From an uncultured Clostridia bacterium (GTDB lineage: Bacteria; Bacillota; Clostridia; Oscillospirales; CAG-272): DNA of 64,000 nucleotides. The notes beneath the pieces were generated by a model. The model did no database searches, was not told where the DNA came from, and saw only the letters and a list, made by a program, of their open reading frames with translations. The position numbers were made by a program, and so were the translations under genes. Every line of letters starts with the position of its first letter. The stretch's first letter is position 1. This document shows, in pieces, positions 1 to 64,000 of the stretch. The DNA lies in NCBI GenBank assembly GCA_947630625.1, contig CANRIL010000004.1, positions 1 through 64,000 on the forward strand, given 5' to 3'.

Positions 1-32
1 TCGCCGTCCCTGCATGATGCTTTTAAAAAATC

Positions 33-887
33 TCAACTTTTTTCATTTTGGGGCTTGACTTTTGTTAGCAGGTCTTTCTTTGACCGATCTTTCACTGTCA
101 GCGCTCCGTGCGGTATTTTTTTTCTGAACGATGTCGGGGAGCATCCGGCGGCGCGGGAAAACTGACGCGAGAAATGCACGGCGCTGCCATAACCGCACAT
201 CTCCGCGATCTCGGACATACTCATGTCCGTGTTGAGAAGCGCGCCCTTCGCGCATTCGACGCGGCTGTTTATTATGTCCGCCCCGCACGACCTGCCGAAC
301 GTCCTCTTGTATATCTCCTGAAAATACTATTTATTCAAATGGAAATGGTCGGCGATGTCGGCGATTTTCCAGTCCTTATCGGGGGAGCTGTATATTTCGC
401 GCCTCACTTCAAGCAGCTCGTCATGATATCTGCCGTACTTTTTCTCAGCTGGGCAAAGGTCTGACACCATGTTCAGCATTGCCCCGATCAAAAGGGCGCA
501 CGTTTCAAGCCCTCTCCGGCTGCGCGAATAAAACGTGTCCGAGATCAGGCGGAATATTGACGAGATCTCTTTTTCATGTTCGCTTTTGATAAACACAGGC
601 GTATCAAACCGAATGGAAAGGTCGTCCATAAAATTGTTAGGTCCGTCAAACTCCATCCAGTCGTTTATATAAACGCCCCCGCACGCGCGGTACTTGTGAT
701 ATGAACGTTTGTTGTAGACGATGAACGTGTTCGGCGGGATGATCCGCTCGACGCCCTCCAAAGTCATATACGCGCGCGTCTTGATGAACAGCATGAGATA
801 GCAGCCGTCTCCCCAGCCGTCCGGTCTGTCGACTTCAAATCCTACGTCTTCGACAGCATCACAGCCCATACAGAATATTTCGAACAT
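33..887 (-). pseudogene. AraC-family transcriptional regulator interrupted by an in-frame amber stop
   Basis: The track gives two pieces in the same frame (327-983 and 33-224). The first ends ...HFHLNK and a TAG at 327-329 follows. Reading through gives YFQEIYKRTFG and then the second helix-turn-helix (MSMSEIAEMCGYGSAVHFSRQF), the usual AraC C-terminal layout. Families of this type usually have Ser before YFQ, so TCG to TAG would explain the stop. The N-terminal part is a cupin-like sensor domain. I place the start at 887 because GGGGAGATG precedes that ATG; the track start is 32 codons longer. The gene is divergent from the beta-mannosidase, so it probably regulated the glycoside hydrolase pair. 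A truncated product would lack the second DNA-binding helix. Sequencing error or a strain-specific mutation are alternatives. Confidence 0.85.
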
Positions 888-1116
888 CGCTTCATCTCCC
901 CGCCCGAAAATGATGCCTTTTTGCCAAAAAGCATCTTTCACATTTTGATTATATTCCATACATTTAAAAAAGTAAATATTCAATCGCGGTCATGATTTAA
1001 CATATCGTCGGATTTCGCATTCACAGCGCCGGAAGTTCCGCCGCCGCTCTCGACAAGCATGCTTTTTCGTGATATATTTATATTTGCAAGCGAAGAACTG
1101 CCAAAGGACATTTGCC

Positions 1117-3591
1117 ATGACTGTCGACACAAACTGGACGCTCATTTATGACGGAAAAGAATACAGCTGCGGGAAGCTGCCCGTGTCGTGCCTCGGCACG
1201 CTGCGCGGCGTCGCCGCCCCGCCTGACTATTCGGTCGGCGAAAACCAATATGAAGCTGAAAAAATCGCCCGCCGGGACTCGATCTTCCGCACCGTTTTCG
1301 ATGCGGATACAAATATGTCGGTGCTTGTCCTGCGCGGCGTCGATACGATCGCGGACGTATACCTGAACGGCGTCCTGCTCGGGCACTTCGACAACATGCA
1401 CAGGGTCTGGGCGTTCCGCATACCGGACGGCGCTCTATATTCGGTCGGAAACGCGCTTGAAGTCAGGGTCAAATCGCCCGTCGTCTTTGCAGAGGAGGCG
1501 CACGCGGCGCGGCCGCTGTTCGGCGTGTCCTCGACTTTGCCCGGATACCAGCACATCCGCAAGGCGCACTATATGTACGGCTGGGACTGGGGCGCCGTCA
1601 TCCCCGACATGGGAATATACGGCTCGCTTGAGCTTAGGCGGGACGAATATGAGCTGTTTGCCGACATAAAGGAGGATTTCAGCGATGACTATTCCTCCGT
1701 CAAAGTAAGCGTTGCGCCCGCGCTTTATTCGCTCATAACGGGAAAACGCGCCGAATCCCATATTAGCGCGGAGATTATATTCAACAGCGAGGCGGCGCGC
1801 GCCGCCATAGGCGAAAAAGCCGTATTTGAAGTTGACGCCCCGCGCCTCTGGTTCCCGAACGGTTATGGAGAGCAGCCGCTATATGATGTAAGCATCGCCA
1901 CTGACGACGGGCGCGAGAAAAATTTCGCGATAGGTTTGCGGGAGATAAAGCTCTGCCGGGACAGGCTCGACGACGGAGGGCGCGAATTCTGCATCTCCGT
2001 CAACGGCAAAAAGATATTTGCCCGCGGCGCAAACTATATCCCGGAAGATAACATAATCCCCGACATAACGAACGAAAAAATTTACCGTACGATCTCCGAC
2101 ATGAAGGCCGCCAGCTTCTGCATGACGCGCGTCTGGGGCGGCGGGTATTATCCCGGCGATTTCTTCTACGACTGCTGCGACAGAATGGGGATCCTTGTCT
2201 GGCAGGACTTCATGTTCGCGTGCGCCGTCTACGATTTTGACGATACAGAGCTTGAAGGCATCTACCGCGAGTCGTGCGACAACATTCTCCGGATAAAAAA
2301 TCATCCGTCGCTCGCGCTCTGGGGCGGGAACAACGAGCTTGAGGAGATGTGGGAAACGTGGGGTGTCCCCGACGACAAACAGGCGAGAGAGTGTTATTTC
2401 CGGATGTTCGGCGGGGACGGCAGGCGGGGGCTTATCGAGTCCGCGATCGAATATTGCGGGAGCGACACGCCTTACTGGCCGAGCTCGCCGAGCCGGGGCG
2501 GCGGCATATATGAAGGCAGCAAATGCTTTGATCACAGCTATTCCGTCGACGACGGGGACAGCCACTACTGGCAGGTTTGGCACGGATACAAACCGATCGA
2601 GGCATTCAGGCAGAACGTGCACAGATTCTGCTCCGAGTTCGGCTTTGAGAGCCTGCCCGATTACAAGACAGTGCGGTATTTTACGGGCGAGGACGAACCG
2701 AATCTCTGCTCAAATTCTATGACCGCGCACCAGAAATGCGAGCTCGGCAATGAAAAGCTGATGTTTTATATGGCGGAGGTCATGCTGATCCCGCGCACGA
2801 TAAGGGGAATGATATACGCCTCCGAGCTCGTTCAGGCGGAGTGCATCAGGACGGATGTCGAACATCTGCGCCGCCGCAGGGGGCGCAGCATGGGCGCGCT
2901 GTTCTGGCAGTATAACGACTGCGCGCCGATGATATCATGGTCGTGCACAGATTATTTCGGGAACAAGAAGGGGCTTTACAATTATTCGAGCCGGTTCTTC
3001 TCTCCCCTGCTCGTTAGCTGCGACACGTCCGACATAAAAAATGTGACCTTCAACGCTTCAAGCGAGCTTTTGTATCCGTTTGAAGGGACGTTGAAATACA
3101 GTCTTTGCGACATCGACGGGCGGACAATTCTTTCCGGCTCGCACAAGTTTACGGCTGATCCGCTGTCGGCAAAGGATATCGAAGTTTTAAATCTCTCCTC
3201 CTTCCTCCCGGACAAAAAATCGAAACGGACGCGGTATATTGAATTTTCCGTGCTCCGCGACGGCGGAGTTTACAGCCGCGGGGTAGAGCTGTTCCTGTAT
3301 CCGAGGGAGTTTGAGTTCCGCGATTTTGTTATAACCGAAAAAATCACGGAGACGGACGGCGAGTTTTCACTGACGCTCACCGCAGACGGTTTTATACATG
3401 CCGCATCGCTCACGCATGACGAATATATTATCGAAATGTCGGACAACTGGTTTGATATTCTGCCAAACACGCCCGTAACGGTCAAAATCTCAAAGCGCGC
3501 CCGTACAATTGACGGGAAAGCAGTACTTCTGACGCCGGACGATATCGGGAAGATCAGGATAACGCACTGCGGTAATTACACAAACGCGTGA
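1117..3591 (+). CDS. Beta-mannosidase, glycoside hydrolase family 2
   Basis: Predicted exo-beta-mannosidase that releases terminal beta-mannose from mannan-type or N-glycan core oligosaccharides. The layout is an N-terminal sugar-binding beta-sandwich (about 1-180), an immunoglobulin-like domain, then a TIM barrel. Family motifs seen are YGWDWG, RVWGGGYY, WGGNNELEE with the likely acid/base Glu near residue 407, and CSEFGFES with the likely nucleophile Glu near 507. The ATG at 1117 is preferred over the track start because AAAGGA lies 8 bases upstream. No signal peptide is seen, so it probably acts in the cytoplasm on imported oligosaccharides. It is followed after 60 bases by the alpha-xylosidase in the same direction, suggesting one operon for a mixed plant or host glycan. 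GH2 membership is secure; the exact substrate is inferred. Confidence 0.9.
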   Translation: MTVDTNWTLIYDGKEYSCGKLPVSCLGTLRGVAAPPDYSVGENQYEAEKIARRDSIFRTVFDADTNMSVLVLRGVDTIADVYLNGVLLGHFDNMHRVWAFRIPDGALYSVGNALEVRVKSPVVFAEEAHAARPLFGVSSTLPGYQHIRKAHYMYGWDWGAVIPDMGIYGSLELRRDEYELFADIKEDFSDDYSSVKVSVAPALYSLITGKRAESHISAEIIFNSEAARAAIGEKAVFEVDAPRLWFPNGYGEQPLYDVSIATDDGREKNFAIGLREIKLCRDRLDDGGREFCISVNGKKIFARGANYIPEDNIIPDITNEKIYRTISDMKAASFCMTRVWGGGYYPGDFFYDCCDRMGILVWQDFMFACAVYDFDDTELEGIYRESCDNILRIKNHPSLALWGGNNELEEMWETWGVPDDKQARECYFRMFGGDGRRGLIESAIEYCGSDTPYWPSSPSRGGGIYEGSKCFDHSYSVDDGDSHYWQVWHGYKPIEAFRQNVHRFCSEFGFESLPDYKTVRYFTGEDEPNLCSNSMTAHQKCELGNEKLMFYMAEVMLIPRTIRGMIYASELVQAECIRTDVEHLRRRRGRSMGALFWQYNDCAPMISWSCTDYFGNKKGLYNYSSRFFSPLLVSCDTSDIKNVTFNASSELLYPFEGTLKYSLCDIDGRTILSGSHKFTADPLSAKDIEVLNLSSFLPDKKSKRTRYIEFSVLRDGGVYSRGVELFLYPREFEFRDFVITEKITETDGEFSLTLTADGFIHAASLTHDEYIIEMSDNWFDILPNTPVTVKISKRARTIDGKAVLLTPDDIGKIRITHCGNYTNA

Positions 3592-3651
3592 CACGGCAGT
3601 AAATTTTCAAAACAGCTTCAAAACCGAAGCCTGCAATTACGGAGGTTTTTC

Positions 3652-5919
3652 ATGAAATTCAGAAACGGACGCTGGCTCACAAAGAAGGGAGCCCGGAGCT
3701 TTTCGCCCAAAATCGCATACGAAATAAATGTATCCGGCGGCAGTGTAAAAATATTCGCCCCGTCATTCGGAGTTAATCACAGGGGGGACACGCTCGGCGG
3801 CGTCTGTTTCACGATAGAAATAAGCGCACCGTTCGACGACGCGCTCAGGATCAAAATTCATCATCACAAGGGACGCGCCGACTCCGGCGCGCATTTCCCG
3901 CTGAGCATCGCCGGCGGCGCGCTTGAGACGGAAGATACGCCGGAGCTTCTGACTGTGCGCTCCGGCAGCCTCGAACTCAAAATAAATAAAAGTGACTGCT
4001 CGATGCGGTTTTACCGCCGCGGCAAGCTCCTTACATCGTCAACAGGCGACGATCTTTCATATATAGTCGAGGACTGGCAGGGCGACGCTTATCCCGGCGG
4101 GACGGCATATATGTGCCAGCGCCTCGCGCTTGACGTGGACGAGCTCATATACGGGCTCGGCGAGAGGTTCACCCCGATTGTACGAAACGGTCAGTCCGTC
4201 TCGGTCTGGAACGAGGACGGCGGCACAAGTACCGAGCAATCGTATAAAAATGTCCCGTTCTTCCTGTCGAATCGGGACTACGGCGTATTTGTGAACGACC
4301 CCGGGCGCGTCGAATTTGAGATCGCGACCGAAACTGTGAACAGGACGGCTTTCTCCGCGGAGGGCGAGTCTCTTGACTATTTCATCTTCTGCGGCGACAC
4401 GATGAAGGACGTTCTTTACCGCTATACGGAGCTCACCGGCAAGCCTTCCCTGCCGCCGCGCTGGAGCTTCGGGCTGTGGCTCTCAACATCGTTCACGACG
4501 AACTACGACGAAAAGACTGTCATGAGCTTCATTGACGGGATGCTGGAGCGCGGTATTCCCCTTTCGGTATTCCACTTCGACTGCTGCTGGATGAAGCCGT
4601 TTCATTGGACTGATTTTCTTTGGGACAGCGACGTATTCCCCGACCCCGAAGGGATGATACGGCGAATCCACGAGCGCGGCGTCAAAGTGTGCGTCTGGAT
4701 CAACCCATATATCGCGCAGCAGTCGGCGCTTTTTGACGAGGGGTGCGAGAAGGGGTATTTTCTGAATCGCGCGGACGGCTCGGTGTGGCAATGGGACATG
4801 TGGCAGTCGGGGATGGCGATCGTCGATTTTACAAATCCCGAAGCCGCGAGCTGGTACGGCAGAGGGCTCAAAACGCTCCTTGACATGGGGGTCGACTGCT
4901 TCAAAACAGATTTCGGCGAACGCATTCCGGACGATGCCGTATATCACAGCGGCGCCGATCCTCAGAAAATGCACAATCTATATAGTTATCTATATAACGA
5001 GTGCGTTTACGGCGTTCTCACAAAATACAGGGGCGCTGATGACGCCGTGCTTTTCGCGCGTTCGGCGACAGCAGGATGTCAGAAGTTTCCCGTACATTGG
5101 GGCGGCGATTGCTGGTCTGATTACAGCGGCATGGAACAGAGCATACGCGGCGGGCTTTCGCTCACATGCAGCGGATTTTCGTTCTGGAGCCACGATATCG
5201 GCGGATTTGAAAGCTCAGCGACGCCCGACCTTTATAAAAGGTGGTGCGCGTTCGGACTTTTGTCGACGCACAGCAGACTGCACGGAAGCACCGCGTATAA
5301 GGTCCCGTGGCTTTACGGCGAGGAAGCGGTCGAGGTCCTGCGCTTTTTCACGGAGCTTAAACATGAGCTCATGCCTTATCTCTGGTCGGAGGCGCGCCGC
5401 TCAGCGTCGTCGGGCGTTCCCATGATGCGCATGATGGCGCTTGAATTCCAAGATGACCCCAACTGCCGGTATCTTGACAAACAATATATGCTCGGAGATT
5501 CTCTGCTCGTCGCGCCCGTCTTCAACAGTGACGACATCGCGCATTATTACCTCCCCGCCGGGAAGTGGACAAACTTTTTCACCGGGGAGGTCATAGACGG
5601 TGGCGTATGGCGGACGGAGCACGCCTTATATCTTTCAATTCCGCTGTTCGTGCGCGAAAACAGCATTATCCCGCTCGGAATATCGCATCCGGATCCGGTC
5701 TACGGCTTCAGGGGCAACGTGGAACTGCGCGTATTCGGCCTGACCGGACACGCGCAAACGGAGGTATACGACGATTCGGACGTTATCATCAAGGCATCGT
5801 TTGACAAAGCGGAAAACCGTTTCACGGTCACGGGCGGCGCCGGATGCAGGATAAGATACGGTGCCGCCGTAACGAACCTGACGGAAGACCGCGAATCAGG
5901 TGAACTGAACGCATATTGA
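3652..5919 (+). CDS. Alpha-xylosidase, glycoside hydrolase family 31 (YicI-like)
   Basis: Retaining alpha-glycosidase of the YicI branch, expected to remove alpha-xylosyl residues from xyloglucan oligosaccharides. The N-terminal beta-sandwich is followed by a TIM barrel with GLGERFTP, the catalytic motif KTDFGERIP (nucleophile Asp about residue 420), WGGDCWSD (acid/base Asp about 486) and FWSHDIGGF. At 755 residues it matches YicI in length. A strong GGAGG lies just upstream of the ATG. It is the second gene of the GH2-GH31 pair and is followed by a good terminator. No signal peptide is visible, fitting intracellular processing of imported oligosaccharides. Alpha-glucosidase activity is possible, but KTDFGERIP favours xylosidase. 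Confidence 0.92.
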   Translation: MKFRNGRWLTKKGARSFSPKIAYEINVSGGSVKIFAPSFGVNHRGDTLGGVCFTIEISAPFDDALRIKIHHHKGRADSGAHFPLSIAGGALETEDTPELLTVRSGSLELKINKSDCSMRFYRRGKLLTSSTGDDLSYIVEDWQGDAYPGGTAYMCQRLALDVDELIYGLGERFTPIVRNGQSVSVWNEDGGTSTEQSYKNVPFFLSNRDYGVFVNDPGRVEFEIATETVNRTAFSAEGESLDYFIFCGDTMKDVLYRYTELTGKPSLPPRWSFGLWLSTSFTTNYDEKTVMSFIDGMLERGIPLSVFHFDCCWMKPFHWTDFLWDSDVFPDPEGMIRRIHERGVKVCVWINPYIAQQSALFDEGCEKGYFLNRADGSVWQWDMWQSGMAIVDFTNPEAASWYGRGLKTLLDMGVDCFKTDFGERIPDDAVYHSGADPQKMHNLYSYLYNECVYGVLTKYRGADDAVLFARSATAGCQKFPVHWGGDCWSDYSGMEQSIRGGLSLTCSGFSFWSHDIGGFESSATPDLYKRWCAFGLLSTHSRLHGSTAYKVPWLYGEEAVEVLRFFTELKHELMPYLWSEARRSASSGVPMMRMMALEFQDDPNCRYLDKQYMLGDSLLVAPVFNSDDIAHYYLPAGKWTNFFTGEVIDGGVWRTEHALYLSIPLFVRENSIIPLGISHPDPVYGFRGNVELRVFGLTGHAQTEVYDDSDVIIKASFDKAENRFTVTGGAGCRIRYGAAVTNLTEDRESGELNAY

Positions 5920-5958
5920 GCGGCAGAGGTTCCATAAACTTTATACAAGGCTTAAAGC

Positions 5959-6000
5959 AGAGGATCGCCGCACTTTTGCCGGTGCAGCGATCCTCTTTTT
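5959..6000 (+). terminator. Rho-independent terminator after the GH31 gene
   Basis: AGAGGATCGC pairs with GCGATCCTCT around a short inner stem, followed by a run of T. It ends the GH2-GH31 operon and lies between convergent genes. Confidence 0.85.
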
Positions 6001-6007
6001 GTTAAAT

Positions 6008-7018
6008 TCATTTTTTATAAAAATAAGGTCCGCAGAATTCTTCATGCGTTTTGGAATATGTCCACGAGAAATCGTCAGCCGTAACGGTCACGTCCGCGAA
6101 TGATTCCAATACCTCCGGCGTGAGTTCAGCGCCGCTTTCTAAATGGCAGGCAAACTGATCGATGTTGTCAAACAGCACGCAGCCTCCCCGTTCGGTCTGA
6201 GAATATGCTTTCTTTGCCTCTTCTTTTTCCTTGCAGGGCAAAAACTCATATGAAAACATATGCCAAAGAAACGTGGAAAACCGACGTGAATGCAAACACA
6301 GCTTCTTTATTTTCCGGCGGGATTCTGCCGACGGCGTATAGGAGATGACCCACGCCTTTTTATAGTCTCTGCTCTCTTTTTGGCTGAACATGCAAAAAGG
6401 TGTATGCAGCTCTTCAACAGCCCGGCAAAATTCCTGTCTTGCGGCTTCCAAATCAATTTTTTCCTGCTCGCGCCTGTCTTTTCTTTCTTTTAAGATACGG
6501 CGTATCTCCCAAAAGCGCGGCGGCTCGTACATCCGCTCTTCCGGCTCCTCGTCGAGGAGCCATTTCATATCTTCGCACCAAAAACGGATGCAGATAAATC
6601 CCTTCGGCATATCCTCCGGGATATCGTTTATCTCGTACTCTGGACACTGAAAATCAAACTGAAAAATTCCGATATTTATCCTCGGGTCGGGACGGTCATC
6701 TTCAAAGCCGTTCTCCGCTAACTGCTCGACGGTAATTAGATCTTCCGGCGGATATTCAAGGTACTCGCCGGATACAAGGTAGTATCCTCCGCACGGGAAC
6801 TCACCCTTTTTGCCAACGCCGATATGCTCTATTTCGCAGCAGATGGGGTCGATGGCGAACGCATCAAAAAATTCTCTTTCCTCGCCGCTCAAGGACTCGC
6901 AATATTTTGCGAAATTCCGATTTGCCTGCGTCTTCGGTGTCGTATAATTCCGATAGTATTCCCTTGTCTTTTCAACGTCTACGGAAATTTTAAATTCGCC
7001 GTACTGTACAGTCTTCAT
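6008..7018 (-). CDS. Hypothetical protein, unrecognised 336-residue family
   Basis: I do not recognise this family. The protein is acidic and soluble, without a signal peptide or membrane segment. It is rich in aromatic and Cys residues and has a charged helical stretch around 185-215 (RRILKERKDRREQEK) that could form a coiled coil. Third codon positions are less GC-rich than in the glycosidase genes, and the flanks are AT-rich, so it may have been acquired. It converges on the GH31 gene and stands alone. The length and absence of frame breaks support a real gene; no function can be given. Confidence 0.75.
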   Translation of the reverse strand: MKTVQYGEFKISVDVEKTREYYRNYTTPKTQANRNFAKYCESLSGEEREFFDAFAIDPICCEIEHIGVGKKGEFPCGGYYLVSGEYLEYPPEDLITVEQLAENGFEDDRPDPRINIGIFQFDFQCPEYEINDIPEDMPKGFICIRFWCEDMKWLLDEEPEERMYEPPRFWEIRRILKERKDRREQEKIDLEAARQEFCRAVEELHTPFCMFSQKESRDYKKAWVISYTPSAESRRKIKKLCLHSRRFSTFLWHMFSYEFLPCKEKEEAKKAYSQTERGGCVLFDNIDQFACHLESGAELTPEVLESFADVTVTADDFSWTYSKTHEEFCGPYFYKK

Positions 7019-7124
7019 GTTTTTGCCTGTATTAGTTAATTATTATAACATATTCTGCTTCAATTATATCAAAGAAGGTCATCTAAATCAATGCCGCTTG
7101 ATCGGTATTAATATTATTTAATAA

Positions 7125-7748
7125 TTAAAAAGCATGATTCGGTTTTGAAAGCCTCACGTTTTGCGAATCTAAAAATTCATACTTGATCGTAAGGCATTCG
7201 CAAAAATTAAAATAATATCCCGCCTGATTTTTATAACTGTATATTTCAAGCGCCGCAAAGCCAAAATGGTCATCGTCCTCAATAAAGACATCCGCCGGTA
7301 CCGTTAAAGCTTCGTGGTGCTTGAATGTCACCTTCCCAAGCCTGCTTACATCTACGCTGTACTCACCCGAATTGAAATCTTCCGTGCTTATAAATCCGGC
7401 GAAAAACAGCCCTTCCACATCCATGTAATCATCATAGAGGGTGTCGAATTCTATTGCCCTGTACGCTTCCTGATTGCAGAAATAAAGTGCTACGCCGACA
7501 GATACACGGTCGTCGTCATCGCTGTATTCGCTCGCCTCCCCTCCGTAATAGAAATCGAGCGTTACATCATTTATGTTGAAATCGGGGCGGTCACTTTTTA
7601 CTGCCTCCATGATCTGTGGCAAATGCGTAAAACGGCTGAATCCGATTTCAAGCGCGCCGCCGTCCCCGCAAGACGATAAACAGCATATCGACAATATCAA
7701 AGAAATTATACCTAAAGCGATTTTGAGCCTTGTGCGTGTATGTTTCAT
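7125..7748 (-). CDS. Putative lipoprotein of unknown function
   Basis: The N-terminus is a typical lipoprotein signal: a basic start (MKHTRTRLK), a hydrophobic stretch and the lipobox LSSC with the acylated Cys near residue 27. The mature part of about 180 residues is acidic and rich in Tyr and Phe, with no domain I recognise. It is probably anchored on the outer face of the membrane. It lies between the unknown 336-residue protein and the ridA remnant, in an AT-leaning patch. No operon partner is evident. Confidence 0.7.
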   Translation of the reverse strand: MKHTRTRLKIALGIISLILSICCLSSCGDGGALEIGFSRFTHLPQIMEAVKSDRPDFNINDVTLDFYYGGEASEYSDDDDRVSVGVALYFCNQEAYRAIEFDTLYDDYMDVEGLFFAGFISTEDFNSGEYSVDVSRLGKVTFKHHEALTVPADVFIEDDDHFGFAALEIYSYKNQAGYYFNFCECLTIKYEFLDSQNVRLSKPNHAF

Positions 7749-7779
7749 TGCTGCCTCCGAAAAAATGTTGTTTACTGCT

Positions 7780-8079
7780 TTAGATTATACAATAACAGTC
7801 CCCAAAACGCAAGCCCGGCAGCCATATAAAAGCAAAAAAGCCGCCCATGCTTTTCAGAAAGCAGGTTGTTTTGGTGATTTTATCGAGGCTGCTTCCGACC
7901 GCGTCCGGAACGGCGGCTAAATTACGGATCGCCCGCTCGGTTTGCCGGGTAATGCCGCCGTCTGCCAAAACGCCGATTTCCGGCACAAGCGGAATTTGTC
8001 CGGAGGTGTAAATAAAATCACCGGATAAAATCCCCCGGGAATACGGGCTGATTGCTGCGGGAGCCCTTTTTTGTTTCAA
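7780..8079 (-). pseudogene. RidA-family (YjgF/L-PSP) gene, C-terminally truncated
   Basis: The first 75 residues match the RidA family of enamine/imine deaminases: APAAISPYSRG, FIYTSGQIPL, QTERAIRNL, AVGSSLDKITKTTCFLKSM. The family normally continues for about 45 more residues with a PARS...VEIEAIA end, which carries active-site Arg and Glu. Here the sequence switches to GGFFAFIWLPG and stops, so the catalytic half is lost. A run of six T in the coding strand at the switch suggests a frameshift or deletion junction. The only start in this frame is TTG at 8079, with GGAAG about 16 bases upstream. It is probably non-functional. Confidence 0.7.
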
Positions 8080-8118
8080 TGATATAAATGAAAATCTTCC
8101 TTTTTGCCCGGCGAATCG

Positions 8119-8892
8119 TTAAATTTTTCTCTGTGCCAAATCTTTTATTACCTCTCCCGCAATGATCAAACCGACGACTGAGGGAACAAAAGCGTTGCTG
8201 CCGGGAACCTGACGGCGCTGCTTACATTTCCTTGCGGTTCCGGGCGGACAAATACAGTGCGCACGGCAGCTGATCGCCATATCGTCGATCGGTGTCAGAG
8301 GCGGTTCTTTGGAATAAACGACTTTTAGTTTCTTGATTCCGCGACGCCGCAGTTCGTATCGCATGACTTTAGCAAGAGGGCAAACGGAAGTGCTGTAAAT
8401 ATCCGCCACCTCAAATGCTGTCGGGTCGAGTTTGTTTCCCGCACCCATGGAACTTATGATCGGTGTTCCCGTGCTGTCCGCATTGACCGCGAGCGCAATT
8501 TTTCCTGTTACTGTATCTATGGCATCTACAATGTAGTCGTATTCGGAAAAATCGAATTTAGTCGCCGTTTCGGGCGTGTAAAAGGTTTTATGGATCGTAA
8601 CCTTGACATCGGGATTGATTTCGCGAATCCTTTCGGCCGCCACATCCGCTTTGTATTGTCCAACGGTTTTTCTGGTAGCGTGGAGCTGCCGATTCAGGTT
8701 TGTCAAGCATACCTTATCGTCATCGATCAGGTCGATGGCACCGATCCCGGAACGGACAAGAGCCTCCACGGTATATCCACCGACACCGCCGATTCCAAAT
8801 ACGGCAACACGGGAGGCGGCCAGCCGCTCCATCGCCTCTTTTCCAAATAATAGTTCGGTTCTTGAAAATTGGTTCAACATAATATCTTTCAA
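8119..8892 (-). CDS. tcdA: tRNA threonylcarbamoyladenosine dehydratase (TcdA/CsdL)
   Basis: E1-like ThiF/MoeB-fold enzyme that uses ATP to dehydrate t6A37 in tRNA to cyclic ct6A. Seen are the N-terminal FSRTELLFG, the nucleotide-binding GIGGVGGYT (about 33-41), the acidic DLIDDDKV and NLNRQLHA segments, YIVDAID, and the C-terminal motif CRAHCICPPG. At 257 residues it has normal TcdA length. MoeB and ThiF proteins are related, but NLNRQLHATRKTVG and the C-terminus fit TcdA. The small Cys-rich gene lies 20 bases upstream in the same direction and is probably co-transcribed. Confidence 0.9.
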   Translation of the reverse strand: MKDIMLNQFSRTELLFGKEAMERLAASRVAVFGIGGVGGYTVEALVRSGIGAIDLIDDDKVCLTNLNRQLHATRKTVGQYKADVAAERIREINPDVKVTIHKTFYTPETATKFDFSEYDYIVDAIDTVTGKIALAVNADSTGTPIISSMGAGNKLDPTAFEVADIYSTSVCPLAKVMRYELRRRGIKKLKVVYSKEPPLTPIDDMAISCRAHCICPPGTARKCKQRRQVPGSNAFVPSVVGLIIAGEVIKDLAQRKI

Positions 8893-8912
8893 TCCCTGAA
8901 TTTCCGGTTGCT

Positions 8913-9122
8913 TTAACCGTGCAGATACTTTGCACGGTACTCAGCGTTGATCTCGGAGATTTCCTTTTTTCCGTCGATGTATTCCTGATACATTTTATAG
9001 GGATCCCCGCCGCCGAGACAGCAGGAGGAACAGTTTTCACAGCCGCCTCCGCCGCAGTCAAGAGCGCGGCGGATAATTTCCTCCCGCTCTTTTCGTGTCG
9101 TATCTTTGATCAAAATCTTCAT
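8913..9122 (-). CDS. Small cysteine-rich protein of unknown function
   Basis: A 69-residue protein with a basic N-terminal half (MKILIKDTTRKEREEIIRRAL), a compact Cys/Gly cluster (CGGGGCENCSSCC, five Cys in 13 residues) and a charged C-terminal helix (DGKKEISEINAEYRAKYL). The spacing could bind zinc or an Fe-S cluster. It lies directly upstream of tcdA and close to sulfur and metal genes, which suggests a link to thiol or metal handling. I do not recognise a named family. Confidence 0.7.
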   Translation of the reverse strand: MKILIKDTTRKEREEIIRRALDCGGGGCENCSSCCLGGGDPYKMYQEYIDGKKEISEINAEYRAKYLHG

Positions 9123-9201
9123 ATACCTGTTCCTTTTTTGTTTCTTTCAGTTAAAATGACGGACGTATCACTCGTCCTCTTTCCTTTACTGTTTATTAAG
9201 G

Positions 9202-9218
9202 AAATACCGATGCACGCG
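9202..9218. repeat. 17-bp direct repeat, left copy
   Basis: AAATACCGATGCACGCG occurs here and again at 11197-11213. The two copies flank the HMA/SafE and DUF2318 genes. Weaker similarity continues about 23 bases to the right of each copy, so they may be parts of a duplicated gene remnant. Confidence 0.7.
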
Positions 9219-9261
9219 CACGTATCTGCAAAGCACAGTGCCTGTCTGCTCCGGGTCGAAA

Positions 9262-10596
9262 TCATCCGGTTTCTGTCTCCGCTGCGTCAGCTATCACATA
9301 GATCGTGCTGCGTATCATGCCCATCCAGCAGGTATAGGGGATCGAACCCGCTGCGTCCGGGGTAAAACGGATCAGATTGTCGCCGGGTTCCAGAGGGACG
9401 CTGAGGTTGAACTTGGGAATGTAGATTTCGTGGTTGCAGCTGTTGATGCGGTCTTCCTCGGCGTGGATCGTCCACTCAACAGGGATGCCAGCCCGCACAG
9501 TAATGACGGGATAGCCTCCGTAGTCCAGCTCTGAGCGGATGTACTGCACACCGTCCTGCACAATTGCTATACCATCTTCATCCGTTGGTCTTGCAGCCGG
9601 CGTTCCTGCACCCACCAGCGCCAACCCGCTCGCCAGCGCACTCACACCCATCGCGAGCACCAGCGCGGCGGAGGCGCAGCGCATTGGTCTGGCAAAGCGC
9701 TTGTTCAGCTTGCCGCTCGCCAGCCCCACGCCCAGCATCAGCGGGATCGTGCCCAGGCAGAAGCAGCACATGGACAGCGCGCCACGCCACCAGCTGCCCG
9801 CAGAAAGCGCGCAGACCTGCATAGCCTGCAACGGGCCGCAAGGCATCAAGCCATTCGCCAGCCCGATGACAAAGGAGGACTTCCCGGCAGAGCGTGCGAA
9901 CAGCCGTGCGCTCAAACCTTCAGGCAGACGGAACGTGAGCTTGCGCAGCCAGGCGAGGCTGCACAGCAGGTTCAACGCCATCAGCAACATGAACACCGCT
10001 GCGAAGATTTGAATTGCTGCCTTCGCCGTATTGGTGATGCTCAGCGCCGTACCCACCGCACCCACGATGCCGCCAATCAACGTGTAGGAGCACAGGCGGC
10101 CGAGATTATATAGAAAATTTGCCCGAGTCAACTTTACACCGCGCTGAGCCGAGACAGCGCTCTGAGACAGGTTGATACCGCCGCACATTGCCACGCAATG
10201 CAGCGATGTGGCCAGCCCCACGACAAACAACGCGCCCATGCCCATGCCCGCGCGAGCCGTCGGGAACGCTCGCATCCAGTCGGAAATGACCGTCCGCGTG
10301 AGCAGCAGGTAGAAAATTCCCGCCGCCGCGAGCGCAAAAAACAGCCGGAGGATGTCGCGCACCCACCCCGCGCACTTTGTACCGCGAACCAGGCCGTAGC
10401 CCGCCTCCCGCAGACGCGCGTCGATTTCCGCTTCATGCAGCTGCTTTTCGTCCCACAGCGCCGTCAGCGTTCCCTTTTGGAAACTCACAATGACCTCGGA
10501 AAGCCCTGCCATCCCCACAAGCGCACTTCGCACCGCAGTCTCGCAGTGCGGGCAGTGCATCCCCTCTACGCGCCAGGTCTTGCGGATCGCGCTCAT
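9262..10596 (-). CDS. HMA / SafE-like membrane / cupredoxin-like fusion, probable copper-handling protein
   Basis: Three modules in one 444-residue chain. Residues 1-70 form a heavy-metal-associated domain with the metal site GMHCPHC (Cys15, Cys18). A membrane region follows with about seven helices and the motif LHCVAMCGGI and then LANGLMPCGPLQ, the sulfite-exporter TauE/SafE or DsbD-like family with paired Cys. The last 100 residues form a beta-rich cupredoxin-like domain with NSCNHEIYIP and a C-terminal TCWMGM, plausible metal ligands outside the membrane. Related fusions are usually tied to copper export or delivery. The ATG overlaps the stop of the upstream lipoprotein gene by 4 bases, so the two are translationally coupled. 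Substrate and direction are inferred. Confidence 0.8.
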   Translation of the reverse strand: MSAIRKTWRVEGMHCPHCETAVRSALVGMAGLSEVIVSFQKGTLTALWDEKQLHEAEIDARLREAGYGLVRGTKCAGWVRDILRLFFALAAAGIFYLLLTRTVISDWMRAFPTARAGMGMGALFVVGLATSLHCVAMCGGINLSQSAVSAQRGVKLTRANFLYNLGRLCSYTLIGGIVGAVGTALSITNTAKAAIQIFAAVFMLLMALNLLCSLAWLRKLTFRLPEGLSARLFARSAGKSSFVIGLANGLMPCGPLQAMQVCALSAGSWWRGALSMCCFCLGTIPLMLGVGLASGKLNKRFARPMRCASAALVLAMGVSALASGLALVGAGTPAARPTDEDGIAIVQDGVQYIRSELDYGGYPVITVRAGIPVEWTIHAEEDRINSCNHEIYIPKFNLSVPLEPGDNLIRFTPDAAGSIPYTCWMGMIRSTIYVIADAAETETG

Positions 10597-11120
10597 GAGA
10601 ACTTTTTCCAGTTGATGAAAGCGGGGGCGTTGGCTTTTAGCTCGGATGCAGGGATCACTACGCTGTCGTCCCCAACGGACGCTTCGCCCACGGGCAGAGG
10701 ATTACAGCCGCCGACTACCGCGCCGACCGAATAGAGACCGAACTGATTGCCGCAGTTCTGGCAGATCAAGAGACCGTCCTTGTAAACAAAGTAGGCGTAG
10801 GGCGAACCCGCGCAGGACTGGCAAGTGTTGTACGCAAGCCGCACCTGATCTCCATCCAGCAGCGCGATCAGCTGCATCGATGTACCATCCTGTTCCCAGT
10901 CGATAAAGCTAGGCTGAGCGCTCAGGCTGTCCAGCGGGATCGTCAGGTCGCCTGAGTCTGTCCCGGAATTTGCTGCGGCCTCATTTATCAAGGAGCCCGC
11001 CGAAGCCGCGTTCTCCGTCGGTGAAACCGCAGCTTTCGGAGAGGCCGAACCGCTGCCGCAGGCGGTCAGTATTGCCATAAGCGTCAAGAACGCAAGCATA
11101 AAGAGCATGTTTCTTTTCAT
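10593..11120 (-). CDS. DUF2318-like lipoprotein with paired CxxC motifs
   Basis: Signal peptide with lipobox LTAC near residue 21, a low-complexity Ser/Ala/Thr linker, then a domain with NTCQSCAGSPYAYF and ICQNCGNQFGL. This matches the DUF2318 family, predicted to bind metal or an Fe-S centre at paired CxxC motifs. I use the ATG at 11120 because GGAGGAATCC lies just upstream; the track start is 8 codons longer. It precedes and overlaps the HMA/SafE-like fusion by 4 bases, so both probably work together in extracytoplasmic metal handling. Confidence 0.8.
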   Translation of the reverse strand: MKRNMLFMLAFLTLMAILTACGSGSASPKAAVSPTENAASAGSLINEAAANSGTDSGDLTIPLDSLSAQPSFIDWEQDGTSMQLIALLDGDQVRLAYNTCQSCAGSPYAYFVYKDGLLICQNCGNQFGLYSVGAVVGGCNPLPVGEASVGDDSVVIPASELKANAPAFINWKKFS

Positions 11121-11185
11121 TGTGGATTCCTCCTTCATCATCATTTTATCCTATCCCCTTCCATCGGCAGCCTGACTTGTGCGTA

Positions 11186-11340
11186 TCATATCCAGAAAAT
11201 ACCGATGCACGCGTGTGTCGTCGTAAAATACAGCATCACGCCTTCTACCGTCACGGAATGCCGCATGTGAAACGGTTCTTTATTCCACTCGCACAGCAGC
11301 TCCCACGCTTCGCCTTTTGCGGTTTCCTTTGACGATCTGG
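11186..11340 (-). pseudogene. Remnant of an HD-domain protein N-terminus
   Basis: Reading the minus strand into the stop at 11186-11188 gives KETAKGEAWELLCEWNKEP followed by FHMRHSVTVEGVMLYF. This resembles the first helices of small HD-domain phosphohydrolases (typically EEAWELLCEYNK...HALTVEGVM). No start codon is present where one is expected, although AAGGAAGG lies nearby. Just after VMLYF the sequence leaves the family and enters the 17-bp repeat. I read it as a decayed fragment; the family match is from memory. Confidence 0.4.
11197..11213. repeat. 17-bp direct repeat, right copy
   Basis: Second perfect copy of AAATACCGATGCACGCG (first at 9202-9218). On the minus strand both copies encode ACIGI in one frame. 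Here the copy ends the HD-domain remnant. The remainder of the 11121-11652 gap contains the cysK promoter region. Confidence 0.7.
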
Positions 11341-11481
11341 TCTTTCCTTCCTTTTCTCTTTTATGTCCGAGAATATGTATATTAAGTCTATCGACATAGT
11401 AAGTATTATATGCAATTTCATCCCATCTGTCAATAGCACCGAATCAAAAAGCAAAGATATTCCCTATTTTTCGGATAGAGG

Positions 11482-11510
11482 TTGACAAAAGGACTGTCGA
11501 GTGATATAAT
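11482..11510 (+). promoter_or_regulatory. Consensus sigma-A promoter of cysK
   Basis: A perfect TTGACA (11482-11487) and perfect TATAAT (11505-11510) are separated by 17 bases. Transcription would start near 11517, leaving a leader of about 135 bases before cysK. Confidence 0.9.
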
Positions 11511-11511
11511 G

Positions 11512-11528
11512 CCTATATATCCGATAGG
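11512..11528. promoter_or_regulatory. Possible Rrf2-type operator at the cysK start site
   Basis: CCTAT-N7-ATAGG is an inverted repeat covering the predicted transcription start. A related CCTA...TAGG pair sits in the promoter of the nearby rrf2 gene, so this is a plausible binding site for that regulator. The assignment is inferred. Confidence 0.45.
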
Positions 11529-11652
11529 TTAAATAGCGTATTGGTGGAAAGCTGTTATCGGAACAGCCGATGATGCTGCTGTGAAGTACATCAAATTCAT
11601 CACTGCACGAATATAATATACAACAAACAAAGCCGAGAGGAGCAAAATATCA

Positions 11653-12582
11653 ATGAGAACATATGACAAGATCACCGATTTGATCGGCGGAACGCCGCTT
11701 TTGAAGCTGACGAACTACATCCGGGAAAAGAAACTGGGCGCGACTGTTTACGGCAAGCTGGAATACTTTAATCCCGCTGGCAGCGTCAAGGACAGGATCG
11801 CCAAGGCCATGATCGACGACGCGGAAGCAAAAGGCGTGCTGAAGCCCGACTCGGTTATTATCGAGCCTACCAGCGGCAATACCGGCATTGGACTCTCTGC
11901 CGTTGCAGCTGCAAGAGGATATAAAATCATTCTCACCATGCCGGATACCATGAGTATCGAGCGGCGGAATCTTCTCAAAGCCTACGGCGCAGAACTGGTG
12001 CTGACCGAAGGAGTCAAGGGAATGAAGGGCGCTATCGCCAAAGCGCAGGAACTGGCAAAAGCAACACCGCACAGCTTTATTCCCAGCCAGTTTACCAATC
12101 CCGCAAATCCGGATATCCACCGCAAAACAACCGGCCCGGAAATCTGGGAGGATACCGACGGAAAAGTGGATATCTTTGTTGCGGGCGTCGGCACCGGCGG
12201 AACGGTGACGGGTGTCGGTGAATATCTCAAGTCCAAAAATCCGAATGTTAAAGTTGTTGCCGTGGAACCGGCAGGCTCTCCCGTCCTTTCCAAAGGAACA
12301 GCCGGACCGCATAAGATCCAGGGCATCGGCGCCGGTTTTGTGCCGGATACGCTGAACACAGAGATCTATGACGAGATCATCGCCGTGGAAAATGAGGATG
12401 CTTTCGAAACGGGACGTACATTGGCACGGAAGGAAGGTCTTCTGGTCGGTATTTCTTCGGGCGCCGCGGTTTATGCGGCGACGCAGCTTGCGCTTCGGCC
12501 GGAGAACAAAGGAAAGGTCATTGTCGCTTTGCTGCCGGATACCGGTGAGAGATACCTCTCCACTCCTATGTTTGCAGAGTAA
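11653..12582 (+). CDS. cysK: Cysteine synthase A (O-acetylserine sulfhydrylase)
   Basis: PLP enzyme making L-cysteine from O-acetylserine and sulfide in the cytoplasm. It has GGTPLLKL near the N-terminus, the PLP lysine in NPAGSVKDR (Lys46), the substrate loop [10 protein letters not shown] (about 73-82), the phosphate-binding [10 protein letters not shown] and the C-terminal SSGAA. At 309 residues it is full length. GAGAGGAGC lies upstream of the ATG. It has its own consensus promoter with an inverted repeat at the start site and converges on the Rrf2 regulator, with metY 2 kb downstream. Together these suggest a sulfur-responsive group. Confidence 0.97.
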
Positions 12583-12599
12583 ACAAACAAAAAAGAATT

Positions 12600-12640
12600 C
12601 CGCCGCTTTTGTGTCAGGCACGAAAGCGGCGGTGATCTTT
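12600..12640. terminator. Bidirectional terminator between cysK and the rrf2 gene
   Basis: CCGCCGCTTT and AAAGCGGCGG form a perfect 10-bp stem with A-rich sequence on the left and T-rich sequence on the right. It serves the convergent genes on both sides. Confidence 0.85.
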
Positions 12641-12642
12641 TG

Positions 12643-13080
12643 TCAGATCATATAATTGTCAATGTTTCTCGCATTTTGTTGGTCGATAATATCCTGCAAA
12701 GTAATTCCGTCAAAATATTCGTTTATCACCTTGTATAATCCCTGCCACACGGGAAGTGTCGGACATTCGGCACTGCGTTTGCATTCTTCCGGATTTTTTC
12801 CGACACACGCTACCGGGGCAAAATCTCCCTCTGTCAACCGCAAAATCTCGCCTACCGTATACTTGCCGGGTTCTTTCACGAGCATATATCCGCCTTGTTT
12901 TCCGCGGTTTGTACGCAAAAGGTCTGATCTGTTTAAGATAGGTACGATCTGTTCAAGATATTTCTTTGAGATGTCCTGCCGCTTGGCAATGTCTTTTAAT
13001 GCAATATATCCCTCTTTCCGATGCTCGGCAAGATCAATAAGCATCCGAAGCGCATAGCGGCCTTTTGTTGATATTTTCAT
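12643..13080 (-). CDS. Rrf2-family regulator with candidate Fe-S cysteines (IscR/CymR type)
   Basis: Small winged-helix repressor. The N-terminal half (MKISTKGRYALRML, DIAKRQDISKKYLEQI, RTNRGKQGGYML) is the standard Rrf2 DNA-binding domain. The C-terminal half carries Cys92, Cys100 and Cys106, the pattern of 2Fe-2S ligands in IscR; Bacillus CymR lacks these. It sits between cysK and the LysR-metY pair, which suggests control of cysteine synthesis by Fe-S or sulfur status. Its own promoter (TTGAAA-17-TATTAT) overlaps an ACCTA...TAGGT repeat, suggesting autoregulation. Naming it iscR or cymR would go beyond the evidence. Confidence 0.9.
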   Translation of the reverse strand: MKISTKGRYALRMLIDLAEHRKEGYIALKDIAKRQDISKKYLEQIVPILNRSDLLRTNRGKQGGYMLVKEPGKYTVGEILRLTEGDFAPVACVGKNPEECKRSAECPTLPVWQGLYKVINEYFDGITLQDIIDQQNARNIDNYMI

Positions 13081-13105
13081 AAAGAAAGACTCCTTATCAT
13101 CGCAT

Positions 13106-13139
13106 ACCTAATAATAACATATATTTAATAGGTTTTCAA
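13106..13139 (-). promoter_or_regulatory. Promoter and likely operator of the rrf2 gene
   Basis: On the minus strand TTGAAA (13134-13139) and TATTAT (13111-13116) are 17 bases apart. ACCTA (13106-13110) and TAGGT (13129-13133) form an inverted repeat spanning the spacer and -10 region, a good position for autorepression. Confidence 0.6.
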
Positions 13140-13176
13140 GGGGAATGTTATGAACCCCTCATTTTCTGCGTCCGTA

Positions 13177-13205
13177 TTGACTTTGGAACGGTTATATGAT
13201 ATACC
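13177..13205 (+). promoter_or_regulatory. Promoter of the LysR gene
   Basis: TTGACT (13177-13182) and TATACC (13200-13205) are separated by 17 bases. A CCTATC half-site similar to the cysK operator lies just downstream. Confidence 0.65.
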
Positions 13206-13254
13206 ATGTATATAAAGCCTATCAGTAAAGTAAGAAATTAAAAGAGAACCTGCT

Positions 13255-14175
13255 ATGACACTGCAACAGATACATTACGCCATCACGATTGCCGAAAGCG
13301 GCTCATTAAACAAGGCTGCCGAAATTTTATATATTGCACAACCTTCTCTCACCAGCTCCATGCAGGAGCTTGAAAGAGAACTCGGAATTACGATTTTCAA
13401 TCGCAGTGGCCGAGGCGTTACGCTGACAGCCGACGGTATAGAGTTTTTGCAATATGCAAAGCAAATCTACAGTCAGTATGAAGATCTCATTGAAAAATAT
13501 GAGGATCCGAAAACATTGAAAAAGAAATTCGGAGTCTCCACGCAGCACTATTCTTTTGCGGTAAAAGCGTTTGTGGAGCTGGTAAAATCATTTGATACCC
13601 CCTTCTATGAATTCGCCATTCGGGAAACGAAAACAAAAGATGTTATCAGCGATGTCGCGTCTATGAAAAGCGAGATCGGCATTTTATATCTCAGCGATTT
13701 TAACCGTGCTGCGATCAATAAACTTTTGCGTACCGCGGGACTTGAATTTCATCATTTGATCAACTGCAGCGCATATGTTTATTTATGGTCAGGTCATCCG
13801 CTTTCAAAAAAGGAATCCATTCGGTTTGAGGAACTCGCGGATTACCCCTGCCTTTCTTTTGAGCAGGGTGATACCAGTTCGTTTTATTTTGCGGAAGAAA
13901 TTCTAAGCACAAGTGAATATATTCGCACAATTAAAGCAAACGACCGGGCAACGATGTTAAATCTGATGATCGGCCTGAACGGATATACCCTTTGCTCCGG
14001 TATTATCTGCGAAGAACTCAACGGCGATGATTATATTGCCGTACCGTTTGAAGCCGATTCTGTTGAAGAAAACAGTGTGATGGAGATAGGATACATTACT
14101 AGAAAGAACAGTTTGCTGAGCAATATCGGGCAGAAATATATAGAGGAAATAGAAATGTATTTGAAGATAACATAA
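13255..14175 (+). CDS. LysR-family transcriptional regulator
   Basis: 306 residues with the N-terminal LysR winged helix (LQQIHYAITIAESGSLNKAAE, AQPSLTSSMQELERELG) and a C-terminal effector-binding periplasmic-protein fold. The effector is unknown. It lies in the same direction as metY, with the metY promoter and leader between them, and next to cysK and an Rrf2 gene. A role in activating sulfur assimilation, as for CysB-, CmbR- or YtlI-like proteins, is likely but inferred. The long palindrome upstream of metY is a possible target. Confidence 0.92.
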   Translation: MTLQQIHYAITIAESGSLNKAAEILYIAQPSLTSSMQELERELGITIFNRSGRGVTLTADGIEFLQYAKQIYSQYEDLIEKYEDPKTLKKKFGVSTQHYSFAVKAFVELVKSFDTPFYEFAIRETKTKDVISDVASMKSEIGILYLSDFNRAAINKLLRTAGLEFHHLINCSAYVYLWSGHPLSKKESIRFEELADYPCLSFEQGDTSSFYFAEEILSTSEYIRTIKANDRATMLNLMIGLNGYTLCSGIICEELNGDDYIAVPFEADSVEENSVMEIGYITRKNSLLSNIGQKYIEEIEMYLKIT

Positions 14176-14202
14176 TACCATATCACACATATAGGCTTAA
14201 TC

Positions 14203-14257
14203 TATAACTCGGCATTGACTTTCCGTATTAGACAGAAGGCAGACGCCGAGTTATAAT
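14203..14257 (+). promoter_or_regulatory. metY promoter inside an 11-bp perfect inverted repeat
   Basis: TATAACTCGGC (14203-14213) and GCCGAGTTATA (14245-14255) are perfect inverted arms 31 bases apart. The right arm overlaps the -10 TATAAT (14252-14257). The -35 is probably TAGACA (14229-14234), with 17-base spacing. The arms may be regulator sites, for example for the adjacent LysR protein. Confidence 0.65.
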
Positions 14258-14287
14258 CATATTGTAAACAAAAAGGAGACGAAAACA

Positions 14288-14368
14288 GTGAGAAAAGAAT
14301 CCTGTCGGAGGAATATTTCCTGCATTTCATTTTCCGTGCTGCTGAGCCTTGATCGAATGTGCGGATGA
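14288..14368 (+). CDS. Cysteine-containing leader peptide upstream of metY
   Basis: A 26-residue ORF starting GTG, with AAGGAG nine bases upstream and a TGA end. The peptide begins MRKESCRRNISC and ends LSLDRMCG. It has three Cys codons, two near the start and one next to the stop. It is too short for the ORF track. It lies between the metY promoter and metY, the position of an attenuator peptide. Cys-rich leader peptides that sense cysteinyl-tRNA are known upstream of sulfur genes in actinobacteria; this one would be an analogous case. A short GCGGCA/TGCCGC hairpin next to the metY Shine-Dalgarno could be its partner. Confidence 0.6.
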   Translation: MRKESCRRNISCISFSVLLSLDRMCG

Positions 14369-14460
14369 GTTCTCTGTCGATCCCAAACATCAACCACGTT
14401 AAAGTTAAAATAAAAATTGAAGCGGCATGACAAGCGGCATTGCCGCAGGAGGATAAAACT

Positions 14461-15765
14461 ATGGGGAACATTCATGATCCTAAGAACTGGAGCTTTGAAA
14501 CCAGACAGTTACATATCGGTCAGGAGAAGGCTGACCCTGCAACCGACGCAAGGGCGGTGCCGATTTACGCGTCCACCTCATTTGTATTTCACAATTCACA
14601 GCACGCGGCAGACAGGTTCGGTCTAAGAGATGCAGGCAACATCTATGGCAGACTGACAAATCCGACACAGGACATTTTTGAGCAGCGTATTGCATCGCTT
14701 GAAGGCGGCACGGCGGCGCTGGCAACCGCCTCCGGTGCAGCGGCGGTCAACTATGCAATCAGCGCGCTTGCGAGAAGCGGCGAACATATCGTTGCGTCTA
14801 AGACAATTTACGGCGGCACATACAATCTGCTGGCGCATACGCTCCCGCTTTCGAGCGGCATCACAACGACTTTTGTCGACCCCGATGAGGACGGCTCCTT
14901 TGAGGCGGCGATCAGGGAAAACACGAAGGCGATCTTCATTGAAACGCTCGGCAACCCGAACTCGAATATCATTGATATTGAAGCTGTCGCCGCTGTGGCT
15001 CACAAGCATGGCATTCCGCTGGTCATTGATTCCACCTTTGCGACCCCGTATCTCATTCGCCCGATCGAATACGGCGCGGATATCGTCGTTCACTCCGCGA
15101 CGAAGTTTATCGGCGGTCACGGAACCGCCATCGGCGGCGTGATCGTGGACGGCGGACATTTTGACTGGAAGGCTTCCGGCAAATATCCGTGGATCTCCGA
15201 GGCGAATCCCAGTTATCACGGCATTTCCTTTGCCGATGCGGTCGGCCCTGCCGCCTTCGTCACATATATCCGCGCAATTTTGCTTCGTGATACGGGCTCG
15301 ACACTTTCACCTTTCCACGCGTTTTTGTTCCTGCAAGGCCTGGAAACCCTCTCCCTGCGTGTAGAGCGTCACGTCGAAAACGCGTTGAAGATCGTGGAAT
15401 ATCTCGATCATCATCCGCAGGTGGAAGCGGTGCATCATCCCTCTCTCGAAAGCGAACCGAGCCACAAGCTGTATCGGAAATACTTCCCGAACGGGGCGGG
15501 ATCAATCTTTACTTTTGAAGTCAAGGGGAACGCTGCGACAGCGCAAAAGTTCATTGACAATCTCGCGATCTTCTCTCTGCTAGCCAACGTCGCCGACGTA
15601 AAGTCTTTGGTGATACATCCGGCCAGCACGACCCATTCGCAGCTTACCGAAGACGAGCTGCTGGATCAGGGCATCAAGCCGAATACCATCCGCCTGTCCA
15701 TCGGCACGGAAGATGTAAAGGATTTGATCGCAGCCATCGACGAAGCGTTCAAGGCAATCGAGTAA
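14461..15765 (+). CDS. metY: O-acetylhomoserine sulfhydrylase
   Basis: Cys/Met-metabolism PLP enzyme that makes homocysteine from O-acetylhomoserine and sulfide. Seen are RAVPIYASTSF, YGRLTNPTQ, ETLGNPNSNI, DSTFATPYL and the PLP lysine motif SATKFIGGHG (Lys215 from the chosen start). The length of 434 residues and the FLQGLETLSLR segment fit MetY better than the shorter MetB/MetC. AGGAGG lies eight bases upstream of 14461, so I reject the track start 7 codons earlier. A leader peptide and a possible attenuating hairpin precede it. With cysK it covers direct sulfhydrylation to both sulfur amino acids. Confidence 0.95.
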   Translation: MGNIHDPKNWSFETRQLHIGQEKADPATDARAVPIYASTSFVFHNSQHAADRFGLRDAGNIYGRLTNPTQDIFEQRIASLEGGTAALATASGAAAVNYAISALARSGEHIVASKTIYGGTYNLLAHTLPLSSGITTTFVDPDEDGSFEAAIRENTKAIFIETLGNPNSNIIDIEAVAAVAHKHGIPLVIDSTFATPYLIRPIEYGADIVVHSATKFIGGHGTAIGGVIVDGGHFDWKASGKYPWISEANPSYHGISFADAVGPAAFVTYIRAILLRDTGSTLSPFHAFLFLQGLETLSLRVERHVENALKIVEYLDHHPQVEAVHHPSLESEPSHKLYRKYFPNGAGSIFTFEVKGNAATAQKFIDNLAIFSLLANVADVKSLVIHPASTTHSQLTEDELLDQGIKPNTIRLSIGTEDVKDLIAAIDEAFKAIE

Positions 15766-15873
15766 AATGCTCTGAAATGCGCCGGACTTTCAAGCGAAGA
15801 AGCGGCAGAACAGAGCGAAATAATCTGTACTGCCGCAAACAAAGACTTATTTAACATCCTTTAAGAAAACAAC

Positions 15874-15913
15874 AAACCCGAACGTTTCACCAATAGTTAA
15901 AACGTTCGGGTTT
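15874..15913. terminator. Bidirectional terminator between metY and tRNA-Leu
   Basis: AAACCCGAACGTTT pairs perfectly with AAACGTTCGGGTTT. It ends the tRNA transcript on the minus strand and metY on the plus strand. Confidence 0.85.
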
Positions 15914-15924
15914 GAATGCTTTAA

Positions 15925-16008
15925 TGCGGGTAAAAGGACTTGAACCTTCATGAAGTTGCCCTCACTAGAACCTGAATCTAGCGCGTCTGCCAATTCCGCC
16001 ATACCCGC
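15925..16008 (-). tRNA. tRNA-Leu (anticodon CAG)
   Basis: The reverse complement starts GCGGGTATGGCGGAATTGG and ends with the TTCAAGTCC T-arm and TACCCGC plus discriminator A. The 7-bp acceptor stem is perfect. The anticodon loop TTCAGGT gives CAG, and the long variable arm is typical of Leu. CCA is not encoded. The 5' leader contains two tandem hairpins that copy the first bases of this tRNA. Confidence 0.95.
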
Positions 16009-16130
16009 GAACTTTGTGAGCGGGTATGGTGGAATACTTGCACCAACTTGTTGGTGCTCACATACCCGCGAATTCTATGAGCGGGTGTGGCGAAATTTTT
16101 GCACCAGCTTGCTGGTGCCCACATACCCGC
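16009..16130 (-). repeat. Two tandem 61-bp tRNA-mimicking hairpin units in the tRNA-Leu leader
   Basis: Units 16009-16069 and 16070-16130 are each exactly 61 bp and similar throughout. On the minus strand each begins GCGGGTATGTG, copying the 5' end of the tRNA. Each then has an inner hairpin (GCACCAA/TTGGTGC or GCACCAGC/GCTGGTGC) and ends in a segment complementary to the tRNA 5' end (CACCATACCCGC or CGCCACACCCGC). Each unit therefore folds into an acceptor-like stem, and its 3' arm could also pair with the true tRNA 5' end. Both lie between the tRNA promoter and the tRNA. Confidence 0.85.
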
Positions 16131-16162
16131 GAATGTTACGTCGGTTTTATCCGACGCGTGAT

Positions 16163-16191
16163 ATTATACACTATTCCGCCCGATTTGTAAA
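16163..16191 (-). promoter_or_regulatory. Promoter of the tRNA-Leu(CAG) transcript
   Basis: On the minus strand TTTACA (16186-16191) and TATAAT (16163-16168) are 17 bases apart. Transcripts would begin near 16156 and contain a small CGTCGG/CCGACG hairpin and the two 61-bp units before the tRNA. Confidence 0.8.
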
Positions 16192-16246
16192 CCCCTTTTT
16201 TCAAAAAAATCAAAATCGAACGTCCAGTCATCGCTCGCAGCGTGCC

Positions 16247-16267
16247 GGGACAGTCTGCGACTGTCCC
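16247..16267. other. Small perfect hairpin of unknown role
   Basis: GGGACAGT and ACTGTCCC form an 8-bp stem with a 5-base loop in the gap between the tRNA promoter and fhs. No T tract follows. A second hairpin, GGGGAA...TTCCCC at 16334-16360, is the likely weak terminator of fhs. Confidence 0.4.
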
Positions 16268-16401
16268 ATACATGCCGTTATTGCAGCGCAGGCTGCATTC
16301 AGCATCTCGCCTTACATCCTTGCGCCGTAAATAGGGGAAACTTCCCCCGGAAGCTTCCCCTGCAAAAAATCATTATTTATAAACCGTCACCGAACGGGTC
16401 A

Positions 16402-18084
16402 TCAGAACAGCCCCGTTATCTTTCCCGTGTCGTCGACATCAATGCGCTCGGCGGCAGGGGACTTCGGGAGCCCCGGCATTGTGAGTATATCACCGGTGAG
16501 AACGACGATGAATCCCGCGCCCGCGGAAACCTTGACATTCTTGACAGTGACCGTGAAATGCTCTGGCGCGCCGAGCTTTGTCGGGTCGTCGGAGAAGCTG
16601 TACTGCGTCTTCGCTATGCACACAGGCATCCCGCCGAAGCCGAGCTTCGTCAGCTCGTCTATCTGCTTTTTCGCTGCGGGAAGAATGCTCACGCCGTCCC
16701 CTCCGTAAATGCGGCGGACAACAGCCTCGATCTTTTCCTCGATGCTCGCGTCAAGCTGATATGAGAACGAAAACTCTTCCTTTACTTCCCCTTCCTCGCA
16801 GAGGCGGACGACCTCGCGCGCCAGCGCTTCGCCACCCGCGCCGCCGTTCTCCCAAACGGTCGAGAGCACCGCATTGACGCCGAGCTCTGCGCACTTTTCA
16901 ATTATAAACTTAATTTCCGCATCCGTGTCTGTCGGGAAACGGTTGACCGCGACGACACACGGGAGATGGTAAACGTTTTTGATGTTCGAGACGTGGCGCA
17001 GCAGGTTCGGTATTCCTCTTTCGAGCGCCGCGAGATCCTCCGTCGCAAGCTCTGTCTTTGCGAGCCCGCCGTGCATTTTGAGCGCGCGGATTGTCGCAAC
17101 GACGACAACGGCGTCCGGCACAAGTCCCGCCGCGCGGCACTTGATATCGAGGAATTTCTCGGCTCCGAGGTCAGCGCCGAAGCCTGCCTCAGTGACCGTA
17201 TAATCGCCGAGCTTGAGCGCCGTCTTCGTCGCGATCACGGAGTTGCAGCCGTGCGCGATGTTCGCGAACGGTCCGCCGTGGACGAACGCGGGCGTTCCCT
17301 CAAGCGTCTGCACAAGATTCGGCTTTATCGCGTCGCGCAGAAGCGCCGTCATCGCGCCGACCGCGTTGAGCTGTCCCGCCGTGACAGGCTCGCCGCCGTA
17401 TGTATACGCGACTATCATCCGCGAGAGGCGCGCTTTCAGGTCGGAGATGGACTCGGCAAGGCAGAAGACCGCCATTATCTCGGTCGCGACCGTTATATCA
17501 AATCCGTCCTCGCGCGGCATTCCGTTCGCCTTGCCGCCAAGCCCGTCGACGATGAAGCGAAGCTGACGGTCGTTCATATCGACGCAGCGACGCCACGTGA
17601 TGCGGCGCGGATCAATTCCGAGAGAGTTGCCCTGCTGGATGTGGTTGTCTATCATCGCGGCGAGCAGGTTGTTAGCCGCACCTATTGCGTGAAAATCTCC
17701 GGTAAAGTGAAGGTTGATGTCCTCCATCGGTACGACCTGAGCGTATCCGCCGCCGGCAGCGCCGCCCTTGACGCCGAACACGGGACCGAGCGACGGCTCA
17801 CGGAGCGCGACCGTCACCTTTTTCCCTATTCTTGAAAGCCCGTCCGAAAGTCCTATCGTCGTCGTTGTCTTTCCCTCTCCGGCGGGAGTCGGCGTGATCG
17901 CCGTCACGAGGATGAGCTTTCCGTTTTTAAGATCATCCCGGTTCATAATGTCAGCTGACACCTTCGCCTTGTATCTTCCGTACTGCTCGATGTCCTCCTC
18001 GCGTATGCCCGCTTTCGCAGCGATCTCTGTGATCGGTCTTAATTCACAGCTCTGAGCGATTTCAATATCTGTCTTGTAAGCCAT
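16402..18084 (-). CDS. fhs: Formate-tetrahydrofolate ligase
   Basis: ATP-dependent enzyme that makes 10-formyl-THF from formate and THF, feeding one-carbon metabolism. It has the N-terminal DIEIAQ, the P-loop-like [12 protein letters not shown] (about 63-74), [29 protein letters not shown] and ALKMHGG, all conserved in the family. At 560 residues it is full length. AAAGGGGAA lies upstream of the ATG. It appears monocistronic; the next gene in this direction is the YfcE phosphodiesterase upstream. It could serve purine synthesis or an acetogenic branch; no Wood-Ljungdahl partner is in the window. Confidence 0.98.
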
Positions 18085-18146
18085 TGCCGTTCCCCTTTCG
18101 TTGTCCGAAATCGGTTCTGATTTTTATTTTCTATTCTTATAAAGTC

Positions 18147-18686
18147 TTAGAGCGCATACTGCATATAAATTTCACCGTCGAGCGTCTTCCAAAAGAAGCC
18201 CCCGTCCGTGAGCGTCATGTACCCGCGCTTTGAGCTCCCCTTCGGTATCGACACCGAGCCCGGATTCATGTATATGAAGTCGCCGTGGTCGGCGCACTTC
18301 GGTATATGCGTGTGCCCGGTCAGAAGGATGTCGCCGTTTTTGTGCGGAGGCGGCGCGTCTTCGCTTGCGTGATGTCCGTGCGTCGCGTATACGAGTCTGT
18401 CCCCCGCGAACAGCAGGACGGACTCCGCCGTTATCGGGAAATCGAGCACCATGCCGTCGACCTCAGAGTCGCAGTTGCCGCGGACGCAGACTATATCGTC
18501 CTTTATCCCGTTCAGCATTTCGGCGACCGTCTTCGGATCATAGCAGCGGCGCGGATTGCGCGGCCCATGATAGAGTATGTCGCCGAGAAGAAGCAGCCTG
18601 TCGGCTCCCTCGCGCGCGTATGCGTCAAGCAGCTGCCCGCAATATTTCGCCGAACCGTGTATGTCGGACGCGATCATTAAATTCAT
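18147..18686 (-). CDS. YfcE/MJ0936-family metallophosphodiesterase
   Basis: Small calcineurin-like phosphoesterase with all metal-binding motifs in order: SDIHG near the N-terminus, LLLGDIL, RGNCD, TGHTHIP and MNPGSVS. Members hydrolyse phosphodiesters in vitro; the natural substrate is unknown. I start at 18686 (MNLMIASD), preceded by AGGGAAAAG. The 29 extra residues in the track do not resemble the family. It lies upstream of fhs but about 60 bases away, with no sign of functional coupling. Confidence 0.9.
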   Translation of the reverse strand: MNLMIASDIHGSAKYCGQLLDAYAREGADRLLLLGDILYHGPRNPRRCYDPKTVAEMLNGIKDDIVCVRGNCDSEVDGMVLDFPITAESVLLFAGDRLVYATHGHHASEDAPPPHKNGDILLTGHTHIPKCADHGDFIYMNPGSVSIPKGSSKRGYMTLTDGGFFWKTLDGEIYMQYAL

Positions 18687-18945
18687 AGCTTTTCCCTGTC
18701 TTTTCCCGAAATATTCGATCATGACGGTTTCCACACATCCATCATACCATAAATCACCGCCCATATCAAGCACGATATTGTCGCGTTAACGCCAATAAAA
18801 CGCGCGCGGACGCGCGTTTTTTCGGTTATTTTGCAGTAATGCGGATCATACCGACGATGCCGACGGCACCGACAAGTTTATATTTTTTGTATGCGTCCCG
18901 CGCAATACAAAAGCGAGCGGCTGACACCCGTGCGCATCAAAAAAC

Positions 18946-18985
18946 AAAACTCCGGAGGATATATCATCCCTCGGAGTTTTGCTTT
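18946..18985 (-). terminator. Terminator of the CotF-like gene
   Basis: AAAACTCCG...CGGAGTTTT with an inner GGAT/ATCC stem, A-rich on the left. It ends the minus-strand ferritin-like gene. The 18690-18945 gap otherwise holds only a CGCGCG...CGCGCG hairpin followed by six T near 18800-18825. Confidence 0.75.
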
Positions 18986-18999
18986 ACTTTATGCGGTTT

Positions 19000-19452
19000 T
19001 TACGCCTGCATGCTGTTGGCCTTCATATAATCATATATGAGCTTGCCGTGATTCTGCTCCTGCCCCTGGATCGAATTGAGGCACGTGCGCGCGTTCTCGT
19101 CGTTGAACTCGAAAACGCACGTGTCGTAAAGGTGCGAGGCGTGCTTTTCCGCCGTCAGAAGGTCTGTGCAGAGGTAGCAGTCGTTCTGCTTTTCGGGAGT
19201 CTCCGCCATCGTGTACGTCGGGTGGAATGTCGGGTTATACTGTCCGCCGCCGTTTCCCTGAGGGACGTTTCCGTTCTGCATATCCGTTATCATCGTAAGA
19301 TGCGTCTTCTCCATCTTCGCGATCTCCGAGAACAGGCTCTTCAACTGCGGGTCCTTCGCGCAGTCGGAATGGCGCGTGTATTTGTCGACGCAAAGCTTCT
19401 CCTGTGTCGACAGGTCTTTCAAGAGGTCAACTTCTTTTTGTGTGAGCTGCAT
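19000..19452 (-). CDS. CotF-like spore coat / ferritin-like protein
   Basis: A 150-residue all-helical protein of the Coat F (ferritin-like) group: MQLTQKEVDLLKDLSTQEKLCVDKY, then SLFSEIAKMEKTH, and a second helical pair DLLTAEKHASHLYDTCVFEF and GQEQNHGKLIYDYM. Such proteins are found in spore coats of Bacilli and Clostridia. Gly/Asn-rich spacing separates the two halves. The start has a GGGAGAAAATC ribosome-binding region. It is divergent from a second small ferritin-like gene, and the spoIIIA operon follows, consistent with a sporulation neighbourhood. Confidence 0.8.
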   Translation of the reverse strand: MQLTQKEVDLLKDLSTQEKLCVDKYTRHSDCAKDPQLKSLFSEIAKMEKTHLTMITDMQNGNVPQGNGGGQYNPTFHPTYTMAETPEKQNDCYLCTDLLTAEKHASHLYDTCVFEFNDENARTCLNSIQGQEQNHGKLIYDYMKANSMQA

Positions 19453-19586
19453 TTTGATTTTCTCCCTTTGTTTTTTGATCTGGCTCCGCCAGACTCCGGC
19501 GTGCCGTCGCGATTATTGTGTGCAGAATTTTACATAACTATTCAGCCGCGCGCGGCGGAATACTAAAAGAAAACGAGGTGATAAAA

Positions 19587-19805
19587 ATGTACGACAAGGA
19601 CAAACACAACATCACGATCACAACGCGCGACAGGCTCATGTGCGCGTGGCGCGATTCGATGGAACTGACGCGCAATTTCGAGATTTTTTCAAAAGAGTCA
19701 AACGATGAACGCGTCTCCTCAATGTTCGCGGATTTTGCCGAGGATGAAGGGCTCCATTCGGCAAAGCTGCTCAGCCTGCTAGAAGAATATGACACGTTCG
19801 CCTGA
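19587..19805 (+). CDS. Small ferritin-like protein
   Basis: A 72-residue protein: MYDKDKHNITITTRDRLMCA, an RNFEIFSKES helix, then MFADFAEDEGLHSAKLLSLL. The E-E-x-x-H-like EDEGLH suggests half of a four-helix ferritin-like bundle, probably acting as a dimer. It is related to short proteins found beside CotF homologues. The ATG at 19587 has GAGGTGATAAAA before it, so the track's 23 extra residues are dropped. It is transcribed away from the CotF-like gene and followed by a strong terminator. The role is unknown. Confidence 0.75.
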   Translation: MYDKDKHNITITTRDRLMCAWRDSMELTRNFEIFSKESNDERVSSMFADFAEDEGLHSAKLLSLLEEYDTFA

Positions 19806-19827
19806 AAACGGCGGCGCTGACCTTGAC

Positions 19828-19865
19828 GGACGCCGTGCCCCGAACAGGGCACGGCGTCCTCTTTT
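19828..19865 (+). terminator. Strong terminator upstream of spoIIIAA
   Basis: GGACGCCGTGCCC and GGGCACGGCGTCC form a perfect 13-bp stem followed by TCTTTT. It isolates the spoIIIA operon from the upstream small gene. Confidence 0.9.
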
Positions 19866-19904
19866 GCAATTCATAAAACGGACAGGCGCTCATATACATA
19901 TACC

Positions 19905-20783
19905 ATGTACATCACAAAAGAAAAATACATCAAAGATAATTCTTTGTCAGTCGCGCTCGGCATCCTGCCGCCGCCAGTGCGCGCTGAAATTATGTGCACC
20001 GTCGACGCCTCCGGCGTCTCGGCAGACGAGGTAACGGATATACGGCTGCGGCGCGGCGGCGCGTCATTTTTTACCGCAAACGGGCGCTCATATCCGCTCG
20101 GCGGCAACATCTCCCCGCGTGAATTTGACGATATAATCTTTTATCTGACAGGCGGCTCGCTTTACGCGCACGCGGAAACAATACGCGAGGGCTATATCAG
20201 CGCCGGCGGGATACGGTGCGGCGTCTGCGGGCGCGCAGTCATGAAGGACGGCAAGATCGGCGAGGTCACCGACATCACCTCCGTCGTGCTCAGGGTCGCG
20301 CACGACATCCCGGGGTGCGCCGACCGCGTGTATAGCCGCATTACACGCGGCGACGCGGTTTCGGGTGCGCTCATATATTCTCCGCCGGGCGGAGGGAAAA
20401 CGACGCTGCTGCGTGACCTCATCTTTCATTTGTCGGAGGCGGATCGTCAGTTTGCCGTCGTCGACTCGCGGCGCGAGCTCGGCGGCGCGTGCGAGGGCGG
20501 GTGCGCCGACATCCTTACCGACTATCCGAAATACGACGGGATCATGTGCGCCGTGCGTTCCCTCTCCCCCGAACTCATAATCTGCGACGAGCTTTCAGGT
20601 GAACGCGACGCAGACGCGGCGCTGTACGCGTTCTCGTGCGGCGTTCCGATCGTCGCGACCGCTCATTCCGGGAGCGAAGATGAGCTGCGTTCGCGGCACG
20701 ATATGCGCGCGCTGCTCGACGCGGGCGTGTTCCCGCACATCTTCGGGCTTGACCGGCGTCATCACATCATAACGTCGCCATGA
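19905..20783 (+). CDS. spoIIIAA: Stage III sporulation protein AA
   Basis: Secretion-type ATPase of the channel linking mother cell and forespore. Walker A is SPPGGGKTTLL (about 159-169), followed by the DSRREL and IICDELSGERD (Walker B) segments and ATAHSG. At 292 residues it is slightly shorter than the Bacillus protein. First gene of the spoIIIAA-AH operon; its stop overlaps the spoIIIAB start by 4 bases. Operon control by sigma-E is known in Bacillus, but I could not confirm sigma-E boxes here. Confidence 0.95.
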   Translation: MYITKEKYIKDNSLSVALGILPPPVRAEIMCTVDASGVSADEVTDIRLRRGGASFFTANGRSYPLGGNISPREFDDIIFYLTGGSLYAHAETIREGYISAGGIRCGVCGRAVMKDGKIGEVTDITSVVLRVAHDIPGCADRVYSRITRGDAVSGALIYSPPGGGKTTLLRDLIFHLSEADRQFAVVDSRRELGGACEGGCADILTDYPKYDGIMCAVRSLSPELIICDELSGERDADAALYAFSCGVPIVATAHSGSEDELRSRHDMRALLDAGVFPHIFGLDRRHHIITSP

Positions 20784-21310
20784 ACGTCATATACCTTTAC
20801 AAAGCGATCGGCGCCGTGCTCGTCATATTCGCCGGGATATACATATCGCTTGATTATTCAAGAGCCGTCCGCGGCGAGCTTTCCGCCGCCAAAGACGCGG
20901 AAAAGCTCGTGCGCCACATCCGCGACAGCATCACTTACGGCGGCGGAAACGTCCGCGACATTATAAGCTCGTATTGCGACGCCTGCGGCGCTTTTTCCGC
21001 TGATTCTCAAACCGCCTCCGGCGGCTCGCCGACTGATGAGATCTGGCGGCGAGCATCTGAAACTTCGCTTTCGGAGGCGCTCAAACTTCCGAATCTCCCG
21101 TTTGACTCGGCAACGCTCGGAATAATGACCGAGTTCGCCTCACAGCTCGGGCGCGGATACAGGGAACCGCAGACAGAGCTCTGCCGGGCAACGGAATCAC
21201 GGCTTGCCGCGCGGATTTCGGAGCTCGAATCGTCGAAAAAGGACAGGCTCCGCGTCAGCTCGGCGATCTGCGTCTTTGTCTGTCTCTCCCTCGTCATCCT
21301 GCTCTTATGA
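20780..21310 (+). CDS. spoIIIAB: Stage III sporulation protein AB
   Basis: 176-residue membrane protein with an N-terminal transmembrane helix (AIGAVLVIFAGIYISLDYSR) and a C-terminal one (SSAICVFVCLSLVILLL), the usual SpoIIIAB layout, similar to GspF-type secretion proteins. It overlaps spoIIIAA by 4 bases. Identification rests on position plus the ...LGRGYREPQ... central region. Confidence 0.93.
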   Translation: MNVIYLYKAIGAVLVIFAGIYISLDYSRAVRGELSAAKDAEKLVRHIRDSITYGGGNVRDIISSYCDACGAFSADSQTASGGSPTDEIWRRASETSLSEALKLPNLPFDSATLGIMTEFASQLGRGYREPQTELCRATESRLAARISELESSKKDRLRVSSAICVFVCLSLVILLL

Positions 21311-21424
21311 CAAACGAAACCGAAACATTGACAAAGCCCCCGGCAAACGCTGAGGAAGCTGTCACATACATGAAAGGAAGTCTTTGCGGCGGTAAACCGC
21401 ACACGCAAAGCACGGTTAATTATT

Positions 21425-21622
21425 GTGTCGGACGTTTCACTTTTACTGAAGATCGCCGGGATCGGCATGATAGCAGCTGTCATCTGTCAGATCCTCTCAA
21501 AATCAGGACGCGATGAACAGGCGACGCTCGTCTCCGTCGCGGGGATCATCATCGTTCTTTCGATGCTCGCCGACAAGCTCAGCGGACTGTTTGACGCGCT
21601 GCGGAACATATTCGGGCTTTGA
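21425..21622 (+). CDS. spoIIIAC: Stage III sporulation protein AC
   Basis: 65-residue protein with two membrane helices (LLLKIAGIGMIAAVICQIL and LVSVAGIIIVLSMLA) and a charged turn SKSGRDEQA, as in SpoIIIAC. The only fitting start is GTG at 21425, without a clear Shine-Dalgarno. The 114-base gap after spoIIIAB is unusual for this tightly packed operon and contains no other convincing ORF. Its stop is followed one base later by the spoIIIAD start. Confidence 0.93.
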   Translation: MSDVSLLLKIAGIGMIAAVICQILSKSGRDEQATLVSVAGIIIVLSMLADKLSGLFDALRNIFGL

Positions 21623-21623
21623 C

Positions 21624-22001
21624 ATGCTGAAATTCATCGGTATCGCAATTCTCTGCGCGGCGGCAACGCTGCTTCTGCGCGAGAGCGGAAGCCCGCTTTC
21701 GCGGTTCCTGCCCGTCGCCGCGGGAATTTTTATACTTGCGTTCGCGTTTTCGGTGCTGGAAGAACCTATTTCAAAGCTCACATCTCTGACAGACGGAACG
21801 GCAGTCTCAGAATACATGGGCACGCTTCTGCGCGCGCTCGGGATCGGATACGCGGCTGAGCTCACATCAGACGTTTGCCGGAGCTGCGGGGCTGAACCTG
21901 CCGCCTCAGCGATCCTTATGCTCGGCAAGGCGGAGCTCGCGGCGCTTGCCTTCCCTCTGCTCGCCAGACTTTTGGATGCTGCCGCCTCGATTCTGCCGTA
22001 A
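21624..22001 (+). CDS. spoIIIAD: Stage III sporulation protein AD
   Basis: 125-residue membrane protein (MLKFIGIAILCAAATLLL ... AASAILMLGKAELAALAFPLL) of the SpoIIIAD family, with about four helices. I start at the ATG at 21624, just after the spoIIIAC stop; the track ORF extends upstream in the wrong reading of spoIIIAC. The stop TAA overlaps the spoIIIAE ATG by one base. Confidence 0.93.
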   Translation: MLKFIGIAILCAAATLLLRESGSPLSRFLPVAAGIFILAFAFSVLEEPISKLTSLTDGTAVSEYMGTLLRALGIGYAAELTSDVCRSCGAEPAASAILMLGKAELAALAFPLLARLLDAAASILP

Positions 22002-23272
22002 TGAAAGCGATCATAACTGCCGCAAACGCGATTTTGCTTCTGCTTGCGCTGACGCTTCGATCGCCGATGAAAGCCGCCGAGAGCGCGCCGACCGTCTTTG
22101 AGGCAATTGAAGCGGTCACAGACTCAAAAAAAGTGCTCAACACGTACAAGATCGAAATCGGCGATCCGGCTGTTCTTGCTGCGGCGGACAACACCGCCGG
22201 CAAAGCGGCTTCCACGATTTCAGAGGATGCAAACGGGGACGATCCGACAATACCACTGCCAAAGGAAATTTTGCCGCTTTTGCCGGACGAGCTCGCAGAC
22301 GGCGATGTGACGACGGAGAAGATCGCCGAAACAACGGGCATCGACTACATTTTCGGCAAGCTCGGCGAGATGCTGCGCGACGCGCTGCTTCCGGCGGCAG
22401 GAACGCTTTCCGTAATTCTCGGCACGATCATGATCTCCTCCGCCGTAAACGTCATGTCGCGCGATCTTTCCGGCGGCAAAATTTCGGGGGCAGTATCAAT
22501 GATAACGACGCTCGCGCTCGCCGTCTACGTCGTCAGTATCGAGGAACGGCTTGCCGATGATATAAGCACGTTTGCGGGCGCCCTCTCGACGTTTTCCGGT
22601 GCGATGGTGCCGATGATGGCGGGGCTGCTCTCCGCCTCGGCAAACAACGCCGGCGCTGCCGTCGCCTCGTCCGGGCTGCTTTTTTTCTCCGCCGCCGTTG
22701 AATACGTCGTAACGTATATATTCATTCCTTTATTCAGATTCACGCTCGCGCTCGCGGTCATTTCGTCTGTCGCCTCGCCTGAATCGGGCGTCGGCGGAAT
22801 ATGCGGGTTGATCAAGCGCGCGTTCACGTGGCTGACGGCGGGCGCGGCAACAATTTTCTCGGCGGTGCTCTCATATCAGACACAGCTTGCGGCTGCCGCG
22901 GACACCGCGGCGGCGCGCGGCATCAAATATACGGTCGGCAGCGCTATCCCCATCGTCGGCGGCGCGCTCGGGGACGCGGTGCGGACTGCCGCCGCCGGGC
23001 TCTCCGTCATAAAGAGCGGAGCCGGTACCGTCGGCATCGTGGCGCTTATATTCCTGACGTGCCCGCTTTTGATATCGCTTTTTTATACGTCGCTGTCGCT
23101 TGGGATCGCGTCGTTCGCGGCGTCCGTCTGCGGATGTTCGCGTGAATCGTCGCTTCTCTCGGAGCTGAAATCGGCGACAGGATTCGGTATCGCGCTCGTC
23201 GCGCTCGTCTCGTTCGTATTCTTCTTCGCGCTCGCGCTGTTTATGAAGACTGCGCCCGCGCTCTACGCATGA
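22001..23272 (+). CDS. spoIIIAE: Stage III sporulation protein AE
   Basis: 423-residue polytopic membrane protein, the largest channel component. It has an N-terminal signal-like helix, an extracytoplasmic stretch, then multiple helices from about residue 120 (LLPAAGTLSVILGTIMISSAV). The family segments FSGAMVPMMAGLLSASANN and YTVGSAIPIVGGALGDAV are present. It starts on the last base of spoIIIAD and overlaps spoIIIAF by 4 bases. Confidence 0.95.
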   Translation: MKAIITAANAILLLLALTLRSPMKAAESAPTVFEAIEAVTDSKKVLNTYKIEIGDPAVLAAADNTAGKAASTISEDANGDDPTIPLPKEILPLLPDELADGDVTTEKIAETTGIDYIFGKLGEMLRDALLPAAGTLSVILGTIMISSAVNVMSRDLSGGKISGAVSMITTLALAVYVVSIEERLADDISTFAGALSTFSGAMVPMMAGLLSASANNAGAAVASSGLLFFSAAVEYVVTYIFIPLFRFTLALAVISSVASPESGVGGICGLIKRAFTWLTAGAATIFSAVLSYQTQLAAAADTAAARGIKYTVGSAIPIVGGALGDAVRTAAAGLSVIKSGAGTVGIVALIFLTCPLLISLFYTSLSLGIASFAASVCGCSRESSLLSELKSATGFGIALVALVSFVFFFALALFMKTAPALYA

Positions 23273-23751
23273 GCGCGTATATGTCCGCCGTGCTCGTCTG
23301 CGCGGCGGTGACGGCTCTGTGCGCGATCATGGCGCCGGATAACGACTCGATCAGCCGGTACATAAAATATATATCGGGGCTCGTATCCCTCGCCGTCCTG
23401 CTGACGCCGCTCGTCGGCGTGATCCGTTCGCCCGATTCGCTGCCTCAATTTAGTTTCGGGACTGAAACTGTCGGTGAATACGACGCCGATATGGATGAAG
23501 CAATAATATCCGAGGCGGAACGTACAGTTTCAAAGTCGATTCGCTCGACGCTGGCAAATTATTTCAATATAAATGAAGACGACATCACCGTCGACGCCGT
23601 CCTCAGCCGCGACGATCCGGCGGACGTGCGGCTTCTGACCGTAACGGTGACGCTTCGGCACCGCGCGTCATGGACAGACGCGGGCGCTGTGGAAAGCTAT
23701 ATAAAGCAGAATTACGGCAAGGAAACGGAGGTAATATTCATATATGAATGA
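23269..23751 (+). CDS. spoIIIAF: Stage III sporulation protein AF
   Basis: 160 residues with two N-terminal membrane helices (AVLVCAAVTALCAIMAP and YISGLVSLAVLLTPLVGVI), then a soluble domain with SEAERTVSKSIRSTL and ITVDAVLS. This matches SpoIIIAF, whose soluble part adopts a ring-building-motif-like fold. It overlaps both neighbours (4 bases with spoIIIAE, 8 with spoIIIAG). Confidence 0.93.
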   Translation: MSAYMSAVLVCAAVTALCAIMAPDNDSISRYIKYISGLVSLAVLLTPLVGVIRSPDSLPQFSFGTETVGEYDADMDEAIISEAERTVSKSIRSTLANYFNINEDDITVDAVLSRDDPADVRLLTVTVTLRHRASWTDAGAVESYIKQNYGKETEVIFIYE

Positions 23752-24232
23752 CGGAAGTCTTTTATCGTTTATAAAGAAATCGCCAAAAAAAATATTCATC
23801 ATCGCGGCTGCTGCCGTCGGCGTCATACTGCTGATCCTCGGCGCTTTGCCGGGCAAAAACGACTCGCCGACGCAAAATTCCGGGAGCGAGCCTGACGGGG
23901 TCGAATACGCGGAATCGCTTGAAGAGCGGATCGTGAAGATCTGCGAGCAGGTCGATGGGGTGTCGCACGTGTCGGTTCTGCTGACACTTGACGGCGGGAC
24001 GGAGCACATTTACGCCGAAAACAGTTCCGGGAGCGGCGAAAGCTACGTCGTCATAAGCGTCGGAGGCGAGGAAAAGACCGTCCTTGTCCGGGACATATAT
24101 TCTTCTGTGCGCGGCATCGCCGTTGTCTGCCGGGGAGGAGACAATATCGCGGTACGGCGGACGCTGACGGAGCTTTTGTCCTGTGCGCTCGGTGTCCCGA
24201 TATCAAAAATTTCAGTCGCGGGCGCAGGATAA
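23744..24232 (+). CDS. spoIIIAG: Stage III sporulation protein AG
   Basis: 162-residue channel-ring protein with one N-terminal membrane helix (KKIFIIAAAAVGVILLILGAL) and a periplasmic-type domain (LEERIVKICEQVDGVSHVSV ... GIAVVCRGGDN). In Bacillus this protein forms a large ring in the intermembrane space. It starts within the 3' end of spoIIIAF. Confidence 0.93.
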   Translation: MNDGSLLSFIKKSPKKIFIIAAAAVGVILLILGALPGKNDSPTQNSGSEPDGVEYAESLEERIVKICEQVDGVSHVSVLLTLDGGTEHIYAENSSGSGESYVVISVGGEEKTVLVRDIYSSVRGIAVVCRGGDNIAVRRTLTELLSCALGVPISKISVAGAG

Positions 24233-24307
24233 CGAAAAAACAGGCATAAGCGCGGATATCCGGTCATATAAATCGTAATACATAGGCAAAACGGAGGTCA
24301 CCAATCA

Positions 24308-24955
24308 ATGAAGATACGGGAGAAGCTCAAAAATTTTCAAATCAAAGAAAAGCTCTTATCTGTAAAGGATAAGGTCATGACAGGCATACGCAGGATCGGC
24401 GCGAAGAACATGATAATCGCGTGCGCCGTGCTCGTCTGCGGCGTCGCCATCATGCTCAATTTTATTCTTGCCGGGACAAAACCGAAGAACAATTCGGGGT
24501 ATAAGATCGACCCCGACTACTACGCAGCCCTTCTAAACGCGAAGGACACGACAAACGAAACGTCAGCGCCGGACGACGGCAAGGACGGCGACAAGGATGC
24601 TGCCGCGCGCGACGAATACTTTGACACGGCGGCATACAACCGCGACCGCGCGCGGGACGAGGCGATAGAGGTGCTCTCCTCCGTCGTCGAAAATGAAACG
24701 GCGCTCGACGAGGTGCGGAACCAGGCGGGTGACGATATCGCCGCGCTCGCCGCCAACATATCGGCTGAATCGAATATCGAAGAGCTGATAAAGGCAAAGG
24801 GCTTTGAGGACTGTGTCGCCATCATCAACGGCGACAGCATCAGCGTCATAGTTAAAACGGACGGTCTTCTGCCGAACGAGGTCGCACAGATAACCGAGAT
24901 CGTCTATGAGCAGTCCGGCATACTGCCCGCTAACATGAACATAGTCGAAAAATAA
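24308..24955 (+). CDS. spoIIIAH: Stage III sporulation protein AH
   Basis: 215 residues: basic cytoplasmic N-terminus, one membrane helix (MIIACAVLVCGVAIMLNFIL), a charged linker and a C-terminal YscJ/FliF-like domain (IKAKGFEDCVAIINGDSIS ... EVAQITEIVYEQSGI). In Bacillus it binds SpoIIQ across the septum. GGAGG lies upstream. Last gene of the operon, followed by a terminator at about 25018. Confidence 0.95.
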   Translation: MKIREKLKNFQIKEKLLSVKDKVMTGIRRIGAKNMIIACAVLVCGVAIMLNFILAGTKPKNNSGYKIDPDYYAALLNAKDTTNETSAPDDGKDGDKDAAARDEYFDTAAYNRDRARDEAIEVLSSVVENETALDEVRNQAGDDIAALAANISAESNIEELIKAKGFEDCVAIINGDSISVIVKTDGLLPNEVAQITEIVYEQSGILPANMNIVEK

Positions 24956-25017
24956 AAAATCGTTATCCGTCCGTATAACATACGCACAGTCAAGCATAAT
25001 ATACATCCGCCTAAATA

Positions 25018-25055
25018 AAGCGTCTGCCCGGTGTAATGTCGTGCAGACGTTTTTA
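25018..25055 (+). terminator. Terminator of the spoIIIA operon
   Basis: GCGTCTGC pairs with GCAGACGT, followed by TTTTT. The rest of the 24956-25363 gap is AT-rich and I see no gene or recognisable RNA in it. Confidence 0.75.
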
Positions 25056-25363
25056 TTCATTTGCATTTTTAGTCATTTGCAGATTATTGACGCAATCGGG
25101 AGCAATTCGGGCGGCAAAGCTGATTGAGTACTTTTGAGCCGCGCAAATAAGTTTAACCGCGTTTTCTTAGTAAAACGGCACAAAATTGCGTTGTGGAGCT
25201 GTTGCAGCGCTTAATAATACAATTGTCGAATTCGGAACAAGTCGCAAGAGATTTTATACAGTTGACAAACTCCATGTCTTACAGCCGCATTGATTCAATG
25301 GTATTCGTCTAAATTCATTCTTGCTTTAATAGGCAAAAGCCAATGATACGTTTCCCTCCGTTT

Positions 25364-26476
25364 TCAAGTTCTCGAACGTGAGAGTTCAAGCCCCGCCGCC
25401 ATTATCGCCAGAACAAGGACGGACGAGGCGGCGTTTCCGTATGCCCCGAACGGTAGCGGTATATCAAAATACAGCGGCAGAAGACCGAGAAAATATCCGA
25501 ATGTCAAAATGCCGAGCGTGAATCCTTCCCGCCTATTATATACATCGGACGCCGCGCGCATCAATAGCGGCACTGCCATATTGAAAGCGAGCACAGCGAC
25601 GACGGCGAAAATCATTTTGTCCGACAAAAGCATCAGCGCCGACGAGATCAAAAGCGTTCCCGACGAGGCTGCCTTCATGCCGATGTTGTCCGCTAAAACG
25701 CCTCCCAGCAGCATGCCGAGCACCGCGGCGAAAGCAAGCAGAGCGTCAGCCGCCAAAGCGTCAATGTCGGCGCGCCACGCGAAGTTGAACGCGCCGCCGC
25801 AGAAAGAACGCATTGCAGCGATAACGAAAAAACAGACAAATCCAAGAAAATCGTGCGCCGGGTAGTTTACCGCGATCCCGTGCGGGAACGGCGCGACGGA
25901 TTCAAACGGATCGGACACGGGTTCGGCGAGCACTATCAAGAAAACGGTGATTATCATGAGGAGCACCGTCAGCACCATTATTAGAGGTCCCGCCAATTTG
26001 AGCGCGTCTGAAGCGCACATGCCGATGAAAATGCCGAGAGCGCCGGGCGCAAAGAACGCGCCAAGGCTTCCGCACCCTTCACACGACCGCAGCGCGAATA
26101 CTCCTCCGCCAACATGATAGCACGCGTTTCCGACGCCAAGCATGACCGCGAGGACGAACGGCGCGGGAGTCGCCACCATTGCCGCTCCGATCATGACGCA
26201 GCCGAAGATTGACAGCCCGCCTGTCCTCCCGAAATGATCCGCCGCAGCGCCTATCGGCAGCGGGAGCACGAACGCGCAGACGCCGTATGTCAGCATCGCA
26301 TACGCGAAATAATCCCCGCGAGTAAATGCGAGCATCGCGGCGCAGCAGCACATATCGACGGCGAGGTGTCCGACGGAATAGACCGCGAGCATTATATTGA
26401 CGCCGAGCCTCGGATTCCTCGCCCAGACCCGCTTTTTATGCCTTTGTTTTCCCGCAGACAAAATATCGCCCCGCAT
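25364..26476 (-). CDS. Major facilitator superfamily transporter
   Basis: 370-residue protein with 11-12 hydrophobic helices. The MFS loop motif GAAADHFGR (about 78-86) and the segment NACYHVGGGVFALRS resemble the fosmidomycin-resistance (Fsr) and sugar-efflux subgroup. In the second half GGVLADNIG is the repeated loop motif. The substrate is not predictable. The gene stands alone, convergent with the spoIIIA operon and divergent from the aminotransferase. Confidence 0.85.
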   Translation of the reverse strand: MRGDILSAGKQRHKKRVWARNPRLGVNIMLAVYSVGHLAVDMCCCAAMLAFTRGDYFAYAMLTYGVCAFVLPLPIGAAADHFGRTGGLSIFGCVMIGAAMVATPAPFVLAVMLGVGNACYHVGGGVFALRSCEGCGSLGAFFAPGALGIFIGMCASDALKLAGPLIMVLTVLLMIITVFLIVLAEPVSDPFESVAPFPHGIAVNYPAHDFLGFVCFFVIAAMRSFCGGAFNFAWRADIDALAADALLAFAAVLGMLLGGVLADNIGMKAASSGTLLISSALMLLSDKMIFAVVAVLAFNMAVPLLMRAASDVYNRREGFTLGILTFGYFLGLLPLYFDIPLPFGAYGNAASSVLVLAIMAAGLELSRSRT

Positions 26477-26680
26477 TCGTTTATCTGATTTATTTATCTC
26501 ATTCTATCAAACCGCCGCACTTTTGTCAACGTCAGATGAAAAAACGCGAACGCCGTGGCGAAAAAAACTTCCCGCATAATTTTACGGCTGACCGCCGTGA
26601 AAAAAATTCGCACGTGTTCGCGTTTGTGCTCAGACGGGCAAAAAAATTCTTCCGTAAACGCTTAAAACATTATGCGGCGC

Positions 26681-26709
26681 TTGATTTTCATAATGATAAA
26701 TGGTATACT
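26681..26709 (+). promoter_or_regulatory. Promoter of the aminotransferase gene
   Basis: TTGATT (26681-26686) and TATACT (26704-26709) are 17 bases apart. Transcription starts near 26716, giving a leader of about 75 bases. The remainder of the 26477-26790 gap shows nothing recognisable. Confidence 0.75.
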
Positions 26710-26790
26710 TTATTATATATTCTCGCACGGGCTGAAAAACGGAGATGATTCGCAAGGACCGACCGAGCGTTTTTGTCAGGAAGGTGAATT

Positions 26791-27978
26791 ATGGAGTATA
26801 ATTATTCAAAAAAGATGCGGGATCTTAAGCCCTCGGCGATAAGGGAGATATTTAAAAGTCTCTCTGACCCATCTATTATCTCCTTCTCCGGCGGCAATCC
26901 CGCGCCGGAAACGTTTCCGCTGAAAGAGATCGCCGAGATCTCCGCCGACATATATGCAAAAAGCGGCGCGTCTGCGCTCCAGTACAATATAACGGAAGGA
27001 TACCCGCCTCTGCGCGAGGCGCTGCTCCGCCGCGTCCATGATAAATACGGTATCGGCGGCGACGGCGATTCTCTGATCGTCGTTTCCGGCGGCTCACAGG
27101 GGATAGAGCTCTCGGCAAAGGTGCTATGCGACGAAGGGGACAGCGTGATCTGCGAGGACCCGACGTTTATCGGCGCACTCAACGCGTTCCGCACGAACGG
27201 CGCAAAACCCGTCGGCGTTCCTGCCGCAGGGGGCATTGACCCCGCCGCCTTGGAAGCAGCGATCATCGCGCATCCCGAAGCAAAGATGGTATATCTCATA
27301 CCCAACTTCCATAACCCCATGGGAACGACCATGCCGTTTGAAAAGCGCGCCGCAATATACGATGTCTGCCGTCGGCACGGCATTATAATTTTCGAGGACG
27401 ACCCATACGGCGAGCTGCGGTTCGGCGGCGAATACGTGCCGCCGATAAAGAGCCTTGACCGGGACGGGATCGTCATTTACTGTTCGACGTTTTCAAAAAT
27501 TCTTTCCGCCGGAATGCGCGTCGGCTACGTGCTTGCACCGACAGCGCTGACACAGAAAATGGTCGTCGCAAAGCAGGTCGAGGACGTTCACACAAACACG
27601 TTTTTCCAGATGGTGTGCCACAAATACATGACGGAATACGACATAGACGCGCACATAAAAGATATCCGCGCCGTCTACCGCCGCAAATCGTCCCTGATGC
27701 TCGATTGCCTTGATTGCGAGATGCCCCGTTATGTTACATTCACCCGCCCCGAGGGAGGCCTCTTCATCTGGTGCACGCTCCCGGAGGGAAAGAGCTCTGA
27801 CCCGGTCGTCAGCGCGGCGCTCGAACGCAAGGTCGCAGTCGTGACCGGAACGGCGTTCAACTGCGACGAATCAGCGCCTTCCCCGTCTTTTCGCCTCAAC
27901 TATTCAATGCCGTCCGACGAACAGATCGTCAGGGGCGTCACATCTCTGTCCGACGCCGTGCGCTCCGTTCTCGGTTGA
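26791..27978 (+). CDS. Fold-type I PLP-dependent aminotransferase (MocR/LysN/AraT subgroup)
   Basis: 395 residues of the class I/II aminotransferase fold: MRDLKPSAIREI near the start, ISFSGGNPAPETFP, GYPPLREAL, SGGSQGIELS, PNFHNPMGTTM, FEDDPYGELRF and the PLP lysine motif STFSKILSAGMRVGY (Lys about 231). The N-terminal and GNPAPETFP signatures match 2-aminoadipate or aromatic aminotransferases and MocR C-domains, without the MocR HTH. GGAAGGTG precedes the ATG. It has its own promoter, and trpS follows after 75 bases in the same direction. The donor/acceptor pair is not determined. Confidence 0.9.
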   Translation: MEYNYSKKMRDLKPSAIREIFKSLSDPSIISFSGGNPAPETFPLKEIAEISADIYAKSGASALQYNITEGYPPLREALLRRVHDKYGIGGDGDSLIVVSGGSQGIELSAKVLCDEGDSVICEDPTFIGALNAFRTNGAKPVGVPAAGGIDPAALEAAIIAHPEAKMVYLIPNFHNPMGTTMPFEKRAAIYDVCRRHGIIIFEDDPYGELRFGGEYVPPIKSLDRDGIVIYCSTFSKILSAGMRVGYVLAPTALTQKMVVAKQVEDVHTNTFFQMVCHKYMTEYDIDAHIKDIRAVYRRKSSLMLDCLDCEMPRYVTFTRPEGGLFIWCTLPEGKSSDPVVSAALERKVAVVTGTAFNCDESAPSPSFRLNYSMPSDEQIVRGVTSLSDAVRSVLG

Positions 27979-28052
27979 GGTCTTTTCAGATACTTCATAA
28001 AACGTTCAAAACGAAAGGATAAGCCTTTGCACCTCAAAGGCAAGGTGACAAT

Positions 28053-29063
28053 ATGCCGGAAGAAACCGTCATCCGAAAAAAAACCGCCCTTTCGGGCATT
28101 CAGCCGTCGGGCAATCTGACACTCGGCAACTACCTCGGCGCGCTCTCCAATTTCAGCGAATTTACGTCCGAGTACAACTGCTATTACTGCGTCGTTGACC
28201 TGCATTCGATAACGGTGCGGCAGATCCCTGCCGAGCTGCGCCGCCGCACGTATGAAGTGCTGGCGCTCTATATCTCTTGCGGACTCGACCCGGAAAAATG
28301 CACGCTGTTCGTTCAGAGCCACGTCCACGAGCACGCCGAGCTTTCATGGATGCTTTCCTGCTTCACGATGTTCGGCGAGCTGTCGCGCATGACGCAGTTC
28401 AAGGACAAGAGCGCGAAGCATGCGGACAACATAAACGCAGGGCTGTTCACTTATCCCGTTCTGATGGCGTCGGATATTCTGCTCTATCAGGCAGACGTTG
28501 TCCCGATAGGTCAGGATCAGAAACAGCATCTTGAGCTTGCCCGCGACATCGCGGAGCGGTTCAACGGCGTCTTCTCGCCCACGTTTACCGTTCCCGAACC
28601 GTATATACCTAAAATCGGCGCAAACATAATGTCGCTAGCGGAGCCGACCAAAAAGATGAGCAAATCGGACGCGAACGAAAACGCCGTCATCCGCATTCTC
28701 GACACGCGCGACGTGATCATAAAAAAATTCCGCCGCGCCGTCACCGATTCCGACACATGTGTCCGCTATGCGGACGGCAAGGACGGGATCAAGAATCTCA
28801 TGACGATCTACTCCTGCTTCACGGGCAAAAGCTATGACGAGATCGAGCGCGAGTTCGACGGGCGCGGATACGGCGACTTCAAATCCGCCGTCGGCGAGGT
28901 CTGCGCGGACGGGCTGCAGCCTGTGAAGGAAAGATTCGATAAGCTTATGGCGGACAAGCCGTATCTTGAATCCGTCATGCGCGACGGCGCGGAAAAAGCG
29001 TCGCGAGCTGCCGGTAAGACTGTCTCAAAGGTAAAGCGCAAACTTGGTTTTGTGACGCTCTGA
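28053..29063 (+). CDS. trpS: Tryptophanyl-tRNA synthetase
   Basis: Class I aminoacyl-tRNA synthetase charging tRNA-Trp. The N-terminal ALSGIQPSGNLTLGNYLGAL carries the HIGH-equivalent (TLGNYLG). DLHSIT, QADVVPIGQDQKQHLELARD and KKMSKSDANENAV (KMSKS loop, about 203) follow. At 336 residues it is full length. AAGGTGAC precedes the ATG, next to a small GCCTTTG/CAAAGGC hairpin. No T-box consensus was seen in the short upstream gap. Confidence 0.97.
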   Translation: MPEETVIRKKTALSGIQPSGNLTLGNYLGALSNFSEFTSEYNCYYCVVDLHSITVRQIPAELRRRTYEVLALYISCGLDPEKCTLFVQSHVHEHAELSWMLSCFTMFGELSRMTQFKDKSAKHADNINAGLFTYPVLMASDILLYQADVVPIGQDQKQHLELARDIAERFNGVFSPTFTVPEPYIPKIGANIMSLAEPTKKMSKSDANENAVIRILDTRDVIIKKFRRAVTDSDTCVRYADGKDGIKNLMTIYSCFTGKSYDEIEREFDGRGYGDFKSAVGEVCADGLQPVKERFDKLMADKPYLESVMRDGAEKASRAAGKTVSKVKRKLGFVTL

Positions 29064-29174
29064 ACCGGGGCGCGCCCTGCTTTTAAAATTTCCGGTCGGC
29101 AGCGCCGACGTGACAAAAATCAGACCGCCTAAAAAAGGCAAGGAACCTCTCTTTTGCGGAGGTACGGTACCCAT

Positions 29175-30269
29175 ATGATAGATGAAAGACTCGTATACGG
29201 AGCGGCAGCCGTCATCTGCGCGTTTCTGCTCTCGTATCTTCTGACGCCCGCCGTCCGTGCGCTCGCCGTGAAGATCGGCGCCGTGGACGTTCCGAAAGAC
29301 GACAGGCGCATGCACAAAAGGGCAATTCCTCAGGCGGGCGGCCTTGCCGTCTTTATCAGCTTTACTCTCACGACCTTTCTTTTCGGCAAAATCGGCTCCG
29401 AGCTTTACGCGATATGGATAGGCGGAACGATCCTAATCCTGCTCGGCATCCTGGACGACGTTTTTGACCTTAACCCGTGGTTAAAGCTCGCGGTTCAGAT
29501 AATCGCCGCGCTGTGTGCAATTTACGAGGGCGTGATCGTTCGCGAAGTATTTTTCTTCACGCAATATGTGAGCCTCGGCTGGCTTTCATACCCGCTGACC
29601 GTGCTGTGGATCGTCGTACTCGTGAACGCTTTCAATCTGATAGACGGACTTGACGGGCTTTCGTCAGGCGTCTGCGCCATATCGTGCGTTACGCTTGCGC
29701 TCGTCTCGCTGCTCTACGGCAGAATAGAGACGGCTCTCATAGCCGCCGTACTGTTCGGCTCGTGCGTCGGCTTTCTGCCGTTCAATTTCTATCCGGCGCG
29801 CATTTTCATAGGCAATACGGGCGCATATTTTCTCGGATTCGTGCTCGCCGTTATTTCGATCGGGGGCGTATTCAAGGTGAGCGCCGTCATCTCGTTCCTT
29901 CTGCCGGTGATGATCTTCGCGCTGCCGCTGTTTGACACCGTGTTTGCGTTCTTCCGCAGGATCGCGCACGGGCAGGCGCCGTTCTCCTCTGACAAGAAGC
30001 ACCTGCACCACAGACTGATCGAGCTCGGACTGTCGCAGCGGCACGCCGTGCTCGTGATGTACGCCGTCAGCGGGCTGTTCGGTCTGCTCGCGGTCATATT
30101 CACAGACAAGCTGCTTTTAAACGAAAAGCTGCTGAAATCCGTTGTACTTCTCGCCGCGATCGGCGCTATCTGCGCCGTTGACTATCTTGTATTGAGGCAA
30201 AATAAAAAGCACCGCGACGAAAAATCGCGGGATATCGAAGATGATCATGATGAAGGGGGGCAGGAATAA
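29175..30269 (+). CDS. Undecaprenyl-phosphate sugar-1-phosphate transferase (WecA/TagO/MraY family)
   Basis: Polytopic membrane enzyme transferring a HexNAc-1-phosphate from UDP-sugar to undecaprenyl phosphate, starting a cell-wall polymer or glycan. Seen are VPKDDRRMHKRAIPQAGGLA, the catalytic LGILDDVFDLNPWLKL, NAFNLIDGLDGLSSG, NFYPARIFIGNTGA and the loop FSSDKKHLHHRL (His motif). These favour WecA/TagO over MraY. The ATG at 29175 has GGAGG 12 bases upstream; a TTG at 29154 with AAGGA nine bases upstream is an alternative. A hypothetical gene and a VanY-like peptidase follow closely, suggesting a cell-envelope operon. Confidence 0.9.
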   Translation: MIDERLVYGAAAVICAFLLSYLLTPAVRALAVKIGAVDVPKDDRRMHKRAIPQAGGLAVFISFTLTTFLFGKIGSELYAIWIGGTILILLGILDDVFDLNPWLKLAVQIIAALCAIYEGVIVREVFFFTQYVSLGWLSYPLTVLWIVVLVNAFNLIDGLDGLSSGVCAISCVTLALVSLLYGRIETALIAAVLFGSCVGFLPFNFYPARIFIGNTGAYFLGFVLAVISIGGVFKVSAVISFLLPVMIFALPLFDTVFAFFRRIAHGQAPFSSDKKHLHHRLIELGLSQRHAVLVMYAVSGLFGLLAVIFTDKLLLNEKLLKSVVLLAAIGAICAVDYLVLRQNKKHRDEKSRDIEDDHDEGGQE

Positions 30270-30614
30270 ATGTTCAAGTTTATAAAGGTGTGGACAAAGA
30301 GCCGCAACCCGCAGAGCCCGCGTTACAGGCGCGATTTCGTCCGCGAGCTTGACGGAATGAGCATCAAATACGTGACCGAGCGGCGCGGCGACAACGATGA
30401 CGTGATCGGCAAAGGCGGCGCGCTTATCGTCAAGCCTGAGACTGACACGTTCATTGTATATGCCGGTTCGGAGGTACTTTTCCGCTGCAATATACCGGAG
30501 CTTGCCGCCTGGCAGCTGCTCTCCGGCGACGGCGTTGTGCTGACGGCGCCCGATATCGAGCACGGCGGCGTCGAGCGGACGATCATCGCATATTATACGT
30601 ATTACAGGAAATAA
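30270..30614 (+). CDS. Small conserved-looking hypothetical protein
   Basis: 114 residues, soluble, beginning MFKFIKVWTKSRNPQSPRYR with a mixed alpha/beta body (IGKGGALIVKPETDTFIVYAG). I do not recognise a family. GAAGGGGGG lies before the ATG, which directly follows the stop of the WecA/TagO-like gene. The VanY-like gene starts five bases after its end. The tight spacing supports a real gene in a cell-envelope operon. Confidence 0.75.
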   Translation: MFKFIKVWTKSRNPQSPRYRRDFVRELDGMSIKYVTERRGDNDDVIGKGGALIVKPETDTFIVYAGSEVLFRCNIPELAAWQLLSGDGVVLTAPDIEHGGVERTIIAYYTYYRK

Positions 30615-30619
30615 TCGTT

Positions 30620-31483
30620 ATGAAAAAGCGCACCATTCTGCTCGCAGTTTCCGCGCTGATCATATTAGTCATCGCGGGCGCAGCGGTATTTTTGTGGATG
30701 AATCCGCAGTATACGTTTATCGCGGGCGAATTTTTAGGGGCGAGGCGCGAGCATGTTGAGCTCGATGTCGCCGAGCCGAACGGGCTGCGGGAATACACGC
30801 TTGACGAGCTAAAAAGCGATGATCGCGTCACGTTTGACCAGAGCATGATGCTCGTAAATACGACATACACGCTCGCGGACGATTATGTTCCGGAGGTCGA
30901 GCCGTACGGCGACACCGGCGTCATAATGAACGTCTCTATGACGGAAGCGTATAAGTCGCTGTCGTCCGCCGTCGCCGATAAAACGGGCGAACGGCTGCTC
31001 GTTTCGAGCGATTTCAGGACTGCCGAGCAGCAAAAAGAGGAATACGAAAGCTCCCCCGCCGTCGCGACCGTTCCGGGCGCGAGCGAGCACCAGACCGGGC
31101 TTGCGCTTGACGTTTACGTGCCTTACTACGCAAGCTACGGCTTTCTGAAATCGGAGGCAGGGCGCTTCGTCGACTCGGAATGCTGGAGATACGGATTCAT
31201 AGTCAGATATCCCGTCTACGGGGAGGACGAAACGGGCATCGTGTTTGAACCGTGGCACATCAGATATGTCGGCATGCCGCACGCGAAGCTGATCTATCAC
31301 AGCCGCAGCACGCTTGAAGGATATATAAGCTCGCTCGCGGACGGCGTGTGGTACAGCTGCGACGAATATATATTCTCGCGTCAGACACCGAGCGGCGGCT
31401 CGCTGCTCCTGCCGGAGACTTTCAGAAAAGCCGTGATCTCGCCTGACAACACCGGCAGATATATTGTCACGCTGACCGTCTGA
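30620..31483 (+). CDS. VanY/M15-family D-Ala-D-Ala carboxypeptidase, membrane-anchored
   Basis: Zinc peptidase that trims terminal D-Ala from peptidoglycan stem peptides. An N-terminal membrane helix (LLAVSALIILVIAGAAVFLW) anchors it outside. The M15B motifs are SSDFRT, GASEHQTGLALDV (zinc ligands His157 and Asp164) and EPWHIRYVG (Glu210, His213). At 287 residues it is typical. It is the last gene of the WecA/TagO-like operon and is followed by two hairpins. Confidence 0.92.
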   Translation: MKKRTILLAVSALIILVIAGAAVFLWMNPQYTFIAGEFLGARREHVELDVAEPNGLREYTLDELKSDDRVTFDQSMMLVNTTYTLADDYVPEVEPYGDTGVIMNVSMTEAYKSLSSAVADKTGERLLVSSDFRTAEQQKEEYESSPAVATVPGASEHQTGLALDVYVPYYASYGFLKSEAGRFVDSECWRYGFIVRYPVYGEDETGIVFEPWHIRYVGMPHAKLIYHSRSTLEGYISSLADGVWYSCDEYIFSRQTPSGGSLLLPETFRKAVISPDNTGRYIVTLTV

Positions 31484-31568
31484 AAACAGCCGAATTATCG
31501 TTATCTCCGGCAATTTACAGCCGAATTAATGGCGCGCCCATGGCTGCGCCGAACAAATTAAAAAAGCG

Positions 31569-31642
31569 TCGGGGAAAATTCCGAAAGAGTTTTCCCCGAC
31601 CGGTCTGCCGAAAAAGCACAGTTTACGGACTGTGCTTTTTTA
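31569..31642 (+). terminator. Tandem terminator hairpins after the VanY gene
   Basis: GTCGGGGAAAA...TTTTCCCCGAC is followed by AAAAAGCACAGT...ACTGTGCTTTTTT (31611-31642). The second is a good rho-independent terminator in both directions, between convergent transcription units. Confidence 0.85.
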
Positions 31643-31709
31643 CGTAGATGCGAAATGCCTGATCATCCGCGATAATTGTGACTTTCCTCGCCGGTGTTCA
31701 TTTTTTTGC

Positions 31710-32825
31710 TTATTTCAAATAATCAATAAAATTCTTTTTGTTCTCGCTCGCCGCAGTCGTCGGTCTACCCAAATCTTTCCTTGACCCTATCGAGCATTTA
31801 ACTTCAATCAGGCAGAGTTCATTTCTAAGCTTTGCAGCTTCCAATTCGACGCCAAGGTCTTTAATGTTATCCACGCTTACCGCATTTGGATAACCGCAGC
31901 CTTTTGCAATCACCGAAAGATCTATCTTCCCTGCGACCGTCGGCATACCTCCGACCGTTTCATGCGCCCCGTTGTTGAGGACTATATGCACGATGTTTGA
32001 GGGGGCGTTCGCGCCTATCACCGCCATCGCGCCCATGTGCATGAGCGCCGCGCCGTCGCCGTCTATGATCCACACCCTTGTATCCGGCTTCTGCACCGCG
32101 ATCCCGAAAGCGATCGATGAAGCGTGTCCCATCGAGCCGACCGTCAGAAAGTCCCGTTCGTGACCTTCTCCCCGCGCCTCGCGTATCTCAAACAGCTCGC
32201 GGCTCGCCTTGCCCGTCGTTGAGACGATAGGATCGTTCCCCGTATGCTCGACAACGTGACGGATTATCTCCTCGCGCGTCATGCTGTTGCTGTTCTCATA
32301 CCTGACCTTGCCGTCGAATTCGAGCGCGCCCTTTCTGACGACGAATGCTGCCTGCTTCCCTGCGGCGAAAATTTCTCTGAATTCCGCCATTTTAGCGCTG
32401 ATCTCGTCCTCGGTCGTCTCTTTCGAGATGACGAAATGCGCGATATCCATATCCTCGAGCAGCTTAAGCGTCACCTCACCCTGATAGATGTGCTGAGGCT
32501 CATCGTGAACGCCGGGCTCGCCTCGCCAGCCGACGATGAACAGACACGGAATGCCGTATACCTTTTCGTTGAGCAGACTCGCGACCGGGTTGATGATGTT
32601 GCCCTCGCCGCTGTTCTGCATATAGACGACCGACACTTTTCCAGTCGCGAGATGATATCCCGCCGCGATCGCGGCGGCGTTTCCTTCGTTTGCCGCTATA
32701 ACATGATGATGCGGGTCGGTGCCGTACGTATAGATCAGATAGTCGCACAGCGCGCGCAGCTGCGAATCAGGTACGCCGGTGAAGAAATCGGCGCCTGTCG
32801 CGTTTATAAGTGATGTTGCCTTCAT
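31710..32825 (-). CDS. aepY: Phosphonopyruvate decarboxylase
   Basis: ThDP enzyme that decarboxylates phosphonopyruvate to phosphonoacetaldehyde, pulling the unfavourable PEP mutase reaction forward. Seen are DFFTGVPDSQL and ANEGNAAAIAAGYHLATG (with the ThDP-activating Glu), YMQNSGEGN, GWRGEPGVHDEPQH, and the ThDP/Mg site VWIIDGDGAALMHMG with LNNGAHETVGG. These are diagnostic for this enzyme rather than sulfopyruvate decarboxylase. GAGGTGA precedes two adjacent ATGs; the second (32825) has the better spacing. Last gene of the phosphonate operon, eight or so bases after aepX. Confidence 0.95.
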   Translation of the reverse strand: MKATSLINATGADFFTGVPDSQLRALCDYLIYTYGTDPHHHVIAANEGNAAAIAAGYHLATGKVSVVYMQNSGEGNIINPVASLLNEKVYGIPCLFIVGWRGEPGVHDEPQHIYQGEVTLKLLEDMDIAHFVISKETTEDEISAKMAEFREIFAAGKQAAFVVRKGALEFDGKVRYENSNSMTREEIIRHVVEHTGNDPIVSTTGKASRELFEIREARGEGHERDFLTVGSMGHASSIAFGIAVQKPDTRVWIIDGDGAALMHMGAMAVIGANAPSNIVHIVLNNGAHETVGGMPTVAGKIDLSVIAKGCGYPNAVSVDNIKDLGVELEAAKLRNELCLIEVKCSIGSRKDLGRPTTAASENKKNFIDYLK

Positions 32826-32836
32826 CATTCACCTCG

Positions 32837-34135
32837 TCAAAGCTCGTCTATGAGCGAGATTATATCCTTGATCGGCATCAGCCTGCTGTCGACCTCTTTG
32901 GCGCGGTGATAGCGGAGAATGTCCTTTGCGGTCTGCTCCATCGCGGGGAACGCGCTTCTTGTGAGCTGATTTGCATAAATTACGATGTTGACGCCGTGCG
33001 CGGCGAGCTCGTCCTCCGTTATGACGTTGAAGGAGGATGGAACGACAACTATCGGTGTGTGCTTATCCTTTTCGCGGAATTTGTCGCAGAATTCGAGTAT
33101 CTCTGCGGGGTCCTTCTTGCGGCTGTGGATCATTATGCCGTCCGCGCCCGCCTCCACAAACGCATATGCCCTCGCAAGCGCGTCGTCCATTCCCTTTTCA
33201 AGGATAAGGCTCTCGATCCTTGCGATGATCATAAAATCATCGGTGAGCTGAGCGCGCTTTCCCGCCGCGATCTTCTCACTGAATTCCTCTATCGACGCCT
33301 GCGTCTGCTCGACCTCGGTGCCGAACAGGCTGTTTTTCTTCAGTCCCTTTTTGTCCTCGATTATGACGGCGGAAACGCCCATTCTCTCGAGCGTTCTGAC
33401 ATTGTATACGAAATGCTCCGTAAGCCCGCCCGTATCGCCGTCAAGGATGATCGGCTTTGTCGTGACTTCCATGATATCGTCTATGGTGCGAAGTCTTGAC
33501 GACATATCTACAAGCTCGATGTCCGGCTTTCCCTTTGCGGTGGAATCGCAGAGGGAGCTGACCCACATCGCGTCAAACTGGTCGAGCTTTCCGTTTTCTT
33601 CAACGACGGTCGTCTTTTCGGCGATAAGCCCCGTAAGACCGCTGTGCGCCTCGATGACCTTTACGATCGGGCACATGTCTATAAGCTGACGCAGACGTTT
33701 GCGGCGGTATTCCGGCATGGCGAGCTTTTCTCTTAACTGAAGATCGATCTTTTTGACGGTCTCGTTATATGTATAAGGAACATCTATAACCTGTCCGCCG
33801 TAAGAAGCCAACAAATCAGTTACGTGTGCGCGAATTACTGCCTCAGGACCGTTTATCCAGTTGTCGCCGTGTATAACGTAGTCGGGATGAATAAGCGTGA
33901 CGACATCGTCATACATCATGTCTTCCTGAATAACGACTTCTTCCACGCCGTCGATGCTGCGGTACAGCCTGATTCTTTCGCTCTGGCTTATAGTGGGAAA
34001 TTTATTATATCTGATGAGTACCTTGTCAGAAAGAGCTCCCACTATTACTTTCCCGAGCTTGTGCGCCTCCTCTATAATATTCAGATGTCCCTCATGGATA
34101 ACATCCGTACAAAAGCATGTGTAAACGGTTTTCAT
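32837..34135 (-). CDS. aepX: Phosphoenolpyruvate mutase with N-terminal nucleotidyltransferase-like domain
   Basis: Catalyses PEP to phosphonopyruvate, forming the C-P bond that opens nearly all phosphonate pathways. Residues 1-135 are a cytidylyltransferase-like domain with the HEGH motif (14-17) and TISQSERIRL. Residues 140-432 are the isocitrate-lyase-type barrel with WVSSLCDSTAKGKPD, LDGDTGG and the diagnostic EDKKGLKKNSL (260-270). It lies between the aminotransferase and decarboxylase genes with gaps of 13 and about 8 bases. The extra N-terminal domain is seen in some PEP mutases; its substrate here is unknown, and CTP-dependent activation of the product is one possibility. Confidence 0.96.
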   Translation of the reverse strand: MKTVYTCFCTDVIHEGHLNIIEEAHKLGKVIVGALSDKVLIRYNKFPTISQSERIRLYRSIDGVEEVVIQEDMMYDDVVTLIHPDYVIHGDNWINGPEAVIRAHVTDLLASYGGQVIDVPYTYNETVKKIDLQLREKLAMPEYRRKRLRQLIDMCPIVKVIEAHSGLTGLIAEKTTVVEENGKLDQFDAMWVSSLCDSTAKGKPDIELVDMSSRLRTIDDIMEVTTKPIILDGDTGGLTEHFVYNVRTLERMGVSAVIIEDKKGLKKNSLFGTEVEQTQASIEEFSEKIAAGKRAQLTDDFMIIARIESLILEKGMDDALARAYAFVEAGADGIMIHSRKKDPAEILEFCDKFREKDKHTPIVVVPSSFNVITEDELAAHGVNIVIYANQLTRSAFPAMEQTAKDILRYHRAKEVDSRLMPIKDIISLIDEL

Positions 34136-34148
34136 TTTCGATCCTCCA

Positions 34149-35282
34149 TCAATCGTTATATTTTACAGGCGTTTTGACTCCGCATACCGCCAGAGCTTCT
34201 TTAAATACATTAAAGAAATCCTCAATATCCTGTTCATCTATCGCGCCAAGGGCGCAAAGCCTGAAGGTGTTCGTCGTTGAAATCTTTCCCGGGTAAATCG
34301 TAAATCCGCGCTCATAGCAATAGTCATGAACCTTTTCAAAGCTCCAGTTCGGATCGTCAGGATAGATCGCCGAAGAAACAAGTCCCGCTCGCCATTCGGG
34401 TTTTATCACCTGTTTAAAGCCGAGTTCGTCAAGACCTTTGTTGATCGCGTTGAACACTCTTGTGTGCCGTGCCCATTTTGCCTGTTCCCCCTCAGCCCAG
34501 TACTCCTTAAGCGCCTGCAATGTGGCATAGATCGTCTGGACAGGCGGGGTAAAGTGCATCTCGCCCGTCTTTTCAAAATAGTCGTATTGCAAGAACAAAT
34601 TGCAATAATATGAGTGCTTGGGATAGTCCTTTGAAGCTTCGATCACATCTCGGTTGCCGACGACAAACGACAACCCGGTAAACGCCATCAATCCTTTCTG
34701 TGCAGAAGCCATCAGAAAGTCGATATTGTCCTTTTCGATATCGATAGGCCGCATCGCGTAGGTGCTTGTCGTGTCGGTAATGAATATAGCGCCGTATCTG
34801 TGAGCAAGCGCGCCTATCTCGCGGATCGGGTTGAGTATCCCGGTGCCGGTTTCGTTGTGGGTGGTGTAAACGACGGCAATATCCGCGTTTTTCTGTAAGG
34901 TTTCCAGAACCTCCGAAAGATCGGGACGCTCGTCGACAGGATATTTCAGCTCTATATACGGCAAACCGTAATACTGACATATCTCCGTGGCACGTGTACT
35001 GTATGCGCCGTTGTTGATAACGAGAATTTTTTTATTTGCCGGCAAAAGCGAATTCAGGCAGACATCGATATTGAGCGTTCCGGAACCGCAGAACAAGACT
35101 GAGGTGTACTTTTCAAGATCGCCGTGGACGACCCGCACCAGATCCTCACGAAGCCCTTTCATCAGCGATGCAAATTCCTTCTCGCGCGGGCAGATATCGG
35201 GCACTACCTGAGCATATTTAACGGAATCGGTCGTAGTAGACGGACCGGGATTTAAAAGAACATTTCTTTTTACAGATTCCAT
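34149..35282 (-). CDS. phnW: 2-Aminoethylphosphonate aminotransferase (PhnW-like)
   Basis: Class V PLP aminotransferase that in this context should convert phosphonoacetaldehyde to 2-aminoethylphosphonate (AEP). Seen are LLNPGPSTTT, GSGTLNIDV, NNGAYSTRA, THNETGTGILNPI, ITDTTST, the PLP lysine in ASAQKGLMAF (Lys196) and FTIYPGK. The family also works in degradation, but the PEP mutase and decarboxylase neighbours argue for synthesis. I start at 35282 (GAGG nine bases upstream); a GTG at 35297 that overlaps the permease stop by 4 bases is possible. Confidence 0.93.
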   Translation of the reverse strand: MESVKRNVLLNPGPSTTTDSVKYAQVVPDICPREKEFASLMKGLREDLVRVVHGDLEKYTSVLFCGSGTLNIDVCLNSLLPANKKILVINNGAYSTRATEICQYYGLPYIELKYPVDERPDLSEVLETLQKNADIAVVYTTHNETGTGILNPIREIGALAHRYGAIFITDTTSTYAMRPIDIEKDNIDFLMASAQKGLMAFTGLSFVVGNRDVIEASKDYPKHSYYCNLFLQYDYFEKTGEMHFTPPVQTIYATLQALKEYWAEGEQAKWARHTRVFNAINKGLDELGFKQVIKPEWRAGLVSSAIYPDDPNWSFEKVHDYCYERGFTIYPGKISTTNTFRLCALGAIDEQDIEDFFNVFKEALAVCGVKTPVKYND

Positions 35283-35293
35283 CTTAATATACC

Positions 35294-36772
35294 TCACTTA
35301 TATTCTTTCCCGAAGTTCTTTCTCTCTTTTATGTAGAAAACAAGCCCGATCGCTATCCAGACCGCAAGCATTATATAGCTCTCTTTCCCAAAGTGGACGC
35401 CCGGCAGACCGGGGATCGGGATAAGCTGCAATATCATAAATATGATGCCGAACAAAGTACCCGTCACCGCCATTGCTTTCAAAAACGCCGTCCCGTCGCC
35501 GTCACGCTTCACGGTGACAAGCGTACTTGCGCATGTGAAGAAATAACCGATCGACGCGCCTATCGCGCTCATGTCAACGAACCATCCGAGCGCCTCTCTG
35601 CCGAGTATCGGTCCCGAAAGCGAGACGATCATGCAAAAGATGATGGCGTTCTTCGGTGTTCCGTATTTACCGTCGACCTTTCCGAAAGACTTCGGAAGAT
35701 ATCCGTCACGGCTCATCGAATACATCAGCCTCGAAGACGCAAGATAGAATCCCATGATCCCGGAAAGGACGGCGCATGACACGCCGACGCCGATCAACAC
35801 CTTGCCGAATGCTCCGAGAAGCTCTTCTGCGGCAACGAGGAGCACCCACTCTCCTGCCATGACCCGCTCCGGCCAATTTTCAAGAGCCGCAGCGGCGACG
35901 GTGTTGTTGCTCGTGTATACAAAGCAGCCGAACACGATGGCGATGATCATTATGAACGAAACTTTTTTGTAACTGAAATTGAATTCCTCGGCAGCCTGCG
36001 GAATCGCATCAAAACCGACATATGCCCACGGAGCTATCGCAAACGTTGCAAGAATTGCCGAAAGGATCCCGACGGTGCCGGTGTGGGCGTAACTGCCTAT
36101 TTCGGAAGTAACGGCATTTGCCTCTATAGCGGCTTCTTTGTCAAAGCCCCAAATCGGCTGCATATTGATCCCCTTTGCCTTTGCGGAGACAACTCCGGCG
36201 ATGCAAAGCGTAATCGCACATATAACGAGAAGCGACGAAAGTATCGTCTGCACAAATCCCGCCTTCTTTACGCCCACTATATTGAGCCAGCCAAACAGGA
36301 TGAGGATCGCCATTGCCAGAAGCATTTCGCCCGCGTAGATGTCAAATCCGGCTATCGTATAGTGAAATCCCCATTTCAGAATATTCGCGGACCCGTCAAG
36401 CCCGTCGACAATAAGTCCGATCGCCGTGCTGTTCATCGGCACGTTTGTCAGATATGCGACGACCAAAAACCAGCCGCAGACAAACGCGGCGTCCTTACCG
36501 AAGCACATCTTTGTGAAAGTGAATTCTCCGCCCGCCTTCGGATATTTCGGCACCATGTAGGCATAGGAAAAAGCTATAATGATCATCACGAGCGCGCCGA
36601 GGATCATCGCTATCGCGGTTCCTGCGACGCCCGAGTTCGGCAGGAACTTTTTGCCTGGGTTGATGAAGCTTCCCCAGCCTATGACGCAGCCGAAAGCGAT
36701 CGCCCAGACGTGCATAGGCGAAAGCGAACGCTGCAGCTTCCCGTCGGAATTTTGTGTTTGTTTACTGCTCAT
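35294..36772 (-). CDS. APC-superfamily amino acid/polyamine-type permease
   Basis: About 490 residues with 12 predicted membrane helices. The first helix has the APC signature IAFGCVIGWGSFINPG, and YPKAGGEFTF and FAIAPWAYVGFDAIPQ follow. It is embedded in the phosphonate operon, between the nucleotidyltransferase and phnW genes, so its substrate may be an amine or amino acid related to AEP (alanine as amino donor, ethanolamine or AEP itself). This is inference. I start at 36772 (GAGGGC upstream) rather than 36799, which would overlap the previous gene by 11 bases. Confidence 0.9.
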   Translation of the reverse strand: MSSKQTQNSDGKLQRSLSPMHVWAIAFGCVIGWGSFINPGKKFLPNSGVAGTAIAMILGALVMIIIAFSYAYMVPKYPKAGGEFTFTKMCFGKDAAFVCGWFLVVAYLTNVPMNSTAIGLIVDGLDGSANILKWGFHYTIAGFDIYAGEMLLAMAILILFGWLNIVGVKKAGFVQTILSSLLVICAITLCIAGVVSAKAKGINMQPIWGFDKEAAIEANAVTSEIGSYAHTGTVGILSAILATFAIAPWAYVGFDAIPQAAEEFNFSYKKVSFIMIIAIVFGCFVYTSNNTVAAAALENWPERVMAGEWVLLVAAEELLGAFGKVLIGVGVSCAVLSGIMGFYLASSRLMYSMSRDGYLPKSFGKVDGKYGTPKNAIIFCMIVSLSGPILGREALGWFVDMSAIGASIGYFFTCASTLVTVKRDGDGTAFLKAMAVTGTLFGIIFMILQLIPIPGLPGVHFGKESYIMLAVWIAIGLVFYIKERKNFGKEYK

Positions 36773-36788
36773 TTTTTCGCCCTCTTTT

Positions 36789-37688
36789 TTATACATCATA
36801 AGTCGGATCGATTGCCTTTAATTCTTTGAATGTATCGATCTCGACAATGTCGGATTCCCGACAATCGCGGATCTCAACCTGATAATTTTCCTTGCAGTAT
36901 TTAAGCGGCACCTGTTCCCAATACCGTTCCTTCCCTCCCGGTGACTGGTATACTTTTGCGATATCCTCCGAAAGCCTCCTGCCGTCCTGACCGTTCCAAT
37001 AGGAAATGCCGACCATCTGCCATATGTCATTGCCCTCGCCGCCGACTTCCTGCTCAACGATAATTTCGTCCTTTACCCGAAAGCACCAGTCGTCGGAGCG
37101 GTCTTTTTTTATGCCGAGAAAGTTTGAGGTGTAATGGTATTTCTTTATTATATCCTGATTTGAAAGCAGCAGATCCGCCTCGAAAACGTAGGCGTTGGAG
37201 AGCATATACCGCGCGACAAAAGCCGAGCTTATGTTATTTGCCTCGTTATATACCGGATTTTCGAGGAAGTGGATCATAGGGTATTTATACAGAAGCTGAT
37301 CGAACTGCTCAGCCAAATAGCCTCTGACCATGTAAATTTCATTGATTCCTGCCCGCAGACAGGCGTCAATAAGGTGATCGATGATGCGCACGCCGTGGAC
37401 ACGGACGAGCGGCTTCGGGGTGTTGAAGGTTATCGGCACCATACGGGAACCGAAGCCCGCGGCGATGAATACGGCACGTTTTACGCGATATGGTTCCAGC
37501 GCATTGACACCGGAGTTTGTGATGTCGCCGTTTTTCAGATAGCCGAGGTCTGTAAGCTCCTTTGACACCTTGTTGACGGTGCCGAGCGAGTACCCGGTCT
37601 TTTCTTTAAGCTGACGCTGGGTGAGAGTGATCCTTGATGTTGCAAGCATTTCAAGAATGTCAAATTGCTTGCGGGTTAGTTCCTGCAT
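36789..37688 (-). CDS. Winged-helix / nucleotidyltransferase fusion (LicC/PntC-like), likely CTP:AEP cytidylyltransferase
   Basis: Residues 1-60 form a MarR-like winged helix (TRKQFDILEMLATSRITLTQ, LKEKTGYSLGTVNKV). Residues 70-299 form a nucleotidyltransferase with the signature AAGFGSRMVPITFNTPKPLV (76-95), then LENPVYNEANNISS and FEADLLLS. The closest functional types are phosphocholine cytidylyltransferase LicC and 2-aminoethylphosphonate cytidylyltransferase PntC. Beside a complete AEP pathway, CMP-AEP formation is the best guess, giving an activated donor for decorating a glycan or lipid. The attached DNA-binding domain suggests an enzyme that may also regulate its operon. First gene of the operon; 364 bases separate it from the invertible segment. 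Confidence 0.85.
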   Translation of the reverse strand: MQELTRKQFDILEMLATSRITLTQRQLKEKTGYSLGTVNKVSKELTDLGYLKNGDITNSGVNALEPYRVKRAVFIAAGFGSRMVPITFNTPKPLVRVHGVRIIDHLIDACLRAGINEIYMVRGYLAEQFDQLLYKYPMIHFLENPVYNEANNISSAFVARYMLSNAYVFEADLLLSNQDIIKKYHYTSNFLGIKKDRSDDWCFRVKDEIIVEQEVGGEGNDIWQMVGISYWNGQDGRRLSEDIAKVYQSPGGKERYWEQVPLKYCKENYQVEIRDCRESDIVEIDTFKELKAIDPTYDV

Positions 37689-37780
37689 TTTTGTTATCCT
37701 TTCTTAATAAATTTTGTTCAAACTAATTGCTGACCGTTTAAAATCCTTCAAGATTTTGAGAAGATTAAAACAAAAATCAC

Positions 37781-37800
37781 GCAAAAAAGCCGACTGCGGC
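37781..37800 (-). terminator. Weak attenuator-like hairpin in the phosphonate operon leader
   Basis: On the minus strand GCCG-CAGT-CGGC is followed by TTTTTT. The stem is only 4 bp. A GCCCAC/GTGGGC hairpin lies just upstream (around 37809-37830). It might attenuate long-leader transcripts. A TATAAT at 37993-37998 (minus) lacks a good -35, so at most a weak fixed promoter is present. Confidence 0.3.
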
Positions 37801-38051
37801 GCAAGTTTTGCCCACTGTTCAAAACGTGGGCGGAAGTCAATAACACCATTAAAAATTTATAATAATAAATTCCGGTTGAGGATCAGGTTTTGCCCGCTTT
37901 ATTTTGCTGTCAAAATAATATTTTAAGCCGCGTATTCGAATTTTTAAAACTGCTCATTTGCAGCGCCTGAAGAATCCCCTTAGCTCGAGCGGATTATATA
38001 GATGCAAATATTTTCCAATAAATCCGCATGATGAAGCATCTGTGATTGCTG

Positions 38052-38071
38052 CATTATCTGCATAATGTAGT
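38052..38071 (+). repeat. Left inverted repeat of the invertible segment (IRL)
   Basis: CATTATCTGCATAATGTAGT, an exact reverse complement of 38360-38379. The first 16 bases are themselves palindromic (CATTAT-CTGC-ATAATG), the form expected for two recombinase-binding arms around a short crossover region. Confidence 0.95.
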
Positions 38072-38114
38072 TCAAAAAATGAAAGACTCGAAGGTAAATC
38101 AACCACATAAATAA

Positions 38115-38138
38115 AAAAGCGCCTTCAAAAGCGCTTTT
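38115..38138 (-). terminator. Terminator inside the invertible segment
   Basis: AAAAGCGC and GCGCTTTT form a perfect 8-bp stem with an 8-base loop. On the minus strand it is followed by TTATTT, making a terminator that stops recombinase transcripts before the phosphonate operon in the present orientation. After inversion its stronger direction would face the other way. Confidence 0.75.
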
Positions 38139-38287
38139 CAAACATATAAAATGAGCCCTTACAGATCTGTTCAAAAAACATCTCCGCAAGGGTTCTGTCA
38201 GCATACATAAAATTTTTAAATATGTTGTTTTTACCATCGTTGATAATAAAAACTGCGTGTTAGATTAGATTTTATGCGAAAATCATC

Positions 38288-38316
38288 TTGATTTCTACGC
38301 ATGTTTCTGTTATAAT
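38288..38316 (+). promoter_or_regulatory. Invertible promoter
   Basis: TTGATT (38288-38293) and a perfect TATAAT (38311-38316) are 17 bases apart. In this orientation transcripts start near 38323 and run antisense into the recombinase gene. In the inverted orientation they would run toward the phosphonate operon. Confidence 0.85.
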
Positions 38317-38359
38317 CTTAACGATAAAGTTTCCGGCGTGCCGCAAATACCGTTGGTTG

Positions 38360-38379
38360 ACTACATTATGCAGATAATG
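38360..38379 (-). repeat. Right inverted repeat of the invertible segment (IRR)
   Basis: ACTACATTATGCAGATAATG, the exact reverse complement of IRL. It contains the TAA stop of the recombinase (38366-38368) and its last three sense codons (Leu, Ser and Ala), all inside the 20-bp repeat, so inversion leaves the protein unchanged. Confidence 0.95.
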
Positions 38380-39265
38380 TGGTCCTTATTTTTGTGAAAA
38401 TCAGCTTGTTCACTACCATTTCGACGCGTTCACGGACTTCTTCTTCCGTTGTCTTTACGTATATCTTCGTCGTGTTTATGCTGCTGTGGCCGAGAAGCGC
38501 CGCAAGCTGAACGATATCATGCGTCTCCATGTAAAATGTTCGCGCGAACAGCTTGCGGAGGTTGTGCGGAAACACCTTGCTCTCTGCAACTTTCGCTTTC
38601 TTGCAGAGCCGCTTCATCTGCTTCCAGATGGCGCTCCTGTCGAGCGGTTTGCCGCTTTTCGTCCGGAATATCGGTCCCGATTCGATTTTGTTTTCCTTAA
38701 TATATGCGAGTACCTCCCGCTTCAGCTCGTCCGCCACGATCACACGGCGGTTTTTCTTTTTGCATCGGACAGTCACGCGCACCTTATCGAGCTTGCAGCG
38801 GAACGATTCCACTGTGAAATATTTCACCTCCGACACGCGTATGCCTGTCGAGAATATGACGAGCAAAAGCAGATGCAGCCGCCTGTTATCCTTCGCCGCG
38901 TCGAGCAAACGCTCAAATTCATCCTTCGTCAGATTCTTCTCTTCCGGATTGAACGGTAACTCCTGAATTCTCAGATTCGACACTGCGCAGTCGGGGCGTC
39001 CGACGAATTTGAGAAGCGCACGGATCGACGATATCATCGAATTTATGCTTGAATCGGCGAATTTACCGCATTCTAAAAGATGCGCTTTGTACGCAAGCAC
39101 CCTCTCCTTCGAAAGCGGCTCGCCGCCGAGAAAGGACGCAAAACCGGCAATGTCGCGGATATACTTATCGATCGTGAACTCGGATTTTTCTTCGGAAATG
39201 AGATAGGAACGAAAAGAAGCTATTACTTCGCTTGTGATGTACGTTTCGGCTGCGGTGCTTGACAT
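38366..39265 (-). CDS. Tyrosine recombinase, probable invertase of the adjacent promoter
   Basis: 299-residue XerC/D-like site-specific recombinase. The N-terminal SAM-like core-binding domain is about 1-95. The catalytic domain has Arg143 (STGIRVSEV), HNLR (His234, Arg237), LGH (His260) and the nucleophile Tyr269 (TTKIYVK), so all catalytic residues are present. AAGGGAG precedes the ATG, and a TTGCAC-18-TAAAAT promoter lies upstream. Its 3' end lies within the right inverted repeat, the hallmark of a cis-acting invertase. No phage or transposon genes are nearby, which argues against an integrase of a larger element. Confidence 0.92.
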   Translation of the reverse strand: MSSTAAETYITSEVIASFRSYLISEEKSEFTIDKYIRDIAGFASFLGGEPLSKERVLAYKAHLLECGKFADSSINSMISSIRALLKFVGRPDCAVSNLRIQELPFNPEEKNLTKDEFERLLDAAKDNRRLHLLLLVIFSTGIRVSEVKYFTVESFRCKLDKVRVTVRCKKKNRRVIVADELKREVLAYIKENKIESGPIFRTKSGKPLDRSAIWKQMKRLCKKAKVAESKVFPHNLRKLFARTFYMETHDIVQLAALLGHSSINTTKIYVKTTEEEVRERVEMVVNKLIFTKIRTTLSA

Positions 39266-39316
39266 TGTTTGAAACTCCCTTGTTCGGTGATTTTCCGCGC
39301 GTCGGCGGTTACATAT

Positions 39317-39346
39317 ATTTTAGCGAATTTATTGAATCTTGTGCAA
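39317..39346 (-). promoter_or_regulatory. Promoter of the recombinase gene
   Basis: On the minus strand TTGCAC (39341-39346) and TAAAAT (39317-39322) are 18 bases apart, about 50 bases before the ATG. The remaining 39347-39562 gap shows only a weak hairpin flanked by A and T runs near 39460-39515. Confidence 0.55.
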
Positions 39347-39562
39347 TTTAAAATCACGCAAATCTTTCGGGCTTTTCAAAAACTTTCCGTATAGCACACC
39401 TGCACGGTCGACATATCTGACCGCACGGGATTTTATCAACGTCAATTAGGTTATAATAAAAAAACGTGCCCTGCTTCCCGCATGAACACGCTTTTTTGTC
39501 AGACTGCGCCGGGGACGATTCTTTCGGAAATTTCCCCGATCGTATTATTATCTTACATCATC

Positions 39563-39979
39563 TTACATCGACTCGGCGCTGAAGCTCTGCGGGAGCAGTT
39601 CGCCAAGCGTATATGTGCTGAATTTTTTCGGCGAGCCGAGTATCACCCTGAAATCAGGCCGGCAGAACTCCGCCATAAACTGGCGGCATATGCCGCATGG
39701 CGGACATTCGCCGAGCGGCTCACCGGCAGCAATTATATCTTCCCTTCCGCCGACTATCGCTATGGCGTCAAAATCGCGCTCGCCTGCGGCGACAGCCGCC
39801 GAAAAAGCGACGCGTTCCGCGCATATCGTCGCCGGGTATGAGGCGTTTTCGATGTTGCAGCCGATATATACAGCGCCTCCGCGTGTCAGAAGCGCCGCCC
39901 CGACGCAGAAATGCGAATATGGGCTGTACGCGCGGCGCGCAGCGTCTAAGGCGCGATCTAACAGCTCCGTCTCAGTCAT
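39563..39979 (-). CDS. cdd: Cytidine deaminase
   Basis: Zinc enzyme of pyrimidine salvage that deaminates cytidine and deoxycytidine. Zinc and catalytic motifs are CAE (53-55) in NASYPATICAERVA and PCGIC (Cys95, Cys98). At 138 residues it has normal length. GGAGAG precedes 39979; the track's extra 12 residues are discarded. First of four salvage genes in the same direction (cdd is downstream of deoB, deoD and deoC). Confidence 0.95.
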   Translation of the reverse strand: MTETELLDRALDAARRAYSPYSHFCVGAALLTRGGAVYIGCNIENASYPATICAERVAFSAAVAAGERDFDAIAIVGGREDIIAAGEPLGECPPCGICRQFMAEFCRPDFRVILGSPKKFSTYTLGELLPQSFSAESM

Positions 39980-40117
39980 AAATTTTCTCTCCATTCCGCC
40001 GAGGCGCATCAGCACACTTTATAAATTCGGGATACGGCTTTGCCGGTGAAACGCGCCCGTTTTAAAACCGGATCGACGCCGTGGAGACCGGCGCTCCGAC
40101 AACGGAAGCCCGCGCCT

Positions 40118-41278
40118 TCACGCCATCGACTCCGAAAAGCTCTCCCCCGCGCCGTTCCATTCGATCCCGAGAAGCTCCGCGACCGTCGCGGCCGTATCCG
40201 CAAACGTTTTACGCACGCCGAGGCAGACCGGCTTTATTTTTTTGCCGAAGACGAGTATCGGCACGTACTCGCGCGTGTGGTCGGTGCTGACATCTCCCGG
40301 GTCGCAGCCGTGGTCTGCCGTGATTATAAGCGCATCTTCCTCGCCGAGAAGCGGCAGAAAGCCGCCGAGCCAGCCGTCAAATTCCGTGAGCGCCCGCGCG
40401 TAACCGTCTACATCGTTTCTGTGTCCGTAAAGCATATCGTAATCGACAAGATTTACAAAGCACAGCCCGCAAAAATCACGCTCCGCGAGCTTTTTTGTCA
40501 CCGCCATGCCGTCCGCGTTGCCGGACGTGTGTATCGCCTCCGTTATGCCGCGGCCTGCAAAAATATCCTCGATCTTGCCGACCGCGATGACATCCCGCTC
40601 GGCAGCCGAGAGCGCGTCAAGCACTGTTTTCCCGGTCGGCTCAAGCGAAAAATCACGGCGGTTCTTCGTCCGTGTAAAATTCGGATATTCGCCCGTATAG
40701 GGTCTGGCGATTACCCTGCCGACTCCGTGCTCGCCTGTCATTATTTCGCGCGCGGCGCGGCAGTATCCGTATAACTCCTGCGGCGGTATCAGCTCTTCGT
40801 GCGCCGCGATCTGAAGCACGCTGTCGGCGGACGTATAGACTATCAAAGCGCCGGTGCGAAGCTGTTCACGCCCGTAGTCGCGTATCACGTCCGTGCCCGA
40901 ATACGGCTTATTGCATATGATGCCTCGCCCCGTCGCACGGCGGAGCGCGTCTGTCACCTCGTCGGGAAAACCGTCGGGATATGTCGGGAACGGGCGCTCC
41001 GATATAACGCCCGCCATCTCCCAGTGACCGACCGTTGTGTCCTTTCCTCTCGAACGCTCAGCCGCCTTGCCGTAAGCGCCGAGCGGACGCGGCGTTTGTC
41101 CAATGAAGCCGAGCCCGTCTATATTGCCAAGTCCGAGCTTTATCATGTTCGGGACCGAAAAGAACTTTGAGCGCGACACGGACAAAAGCGTATTCGCACC
41201 CGCGTCGCCGAAATCGGCGGCGTCCGGCAGCTCGCCGGCGCCTACGCTGTCGAGCACGATCAAAAATACGCGCTTCAT
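40118..41278 (-). CDS. deoB: Phosphopentomutase
   Basis: Alkaline-phosphatase-fold enzyme interconverting (deoxy)ribose 1- and 5-phosphate. Seen are the metal-binding VFLIVLDSVGAGELPDA at the start, DTTVGHWEMAG, NLVDYDMLYGHRND and ITADHGCDP. At 386 residues it is full length. Its ATG overlaps the deoD stop by 4 bases. It links deoD (which makes ribose 1-phosphate) with deoC. Confidence 0.97.
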   Translation of the reverse strand: MKRVFLIVLDSVGAGELPDAADFGDAGANTLLSVSRSKFFSVPNMIKLGLGNIDGLGFIGQTPRPLGAYGKAAERSRGKDTTVGHWEMAGVISERPFPTYPDGFPDEVTDALRRATGRGIICNKPYSGTDVIRDYGREQLRTGALIVYTSADSVLQIAAHEELIPPQELYGYCRAAREIMTGEHGVGRVIARPYTGEYPNFTRTKNRRDFSLEPTGKTVLDALSAAERDVIAVGKIEDIFAGRGITEAIHTSGNADGMAVTKKLAERDFCGLCFVNLVDYDMLYGHRNDVDGYARALTEFDGWLGGFLPLLGEEDALIITADHGCDPGDVSTDHTREYVPILVFGKKIKPVCLGVRKTFADTAATVAELLGIEWNGAGESFSESMA

Positions 41279-42009
41279 TTTGACTGCATGACGGCTGTGC
41301 GCAGCGCTATCTCTATCATCGTCGAGAACGAATTCTGCCTCTCCTCGACAGTCGTATCCTCGCCCGTGACAAGATGGTCGGAAACCGTGCAGATCGCGAG
41401 CGCATGCTTTCCGGCGCGCGCGGCGTTCATATAAAGCGCCGCTGCCTCCATCTCGACCGCAAGGACGCCCATTTTCGCCCAGTCGAGCGAGTTTTCAACG
41501 TCGTTATAAAATCTGTCCGACGAGACAACGTTTCCGACGTGATACCGGACGCCAATGTCCTCCGCCGCTTTTGCCGCGCACGACAGCAGCTTATATGACG
41601 CGGTAGGCGCAAACGTGCCGGGGAGCGCATATTGCGCGGCATAATTTGAATCCGTGCACGCGCCGAGCGCGAGCACGACATCGCGCACATGCACGTCGCG
41701 GTGGAAGCTGCCCGCCGTGCCGACGCGGATTATATTGTCAACGTCGTAGAAATTGTACAGCTCATAGCTGTAAATGCCCATTGACGGCATACCCATGCCG
41801 CTCGCCATAACGCTGACCGGCACGCCGTCGTAGTAACCCGTGTAGCCCCCGATCCCCCGGACATTATTGACGAGTTTTGATTCGGTCAGAAACGTCTCCG
41901 CGATCATTTTCGCGCGGAGCGGGTCGCCGGGCATGAGCACCGTTTTCGCGAAATCGCCCTTGACCGCCGAATTGTGCGGAGTCGGCGTAGTTGTCTTGTG
42001 TTCGCCCAT
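41275..42009 (-). CDS. deoD: Purine-nucleoside phosphorylase, DeoD type
   Basis: Hexameric PNP-family enzyme cleaving purine (deoxy)nucleosides to base and pentose 1-phosphate. Motifs include HNSAVKGDFAKTVLMPGDPLRAK, GMGMPSMGIYSYEL, RVGTAGS and VEMEAAALY, and the catalytic Asp in SDHLVTGE. At 244 residues it is full length. It lies between deoC (13-base gap) and deoB (4-base overlap). Confidence 0.97.
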   Translation of the reverse strand: MGEHKTTTPTPHNSAVKGDFAKTVLMPGDPLRAKMIAETFLTESKLVNNVRGIGGYTGYYDGVPVSVMASGMGMPSMGIYSYELYNFYDVDNIIRVGTAGSFHRDVHVRDVVLALGACTDSNYAAQYALPGTFAPTASYKLLSCAAKAAEDIGVRYHVGNVVSSDRFYNDVENSLDWAKMGVLAVEMEAAALYMNAARAGKHALAICTVSDHLVTGEDTTVEERQNSFSTMIEIALRTAVMQSK

Positions 42010-42022
42010 GTTTTTTATCTCC

Positions 42023-42679
42023 TTATTGCTGTTCGGTCTTCATCAGCCTCACAAGCGTACTCGTTCCGAGCCTGTCAGCGCCGATGGAGAGAAACATCGC
42101 GGCGTCCTCAAACGTTTTTATTCCGCCCGCCGCCTTAATTTTGACGTGCGGCGCGCAGTAACGCTTCATCAGTTCGACATCGTGCGCGACAGCGCCGCCT
42201 CCGCCGAAGCCGGTCGATGTTTTGATGAAGTTCGCGCCGGAATCGGAGACGACGCGGCACATCGCGATCTTCTCGTCATCCGTCAGCTTGGAGCACTCGA
42301 TTATGACCTTCAGTATCCTGTCCCCGCACGCGGCCTTGACGCGTCTGATCTCCTCCGCGACCTGATCATACATTCCGTCCTTGACCCAGCCTAAATTTAT
42401 GACCATGTCCACCTCGTCAGCTCCACGGCGTATGGCGTCAGTTGCCATGAACACCTTAGCCGCCGTCGTGTCGTACCCGTTCGGGAAGCCGATGACCGTG
42501 CAGACCGCAATTTTGCCGCGCGCGTATTCGACGGCGCGCCCGACATATGATGCCGGGATGCAGACCGACGCGGTCCCGTATTTTATTCCGTCGTCTATTA
42601 TGCTCCGTATTTCATCCCACGTCGCGGTAACCGACAAAAGCGTGTGATCGACGTGCGAAAGAATCTCTTTTTTATCCAT
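42023..42679 (-). CDS. deoC: Deoxyribose-phosphate aldolase
   Basis: Class I aldolase splitting deoxyribose 5-phosphate into acetaldehyde and glyceraldehyde 3-phosphate. Seen are HTLL near the N-terminus, [22 protein letters not shown] and the Schiff-base lysine in FIKTSTGFG, then [11 protein letters not shown]. At 218 residues it fits the family. I start at 42679 (MDKKEI) with AAAAGGC upstream; the track start adds 18 residues without family similarity. First gene of the deoC-deoD-deoB unit. Confidence 0.96.
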
Positions 42680-42774
42680 GTCTGAAACTGCCTTTTTCTT
42701 ATGTAACTGCTGTATCCTGCGCGTTGAACGCAAAGGACGCCGCTGGTGCGGCGCCCTTTGAAACGCATATTCGT

Positions 42775-43056
42775 TTACGCCTCTGTGTAAACGCTGACCA
42801 GCTTTTTGCCGGTACCGGTGCGCTCGAACTTGACTTTGCCCTCAACGAGCGCAAATAGCGTATCGTCGCTTCCCTTGCCGACGTTTTCACCGGGGTGGAT
42901 CTTCGTTCCTCTCTGGCGAACGAGGATATTGCCCGCGAGAACGTGCTGACCGTCCGCACGCTTGACGCCAAGACGTTTGGACTCACTGTCACGGCCGTTC
43001 TTCGTGGAGCCGACGCCCTTCTTATGTGCGAAATACTGTAAGCTGAGCTTTAACAT
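42775..43056 (-). CDS. rpmA: 50S ribosomal protein L27, with Prp-cleaved N-terminal extension
   Basis: 93 residues with the full L27 core ([20 protein letters not shown] ... [19 protein letters not shown]). The first nine residues (MLKLSLQYF) precede AHKKG and match the Firmicutes extension removed by the protease Prp after the LQxF motif. The protease gene lies just upstream in the same operon. The mature N-terminus would reach the peptidyl-transferase centre. Confidence 0.98.
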
Positions 43057-43092
43057 TTCGGTAATCTCCTTTCACCTGTCTCCCCATACGGT

Positions 43093-43458
43093 TTAATCCG
43101 CATCGGGTCTTCTTTCCTCTACCTCGACCTCGAGATAGTCGTAATACTCTTCTGTCAGGTCCATGAGCTGATAATAGTAAGCCTTGATAAGCCCGGACAG
43201 CGCGTACTGCCGCCGCTCATCCTGCTCGTAACCGGGAAGCGCGCCTCGCAAAATGAGGCTTATGTCCGCCGTATTTTCGTCAATCCTGTAATCGGCTTCC
43301 GATTCGTATGCGACCTCCGCCGCGTTGATGATAAGCATCGTCATCGCCGAAAGCGCCGCACATAAAACATCGTCTCCCGACTCCCCGTAGCCCGTGTGAC
43401 CGACTTCCTCAAAGCCGTAATAAATACCGCCGTGAGTGTAGAATGTGATCTTTGTCAC
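43093..43458 (-). CDS. prp: Ribosomal-processing cysteine protease Prp
   Basis: Cysteine protease that removes the N-terminal extension of L27. The catalytic His21 is in GHTGYGESGDD and Cys33 in VLCAALSAM, the exact family arrangement. At 121 residues it is typical. It sits between rplU and rpmA with short gaps, the conserved Firmicutes order. Confidence 0.96.
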   Translation of the reverse strand: MTKITFYTHGGIYYGFEEVGHTGYGESGDDVLCAALSAMTMLIINAAEVAYESEADYRIDENTADISLILRGALPGYEQDERRQYALSGLIKAYYYQLMDLTEEYYDYLEVEVEERRPDAD

Positions 43459-43469
43459 GTCTTTTGGAC

Positions 43470-43781
43470 TCAGCCGTTTATAGCCGAAATCTGAACCTTC
43501 GTATAGGGCTGACGGTGACCGATCTTCTTCTTCTCGTTCTTCTTTGCCTTATAGCGGAGAACGTGGATCTTCCTGCCCTTGACGTTGCCGAGAACGTCCG
43601 CCGTGACGGTCGCGCCGTCAACGTAAGGAGCGCCGAGCTTGACGCCGTCGTTGCCGGAGACTGCCAGCACGTGATCGAAGGTATATTTGTCACCCTCGTT
43701 TGCTCCGAGAAGCTCAACGTAAATGATTTCGCCCTCGCTTACCTTGTACTGCTTTCCGCCCGTTTCGATTACTGCGTACAC
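43470..43781 (-). CDS. rplU: 50S ribosomal protein L21
   Basis: Ribosomal protein binding 23S rRNA. The sequence [16 protein letters not shown] opens the family, and [23 protein letters not shown] is near the C-terminus. I use the GTG at 43781, which has GAGGTG at proper spacing, instead of the track start three codons earlier. First gene of rplU-prp-rpmA, with its own promoter and an 80-base leader. Confidence 0.97.
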
Positions 43782-43790
43782 GAAAAGCAC

Positions 43791-43865
43791 CTCACTTTCA
43801 AAATAGACTCGCTGCCGACGGGCGGCGCAAAACTGCGCGCTTAAAGAGCCCGCTCACAAGCGGCA
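43791..43865 (-). ncRNA. Possible L21 autoregulatory leader
   Basis: The transcribed leader between the rplU promoter and start contains GC-rich complementary segments (GCGCGC..., GGGCGGCGC...). Firmicutes often carry an L21-binding leader here. I recognise the position and length rather than a confirmed fold. Confidence 0.35.
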
Positions 43866-43869
43866 TAGT

Positions 43870-43899
43870 ATTATACCATGCCGCAAACAGACGTGTCAA
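43870..43899 (-). promoter_or_regulatory. Promoter of rplU-prp-rpmA
   Basis: On the minus strand a perfect TTGACA (43894-43899) and a perfect TATAAT (43870-43875) are 18 bases apart. Confidence 0.85.
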
Positions 43900-44049
43900 T
43901 AGTTTTTTATAAAAAAACTCTGTTATGAAAAACCTTATCGCGAATTTTTACCGGCAAAAGCAGAGCCGCAGATAAATTTTTGCCGTAAAGGTTTTCAGAG
44001 GCTGTTATAAAATCCTCTATAAGTCAAAAATTGAAGTCCCGATCCAAAA

Positions 44050-44078
44050 AAATGACCCGCCGGATGGCGGGTCGTTTC
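44050..44078 (-). terminator. Terminator after the Cys-rich 44102-44962 gene
   Basis: GACCCGCC and GGCGGGTC form an 8-bp stem with a GGAT loop; on the minus strand it runs into a T-rich stretch (ATTTTTTT). Confidence 0.8.
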
Positions 44079-44101
44079 AGTATTGCGAGTTGACGTTCCG
44101 G

Positions 44102-44962
44102 TCAGCCGCCGCAGCCGCAGTGTTTGCCGCCGGACGGTTCCCTTCCGCAGTCCCTGTCGTCATCGCGCGGGATGAAGGACGGCGGGTAGAACTCGTTTAC
44201 CGGGAAGGACATCGTGCGGAAGAGCGCGCACGGGTCGTCGTTTTCGGGGCTGACGCATTCCTTGTCGGGAACCGTATACTCGGTCGCGTTTATGAGATAC
44301 TGAGCAGGACGCTCGATCCTGACGACCGAGAAGAAGCCGAGGGACACGACGAGGACTCTCTCGTCGTCATCGTCGCAAAGTCCGCCGCCGACATCGCGGA
44401 GCACGTGTTCCGGAATATCGTCCGCCGTGCAGCAGCACATGCAGCAGCCGCAGCTCTGCGGCTCCACTATCTTAGCGCCGAGAACGATAGGATCGACCGT
44501 TTCAAGCACCGCGACCGGCATATTCGTGCCGACGCGCTTGCCGGACAGGTCCGGACGGCGGCAGGAATTGCCGTCAAACGGGTCGCTCTTGAAGATGTTG
44601 ACGTTGCCTTCGGACGCGAACAGGATGACATTCTTCTCGACGGCGGCGATGCCGACGATCTCCTGCGGCATTCCGTTGACGCAGACCTCAAACGTCACCT
44701 TGACGAAAATGCGGATGTTTATCTGATAAAACCCGCGGTTGAACGGCACGGGAGAAACGTCGAGCGTCGCCGCTACCGTTTCGGCTGACTTGGTGCGGAC
44801 AGCGCCCGCGCGGTTGATAAGCTCCTGGCCGAATGATGTCAGATATACTCTTACGTCCTCGAAGCAGTCCTTGTCACGGCATGAATCAAGAACTCTGTAT
44901 GTGTCGATACAGACCGTCTCGCGGCAGGACTGACCGTTATTGTTGTTTCTGTTCTCTTGCAT
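44102..44962 (-). CDS. Cysteine-rich protein of unknown function, possibly spore-associated
   Basis: 286 residues with at least 18 Cys. The N-terminal part (ETVCIDTYRVLDSCRDKDCF, EDVRVYLTSFGQELINRAG) leads into beta-rich repeats (QINIRIFVKVTFEVCVNG, VEKNVILFASEGNVNIF). A Cys-dense stretch QSCGCCMCCC lies mid-protein, and the C-terminus ends in GGKHCGCGG. Cys-rich, secretion-signal-free proteins of this kind occur in spore formers and may cross-link in coat layers. I cannot assign a family. GGAGG precedes the ATG at 44962; the track start is 25 residues longer. It stands alone with its own terminator. Confidence 0.8.
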   Translation of the reverse strand: MQENRNNNNGQSCRETVCIDTYRVLDSCRDKDCFEDVRVYLTSFGQELINRAGAVRTKSAETVAATLDVSPVPFNRGFYQINIRIFVKVTFEVCVNGMPQEIVGIAAVEKNVILFASEGNVNIFKSDPFDGNSCRRPDLSGKRVGTNMPVAVLETVDPIVLGAKIVEPQSCGCCMCCCTADDIPEHVLRDVGGGLCDDDDERVLVVSLGFFSVVRIERPAQYLINATEYTVPDKECVSPENDDPCALFRTMSFPVNEFYPPSFIPRDDDRDCGREPSGGKHCGCGG

Positions 44963-45207
44963 GGAGAAGCATTCCTCCTTGGAATTTGAAGCGGATGAAA
45001 ACGATGCTTTCACGATGGGAGAGCCGCGTCTACACAAAAGACGCGCTTTTTTGTCAAGCCGCGTTCACGGCGCAACTTTGTAAATCTAAAGTCCCCGTCA
45101 TCTGCCGGGTCTTCATCCGCTTTCAATTTCATGATATGCCGCCCCATGCCCATATGCCACGAATGACGAAAAAGATTTTATTCGTCCGTTAAAGGGCGGC
45201 GCAAATA

Positions 45208-45271
45208 TATGCGCCCCGGCAGCATCTCCCGACCAAATTGGCAAAAAATCGGGAAAGCGCCGGGGCGCATA
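45208..45271. other. Large imperfect palindrome of unknown role
   Basis: TATGCGCCCCGGC and GCCGGGGCGCATA form a perfect 13-bp outer stem. An inner TCCCGA/TCGGGA stem follows. No clear T tract is present on either side, so it is not a typical terminator, although it may end the P-loop gene transcript. Confidence 0.6.
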
Positions 45272-45298
45272 TGATAAGAAAGGAGGTTAATTTTTAAA

Positions 45299-45706
45299 TT
45301 ATATGTATTTCTTCATCGTTTCCGTTGCGTCGGACGCGTCGATCGTTGAGGTGATTATGACGTTGATGCCGTGGACGTTCGCGAACGAATTCGTCTTGTC
45401 AAGGAACACGTCGAACGCCTCTTTGTCCTCGCCGCAGATGCGGAGCGCCGAATCTATGAAGATATCGGTTATGTCATGATTGCTGGCATAGATGCCGGAA
45501 ACGAAACCGTAAAGTGAATACGCGTCAGAAATGAGATACTCTTCGGCTGGGATCAGGCGGCACTGATACTTGATGTCAAAGCGAAGCTTGTCGTTGCGTT
45601 CAATACAGACGACGGAGCCCTTTGTCCGCGCGACAGCCTCATTGACGAGCTCTATCATTTGTTTTGTTTTTCCTGTTCCCTTGAGTCCGATGATAAGTTT
45701 AAGCAT
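45299..45706 (-). CDS. Small P-loop protein of unknown function
   Basis: 135 residues starting directly with a Walker A motif, LIIGLKGTGKTKQMI (GLKGTGKT, about 7-14). A short hydrophobic strand DITDIFIDSALRI could act as Walker B, and a VIITSTID strand is near the end. It resembles small conserved clostridial ATPases of unknown role. GGACACAC precedes the ATG at only moderate quality. It lies alone between pgi and the Cys-rich gene. Confidence 0.8.
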   Translation of the reverse strand: MLKLIIGLKGTGKTKQMIELVNEAVARTKGSVVCIERNDKLRFDIKYQCRLIPAEEYLISDAYSLYGFVSGIYASNHDITDIFIDSALRICGEDKEAFDVFLDKTNSFANVHGINVIITSTIDASDATETMKKYI

Positions 45707-45827
45707 TGTGTGTCCTTTCGTGCCCGCAAGGCGGGCAGTTTGTGTTGCCCTTCTGTTTATATTGTATCACGTTTGATGTGTAAATTCAATAGAAAAATCG
45801 TGATACCGCGTAAATTATTTGTACCGC

Positions 45828-47171
45828 TCAAAGCTTCGAAATTCTGAGAGCGAGCTCCTTCCCGCGTTCCTCGCTGCCCTTCTTTCCAAGCAGCGCGAAC
45901 ATGTTCTTCTTGTAGCTCTCGACGCCCGGCTGGTCAAAGGGGTTGACGCCGAGCATATAGCCTGAAATCGCGCAGGCGAGCTCAAAGAAGTAGATGAGGT
46001 AACCCGTCTCGTATTCGCTCCTGTCGGGCGTTTCGAGCTTGAGATTCGGTACGCCGCCGTCCACATGGGCGAGCAGAGTGCCGAGCATTGCCTTATGGTT
46101 GATCTCATCGAGCTCTTTTCCGGCGATATAGTTGAGCCCGTCGGTGTCCTCTGGGTCAAACGGCACCTTCAATGAATCCTTCGGATTCACGATATCGACG
46201 ACAGTCTCAAAAAGATTGCGGCTGCCGTCCTGTATGAACTGACCGAGCGAATGAAGGTCTGTCGAGAAGATGACCGACGACGGATAAATACCCTTGCCGT
46301 CCTTGCCTTCGCTTTCGCCGTAAAGCTGCTTCCACCATTCGGCGAACATCGCTGCCGCCGGCTCATAGCTGACAAGTATCTCCGTCGTTTTGCCGCGGCG
46401 GTAAAGTATGTTGCGGCATGCGGCATATCTCATGGCGTCGTTGTCGGAAAAAGGTGCGAACAGGTACTGCTCCCTCGCCGCCGCGGCTCCCGCCATCAGC
46501 GCGTCGATATCTATTCCGGCAACGGCGATCGGCAAAAGCCCAACGGCGGTGAGCACGGAATATCTGCCGCCGATGTCGTCCGGGACAACGAACGTCTCAT
46601 ATCCCATTCTGTCGGAAAATTCCTTGAGCGTTCCGCGCGCTTTGTCGGTCGTCGCGAAAATGCGCTTTTTCGCCTCTTCCTCGCCGTATTTCTTTATAAG
46701 AACGTCGCGGAAAACGCGGAAAGCGATCGCCGGTTCCGTCGTCGTGCCCGACTTGGAAACGACGTTTACGCAGATGTCCTTTCCCTCGCACATGCGGAGA
46801 AGATCAGAAAGCGCGGAGGCGCTGATGCTGTTCCCCGCAAAATATATTTCGGGCGTGCCGTTTTTCACGGCGTTGTAGTTGTTCGACTTGATATATTCAA
46901 TGACTGCGCGCGCGCCAAGGTATGAGCCGCCTATGCCGATGACAACGAGAACGTCGCACATTCCCTTTATTCTCTCCGCCGCCGCCTTTATGCGGGAAAA
47001 CTCATCCTTATCATAGTCGACGGGGAGATCGACCCAGCCAAGAAAATCGCTGCCCTGACCGCATTTCGCGCGAACGAACGCAAGCGCTGCCTCAGCAGTC
47101 GGCGCGATATAATCAAGCTCATGGCTTTTTATAAACTGGCTTGCAAATTTTGTGTTAAGTTTAACGCTCAT
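45828..47171 (-). CDS. pgi: Glucose-6-phosphate isomerase
   Basis: Glycolytic isomerase of glucose 6-phosphate and fructose 6-phosphate. Seen are [32 protein letters not shown] (SIS phosphate loop), [39 protein letters not shown] and the C-terminal [12 protein letters not shown]. At 447 residues it is the compact Firmicutes form. It is a single gene, upstream of the DacF-like gene in the minus direction. Confidence 0.97.
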
Positions 47172-47263
47172 TATATTTTCCGCCTTCTTTCGTTATGTTC
47201 CGATGCTTTAAATATACCACAAATCGCGCGCCATTTCAAGTAGGTTCAGCCGATTTTCCGCCG

Positions 47264-48487
47264 TCAGAGCAGTATCCCGTAGAGCATCCGCAGCAAAAGC
47301 CCCCAATAGCTGATTTTTTCCACGTCCTCGACCGCGCGGACAGGGACGCTGCCTATCTGTTCTTCCCCGACCTTGTAGACGACCTCGCCGATGACATCTC
47401 CCTTTTTGACCGGAGCCGCCGCTGACTCATTGAGCGTGACAGTCTCGGTCACATTTTTCTCGTCGCCCTTCTTGAGCATCGCGGAGAACGAACCGTACTC
47501 GCCAGCGACCTCGTCGGCGACGCCGCCAGTGACCGGTATCTTGTCTGTCTGCCCGCCGTTCGCCGTATAGACGGCATAGTTTGCGTAACCGTAATCGAGC
47601 AGCGTCTTCGCCGCTTCATTTCTTATATCGCGCGTCGGCGAGCCCATAATGACCGCGATAAGCTGCATTCCGTCGCGATTTGCCGTCGCCGAGATGCAGA
47701 ACCCCGCCTTTGACGTTGAGCCCGTCTTAAGTCCCGTCGCGCCGCGATAGAAACGGATGAGCCTGTTCGTGTTTGTGAGTCCGAATGCACCGTTTCTGAT
47801 CGAATCCATCCACACCGTCGTGTATTCGAACACTTTCGGATGCTTCGTTATGAGTTCACGCGACATTATAGCGATGTCGCGGGCGGAGATCAGATGAGAT
47901 TCCGCGTCGGGCGCGTCGTCAAGTCCGTTCGTATTGACAAAATGCGTGTGCTCCATGCCGAGCTCGGCGGCGCGCTCGTTCATTCTCGCGACAAACGCCT
48001 CTTCACTGCCCGCAACGTATTCGGCAAGCGCGACCGTTGCGTCATTCGCGGACGCAATCAAAACACATTTCAAAAGCTCCTCGACGGTCATTTCCTCGCC
48101 CGGCTCAAGATAAACCTGCGAGCCGCCCATCGAAGACGCGTATTCGCTGCACGAAACCTTGTCTTCAAGCGTTATTTTGCCAGAATCGACCGCCTCCATG
48201 ATGAGCAGCACCGACATTATCTTCGTAACGGACGCCGGACGAAGCGCTTCGTCCGCGTTTGATTCATAGAGCACCGCACCCGTCGACGCCTCCATCAGAA
48301 TCGCGCTCTTCGCGTTGACCGTCAGCGACGCCGACGCGGCGCCGTCGACCGCGTTTGTTCCGCCCGCCTCATCAGATATCGGCGCAATTCCGTCCTCATC
48401 CCCGCCGTCAGCATAAAGCGGCATCACGCCTAAAACCGCGAGCAGAAGCGCCATGACAGCCGCGACCGCTTTGTATATACGTCCCAT
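47264..48487 (-). CDS. D-Ala-D-Ala carboxypeptidase, DacF/PBP5 class (family S11)
   Basis: 407-residue penicillin-binding carboxypeptidase with a signal peptide (AVMALLLAVLGVMPLYA). The active-site motifs are SVTK (Ser86-Lys89), SAN (146-148) and KTG (254-256). A C-terminal PBP5_C beta domain (VTGGVADEVAGEYGSF...KKGDVIGEVVY) and a terminal amphipathic or hydrophobic tail for membrane attachment follow. In spore formers such genes trim cortex or vegetative peptidoglycan; which applies here cannot be told. Confidence 0.95.
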   Translation of the reverse strand: MGRIYKAVAAVMALLLAVLGVMPLYADGGDEDGIAPISDEAGGTNAVDGAASASLTVNAKSAILMEASTGAVLYESNADEALRPASVTKIMSVLLIMEAVDSGKITLEDKVSCSEYASSMGGSQVYLEPGEEMTVEELLKCVLIASANDATVALAEYVAGSEEAFVARMNERAAELGMEHTHFVNTNGLDDAPDAESHLISARDIAIMSRELITKHPKVFEYTTVWMDSIRNGAFGLTNTNRLIRFYRGATGLKTGSTSKAGFCISATANRDGMQLIAVIMGSPTRDIRNEAAKTLLDYGYANYAVYTANGGQTDKIPVTGGVADEVAGEYGSFSAMLKKGDEKNVTETVTLNESAAAPVKKGDVIGEVVYKVGEEQIGSVPVRAVEDVEKISYWGLLLRMLYGILL

Positions 48488-48625
48488 AAAAAATACCCCC
48501 GTACCGTTTTTTATATTTATACGGCTCCATGCGGGAGTTTATGAGTTATGAAGTTGACGGGATCAGGTTTTTATAGGCGCGGAGGCAAAACAAATCTTCG
48601 CGGAGATGTGTTCATTAAAAAATTG

Positions 48626-48773
48626 TTGATGCGATTTTCGGCGGGGCAGATAAAATGATGCGTTTCATTGCTTGGTCTGATCAAATGATGCGATTTTCGA
48701 CGGATCAGATTTAATGATGCGTTTCATTGGCGGATCAGATAAAATGGTGCGTTTCATCGGCAGGTCAGATAAA
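48626..48773 (+). repeat. Five imperfect tandem 29-30 bp repeats
   Basis: The units start at 48626, 48655, 48685, 48714 and 48744, with consensus ATGATGCGTTTCATTGGCGGATCAGATAAA in two halves. They read as repeated MMRFIGGSDK in one frame, but there is no ribosome-binding site and the ORF runs into the tRNA. The repeats fill much of the gap between the DacF-like gene and tRNA-Leu. Related arrays occur in clostridial intergenic regions; the function is unknown. Confidence 0.8.
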
Positions 48774-48830
48774 ATGAACCGCGCACAAACATGGCAACCA
48801 CCAATTGATCAGAGCCGTAAATTCCAAAAT

Positions 48831-48857
48831 AAAAAGGCAGCCAAAAGCTGCCTTTTT
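48831..48857 (-). terminator. Terminator of tRNA-Leu(GAG)
   Basis: AAAAAGGCAGC and GCTGCCTTTTT form an 11-bp stem with a 5-base loop. It lies right after the tRNA 3' end on the minus strand. Confidence 0.9.
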
Positions 48858-48858
48858 A

Positions 48859-48940
48859 TGCGGGAAACGGGACTTGAACCCGTACGGTGTGAACCACACG
48901 CCCCTCAAACGTGCGCGTCTGCCAGTTCCGCCACTCCCGC
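48859..48940 (-). tRNA. tRNA-Leu (anticodon GAG)
   Basis: The reverse complement starts GCGGGAGTGGCGGAACTGG and ends TTCAAGTCCCGTTTCCCGCA. The anticodon loop TTGAGGG gives GAG. A long variable arm (GTGTGGTTCACACC) is present and CCA is not encoded. It has its own promoter and terminator; unlike the CAG tRNA it has no repeat in the leader. Confidence 0.94.
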
Positions 48941-48979
48941 ACACTTTATGTTGCATGCACTCTTCGTGAATGCTTTATT

Positions 48980-49008
48980 ATTATACTAACAACAAAAGCA
49001 ATTGTCAA
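48980..49008 (-). promoter_or_regulatory. Promoter of tRNA-Leu(GAG)
   Basis: On the minus strand a perfect TTGACA (49003-49008) and a perfect TATAAT (48980-48985) are 17 bases apart. Confidence 0.9.
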
Positions 49009-49244
49009 GTGGATTTTTCAAAAAACTTCATCTTTTTTACGTGCGGCTCGAAAAAAGCCCGAAAACCCCTGTAAAATCTGAAAAGTAGCGAGGCAGTAGA
49101 GTCGTGTGGCGCGGCGGTAGAGTGCGTTTTTCCCGCTTTAGACCCTAAAATATTGACTCTCCCGCCGCCCGATGATACAATCAAAATAATAAAATCATCA
49201 GGTCTTCGCCGCCTTTTGACATTTTACGACAGGAGTTCATAGAC

Positions 49245-50114
49245 ATGTCCTTTGCGGTTTTCACCGATTGCAGCTCTAACCTTCCCGGATATCTTCTTCG
49301 CGATCTTGACATCAATATAATGCCATGCACGTACATGGTCGACGGCGCGCTCGTATCTTATGACGGCAATCTTGACAATTTTGATTATAAATCGTTTTAT
49401 GATTCGCTTCGCGCGGGCAGAATGATCACGACCGCACTGATGAACTTCGAATTTTTCATCGAGCATTTCACGCCGACGCTTGAGGCTGGACAGGATATCG
49501 TCTACATCGGGCTTTCAAGCGGCATCAGCGGCACATATCACGCATCGACTATGGCGGCGGCTGAATTGATGTCACGCTATCCCGGCAGAAAAGTACACGC
49601 GATCGACTCCCGCGGCGCAGGGCTCGGCGTCGGCATACTCACCTGTCTTGCCGCCGATTACAGAAACGAAGGCATGACCTCCGATCAGGCGGCCGAAAAA
49701 TTGAATTACGCCGCCGATCACCTCTGTCAGTATTTTACCGTTGACGATCTGATGTTCCTCCGCCGCACGGGCAGGATCACAACGACGATCGCCGCCGTCG
49801 GAACGCTGCTCGGCATCAAGCCGCTCTTATGGGGCAATGAAAACGGCGCGATAGTCGATATCGGCAAATTCCGCGGCCGCCGCCGCGCCATCGACGCAAT
49901 AGTAAAAAAATACGCCGAGAAGGTGCGCGAGGCGGGCGTGCAGCGCGTCGCGATCTCACACGGCGACTGCCCGGACGACGCGGAAGAGATCGCCCGCCGC
50001 GTCCGCGAGATCGCGGAGCCGCGCGAGCTCATCATCTGCCCGCACGAGCCTCTGACCGGCTCCCACGTAGGCCCCGGAATGCTCGCCCTCTTCTTCTTCG
50101 GCAAGGAAAGATAA
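49245..50114 (+). CDS. DegV-family fatty-acid-binding protein
   Basis: 289-residue DegV/FakB-type protein: FAVFTDCSSNLP at the start, MITTALMN, IGLSSGISGTYHAS, AIDSRGAGLGVGI, DDLMFLRRTGRI and the C-terminal GSHVGPGMLALFFFG. FakB proteins present fatty acids to the kinase FakA for phosphorylation; no fakA is in the window. GACAGGAG precedes the ATG. Confidence 0.95.
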   Translation: MSFAVFTDCSSNLPGYLLRDLDINIMPCTYMVDGALVSYDGNLDNFDYKSFYDSLRAGRMITTALMNFEFFIEHFTPTLEAGQDIVYIGLSSGISGTYHASTMAAAELMSRYPGRKVHAIDSRGAGLGVGILTCLAADYRNEGMTSDQAAEKLNYAADHLCQYFTVDDLMFLRRTGRITTTIAAVGTLLGIKPLLWGNENGAIVDIGKFRGRRRAIDAIVKKYAEKVREAGVQRVAISHGDCPDDAEEIARRVREIAEPRELIICPHEPLTGSHVGPGMLALFFFGKER

Positions 50115-50270
50115 TATAAACAGTTTTTCAGCGATGGCGGTTCAATACATACACATTATGATTAGGATCAACCGTAAGACGACCGCCGAGTGGTTCACAT
50201 ATGCGCGTCGAAAAAACTTTTACTAAAACCGATTTGATCGATCAAAACCGCCGGCAGATCAGCAAACGCA

Positions 50271-50417
50271 CGTCACAGCTTACAGACGGGTTCGTGATAA
50301 GCGGCACACTGCCGACGCAGGCAAGCGCAATATACGTCACAGCTTACAGACGGGTTCGCGATCAGCGGCACGCTGCCGAATCAAATCAGCCACAATATAC
50401 GTCACAACTTATTATGC
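50271..50417 (+). repeat. Tandem 64-65 bp repeat, about 2.3 copies
   Basis: The units begin CGTCACAGCTTACAGACGGG at 50271 and 50335, and a partial copy CGTCACAACTTA starts at 50400. They share about 50 of 65 positions by eye. The repeats fill the gap between degV and the convergent solute-binding gene. No ORF or RNA signature is recognised. Confidence 0.75.
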
Positions 50418-50448
50418 CGGAGGCGACACCGCCTCCGGCATTCTTTTG
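50415..50448. terminator. Bidirectional terminator between degV and the solute-binding gene
   Basis: TGCCGGAGGCG and CGCCTCCGGCA form a perfect 11-bp stem followed by TTCTTTT. It serves convergent genes on both sides. Confidence 0.9.
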
Positions 50449-50478
50449 CGTTTTTTCGCGTGAGAGCTTGTCCCATGC

Positions 50479-52209
50479 TTAGTATGCGTTTTCGTCCTCG
50501 TCGACAACGACGCTGCCAAGGCGCGCGTAATTGCCGTCCGCGCCCGTCGTCCAGCGTTCGAGCACGCTCTGCGCGTCATCATAATACGAGACATCGCCGC
50601 GCGCTATAATATCGTAATTGTATATGCGCGCCTCTGCCTCAAAGACATTCGCCTTTACGGCGGACACCCTTACCATGACGCCAAGCTCAGCCAGATCCTG
50701 CTGAACCGCCTGCGCGACTGCAATGTCTGTCGCGCTGTTCGTCGTCAGGTACAAAAGCGTGAACCTGTAAGCGCGGTCGAGCATACCGTCGCCGTCTTCA
50801 TCCATGCCGAGCTCCTTTATGATCTCGCGGGCCTCCTCGCGATTCTTTTCGGTCGAGGATGAAAAATATCCGTTTTCGTCGGAAGCCGGGTACGTGTGCT
50901 CCGCAGTGTTGACCCTGTATTTGCCGTTAACGCCCGTTATCCCGTCGGGAACGATCGAATTTGACATGCGCTCGCCGTTTCTCGTGATCGACGAGGTTAT
51001 ATTTTCCCTGTCTATAAACAATGAGATCGCGCGCCGCAGCTTTGACGCGTTTGCGGCCTCCATATTGCGGAATGCGGAGCAGTTAAAGTTATACGAAAGA
51101 TAATATATACCGTTAACATCGTCGACGCGGTAATCCTCGCTGCGGCTCAGCTCGTCGTGGAGCGCCGACGGTATGAGTCCGAGATACGCGACAGCGCCCG
51201 ACTGATATAACGCGTACGCGTCGTCCGCGTTATCGCCGAGGACGACCTCAAACGTGTCTGCGGTCATTTTTCCGGCGTCATAGAAATTTTCGTTTTTCTT
51301 GTATATGTGTTTGCCGTCCGCCGTGCCGGAGAAAGAAAACGCCCCTGATACAACGTAATTCGAGCGCAGCGTCCAGGCGTCCGGGTCGATAATGTTGTCG
51401 TATATATCCATGTACCCTTCAGCCGATTCAACGCACATCTCGTTCACGGGATAAAACGCCGGGAACGCGCAGAGCTCCGTAAAATACCCGCACGGGTCTG
51501 CCAGTTTGACGGTCAGGACCGTATTCGATTCGTCTGCCGTCAGATCGAGCTTCCCGTCCTCGTCGCGTGCTATGATGTCAAACAGATACTTATACGGGCT
51601 GCCCGTCGACGTATCAGCCGCGCGCCGCCACGAGAAAATGAAGTCGGAAGCGCCGAGCGCGCTGCCGTCAGACCACAAAAGCCCCTCGCGCAGCGTAAAT
51701 TTATATGTCAGCCCGTCGCGGGAAACTTCGTATGACTCGGCGAGCGCCGGGACGATCGAGCCGTCCGCAGCGTGAGAATAAAGCCCGGAAAACGTATTTT
51801 CGACGATAGTCAGCGCGACCGTTGTTGACGCGAGCGCCGGGTCGACGCTGTCCGGCTCGGTACCGAGATATGCGGAAATCACGTTCGAGCCTGAATTCGC
51901 GTACATAAAATACTTGGCGCCGTAATGCGTCTGATAAACTCCCGTGAGCGTCGGTTTCTGCAAATACGCGTCCCTGTAGCCGAAAAGCGGCGTAACGCAT
52001 TCGGTCCCCATCAGCATATCTTCCGCGCGGTGCATCATTTCCTCGCGCACCGCCCCGTCCGATTCAGCCTTTATCGAATCTATCAGCTCGTCGTATTCAG
52101 TCCAGGCTATGCCGTCGATACCGCGGACTTTGCCGCCGCAGCCGAAAAGCACCGGCATTATAATCAAAATCGCGAGCAGCGCCGCCGCCGCTTTTATGCG
52201 CAGCTTCAA
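50479..52209 (-). CDS. Family 5 (OppA-type) solute-binding lipoprotein with apparently permuted domain order
   Basis: 576 residues, with a signal peptide and lipobox LFGC (acylated Cys24). From about residue 108 it follows the SBP_bac_5 family (SAYLGTEPDSVDPAL, ALAESYEVSRDGLTYKFTLREGLLWSDG, ISLFIDRENI). It ends abruptly after DDAQSVLERWTT...NYARLG. The piece that normally comes next (EYDxLIxxAKxE...RxxLxxxAEDxLM...KYFxYA) is instead at residues 36-106 (WTEYDELIDSIKAESDGA ... GAKYFMYAN). This is a circular permutation of the family order. No permease or ATPase genes are adjacent, so it is an orphan binding protein for peptides or similar ligands. Confidence 0.9.
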   Translation of the reverse strand: MKLRIKAAAALLAILIIMPVLFGCGGKVRGIDGIAWTEYDELIDSIKAESDGAVREEMMHRAEDMLMGTECVTPLFGYRDAYLQKPTLTGVYQTHYGAKYFMYANSGSNVISAYLGTEPDSVDPALASTTVALTIVENTFSGLYSHAADGSIVPALAESYEVSRDGLTYKFTLREGLLWSDGSALGASDFIFSWRRAADTSTGSPYKYLFDIIARDEDGKLDLTADESNTVLTVKLADPCGYFTELCAFPAFYPVNEMCVESAEGYMDIYDNIIDPDAWTLRSNYVVSGAFSFSGTADGKHIYKKNENFYDAGKMTADTFEVVLGDNADDAYALYQSGAVAYLGLIPSALHDELSRSEDYRVDDVNGIYYLSYNFNCSAFRNMEAANASKLRRAISLFIDRENITSSITRNGERMSNSIVPDGITGVNGKYRVNTAEHTYPASDENGYFSSSTEKNREEAREIIKELGMDEDGDGMLDRAYRFTLLYLTTNSATDIAVAQAVQQDLAELGVMVRVSAVKANVFEAEARIYNYDIIARGDVSYYDDAQSVLERWTTGADGNYARLGSVVVDEDENAY

Positions 52210-52271
52210 ATCCGTTTCTCCTCTGATGATGTGTTTTTACAAATTTATTTTACAATATTTTACGCGTATAG

Positions 52272-52703
52272 TCAAGTACCGGAGCCAGCCTCCGCCGAAA
52301 GCTGCATAAATTTGTCGCGGAAATACGAAAGCACGACCCTCCGCGTCACGATCCCGATAAAGCAGCCCCTGTCGTCCGTTATCGGCACGAACGTGCACTC
52401 GGTTATTCTTTGATAAAGCGTCTCCGACGAAACGTCTATCGTGACGGCGGGATTGCGCGTTTTATTGATTATCTCACGGATATTGACCTCTTCAAGCGCC
52501 TTCGCGCCGGGAAAATTGTGATTGACCAGGTACCATAGGCAGTCGCCCTCGCTGACCGTTCCGACGCAGTGCCCGTCGTCGGAAATGACAGGAACCGTCG
52601 TATATCCGCTTAAGCGCATTTTTTCGAGTCCTTGGCGCAGCGAGTCGTCCGCGTGGACGTACGCCACATTTATTTTAGGTATCATCAGCTTGATTATATT
52701 CAT
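52272..52703 (-). CDS. CBS-domain pair protein
   Basis: 143 residues consisting of two CBS repeats (AYVHADDSLRQGLEKMRLSG and ...SSETLYQRITECTFVPITDDRGCFIGIVTRR). Such modules bind adenine nucleotides and usually regulate partners. GGGGGTCACC precedes the ATG. It stands alone between the solute-binding gene and the alpha-galactosidase, with no fused effector domain. The ligand and target are unknown. Confidence 0.88.
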   Translation of the reverse strand: MNIIKLMIPKINVAYVHADDSLRQGLEKMRLSGYTTVPVISDDGHCVGTVSEGDCLWYLVNHNFPGAKALEEVNIREIINKTRNPAVTIDVSSETLYQRITECTFVPITDDRGCFIGIVTRRVVLSYFRDKFMQLSAEAGSGT

Positions 52704-52924
52704 TGGTGACCCCCATTATTTTCACTGTTTTTCTGCTTTCAGTTTATCACGTCTTTTAACCTTTGTCAAGGCAAGTCGTAAAGAGCGGCTGACTTACATA
52801 TCGGACATTTTGCGAAAAATATAAGCCAAAATAAGCGATTTACACAATATTCATTTAATCATATTGCGATTTTTTCAACAATATGCTAAACTATAATCAC
52901 ACAACAACGCATGAGGTAACAATT

Positions 52925-54064
52925 ATGTTAACAAGAAAACCGCCGCTCGGATGGAACTCATGGAACACATTCGGCGAGCACATCAACGAAGATCTTATCA
53001 AAGAAACGGCAGACGCAATGATTTCGACCGGGCTTCGCGATGCCGGATACGAATATATAGTCATTGACGACTGCTGGTCACTGCGCCGCCGCGGACCTGA
53101 CGGCAAAATCGTTCCCGATCCCGAAAAATTCCCCTCCGGCATGCGCGCGCTGGCAGACTATATCCACGAGCGCGGGCTCAAATTCGGCATGTATTCGGAC
53201 GCCGGAACAAAGACATGCGCCGGATATCCCGGCAGCTTCGAGCATGAATTCGTTGACGCCGAAACGTTTGCGGAATGGGGCGTCGATCTTCTCAAATACG
53301 ACTTCTGCAACAAGCCGTGGCTCCAGAACGGGCCGATCCTTTATAACAGGATGGCAATGGCGCTCAAGTCGACGGGGCGCGACATCGTGCTCTCCGCGTG
53401 CAACTGGGGCTCGGATCACGTCGAGACATGGATACGCTCGCACGGCGCGGGAATGTACCGCTCAACCGGCGACATCTGGGACAACTTCGACAGCGTGCGC
53501 CGGATCGCGCGCAGTCAGATGGACAAGATCGCGTACAGCGGCCCCGGCTGCTACAACGATATGGACATGCTTATATGCGGTATGTACAGCCGCGGCAACG
53601 TCGGCGGCGGCGAACACGGCGGCTGCACGGACATTGAATACCGCACGCATTTCGCGCTCTGGTGCATATATCAGTCGCCGCTGATGATCGGCTGCGACAT
53701 ACGCAATATGAACGAGGCGACGCTGTCGCTGCTCAAAAATCCCGAACTTCTGGCAATAGACCAGGACGAAGAGGCGCGCCCGCCCATCTTCTTCGCCGGC
53801 AACAGCGAATCAAACGTCGTCGGCATGTTCAAGCATCTCGCAAACGGCGAATACTTATTCGCGTTCGTCAATTATTCAGACCACGATGCTGGGCTTTCGT
53901 GCGAGCTTTTCGACATTGGGCTCTCGTCGCAGTCGGGATACGGGTTTGAGCTGCGCGACATCTTCACGGGAGAGGTTTCGGGGGCGTTCTGCGACTACTT
54001 CAACGTTCACCGTTTGGCTCCGCACGACATCCGCGTCTACCGTGCAAAGCTCGTCAAAATGTGA
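52925..54064 (+). CDS. Alpha-galactosidase, glycoside hydrolase family 27
   Basis: Retaining alpha-galactosidase (379 residues): KPPLGWNSWNTFGEHI, YIVIDDCW, GLKFGMYSDAGTKTCAGYPGS, the nucleophile in LLKYDFCNK (Asp126), STGDIWDNF (acid/base Asp about 183) and ALWCIYQSPLMIGCDIR. A C-terminal beta domain follows. There is no signal peptide, so it acts in the cytoplasm on imported galacto-oligosaccharides. GAGGTAAC precedes 52925; the track start is 14 codons longer. It may join the GH2/GH31 enzymes in handling galactomannan or xyloglucan sugars. Confidence 0.94.
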   Translation: MLTRKPPLGWNSWNTFGEHINEDLIKETADAMISTGLRDAGYEYIVIDDCWSLRRRGPDGKIVPDPEKFPSGMRALADYIHERGLKFGMYSDAGTKTCAGYPGSFEHEFVDAETFAEWGVDLLKYDFCNKPWLQNGPILYNRMAMALKSTGRDIVLSACNWGSDHVETWIRSHGAGMYRSTGDIWDNFDSVRRIARSQMDKIAYSGPGCYNDMDMLICGMYSRGNVGGGEHGGCTDIEYRTHFALWCIYQSPLMIGCDIRNMNEATLSLLKNPELLAIDQDEEARPPIFFAGNSESNVVGMFKHLANGEYLFAFVNYSDHDAGLSCELFDIGLSSQSGYGFELRDIFTGEVSGAFCDYFNVHRLAPHDIRVYRAKLVKM

Positions 54065-54066
54065 CC

Positions 54067-54270
54067 ATGACGGACGTAAAAAGCCGCTGTTTTGTCTGCG
54101 GCGCTTCCCTTTCAAATGACGAGATCGGGATCTACAAAAAAATGATAAATCGCGGCGCGACGGAATGTATGTGCCTTGACTGCCTTTCACGCGAGCTCGG
54201 CCTGCCGAAAGACGCGCTGCTTGAGCGAATCGAGCATTTCCGCCGCATGGGATGCACGCTGTTTACATGA
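54067..54270 (+). CDS. Small zinc-ribbon protein
   Basis: About 67 residues with two CxxC pairs, CFVCG near residue 8 and CMCLDC near 37, typical of a zinc ribbon, followed by a basic helix (ALLERIEHFRRMGC). It starts 3-6 bases after the alpha-galactosidase stop and is probably translated with it. A GTG at 54061 is an alternative start. The family is not recognised; a small regulator or structural zinc protein is possible. Confidence 0.75.
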   Translation: MTDVKSRCFVCGASLSNDEIGIYKKMINRGATECMCLDCLSRELGLPKDALLERIEHFRRMGCTLFT

Positions 54271-54276
54271 ATGACG

Positions 54277-54314
54277 CGGGGAAAAACTTTCTTGCAAAAG
54301 TTTTTCCCCGCGGT
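54277..54314. terminator. Bidirectional terminator between the zinc-ribbon gene and rodA
   Basis: GCGGGGAAAAACTT and AAGTTTTTCCCCGC form a 14-bp stem with a short loop, followed by T-rich sequence. Confidence 0.85.
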
Positions 54315-54393
54315 TTTTTCAGGCATATTTAATTGCGGCCGCATGGATATCGCTTTCGATCCGCGAATCAAAATTTACCGAAGCTTTGCTTCG

Positions 54394-55524
54394 CTATGCT
54401 TTCTCGCGTTCGAAATAATATTTCGTATTATGCAGCTTCACGCTTTCGACAAGTCCAAGCAGCATCCACGTCGACAGCATTGACGAGCCTCCGTAGCTTA
54501 AAAACGGCATCGTTATTCCGACGACCGGCAGCATTGCGAGACACATCCCCAGATTCTCCGTCGTCTGCGCGATCATGATCGCGACAACGCCCGCGCATAT
54601 GTACGTTCCGGTGTCCTTGCGCGACACGCGCGCGATATGTATGACGCGGATGATGAGCACCGTCATCATCAGCATGTACATAAGCGCGCCGAACAGCCCG
54701 AATTTTTCAGCCGTTATCGCGAAGAAACAGTCTGTCGTCGCGACGGGGACCTTCAGATATTCCGAGCCGCCGTTCAGCCCTTTGCCCCAGAAGCCGCCGG
54801 CGGAGATGGCGGCGCGGCTCTTCAACGGCTGATATCCGTATTTTTCGGAGATAGTCGGGTCGAATCCGGCGAGTATCCTCATCTGCTGATATAATCCGAG
54901 GTGCGGCCAGATATACGGCATTGCGACGACCGCCGCTCCTATGACGCCGACATAATACCACAGCGACAAACCCGCAGTATACATCATCACCGCAAAAATG
55001 CACATGAAGACGAGCGCGGAACCAAGGTCGTCAATGAAAATGACAAGTCCGATTATGAGCAGCGCGTGCGCGCCGACAAACAAAAGGCTCCTCGGGTGAT
55101 TTATCTTCTCCTTGACCAGGTCTATATTTTTGGAGAGCGACATGATGAACAGCATCTTTACCGTCTCTGACGGCTGCCAGTCTATGACTCCGAGGTCGAG
55201 CCACAGCCGAGGCCCGCTTGATTCTGACGGATTATACCCAAACAGCTTGACGACGATCAGAAGAGCGACCGAAACGCCGACTATCGGCAGCCACAGCTTC
55301 GTCACGATCGCGTCATAGTCAAAGAGCGACATGACGATCACGGAGACGAGCCCGAGCAGCGCCGCGACGGACTGCACGATGAACATGCGCGATCCTCCAG
55401 CGTACTGGTCCCTGATCCCGTAAAGCGTCAGCACCGACATTATCGTCATGCCGAGCGCGCAGGCAAGGATCACAAAGTCAAGCTGCTTCAGCCTTTCCTT
55501 TATTGATGTGGAAAAAACCTTCAT
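54394..55524 (-). CDS. rodA: RodA/FtsW-family peptidoglycan glycosyltransferase (SEDS)
   Basis: 376-residue polytopic SEDS protein polymerising peptidoglycan. Seen are the family segments WLDLGVIDWQPSETVKMLFI, FIDDLGSALVF, AAISAGGFWGKGLNGGSEYLKVPV, the essential ATTDCFFAITAEKFGL and GITMPFLSYGGSSM. The wording VPVATTDCFFAI points to RodA (elongation) rather than FtsW. About 10 helices. It ends with TAG, showing TAG works as a normal stop in this genome. Confidence 0.92.
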   Translation of the reverse strand: MKVFSTSIKERLKQLDFVILACALGMTIMSVLTLYGIRDQYAGGSRMFIVQSVAALLGLVSVIVMSLFDYDAIVTKLWLPIVGVSVALLIVVKLFGYNPSESSGPRLWLDLGVIDWQPSETVKMLFIMSLSKNIDLVKEKINHPRSLLFVGAHALLIIGLVIFIDDLGSALVFMCIFAVMMYTAGLSLWYYVGVIGAAVVAMPYIWPHLGLYQQMRILAGFDPTISEKYGYQPLKSRAAISAGGFWGKGLNGGSEYLKVPVATTDCFFAITAEKFGLFGALMYMLMMTVLIIRVIHIARVSRKDTGTYICAGVVAIMIAQTTENLGMCLAMLPVVGITMPFLSYGGSSMLSTWMLLGLVESVKLHNTKYYFEREKA

Positions 55525-55618
55525 TTCATCATTTCGAATTTTGCCTCAGCCATCCCCGCCGACGTATGCCGGACAGGGCGCGGGCTCATTTCCGCATTTT
55601 TAAACTCCCTTTTATGGA

Positions 55619-57058
55619 TCAATACGCGACCGCGAAATAAACCATGTGCTGTGCAGGTTTCCCGCAGCAGACGCACTTATCGTCTAGATGTTCCTGTTCA
55701 AACGGGATGCACCGCGAGGTGACGCCCGTCTCTTCCTTGATCTTCTCCTCGCACTCCGGGTCGCCGCACCACATAAGCTTGAAGAATCCGTCTCCGCGCT
55801 CCTCCCTTATAGCCTTGACCTCGTCGAGCGTATGGCATGCGTAAGTTCTCGAGTCGCGGTTTGCGAGGGCGCGCGCGAAGAGCTGGCTGCGCACTTCCTC
55901 GAGTTTTTCTTCAACGGCAGCCTCAATATTTTCGAGTGAAACAGTCGTCTTTTCCCTGTTGTGGCGCGTTACGATGACACACTGACCTGCCTCGATATCG
56001 CGCGGTCCGAGCTCGATCCTGAGCGGGACGCCCTTCATCTCGTACTCGGCATACTTCCAGCCGGGCGAATTGTCGCTGTCGTCGAGCTTGACGCGGCACG
56101 TGCCGGCGAGCCTGTCACGCAGTGCGCCCGCGGCTTCGAGAACACCTTCCTTATGCTGTGCGACCGGAACGATAACGACCTGGATCGGCGCGACTGCCGG
56201 CGGCAGCACAAGACCGTTGTCGTCGCCGTGGGTCATTATAATTCCGCCTATCATGCGCGTCGTCACGCCCCACGATGTCTGGTACGGATAGACGAGCTTG
56301 TTTTCTTTGTCTGTATATTTGATGTCGAACGCGCGCGCAAAACCGTCGCCGAAATAATGCGATGTCCCAGCCTGGAGCGATTTGCCGTCGTGCATCAGCG
56401 CCTCTATCGCGTACGTTGCGACGGCGCCCGCAAATTTGTCGCTCTCGGTCTTTTTCCCTTTGACTACAGGGATCGCGAGGTCGTGTTCATGGAAATCGGC
56501 GTATATGTTGAGCATGCGCTCCGTTTCCTCGATTGCCTCATCAGGCGTGGCGTGCATCGTGTGCCCTTCCTGCCACAGAAATTCACGGCTGCGCAAAAAC
56601 GGGCGCGTCGTCTTTTCCCATCTGACAACGGAGCACCACTGATTATAGAGCTTCGGCAGGTCGCGGTAACTCTTTATGATGTTTGCATAGTGCTCGCAGA
56701 ACAGCGTTTCCGATGTCGGGCGAACGCAGAGGCGCTCAGCAAGCGGCTCAGAGCCGCCGTGCGTGACCCACGCCACCTCGGGCGCGAATCCCTTTACGTG
56801 ATCCTTTTCCTTTTGAAGCAGGGATTCGGGGATGAAGAGCGGCATATATACGTTCTCATGTCCCGTCGCCTTGAATTTTCCGTCAAGAATTTTCTGAATA
56901 TTTTCCCAGATCGCGTACCCGTAAGGACGGATTATCATACAGCCGCGAACGCTTGAATAGTCGATCAGATCGGCTTTTGTGCATATATCCGTATACCAGC
57001 GGGCAAAATCCACATCCATAGACGTTATGGATGAAACCATTTTCTTATCGTTGCTCAT
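55619..57058 (-). CDS. proS: Prolyl-tRNA synthetase, short archaeal/eukaryal type
   Basis: Class II synthetase of 479 residues, lacking the bacterial INS editing domain. Seen are [60 protein letters not shown] and [18 protein letters not shown], then the anticodon domain ([11 protein letters not shown]) and a C-terminal zinc-binding-like end ([15 protein letters not shown] ... CVCCGKPA). This type is common in Clostridia. It has its own consensus promoter. Confidence 0.96.
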
Positions 57059-57107
57059 ATTGACCTCAAATCATGCTGCATAGCTTATTTTTATTAGTTT
57101 GGAATTA

Positions 57108-57136
57108 AGTATATCATATAATTCCCCCTCTGTCAA
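57108..57136 (-). promoter_or_regulatory. Promoter of proS
   Basis: On the minus strand a perfect TTGACA (57131-57136) and TATACT (57108-57113) are 17 bases apart. The leader is only about 45 bases, too short for a T-box. Confidence 0.85.
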
Positions 57137-57331
57137 CCTGATAAAAACCCGTGCCTTCCCGCATATTTTTTCAATGTAACTGCAACCGCAAATTCTACTG
57201 TTGCGTTTACTTTGAGAAGCTGCTTTTTCGCATATTTTTTCATCTCGACGCGCGCGGGGGTTGATTTATGAGGAGACATTGTGATATACTATAATATGTG
57301 ATATTTTTCCGTCGTGGGAGAATTATATATT

Positions 57332-58120
57332 ATGGCTGAAAAAAAGCGGTTCATGGATGACTTTGAGGAATACGAGGTCACAGAGGAGCACCATCCTTCG
57401 AAGCTCGGCACCGTCATCCGCTTCATTTTTTACGGGCTTATACTTCTTGTAAACGCCGCGATACTGTTCCGCGTCTGCATGGGAGGCGACCCGGCATCCG
57501 TAAAAAAGCTTACGATAAATGACACTCTCCGCGCCGCATATACTGCGTCCCCCGATGACTTTACTGTTTACACGCAGACCGTATACGATATGTATACCGA
57601 GGACGGCATATATTACGCGACAGGTATGTTCTTCGTCCCCAAGGCGGGACAGCTTCAGGTCAGCATACGCTATAACGTCCGCACCGCGGACGACGCGATA
57701 ACGGGCACGTCGATCAACGAAACGTTTTCAACGCTATTAAGCGACAGCGGACTTTTGCCGCCGTCCCCGCTCTCCGGCGCCGTTCTGCGGCGCGGAGCTA
57801 CGGTGCATCTTTCGTTTGACCAGAGCGAGCTGCGCGACTCTGATTACTTTGCGTTCCGCCTTTGCGATGATGAGGGCAACTACTATCTCGTCTCAAACGA
57901 CGAGAAATCGACGCGCCTGCTCTACGTCTATCACAAGCTCACATTTGACGGTATCCCAAGCAATGAGAGCAATCTTTACGTAGAAATATACGCGTCATAC
58001 AAGGGCATCCCCGACTATTCGACGGTGCTCGGCAGGATGAAGGTCTACAGCAACGAGCGCGCACTTGATGAATACAGGCTCTCCGGCAATCAAAAAAACG
58101 ATCTTACGGTGACAAAATGA
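57332..58120 (+). CDS. Single-pass membrane protein of unknown function
   Basis: 262 residues. An acidic N-terminal tail (FMDDFEEYEVTEEHHPSKLG) is followed by a membrane helix (VIRFIFYGLILLVNAAILF) and an extracytoplasmic beta-rich domain of about 200 residues (DFTVYTQTVYDMYTEDGIYYATGMFF). I do not recognise the family. The ATG at 57332 is preferred to the track start 6 codons earlier. Its stop overlaps the next gene by 4 bases, starting a three-gene unit with a second membrane protein and homoserine dehydrogenase. Confidence 0.8.
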   Translation: MAEKKRFMDDFEEYEVTEEHHPSKLGTVIRFIFYGLILLVNAAILFRVCMGGDPASVKKLTINDTLRAAYTASPDDFTVYTQTVYDMYTEDGIYYATGMFFVPKAGQLQVSIRYNVRTADDAITGTSINETFSTLLSDSGLLPPSPLSGAVLRRGATVHLSFDQSELRDSDYFAFRLCDDEGNYYLVSNDEKSTRLLYVYHKLTFDGIPSNESNLYVEIYASYKGIPDYSTVLGRMKVYSNERALDEYRLSGNQKNDLTVTK

Positions 58121-58731
58121 ACGAACATGAACAAAATCAATATGCCGTCGACTATAGGCACCGCGCCGTAAAATCAAATAAGACGGACATTGTCTTCTCT
58201 GTCAGCGCCTATCTGTCGGCGGCGCTTCTCTACATCTACCCGCTCGTCGTTGACGGGGTGAGATTCGTTCCCGTCATGCAGTTCTGCGCTTTGGTCGCGC
58301 TTGTCATCGGGATATATATAAGCCAGCGGTATTCATGGTGCGTCTACACTTACGGCGTCATCCCGAACGAGAACAAAAACAGCGGCGAGGTAGAGGGCTT
58401 ATATTTCGTCGCGTACCGCACAGTCGGCAAACGGCAGACGTGCCTTTCGAAGATCGACATGCACGGCTTGAAAAAAATCATACGCTGCACGCACAAGGAA
58501 GATCATAAGGATGAAATTTCCGCATACGGCTCGCCGAACGTATACAATTTCTGCGCCACGATGTGCCCCGCGCAATATTACCGCGCGGTTTTTGAGGCGG
58601 ACGGCGGGATCGCCGTCATCAGCTTCGAGCCGGATATGACGCTTGCGCACATCATGAAGGCGCTTGCGCCGGAGGTGAGCGGCGAATTTTCGGACGGTAA
58701 CAGCAAAAAAAAGGACGGTGGTGACGAATGA
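58117..58731 (+). CDS. Two-pass membrane protein of unknown function
   Basis: 204 residues with two membrane helices (IVFSVSAYLSAALLYIYPLVV and FCALVALVIGIYISQRYS), then a soluble domain of about 120 residues with HCxxx-like Cys residues (IIRCTHKEDHKDE, FCATMCPAQYYRA). No family recognised. It overlaps its upstream neighbour and hom by 4 bases each, so all three are translationally coupled. The link to homoserine metabolism is unclear and may only reflect shared expression. Confidence 0.8.
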   Translation: MNEHEQNQYAVDYRHRAVKSNKTDIVFSVSAYLSAALLYIYPLVVDGVRFVPVMQFCALVALVIGIYISQRYSWCVYTYGVIPNENKNSGEVEGLYFVAYRTVGKRQTCLSKIDMHGLKKIIRCTHKEDHKDEISAYGSPNVYNFCATMCPAQYYRAVFEADGGIAVISFEPDMTLAHIMKALAPEVSGEFSDGNSKKKDGGDE

Positions 58732-59918
58732 AAATAGCAATACTCGGAATGGGAAACATAGGCGGCGGCGTCGCCGATTCGATCCTCCGCGACAGGGACG
58801 CGATAGCTCTTGCGTGCGGGGAACCGATCGAGATAAAATATGTGCTCGACCTTCGCGACTTCCCCGGCCACCCGCTCGAGGACAAAATAGTACATAACAT
58901 AGATATTATAGCGTCCGACCCCGAAGTCGGACTTGTCGCGGAACTGATGGGCGGCTCACACCCCGCGCGCGAATATACGCTCAAGTGTCTCTCCGCAAAA
59001 AAGCACGTCGTAACCTCTAATAAGGAGGTCGTCTCCCGCTTCGGCGACGAATTTACAGCCGCAGCTGAGGAAAACGGCGTTCATTATCTGTTTGAGGCGT
59101 CCGTCGGCGGCGGAATTCCGATCATCCGCCCGATAACGGATTCACTCGCCTCCGAGCGGATAACGGAGATCAACGGCATCGTGAACGGGACTACGAACTA
59201 TATCCTCACAAAAGTTGCCGAGGGCGCGCCTTTTGACGACGCACTCGCCGAGGCTCAGCGCCTCGGATACGCCGAGCGCGACCCCTCCGCCGACGTTGAC
59301 GCCATCGACGCGCAGCGGAAGATCACGATTTTGTCCGCCCTCGTGTCAGGACTTCTGCCGAAACCCGAATCGGTACGCGCCGAGACGATACGCGGCATCT
59401 CCCCTGACGTGCTATCGCTCGCGGGAGAGCTCGGCGGAACGGTCAAGCTGATCGCTCACGCGTCATTTTCCGACGATGGCAGAGCCGACCTCTTTGCCGC
59501 GCCCTGCTTTGTCCCGACATCGTCCCCGCTCGCGCACATTTCCGACGTTTATAACGGCATCCTTCTCGGCTGCTCGCGTTCTGGGGAGCTCATGTTCTTC
59601 GGCCGCGGCGCCGGAAAATATCCGACCGCAGGCAGCGTTATAGCTGACATGATCGCCGCCGTATCCGGCACCGCCCGCAGGTGCCGCAGGCTCACGCGCG
59701 CCGGTGAAGACGCGCTCTTGCCATACGGCGAGCACGTCTGCCGTCATTTCATCGCCGCAGCTCCCGAAACATGGGAGAGCATTCGCGGCACGGTCGGTGA
59801 AGGACACCTCGCCGCCGGCGGCAAGCTCGTCGGCGCGATCCTTCCGCCCGGCAAGCATTCGGACGCGGAAAAGCTCGCGAGCGCCGGCTCACACATATCA
59901 GTTTTCCGCATAATATAA
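58728..59918 (+). CDS. hom: Homoserine dehydrogenase
   Basis: NAD(P)H-dependent enzyme reducing aspartate semialdehyde to homoserine, the branch point to threonine and methionine. Seen are the Rossmann IAILGMGNIGGGVADSIL, HVVTSNKEVVSRFG, FEASVGGGIPIIRPI, NGIVNGTTNYILTK and LAEAQRLGYAERDPSADVDAIDAQRK (catalytic Lys and Asp region). At 396 residues it has a short C-terminal part, with at most a reduced ACT domain. It supplies homoserine for metY, though an acetyltransferase is not in the window. A strong terminator follows. Confidence 0.95.
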   Translation: MKIAILGMGNIGGGVADSILRDRDAIALACGEPIEIKYVLDLRDFPGHPLEDKIVHNIDIIASDPEVGLVAELMGGSHPAREYTLKCLSAKKHVVTSNKEVVSRFGDEFTAAAEENGVHYLFEASVGGGIPIIRPITDSLASERITEINGIVNGTTNYILTKVAEGAPFDDALAEAQRLGYAERDPSADVDAIDAQRKITILSALVSGLLPKPESVRAETIRGISPDVLSLAGELGGTVKLIAHASFSDDGRADLFAAPCFVPTSSPLAHISDVYNGILLGCSRSGELMFFGRGAGKYPTAGSVIADMIAAVSGTARRCRRLTRAGEDALLPYGEHVCRHFIAAAPETWESIRGTVGEGHLAAGGKLVGAILPPGKHSDAEKLASAGSHISVFRII

Positions 59919-59948
59919 TAAAGGCAAAGCCTGAAAAAGAAAGCGAAG

Positions 59949-59980
59949 AGCGCCGCGGCAGAAGCCGCGGCGCTTGTTTA
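59949..59980 (+). terminator. Terminator after hom
   Basis: GCGCCGCGGC and GCCGCGGCGC form a perfect 10-bp stem with an AGAA loop, followed by TTGTTTATTTT. Confidence 0.9.
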
Positions 59981-59986
59981 TTTTAT

Positions 59987-60277
59987 ATGAACAGACGAAA
60001 ATACATAGTCGACGCGATAATATGCCGCCCTGAAAGGAATATCTGCGGTATAAACGCCGTGCCCGTCAGCGTTCTCGGATGCGGCATGCGCCGTTCGCTG
60101 CCGACGATGCTTGCAATCGTTTCGTCATGCGGCAGCCGCGCGCTGTCCGCCGAGATCTCCGACATCGAGATCACCGTGACAGTCCCGTCGGCGGACGCCG
60201 TTCGCGTCGCTCACGCCATAGCCCCGCTCATCTCACGCGAACACAGATTTTTATCTCAAGACAAATCGGGTTCGTGA
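59987..60277 (+). CDS. Possible small hypothetical protein
   Basis: A 96-residue ORF (MNRRKYIVDAIICRPERNIC ... ITVTVPSADAVRVAHAIAPL) with third positions rich in C and G like host genes. It lacks a Shine-Dalgarno and begins right behind the hom terminator, so it may be chance or a decayed gene. No family recognised. The rest of the gap up to 60371 shows nothing. Confidence 0.35.
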   Translation: MNRRKYIVDAIICRPERNICGINAVPVSVLGCGMRRSLPTMLAIVSSCGSRALSAEISDIEITVTVPSADAVRVAHAIAPLISREHRFLSQDKSGS

Positions 60278-60371
60278 GCGGCGTTTTCGCGCGATATTTT
60301 AAAAGCATTGAGATGACCATCCCCAAAGATAAAAGCGTACCCGCCGTTTTGTCGGCACGTTAAAGCGCATT

Positions 60372-61298
60372 TTAAACCCACAGATCGCGGTTTTCGTAGC
60401 AGAGGATCGTTTCTTCAAGCCAGTATGCAAATTCGGTCCCCGGAGGATAGCTCGGTTCAAACGATTTTAGCGTTCTGTAAAGCTCCCTTCCGTCGCCAAC
60501 GTCGTGCCATATATCGGCGAAGATAAAGTCAAATCCCATTGCGGGCGCCTTATCCCTTGCAAACGACACAGCATCCGCGATAATGACGCTGATTTTTTCC
60601 GGGCGCGAAAACTGCGGCAGGATCACGGTGCGGAAGAGTTCCGCCGCCGCCTCCGATCGTTCAACAACGGTCACGCTCTCGACCTTGTCCGAAAGCGAGC
60701 ACATATACGCGAAATATCCGAGCCCGAGCCCATACGTGAGGACCCTGCCATGCGCTTTCCCGACGGCGGGCAGCGTCGTAACTGTTTCGTTCGGCATCAG
60801 CGTCATCCATTCCCTGCCGCCCTCGAGGACGGCGGGATACGAGAATCCGCGCATGAAAAAGCCGAGCTGCGGGATCAGCTCGCCCTGCCCCGTCAGGAGA
60901 AAATCATGGCATACAAACGCCTCGCACGGGGAAAGCGACATGATCCGCGTCTCCCAGCTGCCGATGCGTTTTTCTTCGATTTTAATATTTTTATAATACG
61001 GATCAGCTTCAAATTCCGCCGGATCGAGCTCGTGCACCATCGGGACAAAATAGTTCCGAAAATGCGCCCTGTCGGCTCCGGTCGAATCAAGGCCGCAGAA
61101 AATCGCGAGCAGCTCCGCGAATGCGCGTTCGCGGCTCATCCCGCCCTCCCGCGCGAGCTCTTCAACCATGTCGGGCTTTATCGCGTCGGGAGTTAAGTTC
61201 AGATAAAGTGAGATCAGCTCCGCCGTGCGGGAATTGAGCCGCCTTATCTCGTCGCGCGGCAAAATTCTTTTGGGCATCGCACCATTGCCGGGCGTCAT
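60372..61298 (-). CDS. Class I SAM-dependent methyltransferase-like protein (spermidine-synthase-like fold)
   Basis: 308 residues. The C-terminal half has a Rossmann fold with RVLTYGLGLGYFAYM (motif I), ESVTVVERSEAAAELF (motif II), VIIADAVSFARD and FDFIFADIWHDVGDG. This resembles spermidine-synthase-type and related hypothetical methyltransferases. The N-terminal half is helical, with no domain I recognise. The substrate is unknown. It starts inside the coaW stop (4-base overlap), so both are co-translated. Confidence 0.75.
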   Translation of the reverse strand: MTPGNGAMPKRILPRDEIRRLNSRTAELISLYLNLTPDAIKPDMVEELAREGGMSRERAFAELLAIFCGLDSTGADRAHFRNYFVPMVHELDPAEFEADPYYKNIKIEEKRIGSWETRIMSLSPCEAFVCHDFLLTGQGELIPQLGFFMRGFSYPAVLEGGREWMTLMPNETVTTLPAVGKAHGRVLTYGLGLGYFAYMCSLSDKVESVTVVERSEAAAELFRTVILPQFSRPEKISVIIADAVSFARDKAPAMGFDFIFADIWHDVGDGRELYRTLKSFEPSYPPGTEFAYWLEETILCYENRDLWV

Positions 61299-62140
61299 TT
61301 TACATCCTTATACGAAAGAGCTGCGCCGATAACGGTTGAAAAGCTCGAATACTCCGGGATCACGAAATTTATCCCGAAATAATCTGTGAGCGCCGTGAAA
61401 ATATCGTGCGCGGGGGACGCCGTCGTGAGGTTTCCGGTGAGAACGATATCCTTCACATCGAACGAGCGCGAAGCGAAGATCGCCATCATCGCGACCGTTT
61501 CATATACCATATTGAAAAGGCCGAGCGCGATATCGGAATTCGTTGCAAATCCGCTGATGTTGCCGAAGTTTGCTGCCGTAAGCCTTGAGGAAACGCCGCC
61601 TATGTCCTTGCGCGTCATGTCCCCGACGAAAAGGTCTATATTTTCGATTTTGCCGTCCTTCGCCAGCGCCTCAATATCCTCGATATTGTCCGTGCCGAGC
61701 AGCTTTCTTGAAAGCCCCAAAAGCGTACCGCCGCCGACTCCGGTACCGCCGAGATACTGCGGCTCGCAGCCTCGCTTTGAATATACGAGCGCCGTGCCCG
61801 TGCCGAGGCTCGCGACGACGGCGCGGTCAAGCCCGGACAGATACAGCCCGCCGAGCCCGATGCAATTGAATTCGCCGGCGTGAACGCACGGGAGAGAATA
61901 GATCGGCTTTTCGATGAATGTGGAGCCGACGCCTGTAAGCATGACGCATTCGATGTCTGAAAGCGACAGCGAATTTTCGTCCGTGAATTTTCCGAACGCG
62001 CCGTAAAGCGAAGTCAGGGGGTCTGCGGCACGGACAAACAGCGGCTTTATAAGCGTATCCTCATTCATATTTTCGGCGTCGCGAAAGCCGACGATCTTCG
62101 TCGTACTTCCTCCAACGTCAATTCCTATGATCGCCCTCAT
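61295..62140 (-). CDS. coaW: Type II pantothenate kinase
   Basis: ASKHA-fold kinase that phosphorylates pantothenate, the first step of CoA synthesis. Seen are IIGIDVGGSTTKIVGF, GVGSTFI, SLGTGTALV, GGTGVGGGTLLGLSR and LTGNLTTASPAHDIF, all diagnostic for the CoaW family. I use the ATG at 62140 (GGAGAC upstream); the track start adds 25 residues. It overlaps the downstream methyltransferase-like gene by 4 bases and is divergent from the HAD phosphatase. Confidence 0.93.
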   Translation of the reverse strand: MRAIIGIDVGGSTTKIVGFRDAENMNEDTLIKPLFVRAADPLTSLYGAFGKFTDENSLSLSDIECVMLTGVGSTFIEKPIYSLPCVHAGEFNCIGLGGLYLSGLDRAVVASLGTGTALVYSKRGCEPQYLGGTGVGGGTLLGLSRKLLGTDNIEDIEALAKDGKIENIDLFVGDMTRKDIGGVSSRLTAANFGNISGFATNSDIALGLFNMVYETVAMMAIFASRSFDVKDIVLTGNLTTASPAHDIFTALTDYFGINFVIPEYSSFSTVIGAALSYKDVK

Positions 62141-62200
62141 GTATTGTCTCCGAATTTGTAAAATTATTTTGATTTTTGCATCTTTAATAATATCACAAGG

Positions 62201-62229
62201 TTGAAAAAAATGCAAGACGGTGGTATACT
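62201..62229 (+). promoter_or_regulatory. Promoter of the HAD phosphatase gene
   Basis: TTGAAA (62201-62206) and TATACT (62224-62229) are 17 bases apart. The track's start for the HAD gene lies inside this promoter, which supports the downstream start. Confidence 0.85.
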
Positions 62230-62260
62230 GTTAGAAGATAAAATGAAACGGAGACGCCAT

Positions 62261-63082
62261 ATGGTATCGCCCGAAATTTTAAGGGACAAAAAGCTCTACA
62301 TATTCGACCTCGACGGGACGATATATCTCGGCTCAAAGCCATTCGACTTTGCGGTGCGGTATATCGAGAAGCTGCGAGCGTCCGGGCGCTGTGTCATGTT
62401 TTTCACGAACAACGCCTCGCACAGCCAATCATTCTATTATACTAAGCTGTCGGCGCTCGGCTTTGACCCGCAGCGGGGCGAGATCATGACCGCGGGGGAC
62501 GTTACGGCGGAATTTATCATGCGTCGCCGCCCCGGCGCGTCCGTCTACCTGCTTGGCACGAGCGAGCTTAGAAGGGATTGGCGCGTTCGCGGCATCAGGC
62601 TGATCACGGACGACGACGTTGTCCTCGGCGAGCGCGCGGATATAGTCGTCTCAAGCTTTGACACGGAGCTGACGTATGAAAAGCTGACCCACGCCGTAAG
62701 ACAGATTCGTCTCGGCTCGGAATATCTGTGCACTCATCCTGATCGCGTGTGTCCGACCGAGGACGGCTTCATTCCCGACAGCGGCGCGATCGCTTCCGCG
62801 ATCACGACGGCTACCGGCGTGGTCCCGCAGTTTTTCGGGAAGCCGGGGCGCGAAACGATGGAAATGATCTTAGAGGTGACGCGGCGTCGCCCCTCGGAGC
62901 TGTGCGTCTTCGGCGACAGGCTTTATACTGACATTGCGCTCGGAAAAAAGAACGGCATAACGTCGTGTCTCGTTCTGACCGGGGAAACGACGGAAGCGGA
63001 ACTCCGTTCCGTGCCGAGCGACAGCATGCCCGATATCGTTCTTCCCTCGCTTGCGGAAGCAGACGAGGCGACTTTCGGATAA
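62261..63082 (+). CDS. HAD-IIA family phosphatase (NagD/Pho13-like)
   Basis: 273-residue sugar-phosphate-type phosphatase. Motif I is LYIFDLDGTIYLG (Asp16, Asp18), motif II FFTNNAS, the lid region is typical of subfamily IIA (C2 cap), and GKPGRETMEMI with FGDRLYTDIALGKKNGI is motifs III and IV. The substrate is not predictable (for example phosphoglycolate or UMP). GGAGAC precedes the ATG at 62261. It is transcribed divergently from coaW from its own promoter. Confidence 0.92.
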   Translation: MVSPEILRDKKLYIFDLDGTIYLGSKPFDFAVRYIEKLRASGRCVMFFTNNASHSQSFYYTKLSALGFDPQRGEIMTAGDVTAEFIMRRRPGASVYLLGTSELRRDWRVRGIRLITDDDVVLGERADIVVSSFDTELTYEKLTHAVRQIRLGSEYLCTHPDRVCPTEDGFIPDSGAIASAITTATGVVPQFFGKPGRETMEMILEVTRRRPSELCVFGDRLYTDIALGKKNGITSCLVLTGETTEAELRSVPSDSMPDIVLPSLAEADEATFG

Positions 63083-63144
63083 AATTGAATCAGATCACGC
63101 GCTTCTGGCAATAATAACCAAAACAAATAGTAAGGAGAACCGAG

Positions 63145-63915
63145 ATGGACCCGAAAAACATCGAAAGAGCCGCGATTTACACGCTGATAATTATTCTTTC
63201 CGCCGCACTTATTGCCGGGGCTGCGGCGCTCGTCGTTCATTTTTCCCGTAAAGCGCCGGATGATCCGTCAGGCAGCAATTCACAGTCTGAAATGCACATT
63301 TCCCCTGAAAATACGCAGGGCGAGCCTGAAAATACTCTCTCCACGCCCGAAACTCAGGACAATAACACAGCGGGGACAGACGAAGGAACAAATACGGCTG
63401 AGCCGCCCGCCGAAACGGAAACATCATTTGTCCCGGTCAAAGTTACGACTTATGATGAGCCGAAAACGATGTATGCGATGTATAACACAAACGCGAGAGA
63501 AAGCTATACGACGGCAAGCGTCATCCTCGGAATGTTCTATCAGGGCGATGAGATCACCGTAATAGGTCAGACTGACAACGGCTGGTATCAGGTCAAGTAC
63601 GGCACATATAAAGCATACATCCGCGCAGACCTTTTGACAGACAAAAAGGAAGAAGCCGAGACGACCATCAAAGTATACAAAACGCCGAAAATCATGTACA
63701 CCACAGGCGAAATAAACATCCGCCGGAGCCACACGACAAATTCCGAGCTTATCGCAACGGTACCATTAGGGACTGAGATCACGGTTACGGGCGAAACGGA
63801 TAACGGATGGTATCAGGTCAAATATAATGACGAAGAAGCTTATATCAAGTCCGATCTTCTCACGTCGACCAAACCCTCGGCCGACTCCCCTGCCGAAACG
63901 AATCAGCCCGCGTAA
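63145..63915 (+). CDS. Membrane-anchored protein with two SH3b repeats
   Basis: 256 residues. A basic N-terminus and one membrane helix (AIYTLIIILSAALIAGAAALVVHF) are followed by a Ser/Glu/Thr/Pro-rich linker (about 40-90) and two bacterial SH3 repeats sharing DEITVIGQTDNGWYQVKYG and TEITVTGETDNGWYQVKYN, each ending in AYI.DLLT. SH3b domains usually bind cell-wall peptides, so this is probably a wall-associated surface protein. No catalytic domain is present. AAGGAG precedes the ATG. Confidence 0.88.
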   Translation: MDPKNIERAAIYTLIIILSAALIAGAAALVVHFSRKAPDDPSGSNSQSEMHISPENTQGEPENTLSTPETQDNNTAGTDEGTNTAEPPAETETSFVPVKVTTYDEPKTMYAMYNTNARESYTTASVILGMFYQGDEITVIGQTDNGWYQVKYGTYKAYIRADLLTDKKEEAETTIKVYKTPKIMYTTGEINIRRSHTTNSELIATVPLGTEITVTGETDNGWYQVKYNDEEAYIKSDLLTSTKPSADSPAETNQPA

Positions 63916-63941
63916 ATCGGAATCAATATGACGTAATAAAA

Positions 63942-63966
63942 GGAGCGGCGCGCCGCTCCTTTTTGC
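63942..63966 (+). terminator. Terminator after the SH3b gene
   Basis: GGAGCGGC and GCCGCTCC form a perfect stem around GC, followed by TTTTT. Confidence 0.9.
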
Positions 63967-64000
63967 TATGTTCGTATTAAAGTCCAATTAAGGCAACTTA

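Follow-up and report, generated by a model that had tools for sequence, protein, structure and literature searches.

A putative leader-peptide family with a CGA-AUG core upstream of metY and other sulfur genes in a clostridial order

The short open reading frame that precedes metY in the 64,000-nt stretch of DNA analysed here (the window, from an uncultured clostridial gut bacterium) belongs to a previously unnamed leader family found upstream of many sulfur genes in its order. As read from the sequences, this family has Arg(CGA)-Met(AUG) as its invariant site, with a Cys codon or UGA next. We give roughly even odds (about 0.5) to the reading that the window ORF is a regulatory uORF, acting by translational attenuation through a ribosome pause at Arg-Met.

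The window leader and its conservation

The layout of the locus is as given in the preliminary description: a 26-codon ORF with a Shine-Dalgarno sequence (SD) and cysteines at codons 6, 12 and 25 lies between promoter and metY, and GCGGCA/TGCCGC sits directly before the metY AGGAGG (Table 1). The leader SD, AAGGAG, is located 8-9 nt 5' of the GTG start codon. Since the promoter is 5' of the leader, the ORF lies within the metY transcript. Gene order in the window is cysK, an Rrf2-family regulator (opposite strand), a LysR-family regulator, leader and metY. The inverted repeat across the promoter spacer is partly retained in relatives having lysR and is probably a DNA operator, 5' of the likely transcript start. 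It should also be noted that the Rrf2-family protein, encoded between cysK and lysR, has three cysteines and equal IscR and CymR scores, and that CCTAC-N5-GTAGG-like palindromes in many metY upstreams of the order could be the site of the Rrf2-family regulator. Among aligned loci, a 12-nt duplication (AAGCGGCATGAC) 5' of the SD stem is present in the window only.

Table 1. Features of the leader-metY locus, in window coordinates
Feature	Position	Strand	Details
Rrf2-family regulator	12643-13080	-	between cysK and lysR
Palindrome TATAGgcttaatCTATAA, candidate LysR-type operator	14190-14207	+	sequence; counterpart in G606 (another order)
Inverted repeat ATAACTCGGC/GCCGAGTTAT	14204-14254		across promoter spacer
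Promoter of leader-metY transcript, TAGACA-17 nt-TATAAT	14229-14257	+	boxes 14229-14234 and 14252-14257; sequence
Leader ORF, peptide MRKESCRRNISCISFSVLLSLDRMCG	14288-14368	+	GTG 14288-14290; 26 codons to 14365; TGA 14366-14368
Possible RNA hairpin, leader codons 11-26	14318-14365	+	consensus fold, 12 sequences
Core motif CGA-ATG-TGC (Arg23-Met24-Cys25), proposed ribosome pause site	14354-14362	+	shared by order-wide leader family
Post-motif segment TGCGGATGAGTTCTCTGTCGA	14360-14380	+	UGCGG could pair with CCGCA at metY SD
Short stem-loop GCGGC-ATT-GCCGC abutting metY SD	14434-14446	+	GCGGCA 14434-14439; TGCCGC 14441-14446
metY SD AGGAGG	14447-14452	+	sequence
metY, O-acetylhomoserine sulfhydrylase, regulated gene	14461-15765	+	ATG at 14461; TIGR01326, E 8e-184

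A genome of the same genus carries the leader before metY with 88% peptide identity, and a second copy (50% identical) before a second metY. Scanning the genome collection gave 11 loci, all from metagenome-assembled genomes of uncultured Clostridia with isolate names starting 'Lapin', and an order-wide profile search added loci from two further families. No gaps are needed in the core to align the 12 distinct metY leaders, and the part conserved among the close loci reads SF(S/C)VLLS.(N/D)RM. Over these 12 metY loci, codons 13-25 had a pN/pS of 0.205, against 0.64 and 3.27 when read in the other frames. The half with Cys6 and Cys12 (codons 2-12) was near-neutral at 0.78. This constraint is not mere recency, because third positions of metY are only 47-88% identical between the same loci. 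Judged by its substitution pattern, the window ORF is a real conserved coding leader with its C-terminal half under purifying selection, in agreement with the earlier suggestion of a regulatory leader ORF whose last codons matter.

Across three families of the order (loci L065-L074), MetY proteins share 92-99% identity. This suggests that leader and metY have recently been exchanged horizontally as a unit between these Clostridia, which are probably from rabbit gut. At L068, L069, L071, L072 and L073, lysR and the operator have apparently been deleted 5' of the leader. At L073 the final lysR codons are joined directly to the -10 box and leader; the leader has thus survived the loss of the LysR regulator. 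Searches of the leader region in the window and 12 related loci gave no Rfam match above the cut-off and revealed neither a riboswitch nor a T-box. A TPP riboswitch does lie near one metY locus (L068:4612-4717), with no relation to the leader.

Cysteine codons and the CGA-AUG core

The preliminary description had proposed a cysteine attenuator, in which the ribosome would stall at Cys codons when Cys-tRNA is scarce, above all at the one adjacent to the stop. Relatives keep the peptide but not its cysteines, each of which becomes Arg in some of them: among the 12 close leaders, residue 6 is Cys, Arg or Pro, residue 12 is Cys or Arg (7:5) and residue 25 is Cys or Arg (10:2). Codons 6 and 12 also sit in the near-neutral half. 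Among 52 leaders of the wider family, the number of cysteines ranges from 0 to 6 and they are mostly non-tandem. Because Cys is lacking from 10 of the 52 and in 15 the codon after RM is UGA instead of Cys, Cys cannot be the general signal, and the last Cys is interchangeable with a UGA stop. Counting of Cys codons as a general rule was thus ruled out by the Cys-to-Arg changes and the Cys-free leaders. Some observations would favour cysteine sensing: each of the 12 closest leaders has at least one Cys, Cys comes after RM in about half of distinct leaders, and a terminator-bearing subgroup has Cys-Cys immediately 5' of RM. Weighed against the substitutions, they leave a cysteine attenuator unlikely.

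The subgroup itself consists of L134, L135, L136, L138 and L139, whose leaders have Cys or Cys-Cys right before Arg-Met-Leu. After the motif comes CUCCCGGG, whose complement lies in the 5' arm of a downstream hairpin; this hairpin is a terminator in three of the five. These loci may be true cysteine-responsive transcription attenuators.

Most close metY orthologues across the order have an SD-led short ORF upstream, ending in RM and a stop codon or in RMC (MTDIFEELVRRNFRFGRM, MTFKLLPQLRANFRFGRM, MNINERAGEIPRRVITGTDRMC and MKINSLLLRKQLNDRM are examples, each followed by a stop). The fixed element in these upstream regions is an in-frame CGA-AUG, and the codon after it is mostly UGY (Cys) or UGA (stop). 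No 7-mer is commoner upstream of metY than CGAATGT, which is present at 37 of 65 loci, compared to a mean of 2.05 and a maximum of 6 in shuffled sequences, and was found in none of 23 control upstreams (paralogues, mostly 45-50% identical). As counting CGA in leaders selected for CGAATG would be circular, we counted Arg codons before the in-frame internal ATG of SD-led short ORFs without requiring CGA, and obtained CGA 34 times, CGC twice, CGT twice and CGG once. No leader combining another Arg codon with ATG-TG was detected in the metY upstreams that lack CGAATGT. There is no set of tandem control codons: 35 of the 52 leaders have one internal Met codon.

RNA pairing and the putative pause

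All 12 close relatives are predicted to form a hairpin in codons 11-26 (94% of cells paired), and in several of them it exceeds synonymous recodings in stability. These features would suit a structured RNA or protein-binding site that is open in frame by chance, with translation irrelevant. However, the hairpin shows no two-sided changes and is not above shuffles in the 12 sequences, core synonymous sites vary freely where amino acids do not, and SD, start codon and frame are retained across very different sequences, making this explanation very unlikely. A leader-internal hairpin as the sole source of conservation was ruled out, as there is no covariation. Pairing of codons 10-12 (UUUCCUGC) with GCAGGAGG at the metY SD was also rejected, being broken by C12R (CGC) in 5 of 12 leaders. 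The stem adjacent to the metY SD is kept in 12 of 12, with four pairs invariant and a two-sided change at the fifth in 2 of 11.

We then compared pairing of the segment from +6 to +26 after CGA with the ribosome-binding site (RBS) of its own locus and with the RBSs of other loci. Mean energies were -8.2 and -6.4 kcal/mol, respectively (38 loci; permutation p 2e-4, z -5.2). Of the control segments, the one upstream of the motif was barely significant (p 0.05) and the others were not (p 0.14 and 0.96). Immediately 5' of the RBS, no own-locus signal was obtained (z -0.3). The complementarity is carried by about 10 of the 38 loci, from different families and with unrelated sequences (L127, GAUCCUCA/UGAGGAUC; L119, GUAAGUACC/GGUACUUAC; L145, GGUAAAAUCC/GGAUUUUACC; L130, CGUACCUC/GAGGUACG). 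Its absence from the other 28 counts against our preferred model.

In the window, the only match is the 5-bp one listed in Table 1 (-8.7 kcal/mol), which competes with the local stem. Folding the window RNA with and without a stalled ribosome gave no clear change in access to the metY SD, and varying the ribosome position in the window group revealed no consistent switch in SD accessibility. Intrinsic terminators lie between leader and gene at L126, L134, L135, L139 and L233, and none was found between leader and metY in the window. At L126, L134, L135 and L139, the 5' arm of the terminator reads as complementary to the post-motif segment.

We propose that a ribosome pausing on CGA-AUG would cover the downstream segment, so that the RBS remains free for translation of the gene; a ribosome running through would let the post-motif segment fold back on the RBS and shut it. 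At loci with intrinsic terminators, this segment would act on termination instead, and the regulatory sign could be opposite. The most likely cause of the pause would be too little charged Met-tRNA for the only conserved Met codon (Met24), with help from the slow CGA codon, which only an inosine tRNA reads, and from the conserved nascent peptide. Since a stall would turn the gene on at RBS-pairing loci, the design fits methionine starvation. A single Met codon would make a weak sensor of starvation, which counts against the model. For the window, we infer the mechanism from the family because folding shows no clear switch there. The earlier idea that the position of the ribosome governs access to the RBS is probably right.

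The selection on the C-terminal ~12 residues, the preferred residues before RM (L-9, R-7, N-5, F-4, R-3, G-1) and the several leaders that end precisely at RM all point towards nascent-chain arrest, as in TnaC, SpeFL or ErmCL. With the C-terminal [LV]LR.NFR.GRM or SF.VLLS.NRM in the exit tunnel, a sulfur metabolite (Met, SAM or Cys) would cause arrest at Arg-Met or the stop, independent of Met-tRNA charging; the strong conservation seen at residues other than Met (NFR.G, VLLS) would agree with such ligand-dependent arrest as well. However, a peptide-only mechanism predicts invariance of Arg and not of its CGA codon, and the NFR.G context is missing from some leaders (...CCRMLCSR, for example). 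Furthermore, because a stall means gene on in the RBS-pairing design, a stall-inducing product would act in the wrong direction. We therefore regard arrest by the peptide as doubtful, and rank it second to Met-tRNA limitation at CGA-AUG.

The disproportionate preference for CGA also bears on a mechanism in which s2C at position 32 of tRNA-Arg(ICG) blocks CGA reading and sulfur supply sets decoding. This modification prevents CGA decoding by that tRNA in E. coli (PMC5372741). The complete relative G348 has tRNA-Arg genes with anticodons ACG, CCG, TCT and CCT; because TCG is absent, CGA is decoded there by tRNA-Arg(ACG) only, and this tRNA has C32. Genes of the PF01171 thiolase/lysidine-synthase family occur in 4 of 4 genomes tested, several per genome (G000, G348, G280 and G251). 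In the window's genome, the two proteins tested hit the TtcA model NF007972 (E ~1e-55), scoring under its curated cutoff; one of these two TtcA-like proteins is encoded on the window's contig (C4:102117-102611). Any action of the TtcA-like proteins on tRNA-Arg(ICG) is putative. The sign would also be wrong at RBS-pairing loci, as plentiful sulfur would stall the ribosome and turn the gene on. Thiolation as the switch thus appears highly improbable, and limitation of charged Met-tRNA at CGA-AUG is our preferred reading.

Reach beyond metY and relation to known leaders

A profile match in G606, a genome of another order, revealed a leader (VKNLFKDLRRNCTVSYHVLLSHNRMC, followed by a stop) upstream of metQ and metN. 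Its promoter, TGGACA-17-TATAAT, has the same geometry as that of the window, and a LysR-type palindrome (TTATAGGTTAAACCTATAA) is present too. We also scanned 107 genomes for the pattern SD-ATG-(24-54 nt)-CGAATGTG with no gene requirement. Besides many scattered matches within genes, the in-frame leader-like matches, as judged from the sequences, comprised the known metY leaders and four new ones, with gene names taken from translations and not from profile searches: L230 and L232 upstream of metQ-metN-metI, and L231 and L233 upstream of sulfonate/nitrate-type ABC transporter operons. The sulfur amino-acid genes downstream of the leaders are thus metY, metQNI and sulfonate-transporter-like operons. 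A class-wide search for the LLSx(N/D)RMC codon pattern matched 26 genomes with few leader-like contexts, of which only the window and G606 were convincing. One partial extra match from a phylum-sample search was judged to be chance, as was most of the weak tail of the first peptide searches, based on genomic context.

The window peptide, the G606 peptide and those of seven relatives had no match in NCBIfam, and the window peptide had none in Pfam. A literature search of open-licence papers found no description of a CGA-AUG leader family.

Cysteine leaders of actinobacteria were later named polycysteine short-ORF attenuators. They precede mycobacterial cys operons and B. longum cbs (PMC1262725), and resemble the present family in that the uORF is short and precedes sulfur amino-acid genes, Cys lies close to the stop and a terminator is often lacking. 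In contrast to them, the leaders described here belong to a clostridial order, have no Cys run and no conserved Cys (absent from 10 of 52), are built around CGA-AUG, and show RBS complementarity in a subset. The window leader is a putative attenuator leader that falls outside the cysteine-run family. Pairing of a leader segment with the target SD is likewise known from the LEU element and other actinobacterial uORF/RBS-pairing leaders, but there the sensor is a run of leucine codons (PMC1262725), of which there are none here.

The MetL leader of C. jejuni metBA is another short ORF before methionine genes with a proposed response to Met-tRNA; it has 20 aa and three Met codons and is restricted to C. 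jejuni, C. coli and C. doylei (PMC3847290). Unlike MetL, the leaders of this family usually have one Met after the start, in the fixed CGA-AUG context. This core is absent from the descriptions of the actinobacterial cysteine leaders (PMC1262725) and of MetL (PMC3847290).

Among arrest-based systems, the erm-type attenuators (ErmCL, ErmBL) resemble our model in that a leader stall would free a sequestered RBS and the C-terminus is conserved. They differ in that the signal here would be metabolic, the predicted stall would act through simple pairing, and this pairing is rewired locus by locus. TnaC-type terminal arrest peptides likewise have conserved C-terminal residues by the stop of a ~20-aa leader; the codon-level preference for CGA and the genes controlled set the present family apart from them.

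With no riboswitch or T-box found before these metY genes, the leader offers a concrete, testable candidate for control of the synthesis and uptake of sulfur amino acids in these gut Clostridia, and simple, repeatedly rewired pairing between segment and RBS makes the mechanism amenable to point mutations. If the model is true, the sensor would be unusual, consisting of one codon pair, CGA-AUG, with an interchangeable Cys or UGA, compared to the runs of the regulated amino acid found elsewhere. More broadly, and as a tentative proposal, order-wide leader peptides of gut Clostridia might control the sulfur regulon by codon-specific pausing at the invariant CGA-AUG, where one slow, inosine-read Arg codon and one Met codon would serve as the sensor, possibly tuned by sulfur-dependent tRNA thiolation.
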